Below are positions 1 to 45,883 of a stretch of 45,883 nucleotides of DNA, piece by piece. The stretch comes from Candidatus Poseidoniales archaeon (lineage in GTDB: Archaea > Thermoplasmatota > Poseidoniia > Poseidoniales > Poseidoniaceae). A program made the translations under genes and the position numbers. The notes below the pieces were generated by a model, which did no database searches, was not told where the DNA came from, and saw only the letters and a program-made list of their open reading frames with translations. The DNA is taken from contig QQRW01000028.1 in assembly GCA_003602605.1 (NCBI GenBank), positions 169,129 to 215,011 of the forward strand, in the 5' to 3' direction. The stretch's first letter is position 1. Each line of letters opens with the position of its first letter.

Positions 1-3000
1 GCTGACAGCGTTGAATATATGCCGTTGAGTTTTGATTCACCGTCAGATGAAATGAGTCTCATCCATTACGATTTACGTGATATGGAAAAGGACAGTACAA
101 TGGTCTATGCTACAACTCGTTACGGTTTGACCGTCTTTGATTACGACGAGTTGGTAAGTTATGATCACTGGATGCCAGAAGGCATCGAATTGCATTCGTC
201 CATGCTCCTATCTCAAGACAATCAAAACTTCGCTTTAGCCATCGCATCGAGTGCCGGTCTTGCTGTGGCACCTCTGCAAGCAGACGGAGACTTGGGGCCT
301 TTGAACACGTGGTCTTGGTCGCTTTCAGAGGAACTTTTTGCACTCACTGTTCTCGCAATTGATGGCCAGAACAGTTTCGTCCTTGGATTGGGCAATGCCG
401 GTGAAGGTTCGGTGTTCGAGATTTCGTCTTCTGGTGACATTATTGACCAATTTGCTATCTCTGCGGATTTAGAAACAGCGCTCCGCCAATCAAACGCTAC
501 CGTTACGCATCTTGCTCACGGCCCTGCAGGTGGTGGTGCGAACATACTCTTTGTCGGTACCGATCGAGGATTACTGACCGCCGAGACAACCACCGCTCGA
601 GACGAGTTTGATGCGAGCTGGAGATTTTTCTACACACCTGAAACGACACCATTCACTACAGCAATCGATGAGTTACGCTCGCTTTCGTTAGGCATGGTGG
701 CGAACCCTGCTGAAGTTCGAGCCATGATTCTCGACGGACCGAATGCTGCAAATGCACAGGTTCTGTGGTTTGGTACGCCTTCTGGAGTTCACATGCTGAA
801 CTTGGTGGACAACACTATCTCTCACAGCGGACTTCTAGAACACCCTGGTGTTGAAGGCCGATATGTTCGCGAGTACAACAATGTCCACTCGCTGCATACA
901 ACCGGCGATGAAGTGTTGGTTGGTTCTGTCAAAGGCATGTGGGCAATCTCTGGTGATTACTCTGCCGTCTACGGATTCCAAGAGCAAGAAACCATCTATG
1001 GAGAAATAGTGACAATTGAATCGTTACTCATCGATGGCAACACCACCATATTGACTGGTTCATCTCCTGGACAATTTGCTAATCTTGAACTTATCAATCC
1101 TGGAGCAAATGACTCGGATAACGATGGAATGCCTGACGGTTGGGAAGTCGCCAATGGTTTGGACCCAACCGATCCTTGGGATGCACTCTTCGACACAGAC
1201 AGTGACGGCTTAGACCTCGATCAAGCTGACGATGGATTCCTTGAGCGGCTGTGGACGAACCTTGACGAATACAGATTCGTTTCAGAATCTCTGAACGGGT
1301 ATAATTCAACAAATCCGAAGGTCGGTGACACTGATGGCGACGGCTTAGGCGATGGAAGTGAATATTTCGGCTTCTTCTATGAGACCTCAAATCTATGGTG
1401 CCACTACACAGTGCAAATGGAATATGTCTGCGGTGATTCGGCGGGACTGGCTGCAAACGATACTTACCTCGCCTTGTCGAGCGGCGATCAAGGCACAGAC
1501 CCGACAAACTTCGACACCGATGGTGACGGGATGCCAGATGGATGGGAAATTGAACATCGCAGATGGATCGGCTCTTCGTTTACCGGAGGCAATAATTGGA
1601 CACTTGACCCGAACCGTGCAGAGGATGCGAACTGGGATGCAGACCGAGATGGACTCGCAAACCTGTGCGAGTACCAGTGGTCGGTGGTTCGCAATGCTGC
1701 AGTTGACGGATTATTGTTTGAATCACATGGTGAATCAGTCAATTCAAGCTTGGAATGGTTCGATGCTGACCCGAATAACATCGATTCAGACGGAGATTCC
1801 CTTCCAGATGGTTGGGAATCTGGTGGCTCTTGTACATGGGACCCTTCTCGGCAAGGGGTAAATCCTCTCAACGCATCGGATATCTTTGAAAACCCCGACG
1901 GCGATGGATACGATATCAATCACAACGGTGTTCTCGAGGACAATGAGGCATTTGTTAACTACCTCGAGTTCCACGTTCGCTCGGATTTGTTTAATGGTAA
2001 TCAAACACTAGATGGTGACCTGCTTCCTGACGGGTTCAGCACGGATTTGTTTACCAACATCAGCCTCAATGGTGCACCTGAGGCGACATTTGGCGAGCGT
2101 GCATCTGGTGCAGTTACGGCTCTTCAATCAAGAACTAGCGTTGGTTCATCTGACCCACTCAATGCAGATTCTGATGCCGACGGAATGCCTGATGGTTGGG
2201 AAATTTGGTTTGCACGGTGGAACATCTTAGACGATGCTTGGACACTGAACCCGCTCGATTCTTCTGACCGCTGGCAAGATGCCGATGACGACGGAATGGC
2301 GAATTGGGAAGAATACAATTCGATCGCCCCTGAGTATTCAGAGACTGACCCAGATCGCTCTGCACCTCAATGGTTCGTTACGACTGTTGGTGCGGCATTT
2401 GCCTTGCAGCAGTGGCCCGGTAACAGCGTTGAATTTTCTTTTGGCTCGTTTATCGAATCAGACCAAATCAACATCTCTGGCTGGACATCCGATCCGAACA
2501 ACGTTGATACTGACGGAGATGGAATGATTGATGGAATTGAGCAATTGTTCACTTCATGGAATTTGACTGCCGGTCGCTGGACCCTAAATCCGTTGGTTGC
2601 TGGTGATGGCTTGTTCGATGGTGACAGTGACGGACTTACCGACAGCCAAGAGTTTGCAGTTGCGACAGAAAATCCTGAGAATGGGATGGAACATCCATCT
2701 GATGCTCCACTTTTGCACTTAGACGGTGATGTACAGCAACCAACCGAAAAAGCCCAGCGTGTTTTCAATATTCTCATAACCAAAGAAACCCGTGGTAAGA
2801 GGCTGCTGGCTGATTTTAACGACTGGCAGGCCGGAGTTCCCCCGAATGCAATTTTGTCAACACTTCTTGGCATGACTGATCCTACTAATCCAGATACTGA
2901 TGATGATGGCATGTATGATGGCTTCGAATACTGGTTCACTGAGTGGGATTTAGAGGAGAATCGGTGGAGCATGAATCCACTTATTGATAGCGATGTTAAT

Positions 3001-4611
3001 CTCGATTCCGACGGAGACAGTTTCGACTGCGATGGTGACGGAAACATCTCTATGGACGAGAGGTTCTCGAATTTACGTGAATGGGAGTCAAGAACCTATG
3101 GTAAGTTCAGCGAACGATTTTCAGTACCACCGGAAGCTGGTCTCATCGACTTTGGTGAAGATGCCATTCAAGCATATATGGAGGAACTCGGTTTTACTTC
3201 AGCGCAGGCACAACAAGCGTTGTATGTCGACTTTGCATCAAAGAGTCAAGAAAGTACAGACAGAATGATTATGATTAACGAATTTAATGCTGAGAACTTC
3301 AATCGGACTCTACTCGGAGTTGCGGATCCGACCGATTCTGATTCGGACTCGGATGGTATTGTAGATGGATGGGAATATTGCTATGCATTGTATGGTATGG
3401 ATGACCCAACCACAATCAATCACTGGGCTTCAAACCCGCTCAATCCTTGGGATGTAAACTACGATGGTGATCATGATGGATGGTATGATCGCTCTGCATT
3501 TGACCAACCTGCTGAACAAGGTACATGGTTTGAGCGTACTTTCACACCAAGTACATCCGTTATACAGTCTGGTGTTGGCGACTTACCGTTTACCAACTGG
3601 ATGGAGTGGGACAACCAAACGCGTCCAGACTTGAACGATTCAGATGGCGATAGTGTATCGTATACAACAGTGGTTTCAAACGGACAAGTCATTTCACACG
3701 AGCAAGATTTCAATCTTTCAGATGGTCGTGAGGTATTCAAGTATGGCATAAATCCAAGTGATAACGATTCAGATGGGGACATGATCCCTGACTGGTATGA
3801 ATATGCGAAGGCTTGGAACGAAGGTAATGATAACTACAGCACATACATGCAAATACGAGTCGTGTGGATTGATGCCGCCACAGGCGGGGCCTGTACAACC
3901 GATACCAATTCATGTCTTCCGCTCTCACAGCAGGGCGCAGAAGGTGTTTTGTCTCGTCCAGACTTATCGTTCACATGGTTCACGATGAACCCTGCAGATC
4001 CACTGGATGCAAACTTCGACCCCGATCAAGACGGTAATTGGGACTGTACTGGTGCCGGTTGTGTTTACGAACCCTACACCAACTTCCAAGAATTCTTTGC
4101 AATCACGACATCAGATCTTTCTTCACCGAATGCAGTGCGCCTTAGCGGCCTAATTTACGACGGAGAGATTGTTCAAGAATGGTGGCAACTTCGGGCTGCA
4201 TTGCTGAAATTGGATGACACCGGTTCGAGCACAGAGAACTACCTTAAGATGGACAAATCATTCGGAAATGATATTCGGTTTGCTTACGTAGTAGATGATA
4301 AAGACACCAATTTCCTTCTCTTGGACTCGAGTGATGATGAAGTCTTACTTGCAGGGAACCTTACAGACCCTTGGGAAATATACTATGTTGGCTCACCGAA
4401 TACTGCTCCAGTGCGTTCAGTTGGCGAGCATGAATTGGGCTGGTATCTTCTGGATTACGATAACGACCACATTGCTGAAGGAACGGATCCAACCAATTGG
4501 GATTCAGATGGTGATTGGATGGTTGACTGGTTTGAAGTTCATGATGATGAGGAAGATGGCATCCGAGGTGACTCCTCACCGATCCGTTACGATTCACGCC
4601 AAACCGGATGA
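1..4611 (+). CDS. Giant secreted Ca-binding-type (thrombospondin type 3-like) repeat protein, 5'-partial at window edge
   Basis: Frame is open from base 1 (A-D-S-V-E-Y before the first Met), so the true start lies outside the window. About 10 copies of DSDGDGMPDGWE-like motifs between 1111 and 4536. N-terminal ~350 aa has propeller-like strands (VLVGSVKGMWAISGD, LFVGTDRGLL). Confidence 0.85.
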   Translation, partial: ADSVEYMPLSFDSPSDEMSLIHYDLRDMEKDSTMVYATTRYGLTVFDYDELVSYDHWMPEGIELHSSMLLSQDNQNFALAIASSAGLAVAPLQADGDLGPLNTWSWSLSEELFALTVLAIDGQNSFVLGLGNAGEGSVFEISSSGDIIDQFAISADLETALRQSNATVTHLAHGPAGGGANILFVGTDRGLLTAETTTARDEFDASWRFFYTPETTPFTTAIDELRSLSLGMVANPAEVRAMILDGPNAANAQVLWFGTPSGVHMLNLVDNTISHSGLLEHPGVEGRYVREYNNVHSLHTTGDEVLVGSVKGMWAISGDYSAVYGFQEQETIYGEIVTIESLLIDGNTTILTGSSPGQFANLELINPGANDSDNDGMPDGWEVANGLDPTDPWDALFDTDSDGLDLDQADDGFLERLWTNLDEYRFVSESLNGYNSTNPKVGDTDGDGLGDGSEYFGFFYETSNLWCHYTVQMEYVCGDSAGLAANDTYLALSSGDQGTDPTNFDTDGDGMPDGWEIEHRRWIGSSFTGGNNWTLDPNRAEDANWDADRDGLANLCEYQWSVVRNAAVDGLLFESHGESVNSSLEWFDADPNNIDSDGDSLPDGWESGGSCTWDPSRQGVNPLNASDIFENPDGDGYDINHNGVLEDNEAFVNYLEFHVRSDLFNGNQTLDGDLLPDGFSTDLFTNISLNGAPEATFGERASGAVTALQSRTSVGSSDPLNADSDADGMPDGWEIWFARWNILDDAWTLNPLDSSDRWQDADDDGMANWEEYNSIAPEYSETDPDRSAPQWFVTTVGAAFALQQWPGNSVEFSFGSFIESDQINISGWTSDPNNVDTDGDGMIDGIEQLFTSWNLTAGRWTLNPLVAGDGLFDGDSDGLTDSQEFAVATENPENGMEHPSDAPLLHLDGDVQQPTEKAQRVFNILITKETRGKRLLADFNDWQAGVPPNAILSTLLGMTDPTNPDTDDDGMYDGFEYWFTEWDLEENRWSMNPLIDSDVNLDSDGDSFDCDGDGNISMDERFSNLREWESRTYGKFSERFSVPPEAGLIDFGEDAIQAYMEELGFTSAQAQQALYVDFASKSQESTDRMIMINEFNAENFNRTLLGVADPTDSDSDSDGIVDGWEYCYALYGMDDPTTINHWASNPLNPWDVNYDGDHDGWYDRSAFDQPAEQGTWFERTFTPSTSVIQSGVGDLPFTNWMEWDNQTRPDLNDSDGDSVSYTTVVSNGQVISHEQDFNLSDGREVFKYGINPSDNDSDGDMIPDWYEYAKAWNEGNDNYSTYMQIRVVWIDAATGGACTTDTNSCLPLSQQGAEGVLSRPDLSFTWFTMNPADPLDANFDPDQDGNWDCTGAGCVYEPYTNFQEFFAITTSDLSSPNAVRLSGLIYDGEIVQEWWQLRAALLKLDDTGSSTENYLKMDKSFGNDIRFAYVVDDKDTNFLLLDSSDDEVLLAGNLTDPWEIYYVGSPNTAPVRSVGEHELGWYLLDYDNDHIAEGTDPTNWDSDGDWMVDWFEVHDDEEDGIRGDSSPIRYDSRQTG
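1111..4536 (+). repeat. Protein-level repeat array: DxDxDGMPDGWE...W(T/S)xNPLxxxDxxxDxDxDGxxNxxEY composite unit
   Basis: First unit DSDNDGMPDGWE (1111), later DTDGDGMPDGWEIEHRRW, DSDADGMPDGWEIWFARW, DTDGDGMIDGIEQLFTSW, DTDDDGMYDGFEYWFTEW, DSDSDGIVDGWEYCYALY, last DSDGDWMVDWFE (4501-4536). Interleaved WTLDPNRAED, WTLNPLDSSD, WTLNPLVAGD, WSMNPLIDSD, WASNPLNPWD segments. Confidence 0.85.
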
Positions 4612-4678
4612 AATCCATCTCACCTGTAAGGGTATAATTCAAAGGCCATAGCGCCTGTGGGTACTACGGGGAGCAGTC

Positions 4679-7600
4679 ATGCAAAACGAATTTTCCAACG
4701 GGCGCGGCATAATGTTCGCACTTTTTCTCATCATGGTCCTGTCTCCAATGGGCCCAATGGCAGAAGTATTCGTAGGTTCTGCAGATGCTGCAGGCGTATC
4801 TCGCCACATCTATGAGTTCAGTGATGGTACGACAGAACATGTGGCATTGTATCAAGGTGCGAATCCTGATATTGGGGCAGAAGTAAGCCTACCCAAAGGT
4901 GCACATGTCACTGAAGTTTCCATGACACTCTCTGGAGCATCTGCTACTGGTTGGAGCCAGTCGGTAACTGACGACCGTGATGAATGGATTGCAGGTGACG
5001 CTTCATCAACCGATTCGCGCAGCGGAGAACTGAGTCTTGATTTGTCGAACAGTTCGACAAGCTTCTTTGCGCATGGGACTGATGAAGCAATAAATCCAAC
5101 ATCAGACGCATGGCTGGACAACGGTTCATACGCTGTACGCCAACCACACACATCCAACTCAACTGAAAGTAGGTTTTCTCAACAAGTTCTCAAGTCCTCA
5201 AACGCATTGATGAAACAAAGTCAAGGTGCAGTTCTCAAGCATCATGACTGGTTGTTTATGTCGACATGGAGTACTTCCACATTCCAAAACATCGTTCACA
5301 GGCTTTATCCAAACAATGCTACCAAAGAATCAGTCATTACATTAGACCAAGCACAGTGCACTCTACCAAATCTACACTCATCTTCATACTATGCAAACTA
5401 TGGATTCCGTGATTGGACGATTACCGACGATGAACGTATGTTTGCCATATTGTCTGGATACAAATACCACTATTCCTCCTCAGCCCCTACGCAATATCAC
5501 CGTGTTTTGGAAATGGATATCTCAAGGGATGATGTTTGGACATGTATAGACTCTTATGATGTATCTCCGCAGTATTCAGATTACACTGCGATTGCATACG
5601 ACCGCACGACGGAAGACGTTTGGATTGTACACAATGCGCAACGAAGAATCGTCCCTTACACATTCGGTGATGCTCCTGATGGGACATACACTCGTGGAGA
5701 CGATATGTATTCGTTTTCATCTTCATCTGGCAGCTCTTGGGAGTGTGGCAAAACCGGACAACAAGTTCGTGGGTTGGAAGTGAATGAAACGACGTTCTTC
5801 ATGCGTTGCCAAAAAGGCTCGACGAGTCAAGACAAGGACCAACTGGAAGCATGGACGGTCTCTGGATCATCCACTTCTCTCGTCCCTCAGTCCGGAACAC
5901 GACTCCTCTCAGCACTCGGTTATGGACTCCAATTTGATGGTTCACGTTTTGTCACAATCGATTGTGGGTATTCGACTTGGTCGTCATCGACGCTTTACTA
6001 CCGAGAATACGGCACTGGATGGCAATTCAAGACAACACCTGCGCCAGGCACAACTACTTGGCTTGGACCAATGATTAGTTCGAACGAACCGGTTCTTGCT
6101 GCAAACATGCAGACCTACTGGTCAGCCGCATCGATTGGCGACCGTGTTGATTACTGGATTTCCGCCGATAACGGAACGCACTGGGAGCCAGTGACTTCCA
6201 ATTCCACGATTCACTTTGATTATCCCGGTAAGGAACTCATTTGGAAAGCCCAACTCATTGGCTCAACTGCAGTTTCATGGTGGGTCGATGTCGAGTATGC
6301 TACAGAATACATAACGTCCGGTAGTTGGACTTCTCCGCCTCAAGTCACCGGCACCAAAGTCGGCAAAGTTCGACCCAATTGGCAGGCAGATGTTCCAGCA
6401 GGAACATCTGTTCTTGTACAGGTTTCAAACGATAACGGCTCGTCATGGTTACCAGCACTTAACAATCAAGAAGTCAGTTTCCCTTCAACCGAAGCAGGCG
6501 ATACCATTCGCTACGCAATCAGTATGACTTCATCTGATGCCTCTATTACCCCACTCATCGATTCAGTGACCATGGAGTACGAAGAAGGCTATCCAGACCG
6601 ACCCAAGATTGACATAGGCAACGACCTCGTTTGGGATTGGGAGTCGGTACTTTTCCTCAATGAATCATCGGTCATTGCTAGTGATATGTCCCTCGTTAAT
6701 GCTGAAGTGAAATCCCAGCCCACCCTTGTTCAAGCGTTTAATTCATTTATCCCTCAGAACGGTGATGGTGATGTTACCATTCCTATAGCGATCAAGGCAG
6801 CAACACCGGGGCGTGTTAAAATCTCCAACATTGATATTGCGTACAAGTTGCAAACCCGAGCAGTCGATGCTTCACTCGAAGGTGGGATGATTTCCCCCGA
6901 TGGAGTGATGAGAAATTTGCATGTTCGTGTAGCGCCTGGTGATGATGTCGACCGTGTGACGAGTGCACTTGTTGCTCTCAACAATTCATACGGGGAAAAC
7001 CCGGCTTTTGAATGGGAGCGCGGTGATACATGTTCAGTTGTTAGCGATGCAGGTGGTATTGTTCAGTTTGATGTAGCGAACTGCACTTCCGTGACGGACT
7101 CCACTGGTCAAGTTACAATTCGAATGCCAATGTCAGTAAATTGGACATGGGATGATGAAAGTGAATTGCAGGCACTGATTTCAGTCGATGATGAATTGGG
7201 CCAGGCGGTCGCTGCTTGGGAGACCGATTCTTTGGACATGGTTGTGGAAAACGATATCCAACTTGACGGACTTCGAGTGTTTGAAGAAACAGGCAGAGAA
7301 TTGTATTCTCTCGACTGGGTGCGTGGCGGATATCAGATTTCGTTTACCGGCGTGATACACTTCCAAAACTCTCAACTTACTCCGTTAGGTGGTCAGTTTG
7401 CCCTACGGATTTTGGGTCAAAACGTGACCTATGATGGTGACCCCATCGGCGAACCAGTCGAACTTGCCCGTGAACAGAATCCTGCATTTGGTGCCTTCAA
7501 CATCACCATCACTTCTCCAATGGAGTCAACACCTGGGGGTATGGTATTCTATGTGGAAGCAACTGATTTGAAAAACGGTTCAATGTTTACCAACCCGGGC

Positions 7601-10225
7601 TACAATACTATTCGCCTAGTATTGGATGGGAATTCGCCTCTTGTTCTAGGTTCAACCCCTGAAGATGGCTCTGAACGTCATGCTGGACCACCTGCACCGG
7701 GAGGCCAAGCTCTCAGCTTCGTGATTCAAGACTCAGTCGATCCACCGAGCCAAATTACTCTCAACTACTGGATTGGATGCAAGGCAAGTGAGGCAATCGG
7801 TTGCAGCGATTACAATTTCGATGGTCTACCAAACGCAAATGAGTACGAAATGAAGGTCCTCAATTCACCTGATACTCAAACTGGTGGATTGAACATCTTT
7901 GATGGCCTTATCGATGATTCGATGCTCGAACATGGCCAACTCGTTTCCTACTTTATCACAGGAAAGGATGCTCAAGATAACGCTATTGCGATGGGTGGTG
8001 GGCCCGTTTGTCCAGATAGTAATACTGCATGCGGTTATGTTCCTGGTGAGACAGAACCGGATTGGGACAATGATTTGGGAACATATCGTATACGTGTAGA
8101 GTTTGAACCCAAATTGGATTTAGACAATTCCACTATTCTTGGACATGATGATTCTTCACCACTCCATCCAGGAATCCCATATACTGCTCAAATTGTTCTT
8201 TCTGACCGCAACGGATGGGAAGACATTCAGTACATTCAATTGGCACTTGGTGGAGACTTTGAAGACGATGAGAGTTCACTTTTCATCTCCTTGACAAAAG
8301 GCCATGATGGTATGCCTATCGCTGTCATGGAATCCGGCTCTGCAAACATCGCCGTTTCAAACCTCTATTCAAGTGTGAGTCTCGATGAAAACGATAATTC
8401 CATCATCAAGATTCTTGCTCGATTCCAACTCACATGGACGTTCCCTGAAGTCTTTGATACCGACGGACAAAGTTTGGTGATTCCAAAGATTCTAGTCACG
8501 GACTTGCCATGTAACGATATTGAAGTCACGCCATGTTTCGAAGCCAAGGAAGGTTTGGGTAACGATGCCTGGAGCCTTGACAATGATTTCCGATTTGACA
8601 CCATGGAAGGTCACATACGTGCAGTTGAACTCCGTGACGGGACAAACCACTACAATTCTGAATTCGAAGAAACTCTCATTGGTGCGGGGCAAGCGCTTCG
8701 TGTCAACGGTCGAATCCTTTTCTCTGAAGATGAAACCCCTGCGCCTCCGGGTGCATTTGATGTCGTATTTGGTGACTATGACAACACATGGACGACCTCG
8801 ACCCGTGAGGACGGCGAGTTCAGTCTCGATTTATTGATCCCATCCGTTCCATCCGGTCATCTTGATTTACAGTTAGGCCTCGGTGATTTGCCAGGTTTCG
8901 CAATGGATGAAACCTCTATCACGCAACGTGTTCGTTTGGCTGTGGACAGTTCACGACCAACAATCGCAGCCATCACTCTTGATGAAGTCACGACGGGTTC
9001 ACCACTCTCGATTGGTGCCTGTGGTGACTTGCTTGTGATGCTTGAAACACTCGATGACTACGGCTTCGATATGGACGAACCAGCAGTTCTTCACTACAGG
9101 GTTCGTGCTGGCGAGGCTGAAATATCAAGAGGCAGTGTTCCGCTTCCGGATACGACTCCATTCGGTGAGCAGTTCTTTTGGACCGGTAGCCTCGATTTGA
9201 CAGATGCGGGAGCAACGACTCTTCTGCCTTCGTACATGGTGGATGTTTGGGTCTCCGGGTCTGATTCCGCAGGTAATCCATTTGATACAATTGGCAACTC
9301 CATCAATGAACCGATTGCATCATGGTCATTGGCCTTGCTTGGGCCAAGTATCGACCTTAACGCTGCAACCAGCAGTTTCTCTTGGGACGACCCAAGTCCA
9401 ATCGCACAACAATCTGTGAACCTTGATTTCGAAGTTCGGAACATTGGTGGTAAGGGGGATGTTGCTTTGGTTCTACAGCGTGCTGTTGAAGGTGGATTTT
9501 GGGAGGATGTAGCGCGAGTTGACATTGTTGCCACGGCTGGCGGCGATCTCACCGGTTCTCTGCCAACTGTAGCAAATGCAGGTGTTGGTGAAAGTATTGA
9601 ATTCCGCCTCCTTGTTTTGGTTGATGAGGTTGAAATGGACCGCGCCTCGCTCGACCCACTGTTCATCAAAGAGCAGACGATTCGTGACGGAGAAGCATTG
9701 GCAAAACAAGCTCAAGAAGGGACATTCAGTATTGTTCTCTACATTATTGCACTGCTTTCGCTGAGCATGGCTATGTATCTCCTAGTGATGAATCGACGAA
9801 TCCGTGAAGGCGACTTAGATGCTGGTGCTGAGGACCAAACTGACGAAGTGCTCGAAGATCTTGAAAAGACGAAACAAATTCCATCAATTGATTCAAATCT
9901 GCCTGCTCCAACTGGTTTGGCATCTGGAGTGCCTCAACCGAATCCATCGGTTGTCTTCAGCCCAAATGTTGAGCCAACACCCGCCTCTCTGTCAGCTTCC
10001 CTTTCTGCATCTAAACCTGGTTCTTCTTCACCAGGTCTGGTTCAAAACATCACTTACAACATCACGGACAGTGCGGTGGGAGCAATTCCGACTACGAATT
10101 CAGTTAATGACGGTATGCCGGCTAGAGCTCCACCACCTCTACCTCCTACCGGTCTACCTGAAGGATGGACGCTCGATCAATGGAATCATTTCGGTTGGCA
10201 ATATATTGAATCAATGAAGAAGTGA
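4679..10225 (+). CDS. Giant type I membrane-anchored surface protein with Pro-rich cytoplasmic tail and C-terminal GWTxxQW motif
   Basis: N-terminal hydrophobic signal (MFALFLIMVLSPMGPMAEVFV), long beta-rich ectodomain, TM near C-terminus (FSIVLYIIALLSLSMAMYLLVMNRRIREG), tail ending PPPLPPTGLPEGWTLDQWNHFGWQYIESMKK. Confidence 0.85.
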   Translation: MQNEFSNGRGIMFALFLIMVLSPMGPMAEVFVGSADAAGVSRHIYEFSDGTTEHVALYQGANPDIGAEVSLPKGAHVTEVSMTLSGASATGWSQSVTDDRDEWIAGDASSTDSRSGELSLDLSNSSTSFFAHGTDEAINPTSDAWLDNGSYAVRQPHTSNSTESRFSQQVLKSSNALMKQSQGAVLKHHDWLFMSTWSTSTFQNIVHRLYPNNATKESVITLDQAQCTLPNLHSSSYYANYGFRDWTITDDERMFAILSGYKYHYSSSAPTQYHRVLEMDISRDDVWTCIDSYDVSPQYSDYTAIAYDRTTEDVWIVHNAQRRIVPYTFGDAPDGTYTRGDDMYSFSSSSGSSWECGKTGQQVRGLEVNETTFFMRCQKGSTSQDKDQLEAWTVSGSSTSLVPQSGTRLLSALGYGLQFDGSRFVTIDCGYSTWSSSTLYYREYGTGWQFKTTPAPGTTTWLGPMISSNEPVLAANMQTYWSAASIGDRVDYWISADNGTHWEPVTSNSTIHFDYPGKELIWKAQLIGSTAVSWWVDVEYATEYITSGSWTSPPQVTGTKVGKVRPNWQADVPAGTSVLVQVSNDNGSSWLPALNNQEVSFPSTEAGDTIRYAISMTSSDASITPLIDSVTMEYEEGYPDRPKIDIGNDLVWDWESVLFLNESSVIASDMSLVNAEVKSQPTLVQAFNSFIPQNGDGDVTIPIAIKAATPGRVKISNIDIAYKLQTRAVDASLEGGMISPDGVMRNLHVRVAPGDDVDRVTSALVALNNSYGENPAFEWERGDTCSVVSDAGGIVQFDVANCTSVTDSTGQVTIRMPMSVNWTWDDESELQALISVDDELGQAVAAWETDSLDMVVENDIQLDGLRVFEETGRELYSLDWVRGGYQISFTGVIHFQNSQLTPLGGQFALRILGQNVTYDGDPIGEPVELAREQNPAFGAFNITITSPMESTPGGMVFYVEATDLKNGSMFTNPGYNTIRLVLDGNSPLVLGSTPEDGSERHAGPPAPGGQALSFVIQDSVDPPSQITLNYWIGCKASEAIGCSDYNFDGLPNANEYEMKVLNSPDTQTGGLNIFDGLIDDSMLEHGQLVSYFITGKDAQDNAIAMGGGPVCPDSNTACGYVPGETEPDWDNDLGTYRIRVEFEPKLDLDNSTILGHDDSSPLHPGIPYTAQIVLSDRNGWEDIQYIQLALGGDFEDDESSLFISLTKGHDGMPIAVMESGSANIAVSNLYSSVSLDENDNSIIKILARFQLTWTFPEVFDTDGQSLVIPKILVTDLPCNDIEVTPCFEAKEGLGNDAWSLDNDFRFDTMEGHIRAVELRDGTNHYNSEFEETLIGAGQALRVNGRILFSEDETPAPPGAFDVVFGDYDNTWTTSTREDGEFSLDLLIPSVPSGHLDLQLGLGDLPGFAMDETSITQRVRLAVDSSRPTIAAITLDEVTTGSPLSIGACGDLLVMLETLDDYGFDMDEPAVLHYRVRAGEAEISRGSVPLPDTTPFGEQFFWTGSLDLTDAGATTLLPSYMVDVWVSGSDSAGNPFDTIGNSINEPIASWSLALLGPSIDLNAATSSFSWDDPSPIAQQSVNLDFEVRNIGGKGDVALVLQRAVEGGFWEDVARVDIVATAGGDLTGSLPTVANAGVGESIEFRLLVLVDEVEMDRASLDPLFIKEQTIRDGEALAKQAQEGTFSIVLYIIALLSLSMAMYLLVMNRRIREGDLDAGAEDQTDEVLEDLEKTKQIPSIDSNLPAPTGLASGVPQPNPSVVFSPNVEPTPASLSASLSASKPGSSSPGLVQNITYNITDSAVGAIPTTNSVNDGMPARAPPPLPPTGLPEGWTLDQWNHFGWQYIESMKK

Positions 10226-10234
10226 GTTGTCGAC

Positions 10235-10687
10235 ATGTCCGGTGAAGATGCATCCGCAGTGGATGGAATGGTGACGCTGCAAGAACGGATGGTCAACTTG
10301 ATCAACCAACTCAATATGCCACTCATTGAGGTCAGTCTCGTACTTAGTAAACACATTGCAGGCCTATCTCGTTCGCTCGATGAGCACATCAATGCAACGC
10401 AGCAACAGTTTCCCGAGACGGTAACCCATCCATGGCCTATTCAGAACGGTGGCGGCGAGGATTCAAGCTTCCAGTTTGATTTGGAAAAAATCTTCAAGAT
10501 TATCGACGAGGACAGAATGGATATCTTAGCGACACTTATTCGTGTCACTTTGGTTGAGATTGATGCCTCAATTGCAGAGGGGCTTCTCGCTTTACGGCCT
10601 TGGGAGGCGCTTTCAAGAACACAGTTGTCGAACGCTAAGAGCCCTGGGCAATTGTTTTCACCTCTCGAGATTCCTGATGAGTGGTAA
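10235..10687 (+). CDS. Hypothetical protein, mostly helical, 150 aa
   Basis: ORF 10 bp downstream of the surface protein, same strand, no competing ORF of better quality. Confidence 0.65.
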   Translation: MSGEDASAVDGMVTLQERMVNLINQLNMPLIEVSLVLSKHIAGLSRSLDEHINATQQQFPETVTHPWPIQNGGGEDSSFQFDLEKIFKIIDEDRMDILATLIRVTLVEIDASIAEGLLALRPWEALSRTQLSNAKSPGQLFSPLEIPDEW

Positions 10688-10723
10688 GCAATGGTTTGAA
10701 AATAACCACCCCTACGGCATATC

Positions 10724-11515
10724 ATGGAACGACTTCACCGCATTGGCTTCGGTTTGCTTGTTCTCCTCATGATGCCGGCACTTTCTGGTTGTCTTGGCTC
10801 CGATGGTACTCTTGGGATTCCAGAACGCAAAGGAATTCCTGGGGGATTGACCCTTGCGTGCTTGGACAGTTCGAAATACACTTCGATGACCGTCGAAATT
10901 GATTATGAGCCGGGTTATCTGCCAGAACCTACGTCAACAGACATGCTAAAACAACGACTTGAATCTGTTTGTGACAAACCTAACGGTATCAATTTTCAAT
11001 TTACGGAGACAGATTTTTCCAACGATGTGACTTGGTCTGCTAATGATGTCCGTAATTTGGGTGACGAAGCCAAGGCTGTCCCACCTCAATCAGGTTCGAC
11101 GCTGACCTGGCAGATCTTATTCCCTGCTGGAACGTACGAAGATACCAGCGTTCTGGGTGTCGCAGTCGATGCTTCGACGGTTGCGATTTTCAAAGACTCT
11201 ATCGACGATGCGGAGAATATATTCCGTAGGCCTTCTGCAGAGAAGATTGAAAACAGTGTTCTAATACATGAGGTCGGACACCTCCTGGGATTAGTCAATT
11301 TGGTGTACACCTCTCCAGCTGACCACGAAGACAGTTCACATCCAGGACACTCAAACAATGAAGATTCCGTCATGTATTGGGCGATTGAATCATCAAGCAT
11401 TGCGAATTTCTTTGACAATGATTTACCAACAGAATTTGACACTGACGATCTCAATGACTTGTCCGGACTCGCAGATGGAAGCATCGAGTGCACTGATCAA
11501 CTCTGGCGACCTTAA
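10724..11515 (+). CDS. Putative lipoprotein zinc metallopeptidase (metzincin-like)
   Basis: Signal peptide with lipobox (LLVLLMMPALSGCLG); HEVGHLLGLVN zinc-binding helix and downstream SVMYW resembling a Met-turn. Confidence 0.7.
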   Translation: MERLHRIGFGLLVLLMMPALSGCLGSDGTLGIPERKGIPGGLTLACLDSSKYTSMTVEIDYEPGYLPEPTSTDMLKQRLESVCDKPNGINFQFTETDFSNDVTWSANDVRNLGDEAKAVPPQSGSTLTWQILFPAGTYEDTSVLGVAVDASTVAIFKDSIDDAENIFRRPSAEKIENSVLIHEVGHLLGLVNLVYTSPADHEDSSHPGHSNNEDSVMYWAIESSSIANFFDNDLPTEFDTDDLNDLSGLADGSIECTDQLWRP

Positions 11516-11919
11516 TCCTGTGGCTTGGCTATCAACTGCGTGGCGACTCTCCATGCATCGAAGATTGAATAGAGCCATAAGCCAACCCAAAGTACGATTG
11601 TTAGCGCAAGAGGTATTTGCAAGAGTGACCAGTCGAACGCTTTGCGATGTTGTCGGTTTACATGTTGACCGAGGAACAAAAAAGGTACACTAGCGACCAG
11701 AGCGGTGAAAAGTGGGCGTAAAGTGCCCCACGCACCAACACCAAAAGTGAATTCTTTCCAGATTTCACGAAGGAGTCGAACAGGCCTCAAATTCGAGAGA
11801 CTCTCACTTTCCTCCTCTGGAGTCAATGAAATTTCATCAGCCGAATCCATGCTCCCCACACTACGACGTAGCGGCTCCTGTTTGTCAAGATGACGCAAGA
11901 TGTGAGGCAAGAGAATCAA
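11512..11919 (-). CDS. Small integral membrane protein (about 2 TM)
   Basis: Hydrophobic segments LRPLFTALVASVPFLFLG and LLQIPLALTIVLWVGLWLYSIFDAW. An internal Met (MDSADE, 11850) is an alternative start. Confidence 0.6.
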   Translation of the reverse strand: MILLPHILRHLDKQEPLRRSVGSMDSADEISLTPEEESESLSNLRPVRLLREIWKEFTFGVGAWGTLRPLFTALVASVPFLFLGQHVNRQHRKAFDWSLLQIPLALTIVLWVGLWLYSIFDAWRVATQLIAKPQD

Positions 11920-11943
11920 AAACCCTCACCTCACCGACCATTC

Positions 11944-12981
11944 ATGGCTCGAGTATTGGTTACGGGATTTGAGCCGTTTGGTGACAATTCGAGGAATATC
12001 TCGATGGAGGTTTTGTCACAAATCCCCAAACTTTTGGATTTCATCGACCCATGGACAGATTTACGGGCCAGTGAAATGGAACCAATTCATGCATCGATTG
12101 AGACAAAGATTCTCTCTGTGGATGAAAAGGGAGCCAACATTGTCTCGAACCTTCTTTCATCAGGGGAGACTTGGGATGCTATCGTTCATCTCGGTCTGTG
12201 CGAATCTTGTGAAGTTCCGAAAATCGAAACACGGGCACAAAACAAGATGAGCATGCGGATTCCCGACAACTCAGGCCGCAAGATTTCTGAGGGAAGTTTG
12301 TCACAAGACGGAGATTTGAATGTCTCAGTGCCCGTGGAAACTTGGGTGAAGCAAGGACTTGATGTCGGTTGGGAACTCTCCGTTAATGCTGGCACCTTCG
12401 TATGTAATGAGACATTCTACAGGACACTTCAAACCCTCGAACGTCAAGATATGGCACAGACTCCGTGCCTTTTCATCCACTTACCGGATTTCGAAAACTG
12501 CACACTTGTCGATGCTTCACTTCTCATTCTCGAGATCATTCAGAGAATGTTGTTTCGACCTGTTCTCTCTGTCGTAGGCGGCCTTTTTACTCGCGACGGC
12601 ACTTACCTCATAGCACGGCGTGCCCAACATGAAAAGCATCCTGGGAAGTGGGAGTTTCCTGGTGGGAAAGTCGAGGTCGGTGAATCCTTAGAACAGGCCA
12701 TCGTTCGAGAATTCAATGAAGAACTAAGTTGGAATGTTCGTGCTAGCCCATCAATTGGAATTTGGCATCATTCACTGGAAAAGTTCGATATCGCTTTGAA
12801 CATCCTTCCAGTTGAGTTTACGGGTACGCTGCCAGATGAACACGACAGAAGCGGTTGGACATCACACGATGCGCTGGCTTGGAGATCGATCGACGATGAT
12901 TCTGAACTTGATTGGCTCGGGAATGACGAGGAAGTTGTACTCTGGATGAGAGAAACTGGATATATATCTACACCCAAGTAG
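11944..12981 (+). CDS. Pyrrolidone-carboxylate peptidase (C15-like) fused to Nudix hydrolase
   Basis: MARVLVTGFEPFGDNSRN start, IETRAQN...IPDNSG, NAGTFVCN and FIHLP blocks typical of pyroglutamyl peptidase, followed by a Nudix box GKVEVGESLEQAIVREFNEEL. ATG at 11944 preferred over 11890. Confidence 0.85.
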   Translation: MARVLVTGFEPFGDNSRNISMEVLSQIPKLLDFIDPWTDLRASEMEPIHASIETKILSVDEKGANIVSNLLSSGETWDAIVHLGLCESCEVPKIETRAQNKMSMRIPDNSGRKISEGSLSQDGDLNVSVPVETWVKQGLDVGWELSVNAGTFVCNETFYRTLQTLERQDMAQTPCLFIHLPDFENCTLVDASLLILEIIQRMLFRPVLSVVGGLFTRDGTYLIARRAQHEKHPGKWEFPGGKVEVGESLEQAIVREFNEELSWNVRASPSIGIWHHSLEKFDIALNILPVEFTGTLPDEHDRSGWTSHDALAWRSIDDDSELDWLGNDEEVVLWMRETGYISTPK

Positions 12982-13483
12982 CTGCTTCTCCATCCGTTCC
13001 CATTGCATTTTCATCTTTGATGCCTCGTGGGACTGCATCACGCCCCTTGTGCCATGTTGCAGCCTCAATCCAATCACCTAAGTTTTCACCTTCAAGGTGT
13101 ACGGTTATAACTCCTCCAAGTGGATGTTCACCCGGCAGTGGAAAGGCCACTTTTCCAACAATCGCTGCTTGTCGTAGTATGGCAAAATGTGTTTTGGAGC
13201 CATCGAATGAAGCGGTCATGGCATCCAAAGCAGTATCAAGAATACGTTGTTCGTGTAAAAGTTTGAGAAATGTACCTAGCGGCACGCTCTCTGAACTCCA
13301 GACTGCGTCGCTGGCCTGCCCAAGTTTCGGATTTTCCGGATGTGCTGGAATTGGAAAATCAGGGAATATTGCGAGGAGAGATGCTTCGACAAGCTGTGGT
13401 ACATCTGCACCTTGCAGTGTCGTTTCAATGCGAATCTGCAAGTTTTCATTTACGCCGTTTAGACGCAACAGTGGTTCTTGCAT
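12968..13483 (-). CDS. UPF0201/DUF54-like putative RNA-binding protein
   Basis: LQIRIETTLQGADVPQLVEASLLAIFP...LLHEQRILDTALDAMTASFDGSKTHFAILRQAAIVGKVAFPLPGEHPLGGVITVHLEG resembles the archaeal UPF0201 family. Start at MQEPLLRL (13483) preferred over 13654 because it removes the overlap with the divergent glycosyltransferase. Confidence 0.7.
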   Translation of the reverse strand: MQEPLLRLNGVNENLQIRIETTLQGADVPQLVEASLLAIFPDFPIPAHPENPKLGQASDAVWSSESVPLGTFLKLLHEQRILDTALDAMTASFDGSKTHFAILRQAAIVGKVAFPLPGEHPLGGVITVHLEGENLGDWIEAATWHKGRDAVPRGIKDENAMGTDGEAATWV

Positions 13484-13572
13484 GGTCCTGCCAACAGCCT
13501 CTTGCACATGAACATGCCTTTCAAGTTCATTTTCAGGGAACAGGTGAAAGAGGTGAGCATACACGGGAGGGT

Positions 13573-14604
13573 ATGGGTGATTCAGGACCGGTGATTGCAA
13601 CCGTTGTGCCAGTTCTGAACGAAGCGTCTTACATCGAAGCATGTCTGAAATCACTTATTGAGCAAAGTCTGTCTCCTGAACAGCATATGGTCCTCGTCTT
13701 TGATGGAGGCTCAACGGATTCGACTCGAAACATCGTCGAGAGAATGATTTTGTTGAGTGAAAATGCAAGTGGACCTCGTATCGAATTGCACGATAATCCC
13801 GGAAGATTTGTTTCTCAAGCAAGAAATTTGGCTCTTGACATTCTTCCGGCCTCTGTTCAATTCATAGTAGAGATGATTGGCCATTCAACTGTCGATCAAG
13901 ACCATCTTGAATTACGACTCAGCGAATGGAAGTTGATACAAGAGGAACATCCGAAACCTCTCGGTGCTGTTGGAGTAAAGGTCTTACCTCGGCAAGGGAA
14001 GCACGGACGTGTAGAATCGTGGATTGAAGGTTGCCTCAAATCACCTTTTGGAAGTGGTAATGGACAATTCGACGGCTTCAACAAGCGTGGCCTTACACAG
14101 GTTCCGGCCTTCGCAATGCATTCACGTGAAGCTGTCGAATCTGTTCAGGGATGGGATGTTGATTTCATCACCAGTCAAGACAGCGACCTATCAATGCGGC
14201 TCCTCAACGCAGGCTTTGTTCTTGCCAGAACACCTTTGACGCATGTTCGTATGGTCAAGCGCTCCAGTTTAGGGAAGTGGTGGAAAATGGGGCATCGATA
14301 TGGTTTTTGGCGAATGAAAATCCTGAGAAAGTATCCAAAACGAACGAGTTTTCGTGAATTTTTGCCTTGGTTTGGGGCTTTGTGCACAGGCACTCTTCTC
14401 GCTCTTCATTCACCGTATTCAGGTGTGCTACCGATATGTTACCTTACGGTTTTATTTCTTGAAGGTCTGCGTAGTGCACTAATTTCTAGACGTTTTTCAT
14501 CGGTTTTTGGTGTGCCTCTCTGTCTCATCATGCTACATTCCAGCTTCTCCGTCGGTCTTCTGGATGGGTTACTTCGGAAAGGCCGCACTCCGAAGGATCG
14601 TTGA
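13573..14604 (+). CDS. Family 2-type glycosyltransferase, membrane-associated
   Basis: VIATVVPVLNEASYIEACLKSLIEQ...VLVFDGGSTDSTRNIVE GT-A fold signature; C-terminal hydrophobic segments. ATG at 13573 chosen over the 13270 ORF start. Confidence 0.85.
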   Translation: MGDSGPVIATVVPVLNEASYIEACLKSLIEQSLSPEQHMVLVFDGGSTDSTRNIVERMILLSENASGPRIELHDNPGRFVSQARNLALDILPASVQFIVEMIGHSTVDQDHLELRLSEWKLIQEEHPKPLGAVGVKVLPRQGKHGRVESWIEGCLKSPFGSGNGQFDGFNKRGLTQVPAFAMHSREAVESVQGWDVDFITSQDSDLSMRLLNAGFVLARTPLTHVRMVKRSSLGKWWKMGHRYGFWRMKILRKYPKRTSFREFLPWFGALCTGTLLALHSPYSGVLPICYLTVLFLEGLRSALISRRFSSVFGVPLCLIMLHSSFSVGLLDGLLRKGRTPKDR

Positions 14605-14653
14605 TGCATCCAAGCAACTTATGCCAACATACTTGAGTGAAGTATGAAAGCGC

Positions 14654-15649
14654 ATGTTGTTCACCATGGCGAAAGAGCGTTCAGTCACTGCCCGTGGTGT
14701 TGCGATATTGCCACTCATGCTCATGGGTGCCGTTCACCTGTCGGTCACGCCGCTTCGCCAAATTTTTGAGATTGAGCCACTTTTCATGTACGCGTGGTAT
14801 GGCATTGCAGTGATACTCGGTTTTGTCTTGTTTCGAAAAACACGTACTGTGCGGGATTTTGAGTATCATCGATCTCAAACTATGAAGTCAATGAAAAAGG
14901 TGTATCAGGCTGAAGAAGCAGGTGTTTGGCAAACGAATGTTCAACTAGATGGCAACTTGAGTTCTGAAGGAAAATTAGCATTGCAGAGGCAGGTCGCCAG
15001 TATTGACAAGGAGACGCCGGAACTTGAACTGCATGAAGATGACACGGTCGAAGTTGACCTCTTGCTCGAATCGAAACAAGTTCGCACAGCAAACCGCAGA
15101 GTTTCCGGTGATGAAATGTTTGGGGATGAAAAAGTCCACTCAACAATCGGAGCCAAGCGTAGAGCATCTCCAATGGATGCCTTCCTGGATTTCGTCGGGG
15201 CACTTTTTGGTCGCGGCAATGCTGATGTAATCCGAGAAGAACGACGACAAGCAGCACTTCGTGCGGCCTCGACTGCCGCACCAGTAACCGCACAACGGCC
15301 AGTTGCTCCGATGCGCACCAGTTCAAACAGCGACAGTTCGGAATTGAAAATGACGTCAATGAGCGATGACGGTGGGATTGACTCGGTTGTTACTGAATCG
15401 GGTACAAGTCTTTCAAACACCCAAGAGATGTTAGGGCCAGTTGACACGACGTACGCATGGGATTCAACTCCCGCTCCATCGAATCAGGGAAGTATTGAGG
15501 AGATGGCCATGATGGGCACTGCCCAGTTTTCCAGCGTACCGGTTGCTAATGTTGCACCTCCACCACCATCTGGAAAACGCTGCAGAGGGTGCAGTGCGGT
15601 TATTCCGCCCGGAGAACCGTTCTGCCTTCATTGTGGACTTGACGCCTGA
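14654..15649 (+). CDS. Membrane protein with C-terminal zinc ribbon
   Basis: Two N-terminal TM segments (GVAILPLMLMGAVHLSV; LFMYAWYGIAVILGFVLF), disordered middle, C-terminal CRGCSAVIPPGEPFCLHCG. Confidence 0.7.
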   Translation: MLFTMAKERSVTARGVAILPLMLMGAVHLSVTPLRQIFEIEPLFMYAWYGIAVILGFVLFRKTRTVRDFEYHRSQTMKSMKKVYQAEEAGVWQTNVQLDGNLSSEGKLALQRQVASIDKETPELELHEDDTVEVDLLLESKQVRTANRRVSGDEMFGDEKVHSTIGAKRRASPMDAFLDFVGALFGRGNADVIREERRQAALRAASTAAPVTAQRPVAPMRTSSNSDSSELKMTSMSDDGGIDSVVTESGTSLSNTQEMLGPVDTTYAWDSTPAPSNQGSIEEMAMMGTAQFSSVPVANVAPPPPSGKRCRGCSAVIPPGEPFCLHCGLDA

Positions 15650-15715
15650 ATCGATGAATTTTGAGCGTGATGTTGAAAGAGGACTTCACTTCCCGTAGAC
15701 TTGTTCGGTGAGCAC

Positions 15716-16843
15716 ATGTCAGAGAAACGTGACTATTACGAAGTTCTCGGTGTGGATAAACAAGCAACATCAGCAGAACTCAAGAATGCTTTCCGTAGCC
15801 TTGCTCGCAAGTATCACCCAGATAGAAGTGAAGAAGAGAATGCAGAGGACATGTTCAAGGAAATCCAAGAAGCATATGCAGTTCTCTCCGATGACGAAAA
15901 GCGCGCACAGTACGACCGTTTCGGTCACAACGGCCCGGGCGGTTCACCGTTCGGTGGTTTTGGAGGCGGTGGATTCAATATCAATCTTGAAGACATTCTT
16001 GGTGGTGACTTCTTTTCCAATATATTTGGTGGAGGCGGTAGTGGTTCTCGACGTTCTCGCCGCAGAGGTTCAGACATCCGGATGATTCACACAGTTGATA
16101 TGTTCAAGATCTATGAAGGCAGTACCGAAGAAGTTGAAGTTGACCTTCCAGTCGCATGTACTCTTTGCGATGGGACGGGTGCAAAGGATGGTAAAACTTC
16201 GGAATGCAGTGACTGCAGTGGTCAAGGACGCGTCCGAATGCGACAACAAGTTGGACCATTTGTTCAAGATGTTGTTCGAGAATGCCCCTCATGCGGAGGC
16301 ACTGGTAGTTCAGCTGATGAATCATGTTCTCCGTGCAGGGGCAACGGTAAGGTGACGAAATCGACCACGCTTCGCTTCAATATTCCAGCCGGTGCTGAAG
16401 CAGGCACACGCCTGCGAATGCGTGGCAGAGGAGAACCAGCACCTCAAGGTAGAGGCGAAGATGGGGATTTGTTCATCGAAATTGACATTGAGCCTCACCC
16501 ATGGTTTGAACGGTCCAGTGCAGACCTCATCATGTCTCTGCCGCTCGGTTATTCTGATTTGGTCCTTGGAACAACCGTGACCATTCAACACGTCGACGGA
16601 AAAGACCTGAACATTAAGGTGCCAGCGTATTCCAATTCAGGAGATACCCTCGAAATACGAAAACGTGGTCTACCTCGGAGCAGAGGTAGCGGCCGTGGCG
16701 ATGTCGTTGTTCTCCTAAAATTGCACATGCCGAAAAAGGTTGACAAGAAATCGAAAAAGGCTCTACAGGATTTGAAGTCAGTTCTCGCACCAAAGGATAT
16801 TTTAGAACGCATCAAGGATGATGCCAAGGACCGACGCAACTGA
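15716..16843 (+). CDS. dnaJ: Molecular chaperone DnaJ
   Basis: J domain with HPD (YYEVLGVDKQATSAELKNAFRSLARKYHPD), G/F-rich region, four CxxCxGxG-type motifs (CTLCDGTG, CSDCSGQG, CPSCGGTG, CSPCRGNG). Confidence 0.97.
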   Translation: MSEKRDYYEVLGVDKQATSAELKNAFRSLARKYHPDRSEEENAEDMFKEIQEAYAVLSDDEKRAQYDRFGHNGPGGSPFGGFGGGGFNINLEDILGGDFFSNIFGGGGSGSRRSRRRGSDIRMIHTVDMFKIYEGSTEEVEVDLPVACTLCDGTGAKDGKTSECSDCSGQGRVRMRQQVGPFVQDVVRECPSCGGTGSSADESCSPCRGNGKVTKSTTLRFNIPAGAEAGTRLRMRGRGEPAPQGRGEDGDLFIEIDIEPHPWFERSSADLIMSLPLGYSDLVLGTTVTIQHVDGKDLNIKVPAYSNSGDTLEIRKRGLPRSRGSGRGDVVVLLKLHMPKKVDKKSKKALQDLKSVLAPKDILERIKDDAKDRRN

Positions 16844-16932
16844 TTTAGTGATCATTTTGTCTTCAAAATCCCATTGTTGGATGACATGAATATCGGATAA
16901 GTCTTCATAACCTCCAAACCTTTGGGAGATTC

Positions 16933-17232
16933 ATGTCCGAGAAGCGTGTACTGCGCAAGGTGAAGAAACTAGCTTCTCGAATTCATGACAAAATCGAAGA
17001 AGTTCGTGATGTCATGGAAGACTTGGAAATCGAGTTTGAATTACTCCAAAATCAAATTACAAAACTTGAATCCAAAAAGGGCTCGTCTCGTGAGGAAAAA
17101 ATCAGCAAGAAAAAGTCAACATCGCGCGCCGTTAACGACGCGAAGGATGAATCCGAAGCAGACGATGATGAAGATGATGATCTGCTCGACTTGGAGAACA
17201 CTTCAGTTGTGACCGTTCGTCCTAAGTTCTGA
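16933..17232 (+). CDS. Small coiled-coil protein with acidic C-terminal region
   Basis: Heptad-like IHDKIEEVRDVMEDLEIEFELLQNQITKLESKK then EADDDEDDDLLDLE. Confidence 0.6.
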   Translation: MSEKRVLRKVKKLASRIHDKIEEVRDVMEDLEIEFELLQNQITKLESKKGSSREEKISKKKSTSRAVNDAKDESEADDDEDDDLLDLENTSVVTVRPKF

Positions 17233-17276
17233 GCAACGTCAGCTCCTGAATTCAATCCCATGGTTGTTTTAATTTT

Positions 17277-19514
17277 TCATTCTTCTTCAAACGATTTGAT
17301 TTGAAGTGTTGAAGGAATTCTTGCTGCTGTCGGTTCACCATCCATGCGTCCGTTGAGTTCGACATCGACAGTGTTAGCAGTGCCACTGATTTCTACCATG
17401 ATGAATGTTCGATTTCCATTTGCCATTGTGTCAAGGAATACTTCCTCTCCTCGATTTAGGAATCTCGGTTCAACATTTTCGACATTCCAAGCCTGACCTA
17501 CAGGTGCATCAAATCGTAGTGCTGCTAAATCCCAGTTGCCTTCAACAATGTGAATTCCAACCATGAGTGGTGTTGCATCTTCAGACTTGGCAATCCTTCG
17601 GTCGAGTTTCCATACCGCCATTGCAACGGTATCTGTGCGGTAGTCAAGATCAGGTTTGCCCCATGCCGAGTTTGCTTCGTCCCATGACAGCAATGTCACG
17701 GCTTGAAGGGCTCGTGCAAGACTTGCACGCGATTGCTTTGGTGTAGTCTCCCCTGAATCTAATTGCGATTTATACCAAGCGAGTTGCTCAGATTTCATCG
17801 AGAATTCACGAGCTGTTTTCGAATTGCGATATTGGACCAAGCCAAAGTACAGGACAGGTAAAAGGAACAACGACCCAAGGAAGAAACGCGCCCTCACCCC
17901 CCACTTCTGAGCATTTTCATCCGGCGGGAAATACGGTTCCTCACCTTCATCAATTTCCAAGTAGGTCGACGATAAGAAATATGCTATTGCAGGCGCATCT
18001 TCTCCCCAAGGATGTGGTGTGCTGTTGGTCGCATCGACAATTGCCACACGGAGGAAATGTGTCCCTGGCCCCACCTCCAGCGACGCCTGAATTTTACCGT
18101 TCGAGTAGACACTCCGACGAGAATCAATGACTTCCCAAGATTCTTGGTCCATGTTCCAGACCTCCACCTCAAATTGCTCGATGCTTGTGCTTTCAAGAGT
18201 GAAGCGGATGAGGTGCTCCGATTCTTCCCATCCGTTTACTTCTAGCCGATATACATCTGCAGTATCATGAACGGCAAGGGTCATTTGGCCTTCAACTGGC
18301 CCTGACTCTAGATTCATCAATGGCCATGAGGTGTTGTCACTCTGCTGGGACAGAGGCCGGACAGAAGGTGCTTCAAGGCCGGAGCTGATGTCCGAGAAAT
18401 CTTCGACCATCAAGTCAACATAATGAACTGGAGAGTCAAAATGAACACGAACTGCACTAATGTTCGGGTATGGATAAAAGGTGTATGCCGTATCGAAAGT
18501 GATGTTCTTTCCAGCACCCAATATCCATGTTCCACCAACGAGTTGGTCTACGGTGATCGATGTGTTCGTAAATAACGGCTCGAATGTGAATTTCTCGGTA
18601 TCATCCATCGTAAGCATTGCCGTAGTGGAATGATGTCCTACAAAGTGCATGAGTTCTAAACTTTCGGTGAGCTGAAGGGATGCGTTGTGAGCATACAGCA
18701 TCGTTTTGATGGCCCATGCAGTACCAGCAATACTTGCCTCAATCTTCACCACAGCTCGACCTGACTCATCAAAGAACCAATGACCATTATCGCTGTTCAT
18801 TGTCGGACTTATTCCCTGAGACTGGATTAATTCGTTACCATGCAAATTTTCACTCGAATCACTTTGAAAGTAGACTGAAATCTCAAGGCCATTTGTGGCG
18901 TGCATTGGCTGGAGTTCAAGTGTATCTCCACTTTCCACATTGAACACTACATACTCCGAACCAGATTGCTCGTGAACTCCCGTGATGAAGTCGTGGGATG
19001 AATATTCACCGTTCGGCACACCGTTAAGATGTCCTCTGGTTGGTTGAATACATTCGGTGATATTGGAGCAGTACTCAACGGTCTCAGCCTCTACAACTTC
19101 AGATGGGGCTGGGCGTACCGTTGGGAAGGACTCGTTAATTGATTCGATCAAGGAATAGTACACATTTTCTTCAATTGGTGAATGTATACTGAGTGCAACA
19201 TTGCCACTTGCAGCGGCTTGAACAGTAAGGGCATCAGTGGATTGGTAGGTCGTCCCGGCGAGATTCATTTCAGCAGTGCATTGTTGGCATTCAAGGACGA
19301 GACTGGTCCAATGCCCTTCTTCTATGGTCCATTGACGCGTGTGGTTGTCGACTCCGTTCGACGAATATCCGGTAATTCGCCCGTCCGTATGGATGGAGTC
19401 TCCGCCTCCATTTTCCGCTGCTACGAAGGGTACAGGGTAAAATGAAAGAATGCAGAGTAAGCATGTCAAGAACACACCAGTGCTCATCCGACGCAGTGAC
19501 ATGTTGCCGTCCAT
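17277..19514 (-). CDS. Secreted/membrane-anchored surface protein with ~190 aa cytoplasmic domain
   Basis: N-terminal signal (MSTGVFLTCLLCILSFYPVPFVAAENGG), ectodomain, TM (FFLGSLFLLPVLYFGLVQYRNSK) followed by a folded-looking C-terminal region. MSLRRMS (19502) is an alternative start. Confidence 0.8.
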   Translation of the reverse strand: MDGNMSLRRMSTGVFLTCLLCILSFYPVPFVAAENGGGDSIHTDGRITGYSSNGVDNHTRQWTIEEGHWTSLVLECQQCTAEMNLAGTTYQSTDALTVQAAASGNVALSIHSPIEENVYYSLIESINESFPTVRPAPSEVVEAETVEYCSNITECIQPTRGHLNGVPNGEYSSHDFITGVHEQSGSEYVVFNVESGDTLELQPMHATNGLEISVYFQSDSSENLHGNELIQSQGISPTMNSDNGHWFFDESGRAVVKIEASIAGTAWAIKTMLYAHNASLQLTESLELMHFVGHHSTTAMLTMDDTEKFTFEPLFTNTSITVDQLVGGTWILGAGKNITFDTAYTFYPYPNISAVRVHFDSPVHYVDLMVEDFSDISSGLEAPSVRPLSQQSDNTSWPLMNLESGPVEGQMTLAVHDTADVYRLEVNGWEESEHLIRFTLESTSIEQFEVEVWNMDQESWEVIDSRRSVYSNGKIQASLEVGPGTHFLRVAIVDATNSTPHPWGEDAPAIAYFLSSTYLEIDEGEEPYFPPDENAQKWGVRARFFLGSLFLLPVLYFGLVQYRNSKTAREFSMKSEQLAWYKSQLDSGETTPKQSRASLARALQAVTLLSWDEANSAWGKPDLDYRTDTVAMAVWKLDRRIAKSEDATPLMVGIHIVEGNWDLAALRFDAPVGQAWNVENVEPRFLNRGEEVFLDTMANGNRTFIMVEISGTANTVDVELNGRMDGEPTAARIPSTLQIKSFEEE

Positions 19515-19538
19515 ATATGACCCTGTGAAGTATGCTCT

Positions 19539-21374
19539 TTGAACTTAGGCCCTTCTTCGTGTCCAATGCTTGAAGAAGCAATGGCTTTTGGCCCAACCAT
19601 GGAGGATGGGTTAGGTCGAACGGTGACAGCACGTTACCGCTTTGCTCGCGAGTGGGCTTTGGGTGACCGTAAGAGTCCACAGTCGTCGACACCAGCCCTG
19701 GTTTTACTTGACGGTGATCCGGACGTATCAGCGCACATCGCTCCATTCCGCTCTTCCACCGATGATGCGATTCCAGCTACCCTTCATTTTGAATCTCGAC
19801 TTCCATTGTCTCCGCCAGATTTTTCGATTAATTCTCCTTCATGGAGTGTTTCAATTGGCCACGTTCTCCCTCCTTCCCTCGACGAAGCAGATGCAGGTGA
19901 GGCAGCGGGCACTGCGCAGGTTTTGCCAGTTTCCTGGCAGAGGCTTAATCACGATTCAACCCTTACAAATCCTGAACTCAAGCCAGATGTGGTCGTGCTT
20001 GTTGATGCCGTCCAACTTGCGGCACAGCCTGGTAGGTTGGTTGAGGCAATATCTATTCTGAAGCAACAATTCCCTGGCGCTCTTTTGTGGACTCCCGGTT
20101 TGGGTGGGCCTGACAATTTAGCAGTACTGGTTTGGTTCGGTGTTGATTTGTTTGACCTCTCTCGATCCCGCCAAGCTGCCGCTGCAGGAGTCTTGTTGAC
20201 AGAACAAGGTCCTCGACATCCTGTTGCTTCAATGGACGAATCTACAGGCATAGAGGAACAGATTTCACATTGGAGCAACGCTATTGCATCAGTTCGAGGT
20301 GCATTGGCTGTTGACCAAATGAGGTCTCTTGTTGATCGCCAATCCCTCACCAGTCCGAGACTTGTCGAACATTTGCGCCGTCATGACCTCTTGTGTCAAA
20401 ACATCCCGGGACTGCTTTCATCGCATGTGGCAGCGGATTTCAAATTCCCGTGCCATTCAGCCTCCGTTCAAAATGACCCGTTGATAAACGACTGGGAATC
20501 CTTCATGACTACGAAATACTCTGCTCCTGATGGATTAGATACTGTTTTGGTACTGTTGCCGTGTTCTGCTCGAAAACCATATCGACTCTCCAAATCTCAT
20601 GGTCGCTTCATTCGTGCAATTGGAACCAGTGCATGCCACGAGGTCATGGTCACATCGCCTCTTGGGCTTGTTCCTCGCGATCTCGAAGAAGTTTGGCCAG
20701 CAGGACATTATGATGTACCGGTTACTGGAGATTGGACTGGCGATGAACTAGCAAGAATCCAACGTATGTTCCGTGTTTTGGTTGATCGGCATGATTACAA
20801 GAGAATAATCAATCATTCAGGAATTCATTTTGAACACCCCTCGGTTGAGGTTGTCGAGACTCGACAAGGCGATTCCGCGGGCTCACATGATGCATTGGAG
20901 CGTCTTTCTGAAGCGGTTCGTAATGCCGTAGACACCTTCAGTGCTCGTGGGCGCAAGACTGAGAAGATTTTACTGGACAATTTTGCGAGCATTTCTCGAA
21001 AGCAAATGAACAATGATGCTTGGCTTGCTGACATGAAAGTGCGTGGGAAGCCTCCCCGCTATCGACTTGAGCGAAATAAAAGCCAAATGGCGCTTTGGTC
21101 CATCGATCGAAGTGGTTTTTCTCTACCGAAGGCAGTTATACCAACATTGGATGAACTCAACTCGTTACCTGCAGTTCATCTTCGGCCAGATGTTGCATGG
21201 AAGGGCGACATTTTTGGAGTTCTGGTCGAATCATTCGACAAGTCAATACGTGCCGGAAGTGACGTCTTGGTTTACCAAAACGGTACAGTGGTTGGATTGG
21301 CTCGAGCTCACGCACCCGCATGGGAATGGCCGAACACTCCGGGGCGATTAGCAAAGTCTCACCAACGACTGTGA
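19539..21374 (+). CDS. arcS: Archaeosine synthase ArcS (TgtA2-type tRNA-guanine transglycosylase paralog)
   Basis: LLPCSARKPYRLSKSHGRF signature of the ArcS core, TGT-like N-terminal half, C-terminal PUA-like GSDVLVYQNGTVVGLARA. Confidence 0.87.
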   Translation: MNLGPSSCPMLEEAMAFGPTMEDGLGRTVTARYRFAREWALGDRKSPQSSTPALVLLDGDPDVSAHIAPFRSSTDDAIPATLHFESRLPLSPPDFSINSPSWSVSIGHVLPPSLDEADAGEAAGTAQVLPVSWQRLNHDSTLTNPELKPDVVVLVDAVQLAAQPGRLVEAISILKQQFPGALLWTPGLGGPDNLAVLVWFGVDLFDLSRSRQAAAAGVLLTEQGPRHPVASMDESTGIEEQISHWSNAIASVRGALAVDQMRSLVDRQSLTSPRLVEHLRRHDLLCQNIPGLLSSHVAADFKFPCHSASVQNDPLINDWESFMTTKYSAPDGLDTVLVLLPCSARKPYRLSKSHGRFIRAIGTSACHEVMVTSPLGLVPRDLEEVWPAGHYDVPVTGDWTGDELARIQRMFRVLVDRHDYKRIINHSGIHFEHPSVEVVETRQGDSAGSHDALERLSEAVRNAVDTFSARGRKTEKILLDNFASISRKQMNNDAWLADMKVRGKPPRYRLERNKSQMALWSIDRSGFSLPKAVIPTLDELNSLPAVHLRPDVAWKGDIFGVLVESFDKSIRAGSDVLVYQNGTVVGLARAHAPAWEWPNTPGRLAKSHQRL

Positions 21375-21488
21375 ATTCAGCCATAATTATCCTCGCTATC
21401 ATGCGTTAAGACGTTCCGATTTGCGCTTGGTTGAAGCGGAGCGGTTAAGAAGGGGTGACAAGTCGGCTTTTTCCTTGGAGTTGTCCTT

Positions 21489-21947
21489 ATGGCACGGATG
21501 TACAAATCACGCAAAGGAAAGAGTGGGTCCAGTAAGCCCTATGTCAGCGAAGCACCTGAGTGGTCAAACACGGATGCTGCGGCCGTAAAGCAACTTGTAA
21601 TCGACCTTGGTAAGGAAGGACATTCCTCTGCTGTGATCGGCACAATTCTTCGTGACCAACACGCAGTCCCGAACGCTCGGCTTGTTCTTGGCAAGAGAAT
21701 TGGTGCAGTCCTCGCTGAGAACAACATCGGTGGTACATATCCTGAAGATTTGATGAACTTGATGCGACAAGCTGTTGGGATTATCAACCACCTCAGCGGC
21801 GGTAATCACAAGGATTTGCACAACAAGCGCTCTCTTGAAATCACTGAAGCAAAGATTCGCCGACTTTCAAACTACTACAAGTCCGAAGGTCGTTTGCCAT
21901 CCGATTGGCGATACAAGCGAGAAGAACTCCGACTCATGGTCGAGTGA
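21489..21947 (+). CDS. rps15: 30S ribosomal protein S15 (uS15), archaeal long form
   Basis: MARMYKSRKGKSGSSKP...PEDLMNLMRQAVGIINHL...HKDLHNKRSLEITEAKIRRLSNYYKSEGRLPSDWRY. Confidence 0.96.
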   Translation: MARMYKSRKGKSGSSKPYVSEAPEWSNTDAAAVKQLVIDLGKEGHSSAVIGTILRDQHAVPNARLVLGKRIGAVLAENNIGGTYPEDLMNLMRQAVGIINHLSGGNHKDLHNKRSLEITEAKIRRLSNYYKSEGRLPSDWRYKREELRLMVE

Positions 21948-22002
21948 TTTCGAACGCCCTTCTCATTACGTGTGAGACTTCATCTACGGTCACCTTCTCG
22001 AA

Positions 22003-22920
22003 TTGATGGGTGCGACCATGAACGACTTGCTCCAAACAGCCCCATTCCACGATATTCAATCACATATTGAGAGTCTCGTTAAGAAAATCCATGAAGCAGA
22101 GATGGTGCATATTCACGCCCCAGCAGACCTGCAGGGTTTGCTTTCCCTAACGACACTCGAATCAGCGTTCCTGGATACTGGCATTTCGTATAGGCGGCGG
22201 TTTCTGCCCCCACGCCAACACATTCCACGAGATGAACGTCAAGAACCGCAATCGTCACTTGACGGTCTACTCATTTTTATTGACCCATTTGAGGATACCT
22301 GGGCGATTGAGGATCTTCCAGAAACCGACTTCATCCACATCACTCCTCTTTCGGTTTCCGTTCGTTTGGGTTCAAATCAATCCGAGCGTAGGGGTGCACT
22401 GGATGCCGTTGCCCAGTGTGCAGCCGTAGCCGCTGCGTTGTCGCCGAACGGACAAAAAACTCGCCTTATCCGTCCATTCGCCTCCACTGGCCTCTGGCTT
22501 CGTGAAGCACTTGATACCACATTTGACCCAATTCATACCACCATTCGAGATCATTTACGTTCTGAAGGGGCCTTTAGAGTCGTGCCTTTGCCAGAAGTAC
22601 CGACACCTGCCCCGGGTATGATTCCAGACCTCTCGGAGAGAATGCTTTCCCGTCTACGCAAGGGTTGGTCGAAAATGGATGTTGAAGCCCGTTCAGGTGC
22701 GTTGAGTGAACTTCTTTTGCCTGCTCTTCAAAATTCGACTCTTTCAACACCACGTTTGGAGGAATTAGTCTGGCATCGATTGCTTCTAGGTACATCGGAT
22801 GTCGATGTCATGAGTCAAGTTCACTTGGCAGAGCAGTCGTGGCCGAGTGAAGCAGGTAAAGCGAAGATACATGCCTCTAAACTTGCTGACAGCTTCCTCA
22901 AATCAGGTCTTTTAATTTGA
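22003..22920 (+). CDS. Hypothetical protein, possible degenerate RecJ/DHH-like phosphoesterase homolog
   Basis: Directly downstream of rps15; N-terminal EMVHIHAPADLQGLLSLTTLESAFLDTGISYRRR resembles a DHH motif I environment (H..D.DG..S) lacking the aspartate pattern. Confidence 0.6.
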   Translation: MMGATMNDLLQTAPFHDIQSHIESLVKKIHEAEMVHIHAPADLQGLLSLTTLESAFLDTGISYRRRFLPPRQHIPRDERQEPQSSLDGLLIFIDPFEDTWAIEDLPETDFIHITPLSVSVRLGSNQSERRGALDAVAQCAAVAAALSPNGQKTRLIRPFASTGLWLREALDTTFDPIHTTIRDHLRSEGAFRVVPLPEVPTPAPGMIPDLSERMLSRLRKGWSKMDVEARSGALSELLLPALQNSTLSTPRLEELVWHRLLLGTSDVDVMSQVHLAEQSWPSEAGKAKIHASKLADSFLKSGLLI

Positions 22921-22966
22921 ATCCCATCATCGACGGGTTGAAACCAAAGAACGAATTGGGCTGTAC

Positions 22967-23317
22967 ATGGCCATTGAACGATTGCTCACAGGTAGTATTC
23001 GAGACCAAGTTCAAGATTTAATGTCGACCGAAGACCTTGTCATCGAAGCATTCCGAGACTTGGTGAAGGATGAACTCAAGTCACATATTCGAAGTAAGGT
23101 GGAAGAGGATCCTGAATTGAAGGCCGAAATAAAAGAAGCGGTCGCTTACTATTTCCATACGAAGGCACGAACTGTATACGCCGAACTCAAGGCTACTCGG
23201 GCTGCAACACGATTGGGATTACGCCTGTTGCCCGATGATTTGCAAGGCGAGGTTGGCGAGGCAGTAGTTTCTCTGTTTGAGAAGGAATTGGGTGCGCTTC
23301 TTGAGAAGGCACTTTGA
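22967..23317 (+). CDS. Hypothetical small helical protein
   Basis: ORF in the same-strand cluster after rps15; alternating charged/hydrophobic helical sequence. Confidence 0.65.
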   Translation: MAIERLLTGSIRDQVQDLMSTEDLVIEAFRDLVKDELKSHIRSKVEEDPELKAEIKEAVAYYFHTKARTVYAELKATRAATRLGLRLLPDDLQGEVGEAVVSLFEKELGALLEKAL

Positions 23318-23355
23318 CGCCGTTTGTTCACTGAAAGGCGCTTCTCTTATGTGCC

Positions 23356-25461
23356 ATGCGCGCTGCCGTTGTATTCGGTGAAGTTATGTCTGCACGCCCA
23401 TTGTTGATTGTGCTGATTTTTTTAGCATCGATGGCTGCACCCTTTTCCGACAATTATCTCGGTAATGTTTCTGCTGAAGATTCCCTTGTATGCTGCGATA
23501 CTGCGGCCGTTGACCTGTATCTACTTGGCTCCGCATCAGCGGGAACCCTGTCACCGTTTTCTCAGGATCTTTCTGCAGATACGTCATCTTCCGCTACTAT
23601 TGCTGGTTCAGTTACTTCTGAGGAGTCGGTTGGCAGATGGGTGCTTCCAAATGTCTGGCCAGGAACCGTTCCAGCCAACACATGGAGGGTCTCCATTGAA
23701 TATGAGTTGACCAATGCTGCAAGCGCTCAAATTAACGCAACTGCGTCACTCAAAATTGGAAGCCAAACATTCAGTGCTTCAACAGAGCCTGGAAGCTCAG
23801 TATTGGCGCAAGGTACGGGTACGCTTACCTTTGATATTGAAGTCGACGCTACCTCTTTATCGGATATGGGAGCAATTGAACTCTCTCTCTCCGCTCGCTC
23901 GCTTGTTTTCACCATCCCAACCGGCGATGCTCAACTTGAGTTCCTTTGGGGTTCTGAGGATGATGACTCTCATGTCGAGGCAGAAATTCCGCTCTTCGAC
24001 CTTACTTTATTGGAGCCTGAAGTTGAAGGCTCAGATGTTTACTTTTCAGTGTTGATTGATTCAAACTGGGGTATGGATTTGTTAGCAAAGTCGGAATCAT
24101 TGCAAATCTTTGTTGCTGGAACTGAACTCTCTGGCGACCCAATTGAGACCGGCGCAGATGGTGCTGTACGTGTCACTTGGACTTGGCAAGGTGCAAAGGG
24201 AGGTACGGAAACCGTGAGTGTCGAGGCACGTCTCACCATTGAATCGGGCGGACAATCACTTTCCGGTTCTACCACATTCGAAATTGAAACCTTCGACACC
24301 AGCGGTGGTACAGGGACTTACTATCCTCCTGATGAGCCACTCAAGACAAATGGGGATGGGAGCCCCATCTCCGTTTCGGGGACGTTCAGCCTCGGAAAGA
24401 ACTCTGAAGGCGTACTTCAACTGGATCGAAGCACCCGCATTGAAGTCGGTGGGGAAATGGCATTTTGGATGCGATGGGGAATGGACCACATCGGCGATGA
24501 AGTGACCACACTTTCACCCGTCCTGAAGAGTTTCGATGCAGGAAGCGTCGGCGACGATGAACGCGTTAGCCGCAACATCGAACAAATTGAGATCATGGAG
24601 ATGGAGCGACAGTTGCTGAGCGCCTCGGGTTCATCCGGACTTCTATCCTACTATCTGAGCGTTGGCTTGGGACTCGAGGTTGAAGAACTACTCGGAGGCA
24701 ATGTCAACCAATTCCTTAGCCGTGATATCGATATCGAACTCAACGGTGAATCGCAAGTGGTGAATCATCCTGTGACACTTGTCGTGAAAACAGTAATGCT
24801 GTTCGATGGTGACGACGGTCCAGATGAAGGAGATAGAATCGAACTCATTGGCGGCTTTATCACTGCCCAACCAAACCCGTTATGGGATAAAGTGTCTCTC
24901 TCGTTGGTCGGCAAATCTTCGGGAATGACTTCTTTCGCATTCCCCAAGGTGGTATCGTCTGACTCGGTCACTTACCGCCATTACAGAATGCCGTGGGGTG
25001 AAACACTCACCTTAGAAGGTTCTAACATCGCAGCAGATGATTATTTCGCTTTCAAAATCACGCCTTCTAATTCGCTTGTAACATCCCCGAGTGTTTTGTC
25101 CATTCTAACATTGTTTGTCCTTGTCCTCGGTTTCATGTTTGCCCTAGCATTCTCTCGCAGTCGACGTAGAGGGATTCTTGCTCTTGAATTGATTCTCATA
25201 CCTTTGGTGGGAATCATTCACTGGCTTGCTTATCCTTCTGTATTTGTTGGTGGGTCGGCGGCGATTGTTGTGGTCATTTGGTGGGTGACTGCGGTTACGA
25301 GTCCTCGAAAGCGTAGTCAATTGCTTGAACAAGCGATTAAGATCACTACTCCGGTGATTAATTGTCCAGCATGTTCCACTCCAAATCCAGTGGAAAGCCA
25401 AGAACGCCCGCTTCGGTTTGCTTGCGTTGGATGCCAACGCGTAATTCGGATAGAAGCTTAA
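23356..25461 (+). CDS. Secreted-ectodomain membrane protein with multiple C-terminal TM segments and cytoplasmic zinc ribbon
   Basis: Signal peptide (LLIVLIFLASMAAPFS), beta-rich region, TM helices (VLSILTLFVLVLGFMFALAF; LALELILIPLVGIIHWLA; GGSAAIVVVIWWVTAV), terminal CPACSTPNPVESQERPLRFACVGCQ. Confidence 0.8.
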   Translation: MRAAVVFGEVMSARPLLIVLIFLASMAAPFSDNYLGNVSAEDSLVCCDTAAVDLYLLGSASAGTLSPFSQDLSADTSSSATIAGSVTSEESVGRWVLPNVWPGTVPANTWRVSIEYELTNAASAQINATASLKIGSQTFSASTEPGSSVLAQGTGTLTFDIEVDATSLSDMGAIELSLSARSLVFTIPTGDAQLEFLWGSEDDDSHVEAEIPLFDLTLLEPEVEGSDVYFSVLIDSNWGMDLLAKSESLQIFVAGTELSGDPIETGADGAVRVTWTWQGAKGGTETVSVEARLTIESGGQSLSGSTTFEIETFDTSGGTGTYYPPDEPLKTNGDGSPISVSGTFSLGKNSEGVLQLDRSTRIEVGGEMAFWMRWGMDHIGDEVTTLSPVLKSFDAGSVGDDERVSRNIEQIEIMEMERQLLSASGSSGLLSYYLSVGLGLEVEELLGGNVNQFLSRDIDIELNGESQVVNHPVTLVVKTVMLFDGDDGPDEGDRIELIGGFITAQPNPLWDKVSLSLVGKSSGMTSFAFPKVVSSDSVTYRHYRMPWGETLTLEGSNIAADDYFAFKITPSNSLVTSPSVLSILTLFVLVLGFMFALAFSRSRRRGILALELILIPLVGIIHWLAYPSVFVGGSAAIVVVIWWVTAVTSPRKRSQLLEQAIKITTPVINCPACSTPNPVESQERPLRFACVGCQRVIRIEA

Positions 25462-25920
25462 TCAGAGATTTAATCCCTTGAGTGATGATACGAGGCTACT
25501 CGCCTCTTGGTAATCGTTCGGTGAAAAGTACCCTGCAAATTCTCCGTTTTCATCAACTGCAACAACGGCTTGAGGTGCACGCTTTTGAACATCTTCGAGA
25601 ACCGACTTTACCGTATCACTCAGCTGAACTTCAATGAAATCCATTTCCATCCATTCCGAACATTTGGAACTTTTCGCGTCGACGTTCTCAGAGAGTGCTT
25701 TCAGGAATTGGCGGTGTCCGATGACGCCTTTGGTCTTGGAGTCTCCATCAAGCACGACAAGTATACCGCCAGTCATTGTTAACAAGCGGCCGGATGCTTC
25801 AGCTATGCTGTCATCAATGCCAATGGTCATGTGTTCATCGTCAAGGTCCAAATCTGATACCGTCTTTGCCATGTTCGCCACTGTATGTTGGTGGCGTTCG
25901 TGAACTATATTCTTACCCAT
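25462..25920 (-). CDS. CBS-domain pair protein
   Basis: Two CBS-like halves: MTIGIDDSIAEASGRLLTMTGGILVVLDGDSKTKGVIGHRQFLKAL and IEVQLSDTVKSVLEDVQKRAPQAVVAVDENGEFAGYFSPNDY. Confidence 0.85.
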   Translation of the reverse strand: MGKNIVHERHQHTVANMAKTVSDLDLDDEHMTIGIDDSIAEASGRLLTMTGGILVVLDGDSKTKGVIGHRQFLKALSENVDAKSSKCSEWMEMDFIEVQLSDTVKSVLEDVQKRAPQAVVAVDENGEFAGYFSPNDYQEASSLVSSLKGLNL

Positions 25921-25923
25921 AGG

Positions 25924-27690
25924 TCAGGAATGAGTAAAAACGAGCGTTGTAGCATCGACCACTTTGGCATAACCGATTCTTTCAATCTGTAACATCGTAC
26001 CTTCCGGATAGTCATGAATTTCCATTTTTCCTTCAATTCTTACAATCTCATCATCTTCTGCAAGAAGAAGTGTGGCGTCGATGGCACTGGATGCACTCAG
26101 CCAGTGAACAATCGGCCGACGGTCATTTCGTTCAACAGAACCCACAGTTGCTATTTTTCCAGAAACTTCGATGTCGGCAAAACCTTTCAATCGGATTTCC
26201 GCTTTCTCAATGTCTTCTGCTTCGGCCCACACAGATTTGCATGTTAGGTCGAACTTTCGAGTCCCAAGTTTGGGATGGTTCGGATGCACATCCACTTCAA
26301 TGAATTCTTCGTGTTCACCTACCAACTTGAGTTCGTTCGGGTTTCGAATAAATGCCAGCCTTGGAGCATCATCATCGATGCTCTTGGTATTGTGAGAGTA
26401 AAGTGTTGACAGTGGTACTGAAATATCCTTTTGAGTGACCCCTAATTCTACCCAGAAGTTACGAAGTGCTTCGGCAGTAATGCCTCGGTTTCTAAGACCA
26501 GTTAGTGTCGGAAGCCGTAAATCGTCCCAGCCAGTGAAGAGCCCTGCTTCGATGTCTCTACGCATCTGTGAGGTTGAAAATCCGCCCCATTCGTGAACCT
26601 TGACACGGCCCCAATACATTGTTTCTGGATAGGTCCAACCGAAATGTGCGTAAAGTAAGGTTTGCTTTCGTGTAGAATCCATGAGATCCTTTCCACGAAT
26701 GATATGGGTCACGCCTTGCAGGTGATCTTCAACAGCACTTTGGAAGTCGAGTAGCGGCCAAACCCGGTATTTGGAACCAATCTCCGGTCGTGGATGTGGG
26801 TGTTCTGCAGTGTTTTGAATACGAAGTGCTGGCCAGTCTCGAAGTGCAGGATTCTTCAAGTCCATTGCTGTTTTTACGCGAACGACTGCATCGCCGGGGA
26901 CGAATGTCCCATCGAGCATCTTTGTCCATAATTCCATGTTCAATTCAATGGAATTGTCTCGGCATGGGCATTCCGTTTTGGATACTCGAAATTCTTTGAA
27001 AGATTCACCGCTGCATTGGCAGACATAACCAAAATCCCTCTCCAACATCAGTACGGCATGTTCGTAATACTGAGGAATTCTATCGCTTGCAATTACAATT
27101 CGATGTGGTTTGAAGCCCAACAACCATTCTGCTTCTTCAGGGATTTGCTGGTAGGCCATCGGGAGTGGTGGTTTGACCACGGTGTCCGTATCATCGAATC
27201 GTAGAATCAGTTCCCCATCCCATTCTTCGGCATACTTGCCATTGATGACAATACCACGGGCGTGGCCGAAGGAGAGTGGACCATTAGGGTTCGGTGCAAA
27301 TCGGAGTACAACTTTTCCCTTCGATGCATTTTTGAGTTCAGGTAACCCTTCACGACGCTCTTTCTTTTCTCTCTTTTCAAGTAAATGTGGTGCTTCCTGC
27401 TCAAGAATCGCCTTCAGTGCTTCGATACCTTTCTCTGCTGCCATTGCATTTGCTTCAGAGACAGCTTTTGCAATGAGCGGTGAAATAATTTTCCCATGTG
27501 GACGAAGATCACTCCGAGTGCCCATCAGACGGCCAATAACGGACCCTGGAGCAGCCTTCCCTTCGTATTCGATTGCATTCTGAAGAGCAAGGTGTCTGAA
27601 CGCTGCAAGCGTTTTTTCATCGGGTGTCCACGTCATGGGCCTCAGCCTTTCCTGTAACCATTGCTTCATCAAGTGCTCGCATGAAGTCAA
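25924..27690 (-). CDS. gltX: Glutamyl-tRNA synthetase (archaeal type)
   Basis: RFAPNPNGPLSFGHARGIVINGKYAEEWDGELILRFDDTD (HIGH region) and GGFSTSQMRRDIEAG (KMSKS-equivalent); zinc-finger-like CQCSGESF...ECPC. Confidence 0.93.
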   Translation of the reverse strand: MTSCEHLMKQWLQERLRPMTWTPDEKTLAAFRHLALQNAIEYEGKAAPGSVIGRLMGTRSDLRPHGKIISPLIAKAVSEANAMAAEKGIEALKAILEQEAPHLLEKREKKERREGLPELKNASKGKVVLRFAPNPNGPLSFGHARGIVINGKYAEEWDGELILRFDDTDTVVKPPLPMAYQQIPEEAEWLLGFKPHRIVIASDRIPQYYEHAVLMLERDFGYVCQCSGESFKEFRVSKTECPCRDNSIELNMELWTKMLDGTFVPGDAVVRVKTAMDLKNPALRDWPALRIQNTAEHPHPRPEIGSKYRVWPLLDFQSAVEDHLQGVTHIIRGKDLMDSTRKQTLLYAHFGWTYPETMYWGRVKVHEWGGFSTSQMRRDIEAGLFTGWDDLRLPTLTGLRNRGITAEALRNFWVELGVTQKDISVPLSTLYSHNTKSIDDDAPRLAFIRNPNELKLVGEHEEFIEVDVHPNHPKLGTRKFDLTCKSVWAEAEDIEKAEIRLKGFADIEVSGKIATVGSVERNDRRPIVHWLSASSAIDATLLLAEDDEIVRIEGKMEIHDYPEGTMLQIERIGYAKVVDATTLVFTHS

Positions 27691-27695
27691 AACTA

Positions 27696-28421
27696 TTATT
27701 CAAACAAGGTTGATTGATGTTTCTCTCGAAAAGGCCGTTTCGGTGGGTCGGTGCCGTAGATTTCATTCCATGCTCGGGTCACGGTTTTCCACGACCATCG
27801 GAGAGCTGGATGAGGTGTACTTCCGACTAAGAGATCATCTATGGCAGCTTTCGTTTTAGGGTCACTTGGATATCCGGAACCAAGAGGCATTCCAATCTCT
27901 TCAGCCAAATGATGTATCGCATCGTCTCGTTTCACTTTCGCCAGAATGCTTGCCATGCCAACAATAGCATGGTTTGTGTCAGCCTTGTGTTCAGAATGGA
28001 TGGTTGAATCAATCCACGGCCAATTCGGTAGTCGAGCGGCAATCCGGTCACTGAATCTTTGTTCATTGACATCGCATGCATCGTTTAGGATGGACACCGG
28101 ATCGCTAACTTGCGCTCGGATTTCTACAAGTGCCTCTGAGAACAATTCAACTTCAAGTAAATTGAGTCCAGTTGATTGAACTGCATTGTCAATTCGATCG
28201 GGGTTGCATACGATGACTGAATGCCTCCAATTTCGTTTTTGAGCGTTCATGTGAAACCATTCGACAATTTCGAGTCGTTTCTTATGTGACAAATCCTTTG
28301 AATCCTTCACACCATGTTCAATGAGCATGTGTACATCATCGCTCGGAATTGCAACTGCACCAACTACCAGTGGGCCTAAAACCGGGCCACGTCCAGCCTC
28401 GTCCACACCAACGTTCCACAT
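27696..28421 (-). CDS. rnhB: Ribonuclease HII
   Basis: VGVDEAGRGPVLGPLVVGAVAI, SKDLSHKKR, KADTNHAIVGMASILAKVKRD, GSGYPSDPKTK. Confidence 0.95.
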   Translation of the reverse strand: MWNVGVDEAGRGPVLGPLVVGAVAIPSDDVHMLIEHGVKDSKDLSHKKRLEIVEWFHMNAQKRNWRHSVIVCNPDRIDNAVQSTGLNLLEVELFSEALVEIRAQVSDPVSILNDACDVNEQRFSDRIAARLPNWPWIDSTIHSEHKADTNHAIVGMASILAKVKRDDAIHHLAEEIGMPLGSGYPSDPKTKAAIDDLLVGSTPHPALRWSWKTVTRAWNEIYGTDPPKRPFREKHQSTLFE

Positions 28422-28430
28422 TTGAACACC

Positions 28431-30860
28431 TCATATATCCAAGTCATCGTCAATTGCTACACCAATGTTTTGTGGCTGAACAGGAACAGATGGCTGTAGT
28501 TGATGAGGGGTTGGTGAATGTAAGGCCGACGCATTCGTTCCTCGGGAAGGAGGTGACCCATTTTGGATATCGGCCAAGAGTGAATCTGCGGAGGTGAGTA
28601 AGTCGTTGGAACTGTGATGCTCAAGCACAGTCGTAGCGGCTTTCGTTAGCGATGGATCAACCGGTGCACTTGCTTCTTTGTATGCCCCTGAGCGTTTCTG
28701 AAACGCTTGTTTAAAATGCTCAGGGTTGACTTTCACCGATGATTCCTGTACCATTTTTGGCTCACTTGGCGCAAATCGATTCATCCAGTCTCCGGCCTCT
28801 TCTTGTGGTTTTGGCTGATTCAGAGCATCCATCTCCATCTGCACTGCAGTGCGTTGATTACGTGCGACTATGGATTTGTAAATGACGACTCCGGAAACGA
28901 GTACTGCTCCAATCATCAGCGACCAGGCCTTGAGGATCTCAACACCGGTTGATATCATTCCAAATACGTCGAGTGATTCTTCTTCGACCTCCTCTTGCCA
29001 AGGTGTACCGGTGTAATCTGCACTCGAGGTGTGTACAAACTCAGTACTCGGTTGAAATTGTGAACGCACGGTTGTGTTGACCCAAACCGTTCCATTGCTC
29101 GGCTGGTCTTGCGGCAAATCAATCCAAGCCCGAACAGTAAAGTTGTATCCGATGGGTATATCATTCACCTCAAACGATCTTAGATATTCCACTCCTTGCT
29201 CATAAACCGCAATGTTTGGAGGTAAGAAGGACATCGGCGTCGAATGTGATGATTGCAATTGAACAAGTAAACCGTCTGCTGTGTTCCCTTCATTTCTCAA
29301 GGTCATGGCGATTGACAGTCTTCCATTTGAATCAGTCTCCTCAACAATATCGGTGAAGTTCCATAGAATGACTGGCGCGATTTTTACTGGAATACGTGTG
29401 ATGCCTACTGTGGTATCAGAGTTGAACAGGTAGGTTTCTACAACTACTTCTCCAAGTTCAAATGCCAATGCCGATGCGTTTGCAGTTATCTCGATCAATG
29501 TGAGATTTACATACTCGCCAGGTTGCAATTCAGTCGCAGTTTGTACCAATTGGGCTGATACAAAATCCGGAACTTGCTTTATCGAATATTCAAAAGAGTC
29601 AACAGCATTGCCTCCGTTGAACACTTCTATATCAGCGTTGCAACTCTCCGTAGGTAACAGAGATTGGCATGTGTCTGTCCGTAGTTCAACGCTTCCGCTT
29701 CGTTCCCAACCAATTGATGCGCCGATATCGACAATCCGCGTGTTTTGAATTGCTCCACCAGCAAACACACGAAGTCGGATATCGATTTCACTCGAGTATT
29801 CCATTGGAGCTTGGAAACCGATTTTTATTGTTCTCGATTCATTCGGCTGTAGTATGACCTCTTCAAGTCCACCAAAGATTGCCATTGTCCATCCGTTGAT
29901 TGCTATTCGGTCAAAGTTTGGAATGTCGGGGATTGGTTCTCCCTGTGCATCAATCGCTTCGAGTGTGATATTGAGGTAATTTGGAGAATTGCCAGTGTTT
30001 CTCACATCGACGGAGACTCTCTCTACGCCGCCCGGTTCAATGACTGCATCATCACCTACCTCGTCTATTGAGGCATTCTTGAATTCGTTCATGAGCATGT
30101 CAAAAGACCATTGTACGATTCCACCGTCGATGCCAGATACCGCACTGATTTGGAATCGTGGGCCGTTGTTATACAGAGGTGATCCATCGATGACTGAGGG
30201 TACATCCACCCATAAATAGACATAAGAAACTGTGTCCTGGCGAATGGTTTCATAGGCGTTTAAACCATTGGTTGTATTCATTGTCCATCCCCAATTCCAC
30301 TCGGATGCCGTGTAGAGATTGAAGGTGACATCATCATCTAAGGTGGCGTTGTTTGTGATGTTCATCGCCACAGAAGTCCTCGTGTTAGGGGATACGATGA
30401 ATGAGGATACACCTGTTGCACCAAAATTGAGATTTGAATACGGTGTGACTCGAGCTTGAAAGGTTTCGGTTTGGCTCCAATTCATATCGTTGAGTGATGT
30501 GAACAGTATCGATAGGTTGTAAACAGCATATCCTGCATCAAGATCTGCTGATAGATTGAATTTAACTTGTCTCAAGTATCCGCCTTCAAGCGTTTTACTA
30601 AGCGGCAGTCCGGTTATTGTCAAATTCTCAACAGGATCAACTAAATCAAAATTGAATGTATCAACTTGATCACCTTGATTGTGGAGTGTGAACAAAACTT
30701 CAATCAGTTCTCCACGATGTACTGTTACTTGGTTAAGTCCAATCACGTCAAGTTTCGTATCGCGAGCCTCAACTGTTGATGTTTGGCCGGCAACACCCAC
30801 GAGTGGAACAAGAATATGCATCAGTATGAGCATCCCAACGAGCACACTGCGCATAAACAC
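28431..30860 (-). CDS. Membrane-anchored surface protein with CARDB/NEW3-like repeats
   Basis: Signal peptide (MRSVLVGMLILMHILVPLVGVAG), repeated VxNxGNxxDxFxxxL-type segments, C-terminal TM (AWSLMIGAVLVSGVVIYKSIV) and low-complexity cytoplasmic tail. Confidence 0.82.
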   Translation of the reverse strand: MFMRSVLVGMLILMHILVPLVGVAGQTSTVEARDTKLDVIGLNQVTVHRGELIEVLFTLHNQGDQVDTFNFDLVDPVENLTITGLPLSKTLEGGYLRQVKFNLSADLDAGYAVYNLSILFTSLNDMNWSQTETFQARVTPYSNLNFGATGVSSFIVSPNTRTSVAMNITNNATLDDDVTFNLYTASEWNWGWTMNTTNGLNAYETIRQDTVSYVYLWVDVPSVIDGSPLYNNGPRFQISAVSGIDGGIVQWSFDMLMNEFKNASIDEVGDDAVIEPGGVERVSVDVRNTGNSPNYLNITLEAIDAQGEPIPDIPNFDRIAINGWTMAIFGGLEEVILQPNESRTIKIGFQAPMEYSSEIDIRLRVFAGGAIQNTRIVDIGASIGWERSGSVELRTDTCQSLLPTESCNADIEVFNGGNAVDSFEYSIKQVPDFVSAQLVQTATELQPGEYVNLTLIEITANASALAFELGEVVVETYLFNSDTTVGITRIPVKIAPVILWNFTDIVEETDSNGRLSIAMTLRNEGNTADGLLVQLQSSHSTPMSFLPPNIAVYEQGVEYLRSFEVNDIPIGYNFTVRAWIDLPQDQPSNGTVWVNTTVRSQFQPSTEFVHTSSADYTGTPWQEEVEEESLDVFGMISTGVEILKAWSLMIGAVLVSGVVIYKSIVARNQRTAVQMEMDALNQPKPQEEAGDWMNRFAPSEPKMVQESSVKVNPEHFKQAFQKRSGAYKEASAPVDPSLTKAATTVLEHHSSNDLLTSADSLLADIQNGSPPSRGTNASALHSPTPHQLQPSVPVQPQNIGVAIDDDLDI

Positions 30861-30948
30861 TCCAAGTCATTCACCCTTTGAACTTCACCCAATCTCTGCA
30901 TCAGGGGCACTTCGCAGTCTTCATCAAGCAGGAGTGATTCGTAGCGTC

Positions 30949-31329
30949 ATGCCTCCTTTCTGGCCCTTCGGTAAAAAGAAGCAACCTTTGCAATTGGATG
31001 AGCCTGAACCTCAAGCGATTGTATATCGTAAAGACTCTGATACCACCGAACAAACTCTCGCAGACACCTCTCATCGTGAATCCGATGATTACATGGCTGC
31101 AGTGTCGTTATTTGGTAATGGAGACACAACCATCAAAAGGGCTGAAGAACAATCACAATTTTACGAAGGAATCGTCGATTCGAGTCCGCATAAACCCTCG
31201 ACCCAAACTGACTTCACATGGATCCACCACTCAGACGGATACCATTACAAGAAGATGCAGGATGGTTCATTTGATCCGGTTCCTCATCAAAAGAACGATG
31301 ATGGAACATATGTTCCTTATGATCATTAG
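30949..31329 (+). CDS. Small soluble hypothetical protein
   Basis: ATG at 30949 (MPPFWPFGKKKQPLQLDEPEP...) lies just past the divergent gene start; the upstream part of the 30679 ORF is antisense to the neighbouring CDS. Confidence 0.65.
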   Translation: MPPFWPFGKKKQPLQLDEPEPQAIVYRKDSDTTEQTLADTSHRESDDYMAAVSLFGNGDTTIKRAEEQSQFYEGIVDSSPHKPSTQTDFTWIHHSDGYHYKKMQDGSFDPVPHQKNDDGTYVPYDH

Positions 31330-33074
31330 ACGGGGTCTGAAAGTACCGATTGCAACGCTTGAATGTCGAATTCAGCACCATTGAGCGGGACCTTAAGCTC
31401 GTAGTGAGCGCTGATGGTTGGGTCCATCTCTCCGAAGCAACCCACATGCTCACCTTTGACAAGGACCTTTGCGCAACGACCAGCTAACCAAGGTCCCATA
31501 TCTCCACCGAGAGGCTCAATGGTGTAATCTGAAGCCCCTAAGTCTCTCATTAACGCTTGAATTCGGCCTCGAACAGCGGCAAAGCCACCACCTTGTTCAG
31601 CCACAAGGAACGCGAATCTGTCGCCGTTTGAGTGGTCACGAACAACAGTTCCCAGTTCATAGACTGCTTGCGGGAGGTCATGATGCCTGTTCGATGCCAT
31701 CAATCGAAACAGACCTGGAAGCAAGTATTGCCGAAGCAGTGTGTGTTCGATGGTAATCGGATTCGTAATTCGCGTGACATCACCCATCGCCGGCCATCGC
31801 ATCGCTTCAAACTGATCGAAATCATTGGAGAGTGTCAACGATTGAATTTGCATCAGGCCAAGACCTTGCAGCGATTCACGTATTCGCCTGCGAATTTGCG
31901 AGTCCGGCCGAGGAATCGCAGTCATCGGCGCCTTGGGTACATCATTACCGAGATCTTCGTAGCCGTGGCCTATTGCAACATCTTCCACGAGGTCGATTGG
32001 GTGTAAGATATCGAATCTCCATCTTGGCATTGCGAAAGTGAGGACAGTATCGCCTTCTATCACATCAGACATTCGATTCTGTGGATTCGTAGTGAGGTGT
32101 TCTGCTGGTTTACGGCCGAGGAATTGACCCCCCATTCTGTTTGTTGCTGCTCTTATCTCTTCATCGGTCAGACTTCGTCCAAGTAGGCCGTCGAGAAGTC
32201 GTTGCGTCACTTCATGCTGTATCGGCTCAGGATTTGGCAAAACCTCTGTCACGCCGTCGAAACCTGTTACTTCTATGGTTTCGATTGAACCGCCACGTTC
32301 AGCAAGTTGGAGGGCAATTAACATCATGCTCGATTCACACGCTCTTCGGTCCCATCCTGTAACCTCAATGAAGAAATCTGTTGTCGAGTGTGTGACGGTT
32401 GTCTGGACACCGTTAATGATGGGCGGGAAAGAAAGAACTTGACCCTTGGAATCCGAAATGAGCGGGAATGAATTCAATCCGTCGAGTAGGTGTGCATAAT
32501 CCACGCCCTTAGGATGAGTTGTCAAAATCGTAGCGAGTGACATTTCTTCATCCATTCCTAACGGACAAAATCGGGTGTCAGGAGATGCAGCTTGAACACG
32601 AAATGGAGGTGAGATGGTTGAGAGATCATGCACTCCAATGGATGCTCTGCGTCTTCCACGTCCGAGTGCAAAATGCAATTTTTCTTGGTGATCCATGAGA
32701 GCCTTGATGAAAGCGTCTTTTTCTTCAAGATCGCCGTCAATCGAGATTCCACGAACAACTGCTCCAACAACGACGGGACGAATATGCTCCAATTCAGCAT
32801 CCACCGTCATCGAGATGTCACCTTTGGTAACTTCCAAATTCGGTTCACTTTCGGCACCATGAAGAAATGGTCGTATGGCTTTCGTTAGCGTTTCTCCCGA
32901 CAACAGATCCGGACGGTCAGGAAATATCTCGATATCAAGGACATTCTCATCACAGGTGTCAATGTCGGTTCCTAGAAGAGGTAACTGTTCATCCATTTTA
33001 GCAACATCATGCACAAGGCCGTGCTTCTCAAGAAGCCTGCGAATGAGTTTTTGTTCTACTGAAATTGTTGGCAT
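31326..33074 (-). CDS. pheT: Phenylalanyl-tRNA synthetase beta subunit
   Basis: MPTISVEQKLIRRLLEKHGL...NVLDIEIFPDRPDLLSGETLTKAIRPFLHG; B5-like and core domain (RFDILHPIDLVEDVAIGHGYEDL). Confidence 0.93.
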   Translation of the reverse strand: MPTISVEQKLIRRLLEKHGLVHDVAKMDEQLPLLGTDIDTCDENVLDIEIFPDRPDLLSGETLTKAIRPFLHGAESEPNLEVTKGDISMTVDAELEHIRPVVVGAVVRGISIDGDLEEKDAFIKALMDHQEKLHFALGRGRRRASIGVHDLSTISPPFRVQAASPDTRFCPLGMDEEMSLATILTTHPKGVDYAHLLDGLNSFPLISDSKGQVLSFPPIINGVQTTVTHSTTDFFIEVTGWDRRACESSMMLIALQLAERGGSIETIEVTGFDGVTEVLPNPEPIQHEVTQRLLDGLLGRSLTDEEIRAATNRMGGQFLGRKPAEHLTTNPQNRMSDVIEGDTVLTFAMPRWRFDILHPIDLVEDVAIGHGYEDLGNDVPKAPMTAIPRPDSQIRRRIRESLQGLGLMQIQSLTLSNDFDQFEAMRWPAMGDVTRITNPITIEHTLLRQYLLPGLFRLMASNRHHDLPQAVYELGTVVRDHSNGDRFAFLVAEQGGGFAAVRGRIQALMRDLGASDYTIEPLGGDMGPWLAGRCAKVLVKGEHVGCFGEMDPTISAHYELKVPLNGAEFDIQALQSVLSDPV

Positions 33075-33083
33075 TGTATCAAC

Positions 33084-34691
33084 TCAACGTGAAAACCAGT
33101 GTGGTAATGGGCGGTCGTATCCAACCAAACGTAGACCGCTGATAGCTGCAGTCTCATAGTCGAGCGCTCGTAGGTGTTGGCGTTTGAGTTGGTCGATGGA
33201 ATCAATTCCAAGGCGCTTGAGAATTGATGACAGTTCGTTTGATATGCTTTGAAGCCAATGGGCTAAATCTTGAGCGTCTTGCATCGGGACTTCACAGCAT
33301 ATAATGTCGATACCAGATGCGCGAAGTATTGCAATGTCAGTGCCGCTAGCGGAAAGTCCGAGCAACATTCCAGTCTGAGTTGAGGTTTCCGAGAGGTGAC
33401 TTTTCGTTGATCTACCAATCATTGGTAGGGCTGCAGCTTCAGCGACACCAGATCCGTCTTCGATTCGGCTTACAGCCAAGTCAAGGCTATGGTGAGCGGA
33501 GCGTACGTGAAGAGATTCAACTCGTCCTACTGCGTTGAGGAAACCAATTGTTTTCTCCATGCCAAGAAGTGTCCTGACAGCGACAATGAATCCATCAATT
33601 TCTTCCGAGTTCATAGCAGGTAAATCATCGATATCAGCAAGGACACCGTTTGCTACTTCCAACAACTCGGGTGCATCTGCGAGGTTTTCAGAATCAAGGA
33701 GAACGAAATCCACCGGTCTTGGGTTCTTATGGGTGATAAACGGTTGCTGAGCTAATACCTGAACTTCGAGAGGGTCGCTGTTTTTTCCGAGTGAGAGTGA
33801 ATTACCATCTGTGATCATTGGCAGTAACGGTAGAGGCAGAGCTACTGGCGTGTTCTTTCCGCCCCGTTCTGCGACCAAAGTTATGGTGTCGCATGTTTGG
33901 TAGGATACAGAATGGTGCAAATCGCCGGCAACCAGACCTATACTGGATAAATCCGAACTTGAGACCGGCAATTCCGATGCTTCAACTTGGAGCTGAGGTG
34001 AATGAACGAGGCATACCGCATCTTTTGGGACCTCCATTTCAGGATCATTGAGTTCTTTGTTGATGGATTTGACTTCTGCAGCGGTGAGTGGGCGCAATGC
34101 AACTCCTGCGGGAGGTGTTGGGCATCTGCCGTTGATGACAATTTTACCCCCGGTCATTCCCGCACCAGGGTCGCTGCCAACATCGCCGTGAATAACGATA
34201 AGACCGTCTTTCATACCGCCACCTATTCGTGTTCCTGCCGTCCCTCGAATGAGCAAGAGCCCACCATCCATCAATGAACCAGCATCGTTTCCGACACCAT
34301 CCATGATACTTATTCGTCCACTTCGCATAGCATAGCCTGCAAAGTTTCCTGCGTATTGTTCACAAACAATTGTGTTTCCATGGTTTCCTGCTCCAAGGAA
34401 GGATCCAGCGTCGCCTTGAATGGTGAAGTTCCCACCGCGACCAAAAGCAGCGATCCAAGAACCGAGTTTTCCAAGAGCTCTCATACGTGAGCCAGCAGGT
34501 AGGTTCGGACAAAGTCCAAGTTCTCCATTCTTCGGAACTGGTTCTCCTGCGTTCGTCCAACCAATTCGCAGGATGGCGTTTTGTTCGGCTGCAGCAATGA
34601 GTCTTGGTCCAAGTTTCTTGTTGATGTTGAATGAGCGTTCAACAACCTCTCTTGGTTCGGCCATGTTGTTCGGCTGTTGCTTCATGTCCAA
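33084..34691 (-). CDS. Glutamate synthase-like protein: N-terminal GXGXG domain plus C-terminal FMN-domain-like region
   Basis: GNFTIQGDAGSFLGAGNHGNTIVCEQYAGNFAGYAMRSGRISIMDGVGNDAGSLMDGGLLLIRGTAGTRIGGGMKDGLIVIHGDVGSDPGAGMTGGKIVING (GXGXG beta helix); C-terminal SNELSSILKRLGIDSIDQLKRQHLRAL resembles the end of a GltB FMN domain. Confidence 0.75.
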   Translation of the reverse strand: MDMKQQPNNMAEPREVVERSFNINKKLGPRLIAAAEQNAILRIGWTNAGEPVPKNGELGLCPNLPAGSRMRALGKLGSWIAAFGRGGNFTIQGDAGSFLGAGNHGNTIVCEQYAGNFAGYAMRSGRISIMDGVGNDAGSLMDGGLLLIRGTAGTRIGGGMKDGLIVIHGDVGSDPGAGMTGGKIVINGRCPTPPAGVALRPLTAAEVKSINKELNDPEMEVPKDAVCLVHSPQLQVEASELPVSSSDLSSIGLVAGDLHHSVSYQTCDTITLVAERGGKNTPVALPLPLLPMITDGNSLSLGKNSDPLEVQVLAQQPFITHKNPRPVDFVLLDSENLADAPELLEVANGVLADIDDLPAMNSEEIDGFIVAVRTLLGMEKTIGFLNAVGRVESLHVRSAHHSLDLAVSRIEDGSGVAEAAALPMIGRSTKSHLSETSTQTGMLLGLSASGTDIAILRASGIDIICCEVPMQDAQDLAHWLQSISNELSSILKRLGIDSIDQLKRQHLRALDYETAAISGLRLVGYDRPLPHWFSR

Positions 34692-34811
34692 ATAGCCTCC
34701 CGTAATTTGGCTTCACTTCTTTTCATTTGAACAAGGATTTTCGTCACGCAATTCTCTTTGTTTCGACGATGTGTTAATAGAGGGTCTTCAAAGGCAGGTA
34801 CATTGAGAACC

Positions 34812-35849
34812 ATGATTATCAAGGTGGCAATCAACGGATACGGGACAATCGGAAAACGGGTTGCAGACGCAGTCGACGCTCAAGATGACATGGAAATTGT
34901 TGGCGTGACGAAAACACGACCGGCTTTTGGATGCGATTTGGCAGTAAGAAAGGGTTATCCAATTTACTGCACATTTGATGACGCCGACAGAATCGCAGCA
35001 TTCGCTGATGCAGGTTACACCTGTCACGGTGGTCTTTCCGACCTACTCAAAGTGGCTGACATCGTGATCGACTGTTCGCCCGGCAAGGTTGGTGCTTCAA
35101 ACAAAGACACCTACGAGAATGCTGGAGTTAAGTGGATTTTCCAAGGTGGAGAAAAGCACGCCATGACGGGAATGTCGTATACATCCTCTGCGAATCACAA
35201 AGAAAACTTGAATGTTCAAGGAACCCGTGTAGTTTCATGCAACACCACAGGTCTCTCCCGAACTCTCGTTCCGTTGTACGAACACTGCGGCGAGTTGCGC
35301 GTTGAATGTACCATGATTCGCCGTGCTGCTGATCCGGGTGACTCGAACAAGGGCCCAATCAATGCTATCAAACCGGTACTCAAGGTCCCTTCTCATCACG
35401 GCCCGGATGTAATGACGGTGAAACCGCAAATTCAGATTAATTCCATGGCTGTTGCAGTTCCGACTACCATCATGCACGTTCATGTGGTCACAGCAACTCT
35501 TCCGGAAGGCCATGGGCTTACAACCGAATCCGTATTGGATATGTGGTCAAAATCACCACGATTAGTCATTATGAACGGTGCAGAAACCGGCATCACAACC
35601 ACTGCTGAAGTCATGGAATTTGCTCGTGATATTGGTAGGAAGTGGGGAGACCTGCATGAAATATTCATCTGGGAAGATGGTGTTAAACTCGAGGGGAACA
35701 CGCTCTACTACTTCCAAGCGATTCACCAAGAGTCAGATGTCATTCCTGAAAACATCGATGCAATCCGTGCATTGATGGGTGTTGAAGACGATTGGATGGC
35801 ATCGGTCGCTAAGACAGATGCAGCCATTTCCAAGTACAACAACCTGTGA
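34812..35849 (+). CDS. gap: Glyceraldehyde-3-phosphate dehydrogenase, archaeal type II
   Basis: IKVAINGYGTIGKRVADAV, VVSCNTTGLSRTL active-site Cys, HVHVVTATLPEG. ATG at 34812 preferred over 34758. Confidence 0.95.
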   Translation: MIIKVAINGYGTIGKRVADAVDAQDDMEIVGVTKTRPAFGCDLAVRKGYPIYCTFDDADRIAAFADAGYTCHGGLSDLLKVADIVIDCSPGKVGASNKDTYENAGVKWIFQGGEKHAMTGMSYTSSANHKENLNVQGTRVVSCNTTGLSRTLVPLYEHCGELRVECTMIRRAADPGDSNKGPINAIKPVLKVPSHHGPDVMTVKPQIQINSMAVAVPTTIMHVHVVTATLPEGHGLTTESVLDMWSKSPRLVIMNGAETGITTTAEVMEFARDIGRKWGDLHEIFIWEDGVKLEGNTLYYFQAIHQESDVIPENIDAIRALMGVEDDWMASVAKTDAAISKYNNL

Positions 35850-35854
35850 ACCGA

Positions 35855-35869
35855 TGCCCCGAAGGGGCA
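35855..35869 (+). terminator. Short GC hairpin just after gap stop codon
   Basis: TGCCCC-GAA-GGGGCA perfect 6 bp stem, 3 nt loop, 5 nt after the stop codon; no T-run follows. Confidence 0.35.
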
Positions 35870-35913
35870 CATTCAAGGGGCGTGTTGAAAAAGGTAATTG
35901 ATTTCGATGGGCT

Positions 35914-38900
35914 ATGCAGGGCACTCGACAACCATTGCTCATGCTCGTTGTGCTTCTGCTTACATCGGCTAGCCCGTTGTTAATGGATGACTTTTCATCA
36001 TCACATTCGCTTGCTAGCGACGAACCAAAACAACTTTCAGAAGCTGAACGCCTCGACTTGGCACAGCAATTGTGGTCTCCGCTCGAGTCCTCAAGTATTT
36101 TTGCTACCGATCTTCAAGATTCAAGCGGTATTTTGCGACTTCAAGCAGGTGAATATGACCCGCTGTTGGCTGACGGCCCAGTCCTCAACAAAGCCTTCAT
36201 CGATTCTCAAGACCCTTCTCAAACCGGACTGGCTATGCTTCAACTGCACGAACACGACGGGGCCGTTCTTGATTCACTCTCGAAAACATACGGCCTTACT
36301 CCCCTTGATTTCATCGCAGATGAAGGATGGCTTGTTCGATTACCAGAACCACCTATGGCTTCCTTGGAATTGCTCCAATCTGACGAACGTGTCCGCTGGG
36401 CAGGACCACAACACCCAGGCTGGAGGATTCACAGCGAGCTGCTCTCAGTTTCAGGACACACGCATCTCGCCCTTGTTCCATCTTCTGATTTGGCACTCGG
36501 TGGTCTTGAGACCTTGAGCCTCGACTTGCTGCAAATGGGTGCATCTGAAGCATGGTGCGGAGTTGGACTGTGCGAAGTTAACTTCCATTCAAAACTACAG
36601 TCAACATTGCTTAACAACATCATGCATGATGGACGTATCATTTGGACTGAACCGACTCATGGACTGACTCTACACAATGCGCTGGCCGGTGGTATTGTCG
36701 GTACTGATGGCGTTGCAGCGAATGCTTCTTTCACACTTGACGGCTCTGGAGAAACCATTGCAATTGCCGATACCGGCGTTGATCAGGACCATCCAGACAT
36801 CTCTGGCAGAGTGGCAGGTGTATTCACGAACTTTGGTCTTGACTCCTCTCCCAAGGATTCGAATACAGGACATGGCACTCACATCGCACTCTCGGTACTT
36901 GGAGACGGTACTGGCGACTCAACCGCAGAAGGAATCGCTCCATCTGCAAACCTTGTCATGTATGCGCTTGAACACGACCCAACCGGCGTATTTGGAAGAC
37001 TTGGCTCAATTTACGACTTACTCAATGATGCGGAGCAACGAACTGCTCGCATTTCTGTTAACGCATGGGGCTCGAATGGCAACTACGGTCACTACACTGC
37101 AGACTCTCGTTCGGTCGACCTGCTTGTTCACCAAAAGAATACAGTCCTGCCTTTGTTTTCTGCGGGTGATCGAGGTGCCAGTGGCCCATCACAAGTTGCT
37201 GCACCATCGACAGGAAAGAATGTTCTTTCGGTGGGCACATCACAGACCGGTGCATTAAGCGGTACCGTCGCAAACATCTCCAGCCTCGGACCGAGTCTTG
37301 ATGGACGAATAAAGCCAGATATTGTTGCTCCAGGCATTGACATTTGCTCTGGTCTGGCTGAAGAGGCCAAGTCTCCCGGCGGCCCTTCATGTGCGAATGG
37401 AGTTCATGCGGACGGAACAACAAATCTCTACATGACGCTTTCAGGTTCATCACATGCGACTGCAATTGCAGGTGGCACGACCGCTCTCGTCAGAGAGTTC
37501 CTTCGTGAGCAAGTGAACATCAATTCACCTTCCGCATCACTCATCAAAGCAGCCGTCATCAACGGAGCTACAGACCTTGGAACTCCGGATATCCCCAATT
37601 CAGAGGAAGGGTGGGGGCAGGTCAATTTAGAACGTACTGTTCTGCCTATGGATGGCTCGTTTGCATTGGATACCTTCTTTGATCACAATAAGGAATTGAC
37701 TGCAGGATTTGGATTACTCTATTCATTTGATCTTGACCCGAGTCATGGTGTTGACATAACGCTTGCATGGTCGGATGTAGAAGGAAGTGCCAACGCCGCT
37801 CAGTCCTCTGCTCGGCTCGTTAACAACCTTGATCTGGTCATGGTCGACCCTGACGGTAATGAATGGCTCGGTAACGATTTCTTAAACGGGGTTTCGACAA
37901 CCGGTGGAAGCGCAGATACGCTCAACAATGTAGAGCGAATCAAGGTCGCTCCTGGCGTTCTCACCACTTCGGGTCAGTGGCAAATCAAAGTTCTTCACTC
38001 CGGTGGCCTCTCACAGAGATTCAGCCTCATTGTTGTAGCTGATGCAACATCAATTCCACAAGCTGATTTGGCCACATACGATGGAAGCATTGTACCATCA
38101 TCGGCAGAACCTCTCAAAGACGATCTCATTACCCTTCAGCTCGGTTGGATTAACCAAGGTACCCTCTCGACCGGTTCATTTCGTGTTACTCTTGAAGATT
38201 TGACAACCGGTCAGACGTTGTTCGATGCGGACAGATCTGCCCTTGAACCAGGAGAGATAGATTCGTTCTTGTTGCAACACCAATTCACAACTACCGGTAC
38301 ACATTCAATGCGCTTGAGTATCGACACCCTCGACCAAGTGAGCGAGATAAACGACGGAGTCTCGGGGGTTGACAATAATATTTGGGAGCAGGACATCGAA
38401 GTGACAGCACTTGGTGTTCGAGTTGTCGCACTTGACGATACGGGTTCAGCACCGACCTCTGCAGAGGACCGTGCATTGTCTGCAGTTCACACGTTTGATG
38501 TCCTTAATGCCTCATCGATTGATATCCCTATTCATATTCTGCACGAAGGGACTGGAGAGCAGCCTGTGACCATATCGGTTACGAATGTCCAAAAACCTCA
38601 ACCAGGCCGTCCTGATTTCTTACTTGCACCTGAGGATTCGTGGTCGAAAACAGTATCCGAAATTGGACCATATGTTTTACAAGGCCAAGGCGAGACGGGT
38701 GATTTCAAAGAACTCAATGTTACTCTCGTCAACAATTTCGTCGACCTCTCAAATCAAGATTCGCCTCGGTACGCTCGTGCTGGAACATTTGTTGTAGACA
38801 TTACTGCTCGCTACCAATCACAACCAACGGTCTCTCACACTCAGCGAATTACAATCATCGTTCCACAAGTCACGGATGTTAACATTGGAGCAGCGGGTAT

Positions 38901-40893
38901 CACTGGTCTTTCGGCAGCACCCGGTGAATCTACGGGTTTCTCAATTTCTGTCATGAACATCGGAAACACTCCGGCGCAGTATTCAGTCTCGTGTGAGTCT
39001 GCGAATAGATGGCAGATTCAACTCGGAAATTCCAATTCATCTACCTTGGAATTTGAACCTCTTAACATTAAGGAATCCTTGCCAATGCTCATTCAAATAT
39101 GGGTTCCACCAGTTTCCAATGGAGTTCCAGAAGCCGGTTCGACCGATACAGTGACCTGCCAAGTGAATTCCCCAACTGACCCAACACTCAATTTCACTCA
39201 GTCTGTGGAAGTGTTGGTTTTGGCACAGGAATCCTTTGACAGCGATCTTTACGATGACATAGGGCCCATAGGCCCCTCTTCCTCGAATCGAATTATTATG
39301 GTTGACACCGCTCAACAAGTCAATTTGAATCTAACCGTAGAAAACACGGGTAACAAGGAAATCGACTTGGATGTTAAAATCCAACCAAGTAACCCACTTT
39401 GGCCTATCGAGGTTACCTACATGGGCCAGCAAAACAGCCGTCAAATCTCTCTTACATTACTCGGTGGTGAAGTGGCAACAGTCCATTTCGTCATTGGTGT
39501 CCCTCCAGTAGCGGAGGAGGGTGAAGTCAACAACTTCGTTATTCGAACTGAAAAATCAGCTCAATCCTTCGTTTCCAATACGACGGTATTGAAGGTACGA
39601 GACGACCTCTCCATGGATCTCTTTGGGCCCGAATCTGGCGTCATTGAAACAGTCATTTCAACGGACTTTTCGTTTGGTGAATTTACTGTCGTCAATACCG
39701 GTAATGCAGCTCTGACGCTGAATTGGAGCAATGGCTTAGCAGCAGATGGATGGGTTGTTGGTTACGCGAATCCGAGCACATACATTGAACCTCGAGAGGA
39801 GCGAACAGTCCGCCTGGGTTTCATACCTCCTACTAATACTCCTGTCACTGAAAAGGCCTTTGAACTGGTAGCAACAGTTACAGGATTTAGCAACGGTAGG
39901 TCCGTGCAGAACTCCATTACGGTAGATGTGGCAGTCGTCGAGTCTGTATTTGCGAACTTCACGGTTCAAGACCCCACAGTTGCACCGTTTTCGTCCGTTG
40001 CACGTGGTGTCGCTGCAACTCAAAATATTGTGATCCGTAACGACGGCAATGTCCCTCTCAGCGGGGATCTTCTGTCTCAAGTTCTGGATCAAGAAGGAAA
40101 TGTTTCTTCAGATTGGACGCTTGTCTGTTCGCCTCTTTCGCTTGAAAACCTCGGAGTTGGTGAAGAACGCATTGTTTCACTGGAACTTACTCCAAGTACA
40201 GATGCGATGAAAGGGCTGCATTTTTCGACATTGAGTCTCACTTCGAATGGTGCTGTAATCGGTACACTTTCTATCGAGACGACCGTGGAGTCCGCTACGG
40301 GGACTGAAGGGTTCTTGGGTGGATTGCCGATTTATGTCAGTGTTCCTCTTGTCAGCATCATACTGCTTGCAGCAATTGTTGTTGCACTTCGACTGAAGAA
40401 GAGCGGTGAACTCACCGACTCGGGTGAAGAGCTGGTTGCGCCTGATGCCTTTGTCAATCCCGACCATCTTGGAACTCGACGCAGTGATGCACTCGATATC
40501 GGTCACGCAGTTAATGAACTTGCAAGCGGCGAGGTTTCCTCAGAAGAAATAGCAGCTGCTCTGGCCCAATCCCTTGACATGCCATCATCGGTGCCTCAAG
40601 CGATTCCACCGGTGGGATCACCGCCTGCAGGATTACCACCTGTTGGAATGCCACCTCGAGGTCTTCCCCTACCTGTGCCTGCAGGAATGCCGCCTGCTGG
40701 ATTGCCGCCGAAGTCCCTGCCAAAACTTCCTTTGCCGATGCCGGCTCAACCGATACCGGCCCCAATGCCAGCCCCTGCCCCTGCAACCCCCATACCTGCG
40801 ACTGGCCCTCCACTACCACCGAGCGGTTTGCCGAACGGGTGGACCATGGAACAATGGCAACACTACGGCCAGCAATGGTTAGACAGGCAGTGA
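35914..40893 (+). CDS. Membrane-anchored subtilisin-family (S8) peptidase with Pro-rich cytoplasmic tail and GWTxxQW C-terminus
   Basis: Asp IAIADTGVDQDHPD, His GHGTHIALS, Ser LSGSSHATAIAGG; post-catalytic beta domain; NEW3/CARDB-like repeats; TM (GGLPIYVSVPLVSIILLAAIVVALRLKK); tail ends GPPLPPSGLPNGWTMEQWQHYGQQWLDRQ. Confidence 0.92.
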   Translation: MQGTRQPLLMLVVLLLTSASPLLMDDFSSSHSLASDEPKQLSEAERLDLAQQLWSPLESSSIFATDLQDSSGILRLQAGEYDPLLADGPVLNKAFIDSQDPSQTGLAMLQLHEHDGAVLDSLSKTYGLTPLDFIADEGWLVRLPEPPMASLELLQSDERVRWAGPQHPGWRIHSELLSVSGHTHLALVPSSDLALGGLETLSLDLLQMGASEAWCGVGLCEVNFHSKLQSTLLNNIMHDGRIIWTEPTHGLTLHNALAGGIVGTDGVAANASFTLDGSGETIAIADTGVDQDHPDISGRVAGVFTNFGLDSSPKDSNTGHGTHIALSVLGDGTGDSTAEGIAPSANLVMYALEHDPTGVFGRLGSIYDLLNDAEQRTARISVNAWGSNGNYGHYTADSRSVDLLVHQKNTVLPLFSAGDRGASGPSQVAAPSTGKNVLSVGTSQTGALSGTVANISSLGPSLDGRIKPDIVAPGIDICSGLAEEAKSPGGPSCANGVHADGTTNLYMTLSGSSHATAIAGGTTALVREFLREQVNINSPSASLIKAAVINGATDLGTPDIPNSEEGWGQVNLERTVLPMDGSFALDTFFDHNKELTAGFGLLYSFDLDPSHGVDITLAWSDVEGSANAAQSSARLVNNLDLVMVDPDGNEWLGNDFLNGVSTTGGSADTLNNVERIKVAPGVLTTSGQWQIKVLHSGGLSQRFSLIVVADATSIPQADLATYDGSIVPSSAEPLKDDLITLQLGWINQGTLSTGSFRVTLEDLTTGQTLFDADRSALEPGEIDSFLLQHQFTTTGTHSMRLSIDTLDQVSEINDGVSGVDNNIWEQDIEVTALGVRVVALDDTGSAPTSAEDRALSAVHTFDVLNASSIDIPIHILHEGTGEQPVTISVTNVQKPQPGRPDFLLAPEDSWSKTVSEIGPYVLQGQGETGDFKELNVTLVNNFVDLSNQDSPRYARAGTFVVDITARYQSQPTVSHTQRITIIVPQVTDVNIGAAGITGLSAAPGESTGFSISVMNIGNTPAQYSVSCESANRWQIQLGNSNSSTLEFEPLNIKESLPMLIQIWVPPVSNGVPEAGSTDTVTCQVNSPTDPTLNFTQSVEVLVLAQESFDSDLYDDIGPIGPSSSNRIIMVDTAQQVNLNLTVENTGNKEIDLDVKIQPSNPLWPIEVTYMGQQNSRQISLTLLGGEVATVHFVIGVPPVAEEGEVNNFVIRTEKSAQSFVSNTTVLKVRDDLSMDLFGPESGVIETVISTDFSFGEFTVVNTGNAALTLNWSNGLAADGWVVGYANPSTYIEPREERTVRLGFIPPTNTPVTEKAFELVATVTGFSNGRSVQNSITVDVAVVESVFANFTVQDPTVAPFSSVARGVAATQNIVIRNDGNVPLSGDLLSQVLDQEGNVSSDWTLVCSPLSLENLGVGEERIVSLELTPSTDAMKGLHFSTLSLTSNGAVIGTLSIETTVESATGTEGFLGGLPIYVSVPLVSIILLAAIVVALRLKKSGELTDSGEELVAPDAFVNPDHLGTRRSDALDIGHAVNELASGEVSSEEIAAALAQSLDMPSSVPQAIPPVGSPPAGLPPVGMPPRGLPLPVPAGMPPAGLPPKSLPKLPLPMPAQPIPAPMPAPAPATPIPATGPPLPPSGLPNGWTMEQWQHYGQQWLDRQ

Positions 40894-40937
40894 AATGTGA
40901 CATCATCTCTATTACGAGATGCCTCCAGCCCATCAAC

Positions 40938-41567
40938 ATGAGCAGTATAGTTTTGTTTGGACCGCCTGGTGCTGGAAAAGGTACACAGGCTGAAAGGATG
41001 ATGGAGGCAACTGGCCTTCCACAAGTTTCGACTGGAGATATGCTACGGGCTGCAGTAAAGGCTGGCACGCCAACGGGACTTGAAGCTAAGGGATTCATGG
41101 AAGCAGGGCAACTTGTCCCGGATTCCGTAATAATCAACCTCATCAAGGATCGAATTCTTGAGCCAGACGCCAAAAATGGAGTGATGTTTGATGGGTTCCC
41201 AAGAACCATTCCACAGGCCGAGGCTTTGGAACAAATCACCGCTGTGACCCATGTGATTGCCATTGAAGTCCCAGACGAGCGAATTGTCGAGCGCATTTGC
41301 GGGCGATACTCATGTGCTGGCTGTGGGAGTGTCTATCATGATACCTTCAATCCCGTACCTGCAGGTGGATGTACATGCGGTAACTGGGAAGAAAAGCGTA
41401 GGGCTGATGACAACGAAGAAACCGTGAGTTCAAGGCTGTCAGCCTATCACCAACAAACTTCCCCACTGGCAGATTGGTACCGTGCCAAGGGCATATTCCA
41501 TGCTGTAAATGGTGACAGAGCTATCGACGAAATAACCGGTGATATTCTCAACGCTTTGAAACTTTGA
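40938..41567 (+). CDS. adk: Adenylate kinase (bacterial-type, zinc LID)
   Basis: IVLFGPPGAGKGTQAERM, STGDMLRAAVKAGT, GFPRTIPQAEAL, LID CAGCGSVYHDTFNPVPAGGCTCG. ATG at 40938. Confidence 0.95.
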   Translation: MSSIVLFGPPGAGKGTQAERMMEATGLPQVSTGDMLRAAVKAGTPTGLEAKGFMEAGQLVPDSVIINLIKDRILEPDAKNGVMFDGFPRTIPQAEALEQITAVTHVIAIEVPDERIVERICGRYSCAGCGSVYHDTFNPVPAGGCTCGNWEEKRRADDNEETVSSRLSAYHQQTSPLADWYRAKGIFHAVNGDRAIDEITGDILNALKL

Positions 41568-41576
41568 GGTGGCATT

Positions 41577-41927
41577 TTGGGTTCGCAGAACAGACGTCGT
41601 CGCAAAGGCAAAGTCGACCGACGGCAAGCTGCATTGAACAGTCAGTCAAAATTGGTTGAACTCGTTGTAGGACGCAAGGAGAATGACGGCTTACTCGTAC
41701 AGTCGAGTATTCGACATCTCGTCCGAATTTCAAGACGACATCGACTACCAGTCCCAGAATCCGTACGCCACCTTTATTGCAAAAAATGCCTCACGCCTTT
41801 TGTACATGGTAAAAATGTCCGTACACGTATTTTAGCTGGGCAACGCATCGTCACTTGCTTATCCTGTGCAAACATACGCCGTTATGGTGGTGGCCCGAAA
41901 TTCCATCGAAAGAAGCAAAATCGCTGA
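41577..41927 (+). CDS. Ribonuclease P protein component Rpp21/Rpr2-like
   Basis: TTG start; RHLVRISRRHRLPVPESVRHLYCKKCLTPFVHGKNVRTRILAGQRIVTCLSCANIRRY (two CxxC pairs typical of Rpr2/Rpp21). Confidence 0.87.
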   Translation: MGSQNRRRRKGKVDRRQAALNSQSKLVELVVGRKENDGLLVQSSIRHLVRISRRHRLPVPESVRHLYCKKCLTPFVHGKNVRTRILAGQRIVTCLSCANIRRYGGGPKFHRKKQNR

Positions 41928-41981
41928 GATGCTTTTGTCGCACACTTCTTCAACAAGGTGCTCCACGGATGAATGAGAATC

Positions 41982-42248
41982 ATGGCTGACCGTATTCCTG
42001 AGTCCATACGCCGAGAGGCATTATCACATGATTTCCAACCTACGATTCGCATTGGAAAGTCGGGTATTACGGAGACATTGATCAGCGAGATCGATGCTCA
42101 GTTGAACACAAGGAGTCTCGTTAAAATCAAGATTAATCGTGGACTTTTTGAAAAAAAGGATATTCCAAACGTTTGGTCCCATCTTGCCGAATCCACACAT
42201 TCTGTAATCGTTCTCGCTCGTGGAAATGTCGGCGTTCTTTGGCGTTGA
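41982..42248 (+). CDS. YhbY/CRS1-type RNA-binding protein
   Basis: IRIGKSGITETLISEIDAQLNTRSLVKIKINRG...GNVGVLWR. Located after the Rpp21 gene. ATG 41973 is an alternative start. Confidence 0.85.
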   Translation: MADRIPESIRREALSHDFQPTIRIGKSGITETLISEIDAQLNTRSLVKIKINRGLFEKKDIPNVWSHLAESTHSVIVLARGNVGVLWR

Positions 42249-42300
42249 GCATTGATTCCGTAGGAAATACTCAATAGTCACCCTCATTTGGATTTTCACA

Positions 42301-44031
42301 ATGAACGGAAACGAACTGGTTCGGATGCGTCGTAGACACCCCTCCCAATACATTGCCCTAGGACTTTTGGCTTTTACTGGTACCATGATGTTTACCTCCC
42401 ACTCAATCGCAGGCGGCGGCTCCACAAGCTCATCAGGTTTCCAAGACATTGAAAACACTCAGGCAGTCTGGGTTGGCCTTGGTATTCTCCTTGGAGTCTA
42501 TGCGCTGATTATTACAGAATATGTCCATCGAACCCTTGCTGCAGCAGTTGGTGGACTCCTTGCAATTCTTGCCCTTGGCTATTACACGCCTGAGTCCGCA
42601 GAGGTTTCCTTCAGTTTAGGTGCAGTGACCACACTCATTGACTGGGAGACGATTGGTCTTCTTTTGGGTATGATGGTCATGGTTGGCATTCTCTCTCACA
42701 CAGGTTTGTTTGAATGGTTCGCAGTCCAAGCCTACAAGCAAAGCGGCGGATCTGTTTGGACACTTGTTGTCATCCTGTGTTCTGTAACGGCTGTGCTTTC
42801 GGCGTTCCTCGATAACGTCACGACCATGCTGTTGCTCACACCCGTGACTATTCAACTGGCGAAGGTTCTCGATCTCAAACCAGTTCCGCTCCTCATTTCC
42901 GAGGTTCTCTTTTCCAACATCGGTGGCGCAGCAACCATGATAGGCGACCCACCGAACATCATGATTGGCTCTGGCCTATCTCCCGCAGCAATCGAAAAAG
43001 CAGGTTATCCTGACTTGGTCAGTGCTGGTGTTACGTTCAACGATTTCATCATCGAAATGGCGCCCGGTATTTTGATGACAATTGTTCCTAGCTTTATGTT
43101 CATTAAGTGGTTCTACGGCGAAGAATTCGCAGGGACCCGAGTTCGTGACATTGCTGAACTTGAAACCAAATACGGCATCAAGGATGTTGCTATGCTCAAA
43201 GTAAGTGGGACCATCTTGGCAATTGTTGTTCTCAACTTCTTCCTTCATCCGATCACGCACATTGCTGTCTCCTGGATTGCGCTCGTCGGTGCAGTTTTGA
43301 TGCTTTTAGCAACCGATCGTCATGAACTGGAAAAGCCGCTCGAACATGTGGAATGGACAACCCTCCTGTTTTTCGCTGGGCTCTTTGTCTTGGTCCATGC
43401 ATTGCAGTACTTAGGCGTAATTTCCTTCATAGGCGACTATGTCACCAAAGGTATTGCTATGTTTGGTACCGATGAGGCGGGCGATGTAGTTCGCCTTGCT
43501 GCAGCAGTTCTAATTATCCTCTGGGTCTCAGCAATTGCCTCTGCCTTCATTGATAATATTCCCTACACAGCCACCATGATTCCAGTCGTCATGCAAATTG
43601 CCTATGAATTAAACATCGATTTGAATCCTATGATTTGGGCGCTTGCATTTGGTGCGTGCCTCGGTGGCAACGGTACACTCATCGGCGCCTCTGCAAACGT
43701 AGTGACTGCAGGAATGTCTGAGGAAGCGGGCTACCCAATCTCGTTCAATGAGTTCTTCAAAGCCGGTTTCCCTATTATGATTCTCACGACTGCCATTGTA
43801 TCAGTCTACATGGTGCTCGTCTATGTCATCGGTGCTGATGGTGGTGCGAATGTCTGGAAGGGCGTCTGTGTCGGTATCACAATGTTCGGAATTATCTGGC
43901 AAATTTCACGTGGTGTGGGCAAGGGTAAGAACTTTGCAGAGGCACTTGTGGACGATGATTTGGATGCATTCACTGAGATCGCAGAACGAGCCGTCGATGT
44001 CATCAAGGGAATGAAGAGCTCCGAAGAATGA
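42301..44031 (+). CDS. ArsB/NhaD (ion transporter superfamily) permease
   Basis: Polytopic; SAFLDNVTTMLLLTPVTI, IGGAATMIGDPPNIMIGSGL and second-half repeat SAFIDNIPYTATMIPV, GGNGTLIGASANVV. Confidence 0.88.
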   Translation: MNGNELVRMRRRHPSQYIALGLLAFTGTMMFTSHSIAGGGSTSSSGFQDIENTQAVWVGLGILLGVYALIITEYVHRTLAAAVGGLLAILALGYYTPESAEVSFSLGAVTTLIDWETIGLLLGMMVMVGILSHTGLFEWFAVQAYKQSGGSVWTLVVILCSVTAVLSAFLDNVTTMLLLTPVTIQLAKVLDLKPVPLLISEVLFSNIGGAATMIGDPPNIMIGSGLSPAAIEKAGYPDLVSAGVTFNDFIIEMAPGILMTIVPSFMFIKWFYGEEFAGTRVRDIAELETKYGIKDVAMLKVSGTILAIVVLNFFLHPITHIAVSWIALVGAVLMLLATDRHELEKPLEHVEWTTLLFFAGLFVLVHALQYLGVISFIGDYVTKGIAMFGTDEAGDVVRLAAAVLIILWVSAIASAFIDNIPYTATMIPVVMQIAYELNIDLNPMIWALAFGACLGGNGTLIGASANVVTAGMSEEAGYPISFNEFFKAGFPIMILTTAIVSVYMVLVYVIGADGGANVWKGVCVGITMFGIIWQISRGVGKGKNFAEALVDDDLDAFTEIAERAVDVIKGMKSSEE

Positions 44032-44092
44032 TGAACACATTTCTCCGTTGAATTGAAGTGCCATGGGTTCATGGTAAGCACTGGGGAACTCC

Positions 44093-45544
44093 ATGTTTGA
44101 GTGCAAAGTCTGTGGTCTTCTTTCTTTGGGAGGCACAGCTTGCCCGGCATGCGGAAGTCTACTTTTGGTCGATTTGACCCTTGTAGACGACGATTCAAGT
44201 CCCCTTCCAACCGAAGTTCCTGGATTAGATGATGCTGTTGCCTCATGGTATGAACTCGAAGGAATTGAACAACCAACGCCTTCGGAAGAAGAACCACCAC
44301 AATCGCCTTCAAGTACGGGTTCCCTTCCTTTTGGATTCTCCGGTGAATCAAACACAAATGTCTCGAGATTGCCGTTTGGTGTGGGGAGTTACGCTACTGG
44401 AATGCCCTTTGCTGCAGATGATGAGGCGCTTCCATTGGTGAGTGAACAAACCCATCAAACAACATCACCAGCAGAGGTTCAACACGGAACAACACCTCCA
44501 ACTCCACTCCAAACAAAACCCCTTCCACCTTCGCCTCCTCGTCCAGAGACTGCTCCAGTACGATCTGTCCCAGAACCACTATCACTGCCCACTGTCGAGC
44601 CAGATACAGTCTCACAACCAGTATACATACCGCCGCAAACCCCGGCGCCGCAACCTGTTCCTGCTCCTACCGCCGATCCTCAAGTTGTCTCACCATTGCC
44701 TTCCCTCGAACCCCTACGTATCCAGCCTGCACCCTCTCTTCCGGATCATAATGTCATTGAGCCACAAGAAGTCCGGGTATCTGCCGTGGAACTGATGTCG
44801 CCCCCCTCTCAAGCCAATGAACCTCTCTTTGAAGAAGTCCCAGATATGTGGCGTATTGATGCTTCTCCGGTGAACATGGAAGAACTTTATGCTGCTGAGG
44901 AACAAGTCGTAGAAGTCGTACACTCCATGGATGAGGTCGAGGAGACATACATGCACGATACCGGTGTCGAAGATATGCATCCAGATTCGGGTATCATTTC
45001 GCTTGACTTGCACCCTGCCAAGGCGCTAGGGGTTAATTTGAACGGGATGCCTGAACTTGAAGAGGTGCTTGCTGAAGGATTCTATGCCATTGGCGAAGAA
45101 TCTTGGGCACAGGCAGCAATCTCATTCCAGAAAATGGCTGCTAAAATGCCTGGCGATTCAGCAGTATTCAACAACTACGGGCTGGCTCTTTTGCAACGTG
45201 CATTGGCCATGGCCAAAAGCAGTGATTTGGAACTTCAACAACTTTCATCGACGCAATTTGAGTCGGCAATTTTGGCTCTTCGTGAAGCTGCAAAATCATC
45301 GCCGGCGAACGGAACTATTCTTCTAAACCTCACGCACGCTTTGCTGGTGAGTGGGCGTGCGGAGAAGGCTTTGAACCTGCTTTTCATGTATCAAAAGCAC
45401 AATGAGAATACGCCAGAAAGTGCTAATTTGGAGGCTGCAACTTTGGTCAGTATGGGCGAAAGTGGTCGTGCTCTGGAAGTCCTAAAGGCAGTCGATCACG
45501 ATGCGACAATCGCCGCAAACATTGCTAAATTGACATATTCGTGA
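44093..45544 (+). CDS. Zinc ribbon - Pro-rich linker - TPR protein
   Basis: N-terminal CKVCGLLSLGGTACPACG; long Pro-rich middle; C-terminal TPR-like helices (SWAQAAISFQKMAAKMPGDSAVFNNYGLALLQ; ESAILALREAAKSSPANGTILLNLTHALLVSGRAEKALNLL). Confidence 0.8.
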   Translation: MFECKVCGLLSLGGTACPACGSLLLVDLTLVDDDSSPLPTEVPGLDDAVASWYELEGIEQPTPSEEEPPQSPSSTGSLPFGFSGESNTNVSRLPFGVGSYATGMPFAADDEALPLVSEQTHQTTSPAEVQHGTTPPTPLQTKPLPPSPPRPETAPVRSVPEPLSLPTVEPDTVSQPVYIPPQTPAPQPVPAPTADPQVVSPLPSLEPLRIQPAPSLPDHNVIEPQEVRVSAVELMSPPSQANEPLFEEVPDMWRIDASPVNMEELYAAEEQVVEVVHSMDEVEETYMHDTGVEDMHPDSGIISLDLHPAKALGVNLNGMPELEEVLAEGFYAIGEESWAQAAISFQKMAAKMPGDSAVFNNYGLALLQRALAMAKSSDLELQQLSSTQFESAILALREAAKSSPANGTILLNLTHALLVSGRAEKALNLLFMYQKHNENTPESANLEAATLVSMGESGRALEVLKAVDHDATIAANIAKLTYS

Positions 45545-45593
45545 TTTTGAAGTTCGGAAAACGACTCGATTTTCATCATTAAAATAGACTCGA

Positions 45594-45704
45594 CTCGGAG
45601 AATTTACTGCACGAGAAATTGAAATTTTTTGGCAAAATTTGGGTGTTGCCAAATGGCGCTCAATGGGTCATTCTATTGCGAAATTTTTGTGCCATTTCTC
45701 CGAG
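45594..45704. repeat. Nested inverted repeats in the terminal noncoding region
   Basis: CTCGGAGAA (45594-45602) / TTCTCCGAG (45696-45704), perfect 9 nt; internal hairpin TTTGGCAA (45628-45635) / TTGCCAAA (45646-45653), perfect 8 bp, 10 nt loop. Confidence 0.7.
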
Positions 45705-45728
45705 GCCCAAACCGATTCGTTGATATAT

Positions 45729-45840
45729 GGGTGGTAAGTCGGGGGGATGCTTAAGCACCCTGGTATGCCATGTATCGGGGGAAGGGCAGAGGAGAACCGT
45801 CCCTGAGGAGGCGGTTTTCTGTAGAAGCCGAATTGGCATG
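45729..45840 (+). ncRNA. Candidate structured noncoding RNA or leader (unassigned family)
   Basis: Stem-loop GGGTG..TAAG/CTTA..CACCC (45729-45760), then a nested structure: TATGCCA (45764-45770)/TGGCATG (45834-45840), TCGG (45775-45778)/CCGA (45828-45831), GGAGAACCG (45791-45799)/CGGTTTTCT (45812-45820). No plausible CDS. Confidence 0.35.
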
Positions 45841-45883
45841 AATTAGATACCGAAGGGTTACTCATATGGTGTGTGATAACATA

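Follow-up and report, generated by a model that had tools for sequence, protein, structure and literature searches.

Unrelated single-pass surface proteins of Poseidoniales archaea share a conserved C-terminal module that is a candidate cytosolic docking tag

The question raised by this locus is why two large surface proteins of a Poseidoniales archaeon, whose genes lie about 30 kb apart in the window (the whole stretch of 45,883 nucleotides analysed here), should end in the same short peptide. A first-pass annotation had proposed that the two proteins, W1 and the subtilase W2, carry a shared tail on unrelated ectodomains. We find the tail on both, at coordinates that were right to the base (Table 1), and BLASTP detects nothing in common between the two ectodomains at E<=0.01. 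W1 closes with ...ARAPPPLPPTGLPEGWTLDQWNHFGWQYIESMKK, and its stop codon (10223-10225) directly follows tail copy 1. In W1, hydropathy shows a hydrophobic segment at the N-terminal end and a single C-terminal transmembrane (TM) segment, and a Pfam search found no domain. Further along the same strand, the window encodes a 263-aa predicted lipoprotein (10724-11515, +) with a GCLG lipobox, a HExxHxxGxxH-like metalloprotease signature, HEVGHLLGLVN, and a weak Matrixin match (E=0.001).

Table 1. Positions in the window of the two tail copies, the proteins that carry them and a neighbouring gene
Feature	Position	Strand	Basis or remark
W1, 1848-aa single-pass surface protein carrying tail copy 1	4679-10225	+	ORF translation
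W1 C-terminal TM segment, residues 1685-1703, IVLYIIALLSLSMAMYLLV	9731-9787	+	Hydropathy
W1 linker, Pro/Ser/Ala, predicted cytosolic and disordered	9788-10129	+	
Tail module copy 1, PPPLPPTGLPEGWTLDQWNHFGWQYIESMKK, extreme C-terminus of W1	10130-10222	+	Sequence and profile searches; AlphaFold2 helix with ordered Pro segment
Gene for a 150-aa helical protein	10235-10687	+	No Pfam match; single copy in sampled genomes
W2, 1659-aa subtilase-type surface protein carrying tail copy 2	35914-40893	+	Peptidase_S8, residues 277-568, E=6.5e-38
W2 C-terminal TM segment, residues 1473-1491	40330-40386	+	Hydropathy
Tail module copy 2, GPPLPPSGLPNGWTMEQWQHYGQQWLDRQ, closes W2 (stop follows)	40804-40890	+	Profile match; AlphaFold2 helix over TMEQWQHYGQQWLD

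When the 31-aa W1 tail was used as a query against the 2.02-Mb genome, nine further genuine copies were recovered (E 5e-10 to 4e-5), and a profile built from these tails (A1) returned the same ten copies (all E<=6e-15), followed by a gap to E=0.23 for the next match. The likeness of the tails is therefore not due to chance, and the profile search that the first-pass annotation had suggested reaches far beyond two close paralogs. Seven positions of the profile are invariant (P5, G8, P10, W13, Q17, W18, and G22). Each of the ten copies closes or nearly closes its ORF behind a predicted TM helix and a Pro/Ala-rich linker, and together they are spread over about eight unrelated ectodomain types on carriers of 381 to 1848 aa. 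The Pfam matches in the ectodomains include subtilase, PKD with CARDB, beta-propeller, CARDB/NEW3 Ig folds, TSP3, and a cadherin-like domain; W1 and the carriers C55 and C37 have no Pfam ectodomain match. When the carriers were compared without their tails, a clear mutual ectodomain match was present in two pairs only, C16a and C16b (34% identity) and C24 and C39, which match through TSP3-like repeats. An eleventh protein, C32, with a LamG and PA14 ectodomain, has two divergent tandem tail copies at its C-terminus, LPAGWSHEQYRVWLEGEMPSGWTLLQWMQF, and its orthologues retain the diverged tandem form. A C-terminal tandem of two divergent GW[ST]xEQ helix motifs characterises the LamG/PA14 surface protein family (L019, L249, and L250).

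The architecture is equally regular beyond this genome. We collected 177 distinct terminated ORF sequences with the core of the tail from this and other Poseidoniales genomes, some of which are pieces of one gene, and every one contains exactly one core. The restriction of matches to C-termini behind a TM segment and a Pro-rich linker, which the first-pass annotation had suggested checking, holds for 174 of the 177; in the remaining three, short ORF pieces of 94-105 aa, no TM segment lies upstream. Between TM segment and core lie 34-148 residues (median 75); Pro makes up 17% and Ala 11% of the linker. From core end to stop there are 8-23 residues in 146 ORFs, 40 residues in 25 ORFs of the C16a family, whose extension ends in LLDDLDL, and 63-82 residues in five ORFs; one ORF crosses an assembly gap. 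A similar ending, AIDDDLDI, was seen on an 809-aa single-pass surface protein in the window (28431-30860, -) that has no tail. There are only two real cases of such DDLD-type ends in the genome, and they are perhaps another short cytosolic C-terminal signal.

On which side of the membrane does the tail lie? By hydropathy, a hydrophobic segment at the N-terminus and a TM segment towards the C-terminus are present in every carrier of the genome, and with a signal segment and one C-terminal TM segment the tail is therefore predicted to face the cytosol. Known archaeal C-terminal tags of the CTERM type likewise end large surface proteins, so that the tail might be taken for an extracytoplasmic anchoring or sortase-type sorting signal. 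We regard this as extremely improbable, given the predicted inside location and the long stretch between TM segment and core, whereas in a CTERM tag only a few basic residues follow the hydrophobic segment.

Among the regions of the carrier proteins that were measured, the tail is the most conserved part. Mean identity within orthologue families is 67-81% for the tail; the adjacent ectodomain reaches 35-61%, the TM segment 27-48%, and the linker 13-48%. In the consensus, of about 29 residues, a Pro-rich segment ([PA]PxLPxxGLPxGW) leads into a short helix (TxEQWxxYGQxYLD). An AlphaFold2 model of a short tail peptide, made with 73 tails, has one helix (28-43); its mean pLDDT is 92 for residues 21-40 and about 83 for the Pro segment ahead of them. 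A model of copy 2 with its linker is less confident: the same helix appeared at 67-80 with pLDDT about 85, and the linker scored lower. On a helical wheel the invariant Trp and Gly would fall on one face together with the conserved Tyr residues, as if packing on the prolines. The modular reading of the first-pass annotation would have failed had the motif fallen inside a known globular domain, and it does not: Pfam and NCBIfam hold no model for the tail (hmmscan at E<=10 found no family for ten module I tails, as we call this form), a PDB sequence search gave nothing significant (best E=0.09, to WW domains), and Foldseek against the PDB found no match at E<=10.

The tail is a property of one archaeal order. 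In a survey of the phylum 127 of 390 genomes were positive, and the positives among the genomes listed were all in two families, Poseidoniaceae and Thalassarchaeaceae, as assigned by the names of the matching genomes. In a survey of the class with a wider profile (A2), 318 of 319 Poseidoniales (Marine Group II) genomes were positive, the sole negative being 67% complete, with 3-14 copies per genome in Poseidoniaceae and 1-7 in Thalassarchaeaceae. The two surveys gave no credible tail in the phylum outside Poseidoniales. In the sister family f3 (21 genomes) six borderline matches (E 0.003-0.04) were considered as divergent tails but turned out to be short or wrong-frame stretches, and in outgroups within the phylum the PKD surface proteins matching the C16b ectodomain have no tail and stop shortly after the TM segment. 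With order-wide presence on the one hand and a tail-less sister family and tail-less outgroup proteins on the other, it looks as though the tail was gained at the base of the order Poseidoniales. In a scan of a genome collection, the best 80 of 296 relatives carry Poseidoniales or marine euryarchaeota labels with one exception, a 'Rhodobiaceae' bin that is evidently misbinned, its contig carrying the W1 gene and its usual neighbour. Viral spread was considered and rejected, as viral contigs gave three unrelated internal matches only and a phage tblastn gave none.

The carriers that we found in Thalassarchaeaceae are the orthologues of C21x, C55, W2, and C24, with ectodomain identity of about 23-36% (53% for C24). 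Several genomes of this family have a single tail copy on one protein, and in the single-copy genomes of genus g2 the retained carrier is the C21x orthologue. These genomes bear on the possibility that the tails bind each other and so cluster different surface proteins without a dedicated partner. A short, aromatic, predicted ordered tail, always on a flexible tether and present on many co-resident carriers per cell, would suit such self-association; nevertheless, hetero-clustering is impossible where there is one copy, and in the analogous SHOCT domain oligomerisation was unsupported in initial experiments (PMC3581485). We therefore judge self-association to be unlikely.

An indication that the tail is an exchangeable unit comes from the orthologues of W1 itself. 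In three Thalassarchaeaceae genera these proteins (42-44% identity, about 1770 aa) lack the module I tail, and in its place they have a [WY][STN]DE[QM]LxxxGWTxxQ[IV] module (module II, WTDEQLxxQGWTxEQI), while the orthologue from genus g13 of Poseidoniaceae (L248) has the usual module I tail. In seven of the eight Thalassarchaeaceae orthologues an EF-hand-like loop, DxDGNxYLxxxELE, lies beside module II in the predicted cytosolic tail, in varying order (L247, L276-L280, and L282; for example DEDGNGYLRQSE); its match to Pfam EF-hand_6, at E=0.004 only, is below the family cut-off. Module II, in the form W[ST]DEQLLxxGWTxEQIxxYR, is also C-terminal, after a TM segment, in other single-pass proteins (L266, L267, and L270-L274), and in a further set of single-pass proteins (L253-L260 and L269) it lies at the N-terminus or close to it (MWTDEQL...), with a TM segment and then a C-terminal collagen-like ectodomain behind it. 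Thus module II would always be on the predicted cytosolic side, whichever way the protein is oriented. Neither Pfam nor NCBIfam has a match to it above cut-off, SAM_SMF coming closest (E=3e-4). The two modules have GWTxEQ in common, and hhalign aligned them with a score of 20.3 and a probability of 55%, 100 column-permuted controls all scoring lower (best 17.7); a common origin is possible, not established.

These arrangements also bear on a different proposal, namely that the tail is a biogenesis signal read during or after membrane insertion, for targeting, pole sorting or quality control of the C-terminus, and plays no part once the protein is mature. Its strictly terminal position on large secreted-type proteins would fit, as would the fact that not all surface proteins are marked, the 809-aa protein of the window being one without it. 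Against it, a C-terminal tail emerges last, when the TM segment has already been made, the module II counterpart occurs at N-termini too, and the swap to an EF-hand form suggests a role in the mature protein. We consider a biogenesis signal improbable, to much the same degree as self-association; either of the two would be expected to leave the same sequence pattern as docking.

If a partner binds the tail, its gene might be sought beside those of the carriers. The gene for the 150-aa helical protein lies downstream of W1 in 34 of 34 loci, and in our sample it is restricted to the order (8 of 8 Poseidoniaceae and 13 of 14 Thalassarchaeaceae, 21 of 22 Poseidoniales in all, and 0 of 5 in f3). 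It was rejected as a general tail partner: in four of the five Thalassarchaeaceae loci examined W1 is absent and the gene lies behind the TSP3 surface protein or its remnant, so that the adjacency to W1 is one of synteny. No neighbour gene is common to all carriers, each carrier family having its own conserved neighbours, and examination of these conserved neighbours revealed no binding partner; the co-occurring cytoplasmic partner family that the first-pass annotation had proposed looking for thus did not emerge among them.

Two of the neighbours are worth noting as a lead. The gene lonB follows the carrier C21x in 24 of 24 loci and a thermosome gene follows C55 in 30 of 30 loci, in both families in each case, with some loci overlapping the same gene. 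C21x also has a CPPC thioredoxin-like stretch near its N-terminus (the C21x/C55 loci are L017, 2073-7499, and L015, 372-5572). The adjacencies could be read as a sign that the tail is a regulated degron or a docking site for a chaperone or protease such as the membrane protease LonB, the more so as C21x is the carrier retained in the single-copy genomes of genus g2. Yet they may be plain synteny, which is enough to explain them, and the neighbours of the other carriers are unrelated. LonB-type proteases are widespread in archaea, unlike the tail, which is restricted to the order. This reading seems to us very unlikely.

The reading we hold to be moderately probable is that the tail serves surface proteins as an exchangeable docking tag in the cytosol, bound by a shared partner. 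We favor it because a short, terminal, predicted-folded module is found on unrelated surface proteins, behind a fast-evolving linker, and is exchanged in orthologues. The proposal of a modular C-terminal tail behind the TM segment, predicted to be cytoplasmic, is thus strongly supported by the architecture, the unrelated ectodomains and the tail swap, and a docking, sorting or signalling role is plausible. The computations show the module itself, where it occurs and at which position, that it is modular, and that in orthologues a second module of the predicted cytosolic side replaces it; topology and fold are predictions here, and the binding by a shared partner is what we infer. Under the docking reading, an autonomous mini-domain of about 29 residues would cap the cytosolic end of single-pass surface proteins throughout Poseidoniales, the long disordered Pro/Ala-rich linker would serve as a tether, and a cytosolic or cortical partner common to the carriers would bind the mini-domain and hold, cluster or place them in the membrane, or couple them to the cell interior. 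It is possible, if doubtful, that there is a wider adaptor system throughout the order which gathers the major single-pass surface proteins via GWTxEQ-type terminal mini-domains, and in which one receptor is switchable by lineage between the plain module and a second module with a calcium-sensing EF-hand.

Marine Group II archaea, as yet uncultured, rank among the most abundant archaea of the surface ocean. Our search of the open literature found neither a description of the tail nor an account of how the giant surface proteins of these archaea are ordered from within the cell, and genomic studies of Poseidoniales discuss adhesion, flotillin, and thrombospondin genes with no such motif (PMC6461757, PMC6336850). 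With an order-wide tag, a class of surface proteins can be recognised from sequence alone; the tag also predicts that they have an intracellular partner in common, and it could be used as bait. If true, a cytosolic tag that unrelated surface proteins of archaea have in common, that can be exchanged between orthologues and that in some is accompanied by a cytosolic EF-hand would be unexpected to specialists.

It is useful to compare the tail with known systems. CTERM regions consist of a signature motif, a hydrophobic segment and a short basic end, and are processed by a membrane protease (PMC3237569, PMC11980579). The tail resembles archaeal PGF-CTERM/archaeosortase and bacterial GlyGly-CTERM and MYXO-CTERM in being a short C-terminal region common to many unrelated surface proteins of a lineage. 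In contrast, its signature comes after the TM segment and a long linker, not before, on the predicted cytosolic side, with no processing signature ahead of the TM segment; no CTERM model in NCBIfam matched, and it was rejected as a member. SHOCT domains, of about 30 residues, are mostly C-terminal, fused to many different domains and of unknown function (PMC3581485). Length and C-terminal placement on many domain types are similar, whereas SHOCT is widespread in bacteria and the tail, within the phylum surveyed, is restricted to one order and always on a single-pass surface protein. Membership of SHOCT (PF09851) was also rejected, the hmmscan at E<=10 giving no SHOCT for module II either.

As for folds, the WW domain forms a sheet of three strands, is about 35 residues long and has two Trp residues and a Pro at the C-terminal end. 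The LPxGW start of the tail recalls it, as in the weak PDB matches, but the tail stops before the second and third strands and the second Trp, and homology was rejected, with a match that is not significant, no Pfam match and a predicted helix. Pancreatic polypeptide and the Trp-cage are miniature polyproline-helix folds of about 30 residues, in which a Pro-rich segment is followed by an aromatic-faced helix. The predicted layout of the tail is similar, with no match to them in PDB sequence or Foldseek searches. With regard to function, integrin tails and PDZ ligands are motifs in the cytosolic tails of eukaryotic receptors that are bound by adaptors. We claim no relation in sequence; the resemblance is one of working, a conserved cytosolic terminal signal on different single-pass receptors. 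The tail would share with them a cytosolic location on single-pass surface proteins, as predicted by hydropathy, and it does share the occurrence of the same signal on unrelated ectodomains. The adaptor system considered above, should it exist, would be an archaeal counterpart of the adaptors of eukaryotic receptor tails.

Follow-up and report, generated by a model that had tools for sequence, protein, structure and literature searches.

In integrins and cadherins, one transmembrane helix (TM) joins a large ectodomain to a conserved cytoplasmic sequence at which an internal partner docks. The proteins described here, from the archaeal order Poseidoniales, share this plan of large ectodomain, single TM and conserved tail; while each receptor family has its own tail in the former, a single mini-module in Poseidoniales is spread over nine or more unrelated families of ectodomain. 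Also comparable are the CTERM signals (PEP-CTERM, PGF-CTERM, GlyGly-CTERM and MYXO-CTERM), in which the signature precedes the TM, a basic cluster comes last and a dedicated membrane protease cleaves the protein (PMC3237569, PMC11980579). Like these, the Poseidoniales element is a short homologous C-terminal segment by a TM, present on many unrelated proteins that a single lineage exports, but its signature forms a separate island past the TM and a long linker that is predicted to be cytoplasmic. Poseidoniales are uncultured. They are described as the most numerous archaea in the plankton of ocean surface waters (PMC6461757), and published work has counted their extracellular peptidases (PMC6336850); we found no mention of such a tail in that study, nor a description of it in literature searches.

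The window, by which we mean the entire 45,883-nucleotide stretch analyzed, encodes on its plus strand a subtilase of 1659 aa (35914..40893) with a signal peptide at residues ~6-24, a single C-terminal TM and a predicted cytoplasmic tail. Motifs of catalytic type (DTGVDQDHPD, GHGTH and SGSSHAT) were spotted by eye in the translation, and the Peptidase_S8 catalytic domain at residues 277-568 (36742..37617) matches PF00082 with an E-value of 6.5e-38 and a score of 131 bits versus a cutoff of 21.8, the nearest solved structures being KP-43/SubHal-type subtilases (1wmd, E 6.6e-56; 5fax). A long beta-rich region lies between this domain and the TM (residues 1473-1491; 40330..40386), which AlphaFold2 models as a helix with pLDDT 92-96 and which is followed by RLKKSGE and a short charged or acidic stretch. 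The remainder comprises a juxtamembrane segment conserved among orthologues and predicted to lie on the cytoplasmic side (residues 1492-1556; 40387..40581), a Pro-rich linker that varies in length and sequence among orthologues (residues 1557-1631; 40582..40806; pLDDT 53-68), and the shared tail PPLPPSGLPNGWTMEQWQHYGQQWLDRQ (residues 1632-1659; 40807..40890), made of a Pro-rich arm and an amphipathic helix at residues 1645-1658. This succession of TM, acidic segment, Pro-rich repeat and tail had been given in the initial annotation and holds in the ORF, with two corrections of detail: the repeat begins GSPPAG and not GMPPAG, and the feature start at 40580 sits one base inside a codon.

The same annotation had placed this tail also on a giant single-pass surface protein of 1848 aa with the architecture of the subtilase (4679..10225, plus strand), and this proved correct: the copy at its end, PPLPPTGLPEGWTLDQWNHFGWQYIESMKK (10133..10222), matches the subtilase tail at 62% over 26 residues (E 2e-9; profile E 6.6e-17). 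A search with the subtilase tail alone returned 10 clear copies in the window's own 2.02-Mb genome, and a profile built from 10 tails (alignment A1) confirmed 10 with E-values of 1e-14 to 1e-17, a recurrence far above chance. Each of the 10 lies in a long ORF, at or near the C-terminus and with a single hydrophobic segment close to that end, and an N-terminal signal peptide is visible in most. The closed genome of a relative (G056) also carries 10 copies, and among the copies of both genomes none was on a soluble protein, a TM being found upstream throughout. The profile gave four further weak matches in the window's genome, of which those on contig C8 and at C21:170653 were judged to be chance; the other two, on contig C32, make up a divergent tandem copy. 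An eleventh protein of this genome, a PA14/LamG surface protein on C32 (L019, 5289-10541), ends in a divergent tandem tail, LPAGWSHEQYRVWLEGEMPSGWTLLQW..., and its orthologues L102 and L121 have the same layout of a tandem GW..EQW ending.

Among the 340 genomes of the class that were searched, the tail was present in 318 of 319 Poseidoniales, the exception being one 67%-complete MAG, and in none of 21 from the sister family; 255 genomes from other families of the phylum also yielded none. A phylum-wide search of 390 genomes gave 127 with a match, every one from Poseidoniales, and a scan of GTDB contigs gave at least 80 loci whose listed record names were Poseidoniales, Poseidoniaceae, Thalassarchaeaceae, Euryarchaeota and Thermoplasmatota MAGs. 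The tail is thus far restricted to the order, at 3-12 copies per genome in Poseidoniaceae (f1) and mostly 1-7 in Thalassarchaeaceae (f2). A single IMG/VR match, IPDGWTPEQWMYWAK, within an 812-aa phage-portal-like protein was attributed to chance, and viral carriage was rejected. Orthologues from the sister family were considered as a 'before' state, but relatives of the subtilase (2/8) and of the giant protein (0/8, the latter sought without a positive control) allow no comparison.

When 184 tail proteins were clustered by ectodomain, they fell into 10 clusters, representing nine unrelated families and one subtilase fragment. Assigned from domain matches and from reading of the sequences, the families are the subtilase, a PKD/CARDB pair, a CARDB/NEW3-like group, a thioredoxin-like/cadherin-like group, the giant protein of the window, a propeller/TSP3 group, a second CARDB/Ig group, an arylsulfotransferase-like/TSP3 group, and a small protein with a CxxxCH motif. 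The expectation that other enzymes and binding proteins would carry the tail was therefore borne out by the arylsulfotransferase-like, thioredoxin-like (CxxC motif), propeller/TSP3 and PKD carriers. Nine unrelated ectodomains bearing one tail indicate that the module either travels between proteins that are not related or has been appended to them.

That the tail is cytoplasmic, as had been proposed, is also what we predict from hydropathy and the positive-inside rule. Among 188 distinct stretches that include the tail and a stop codon, a hydrophobic helix was found upstream in all 185 that had enough upstream sequence, and the positive charges lie on the tail side: the 15 residues after the TM hold 2.94 K/R on average versus 0.33 before it, with more after than before in 169 cases, equal numbers in 15 and fewer in one. 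The linker from TM to tail is rich in P, A, S and E and ranges from 19 to 147 residues (median 71), a free variation that fits a tether and not a membrane-proximal function. The motif usually ends 7-13 residues ahead of the stop codon, with 39 residues following it in one PKD orthologue group. Across 177 distinct tails there is no variation at P4, G7, P9, W12, Q16, W17 and G21, and almost none at L8, G11, Y20, P1 and T/S13; P4, G7, P9, Q16 and similar sites were partly fixed by the collecting pattern, while a pattern-free alignment (A2) gave the same conserved columns and the profile-found tails of A1 the same invariant set. Between the window's genome (G000) and G056, nine orthologue pairs are 68-96% identical in the tail versus 21-69%, often with gaps, in the linker, and conservation beside a drifting linker argues that selection maintains the tail. 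Sharing the pattern P(1)..P4..G7-L8-P9.G11-W12..Q16-W17..Y20-G21 close to the C-terminus, an upstream TM and K/R on the inner side, these tails constitute a new family by motif, TM and charge, the Poseidoniales type-I cytoplasmic tail.

In predicted structure the tail stands out from what surrounds it. An AlphaFold2 model of the 40-residue tail, made with 57 sequences, had a mean pLDDT of 79, rising to 80-89 in the motif, and placed a helix at 26-39; when the 198 residues from TM to C-terminus were modeled together, confidence was high for the TM (92-96) and the tail (91-93, with 91 in the proline arm) alone, and the linker and juxtamembrane segment mostly stayed at 53-68. The models thus suggest with some confidence a mini-fold of proline arm and helix on a low-confidence linker. 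A polyproline arm, a turn and an aromatic amphipathic helix within about 30-36 residues also make up the pancreatic-polypeptide fold; the likeness is of layout only, with no sequence relation found and no match by Foldseek against the PDB. PPLP is a known class of WW ligand, the tail starts with PPLP, and its LPxGW resembles the start of a WW domain (E 0.04). A WW domain is a three-stranded sheet, whereas the tail is predicted to be helical, and with no Pfam match to PF00397 and a single helix and no strands from AlphaFold2, we rejected the tail as a WW domain. Other known folds were rejected as well, since searches of Pfam, NCBIfam and the PDB gave the tail no significant sequence match, and Foldseek gave it no fold match in the PDB.

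Focusing on the subtilase itself, an orthologue was found in all 79 sampled Poseidoniales genomes, with an adenylate kinase gene a short way downstream, both in the window and in the Thalassarchaeaceae loci that were inspected. Absence of the tail from orthologous subtilases had been named as a refuting observation, and here the two families differ: all 26 complete Poseidoniaceae C-termini examined retain it, but five or six Thalassarchaeaceae subtilases are tailless (G297, G295, G211, G206 and G205, and perhaps G193, which has an internal stop in frame), most orthologues in that family keeping it. The tailless proteins terminate within or just past the Pro-rich linker, and no tail remnant was found near their ends in any frame. 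Loss of the tail with retention of the enzyme shows that the two are separable. A juxtamembrane motif, GEEL...RR..ALD...SGxVS..EI..AL, is conserved in the subtilases of both families, the tailless ones included (alignment A3), and the segment (40387-40581) is thus conserved across families despite its low AlphaFold2 confidence; perhaps it serves as a second binding site of its own. The same genomes of both families encode a second subtilase (L359, an ORF of 1541 aa on contig C10 of the window's genome; L360; G056 468563-473122), in which one C-terminal TM is followed by a Cys-rich, RING-like zinc-finger tail, CWSC...CPGCGARYH...C...CVNC, predicted to be cytoplasmic and weakly matched by Prok-RING_1 in Pfam (E 0.06). 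Together, tail loss in some Thalassarchaeaceae and the zinc-finger tail of the second subtilase count against a strict role in subtilases.

The best reading of these results, to which we assign a probability of about 0.5, treats the tail as a portable docking module by which single-pass surface proteins are attached to one partner that they share in the cytoplasm. Sharing among carriers, C-terminal position, the upstream TM, inside-positive charge, selective conservation, the predicted mini-fold and order-wide distribution are its computed support, and it is the reading that best fits a compact conserved module borne on the inner side by a freely varying tether, under unrelated outer domains and throughout the order. 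Signal peptides would export single-pass proteins with very different ectodomains until the C-terminal TM halts transfer, leaving the variable, flexible linker to hang into the cytoplasm with the mini-fold at its end. There, the proline arm PPLPxxGLP would meet the short amphipathic helix GWTxEQWxxYGxxWL in an independently folding unit, one common cytoplasmic partner would bind it, and surface enzymes and binding proteins would likely be co-anchored or placed under regulation. We infer binding of a protein by the tail, a partner common to the carriers, and organization as the result. An order-wide cytoplasmic tail on ecto-enzymes probably means that these enzymes are cell-bound and tied to something inside; the 28-residue tail also offers a defined bait for finding what organizes the archaeal surface, and a marker by which a functional subset of the surface proteins can be picked out in any MAG of the order. 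Against docking count the failure to find a reader and the fact that some subtilases lost the tail yet kept the enzyme, and the tail is not a universal surface anchor, since some 50 further type-I-like candidates of G056 end in different tails.

A similar sequence signature would also be expected if the tail served for self-association or as a turnover signal. If tails of different surface proteins bound one another, homo- or heterotypically, clustering would need no separate reader, an idea favored by the compact, aromatic-rich predicted mini-fold, by its presence on different proteins of each Poseidoniaceae genome (several to a dozen copies) and by the fact that no reader was found. Some Thalassarchaeaceae genomes hold a single copy, which would permit at most homotypic contacts, and an average net charge of about -2.5 per tail disfavors close packing of many copies, so that we regard such clustering as rather unlikely. 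Equally doubtful in our view is a signal for biogenesis, quality control or turnover, in which a chaperone, translocon factor or protease would read the tail of large single-pass proteins. The carriers are indeed mostly very large exported proteins of about 800-1850 aa, the predicted position is cytoplasmic, and a helix with aromatics is plausible for recognition by a chaperone or protease; yet two carriers have only 341 and 375 aa, many G056 surface proteins of equal size have no tail, and the 39 residues after the motif in the PKD group make a free C-terminus unnecessary.

The amphipathic helix presents W17, Y20, W/Y24 and L25 on a single face and could instead fold back on the inner leaflet and fix or sense the membrane. 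This is improbable given a tail that is acidic on average and has few K/R, an invariant Pro/Gly arm for which a membrane-lying helix provides no role, and linkers that are long and variable. A recurrent C-terminal segment on many exported TM proteins also recalls a CTERM/sortase-type sorting or cleavage signal, processing of which would release the protein or anchor it anew; here the motif comes 19-147 residues after the TM whereas the CTERM signature precedes it, a position that excludes such a signal for practical purposes and leaves it the least credible of the alternatives. NCBIfam CTERM models found nothing in the tails or in six full proteins, one sub-cutoff MtsC match covering TSP3 repeats and not the tail.

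If the tail docks to a common partner, the abundance of PPLP makes WW domains a natural reader to consider. No reader of the tail was found, WW domains being absent from G000 and G056. The one genuine WW domain (L361, G211:C43:7636-7716; E 1.8e-7, above the Pfam cutoff) is in a large, apparently soluble Thalassarchaeaceae protein, whose G056 relative has a Pro-rich stretch at the WW site and no WW domain, so it was rejected as a conserved reader.

To place the tail among others, a crude hydropathy survey of G056 gave about 60 candidates with a signal peptide, a single TM and at least 40 cytoplasmic residues. Nine of these carry the PPLP-GW tail by a strict pattern, and a tenth copy is on the apparent 3′ half of a split gene; no other recurring tail was so frequent. 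The others were a Trp-rich tail (three strong cases and two smaller similar pairs), a Y/A/Q-rich helix (three), a zinc-ribbon (at least two) and a terminal LDDLL (two strong). A cytoplasmic 'tail code' of Poseidoniales, in which a few portable C-terminal modules (PPLP-GW, zinc-ribbon, RING-like, Trp-rich and LDDL-type) assign surface enzymes and adhesins to internal partners, is a tentative idea that we hold to be possible but not probable; if true, the exterior of a planktonic archaeon would be arranged from within.

Several of these endings can be described individually. The orthologue, at G056 1285814-1289427, of the tail protein on contig C2 of the window's genome appears to be split into two overlapping ORFs, possibly through a frameshift or assembly error. 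A Trp/Tyr-rich C-terminal module of about 28 residues, such as GHEYLEYPTGSGAWYYRRSSNAEWNEWAQ, is predicted to be cytoplasmic and has no Pfam match; its single-TM carriers in G056 are at 17704-20955, 1139351-1142779 and 1207219-1211004, and also at 294096-298415, 952969-957057 and 555770-557149. Zinc-ribbon-like CPxC...CPxC sequences are at the cytoplasmic C-terminus of G056 surface proteins at 989895-992438, 460481-463039, 1401741-1403795 and 1554784-1558863. DxSFLDDLL or similar acidic-hydrophobic endings are present on very large surface proteins (G056 339929-348286 and 1806108-1814402; L012 6194-10048), and the PKD carrier of the PPLP-GW tail has an ending of this kind as well, 39 residues past the tail.
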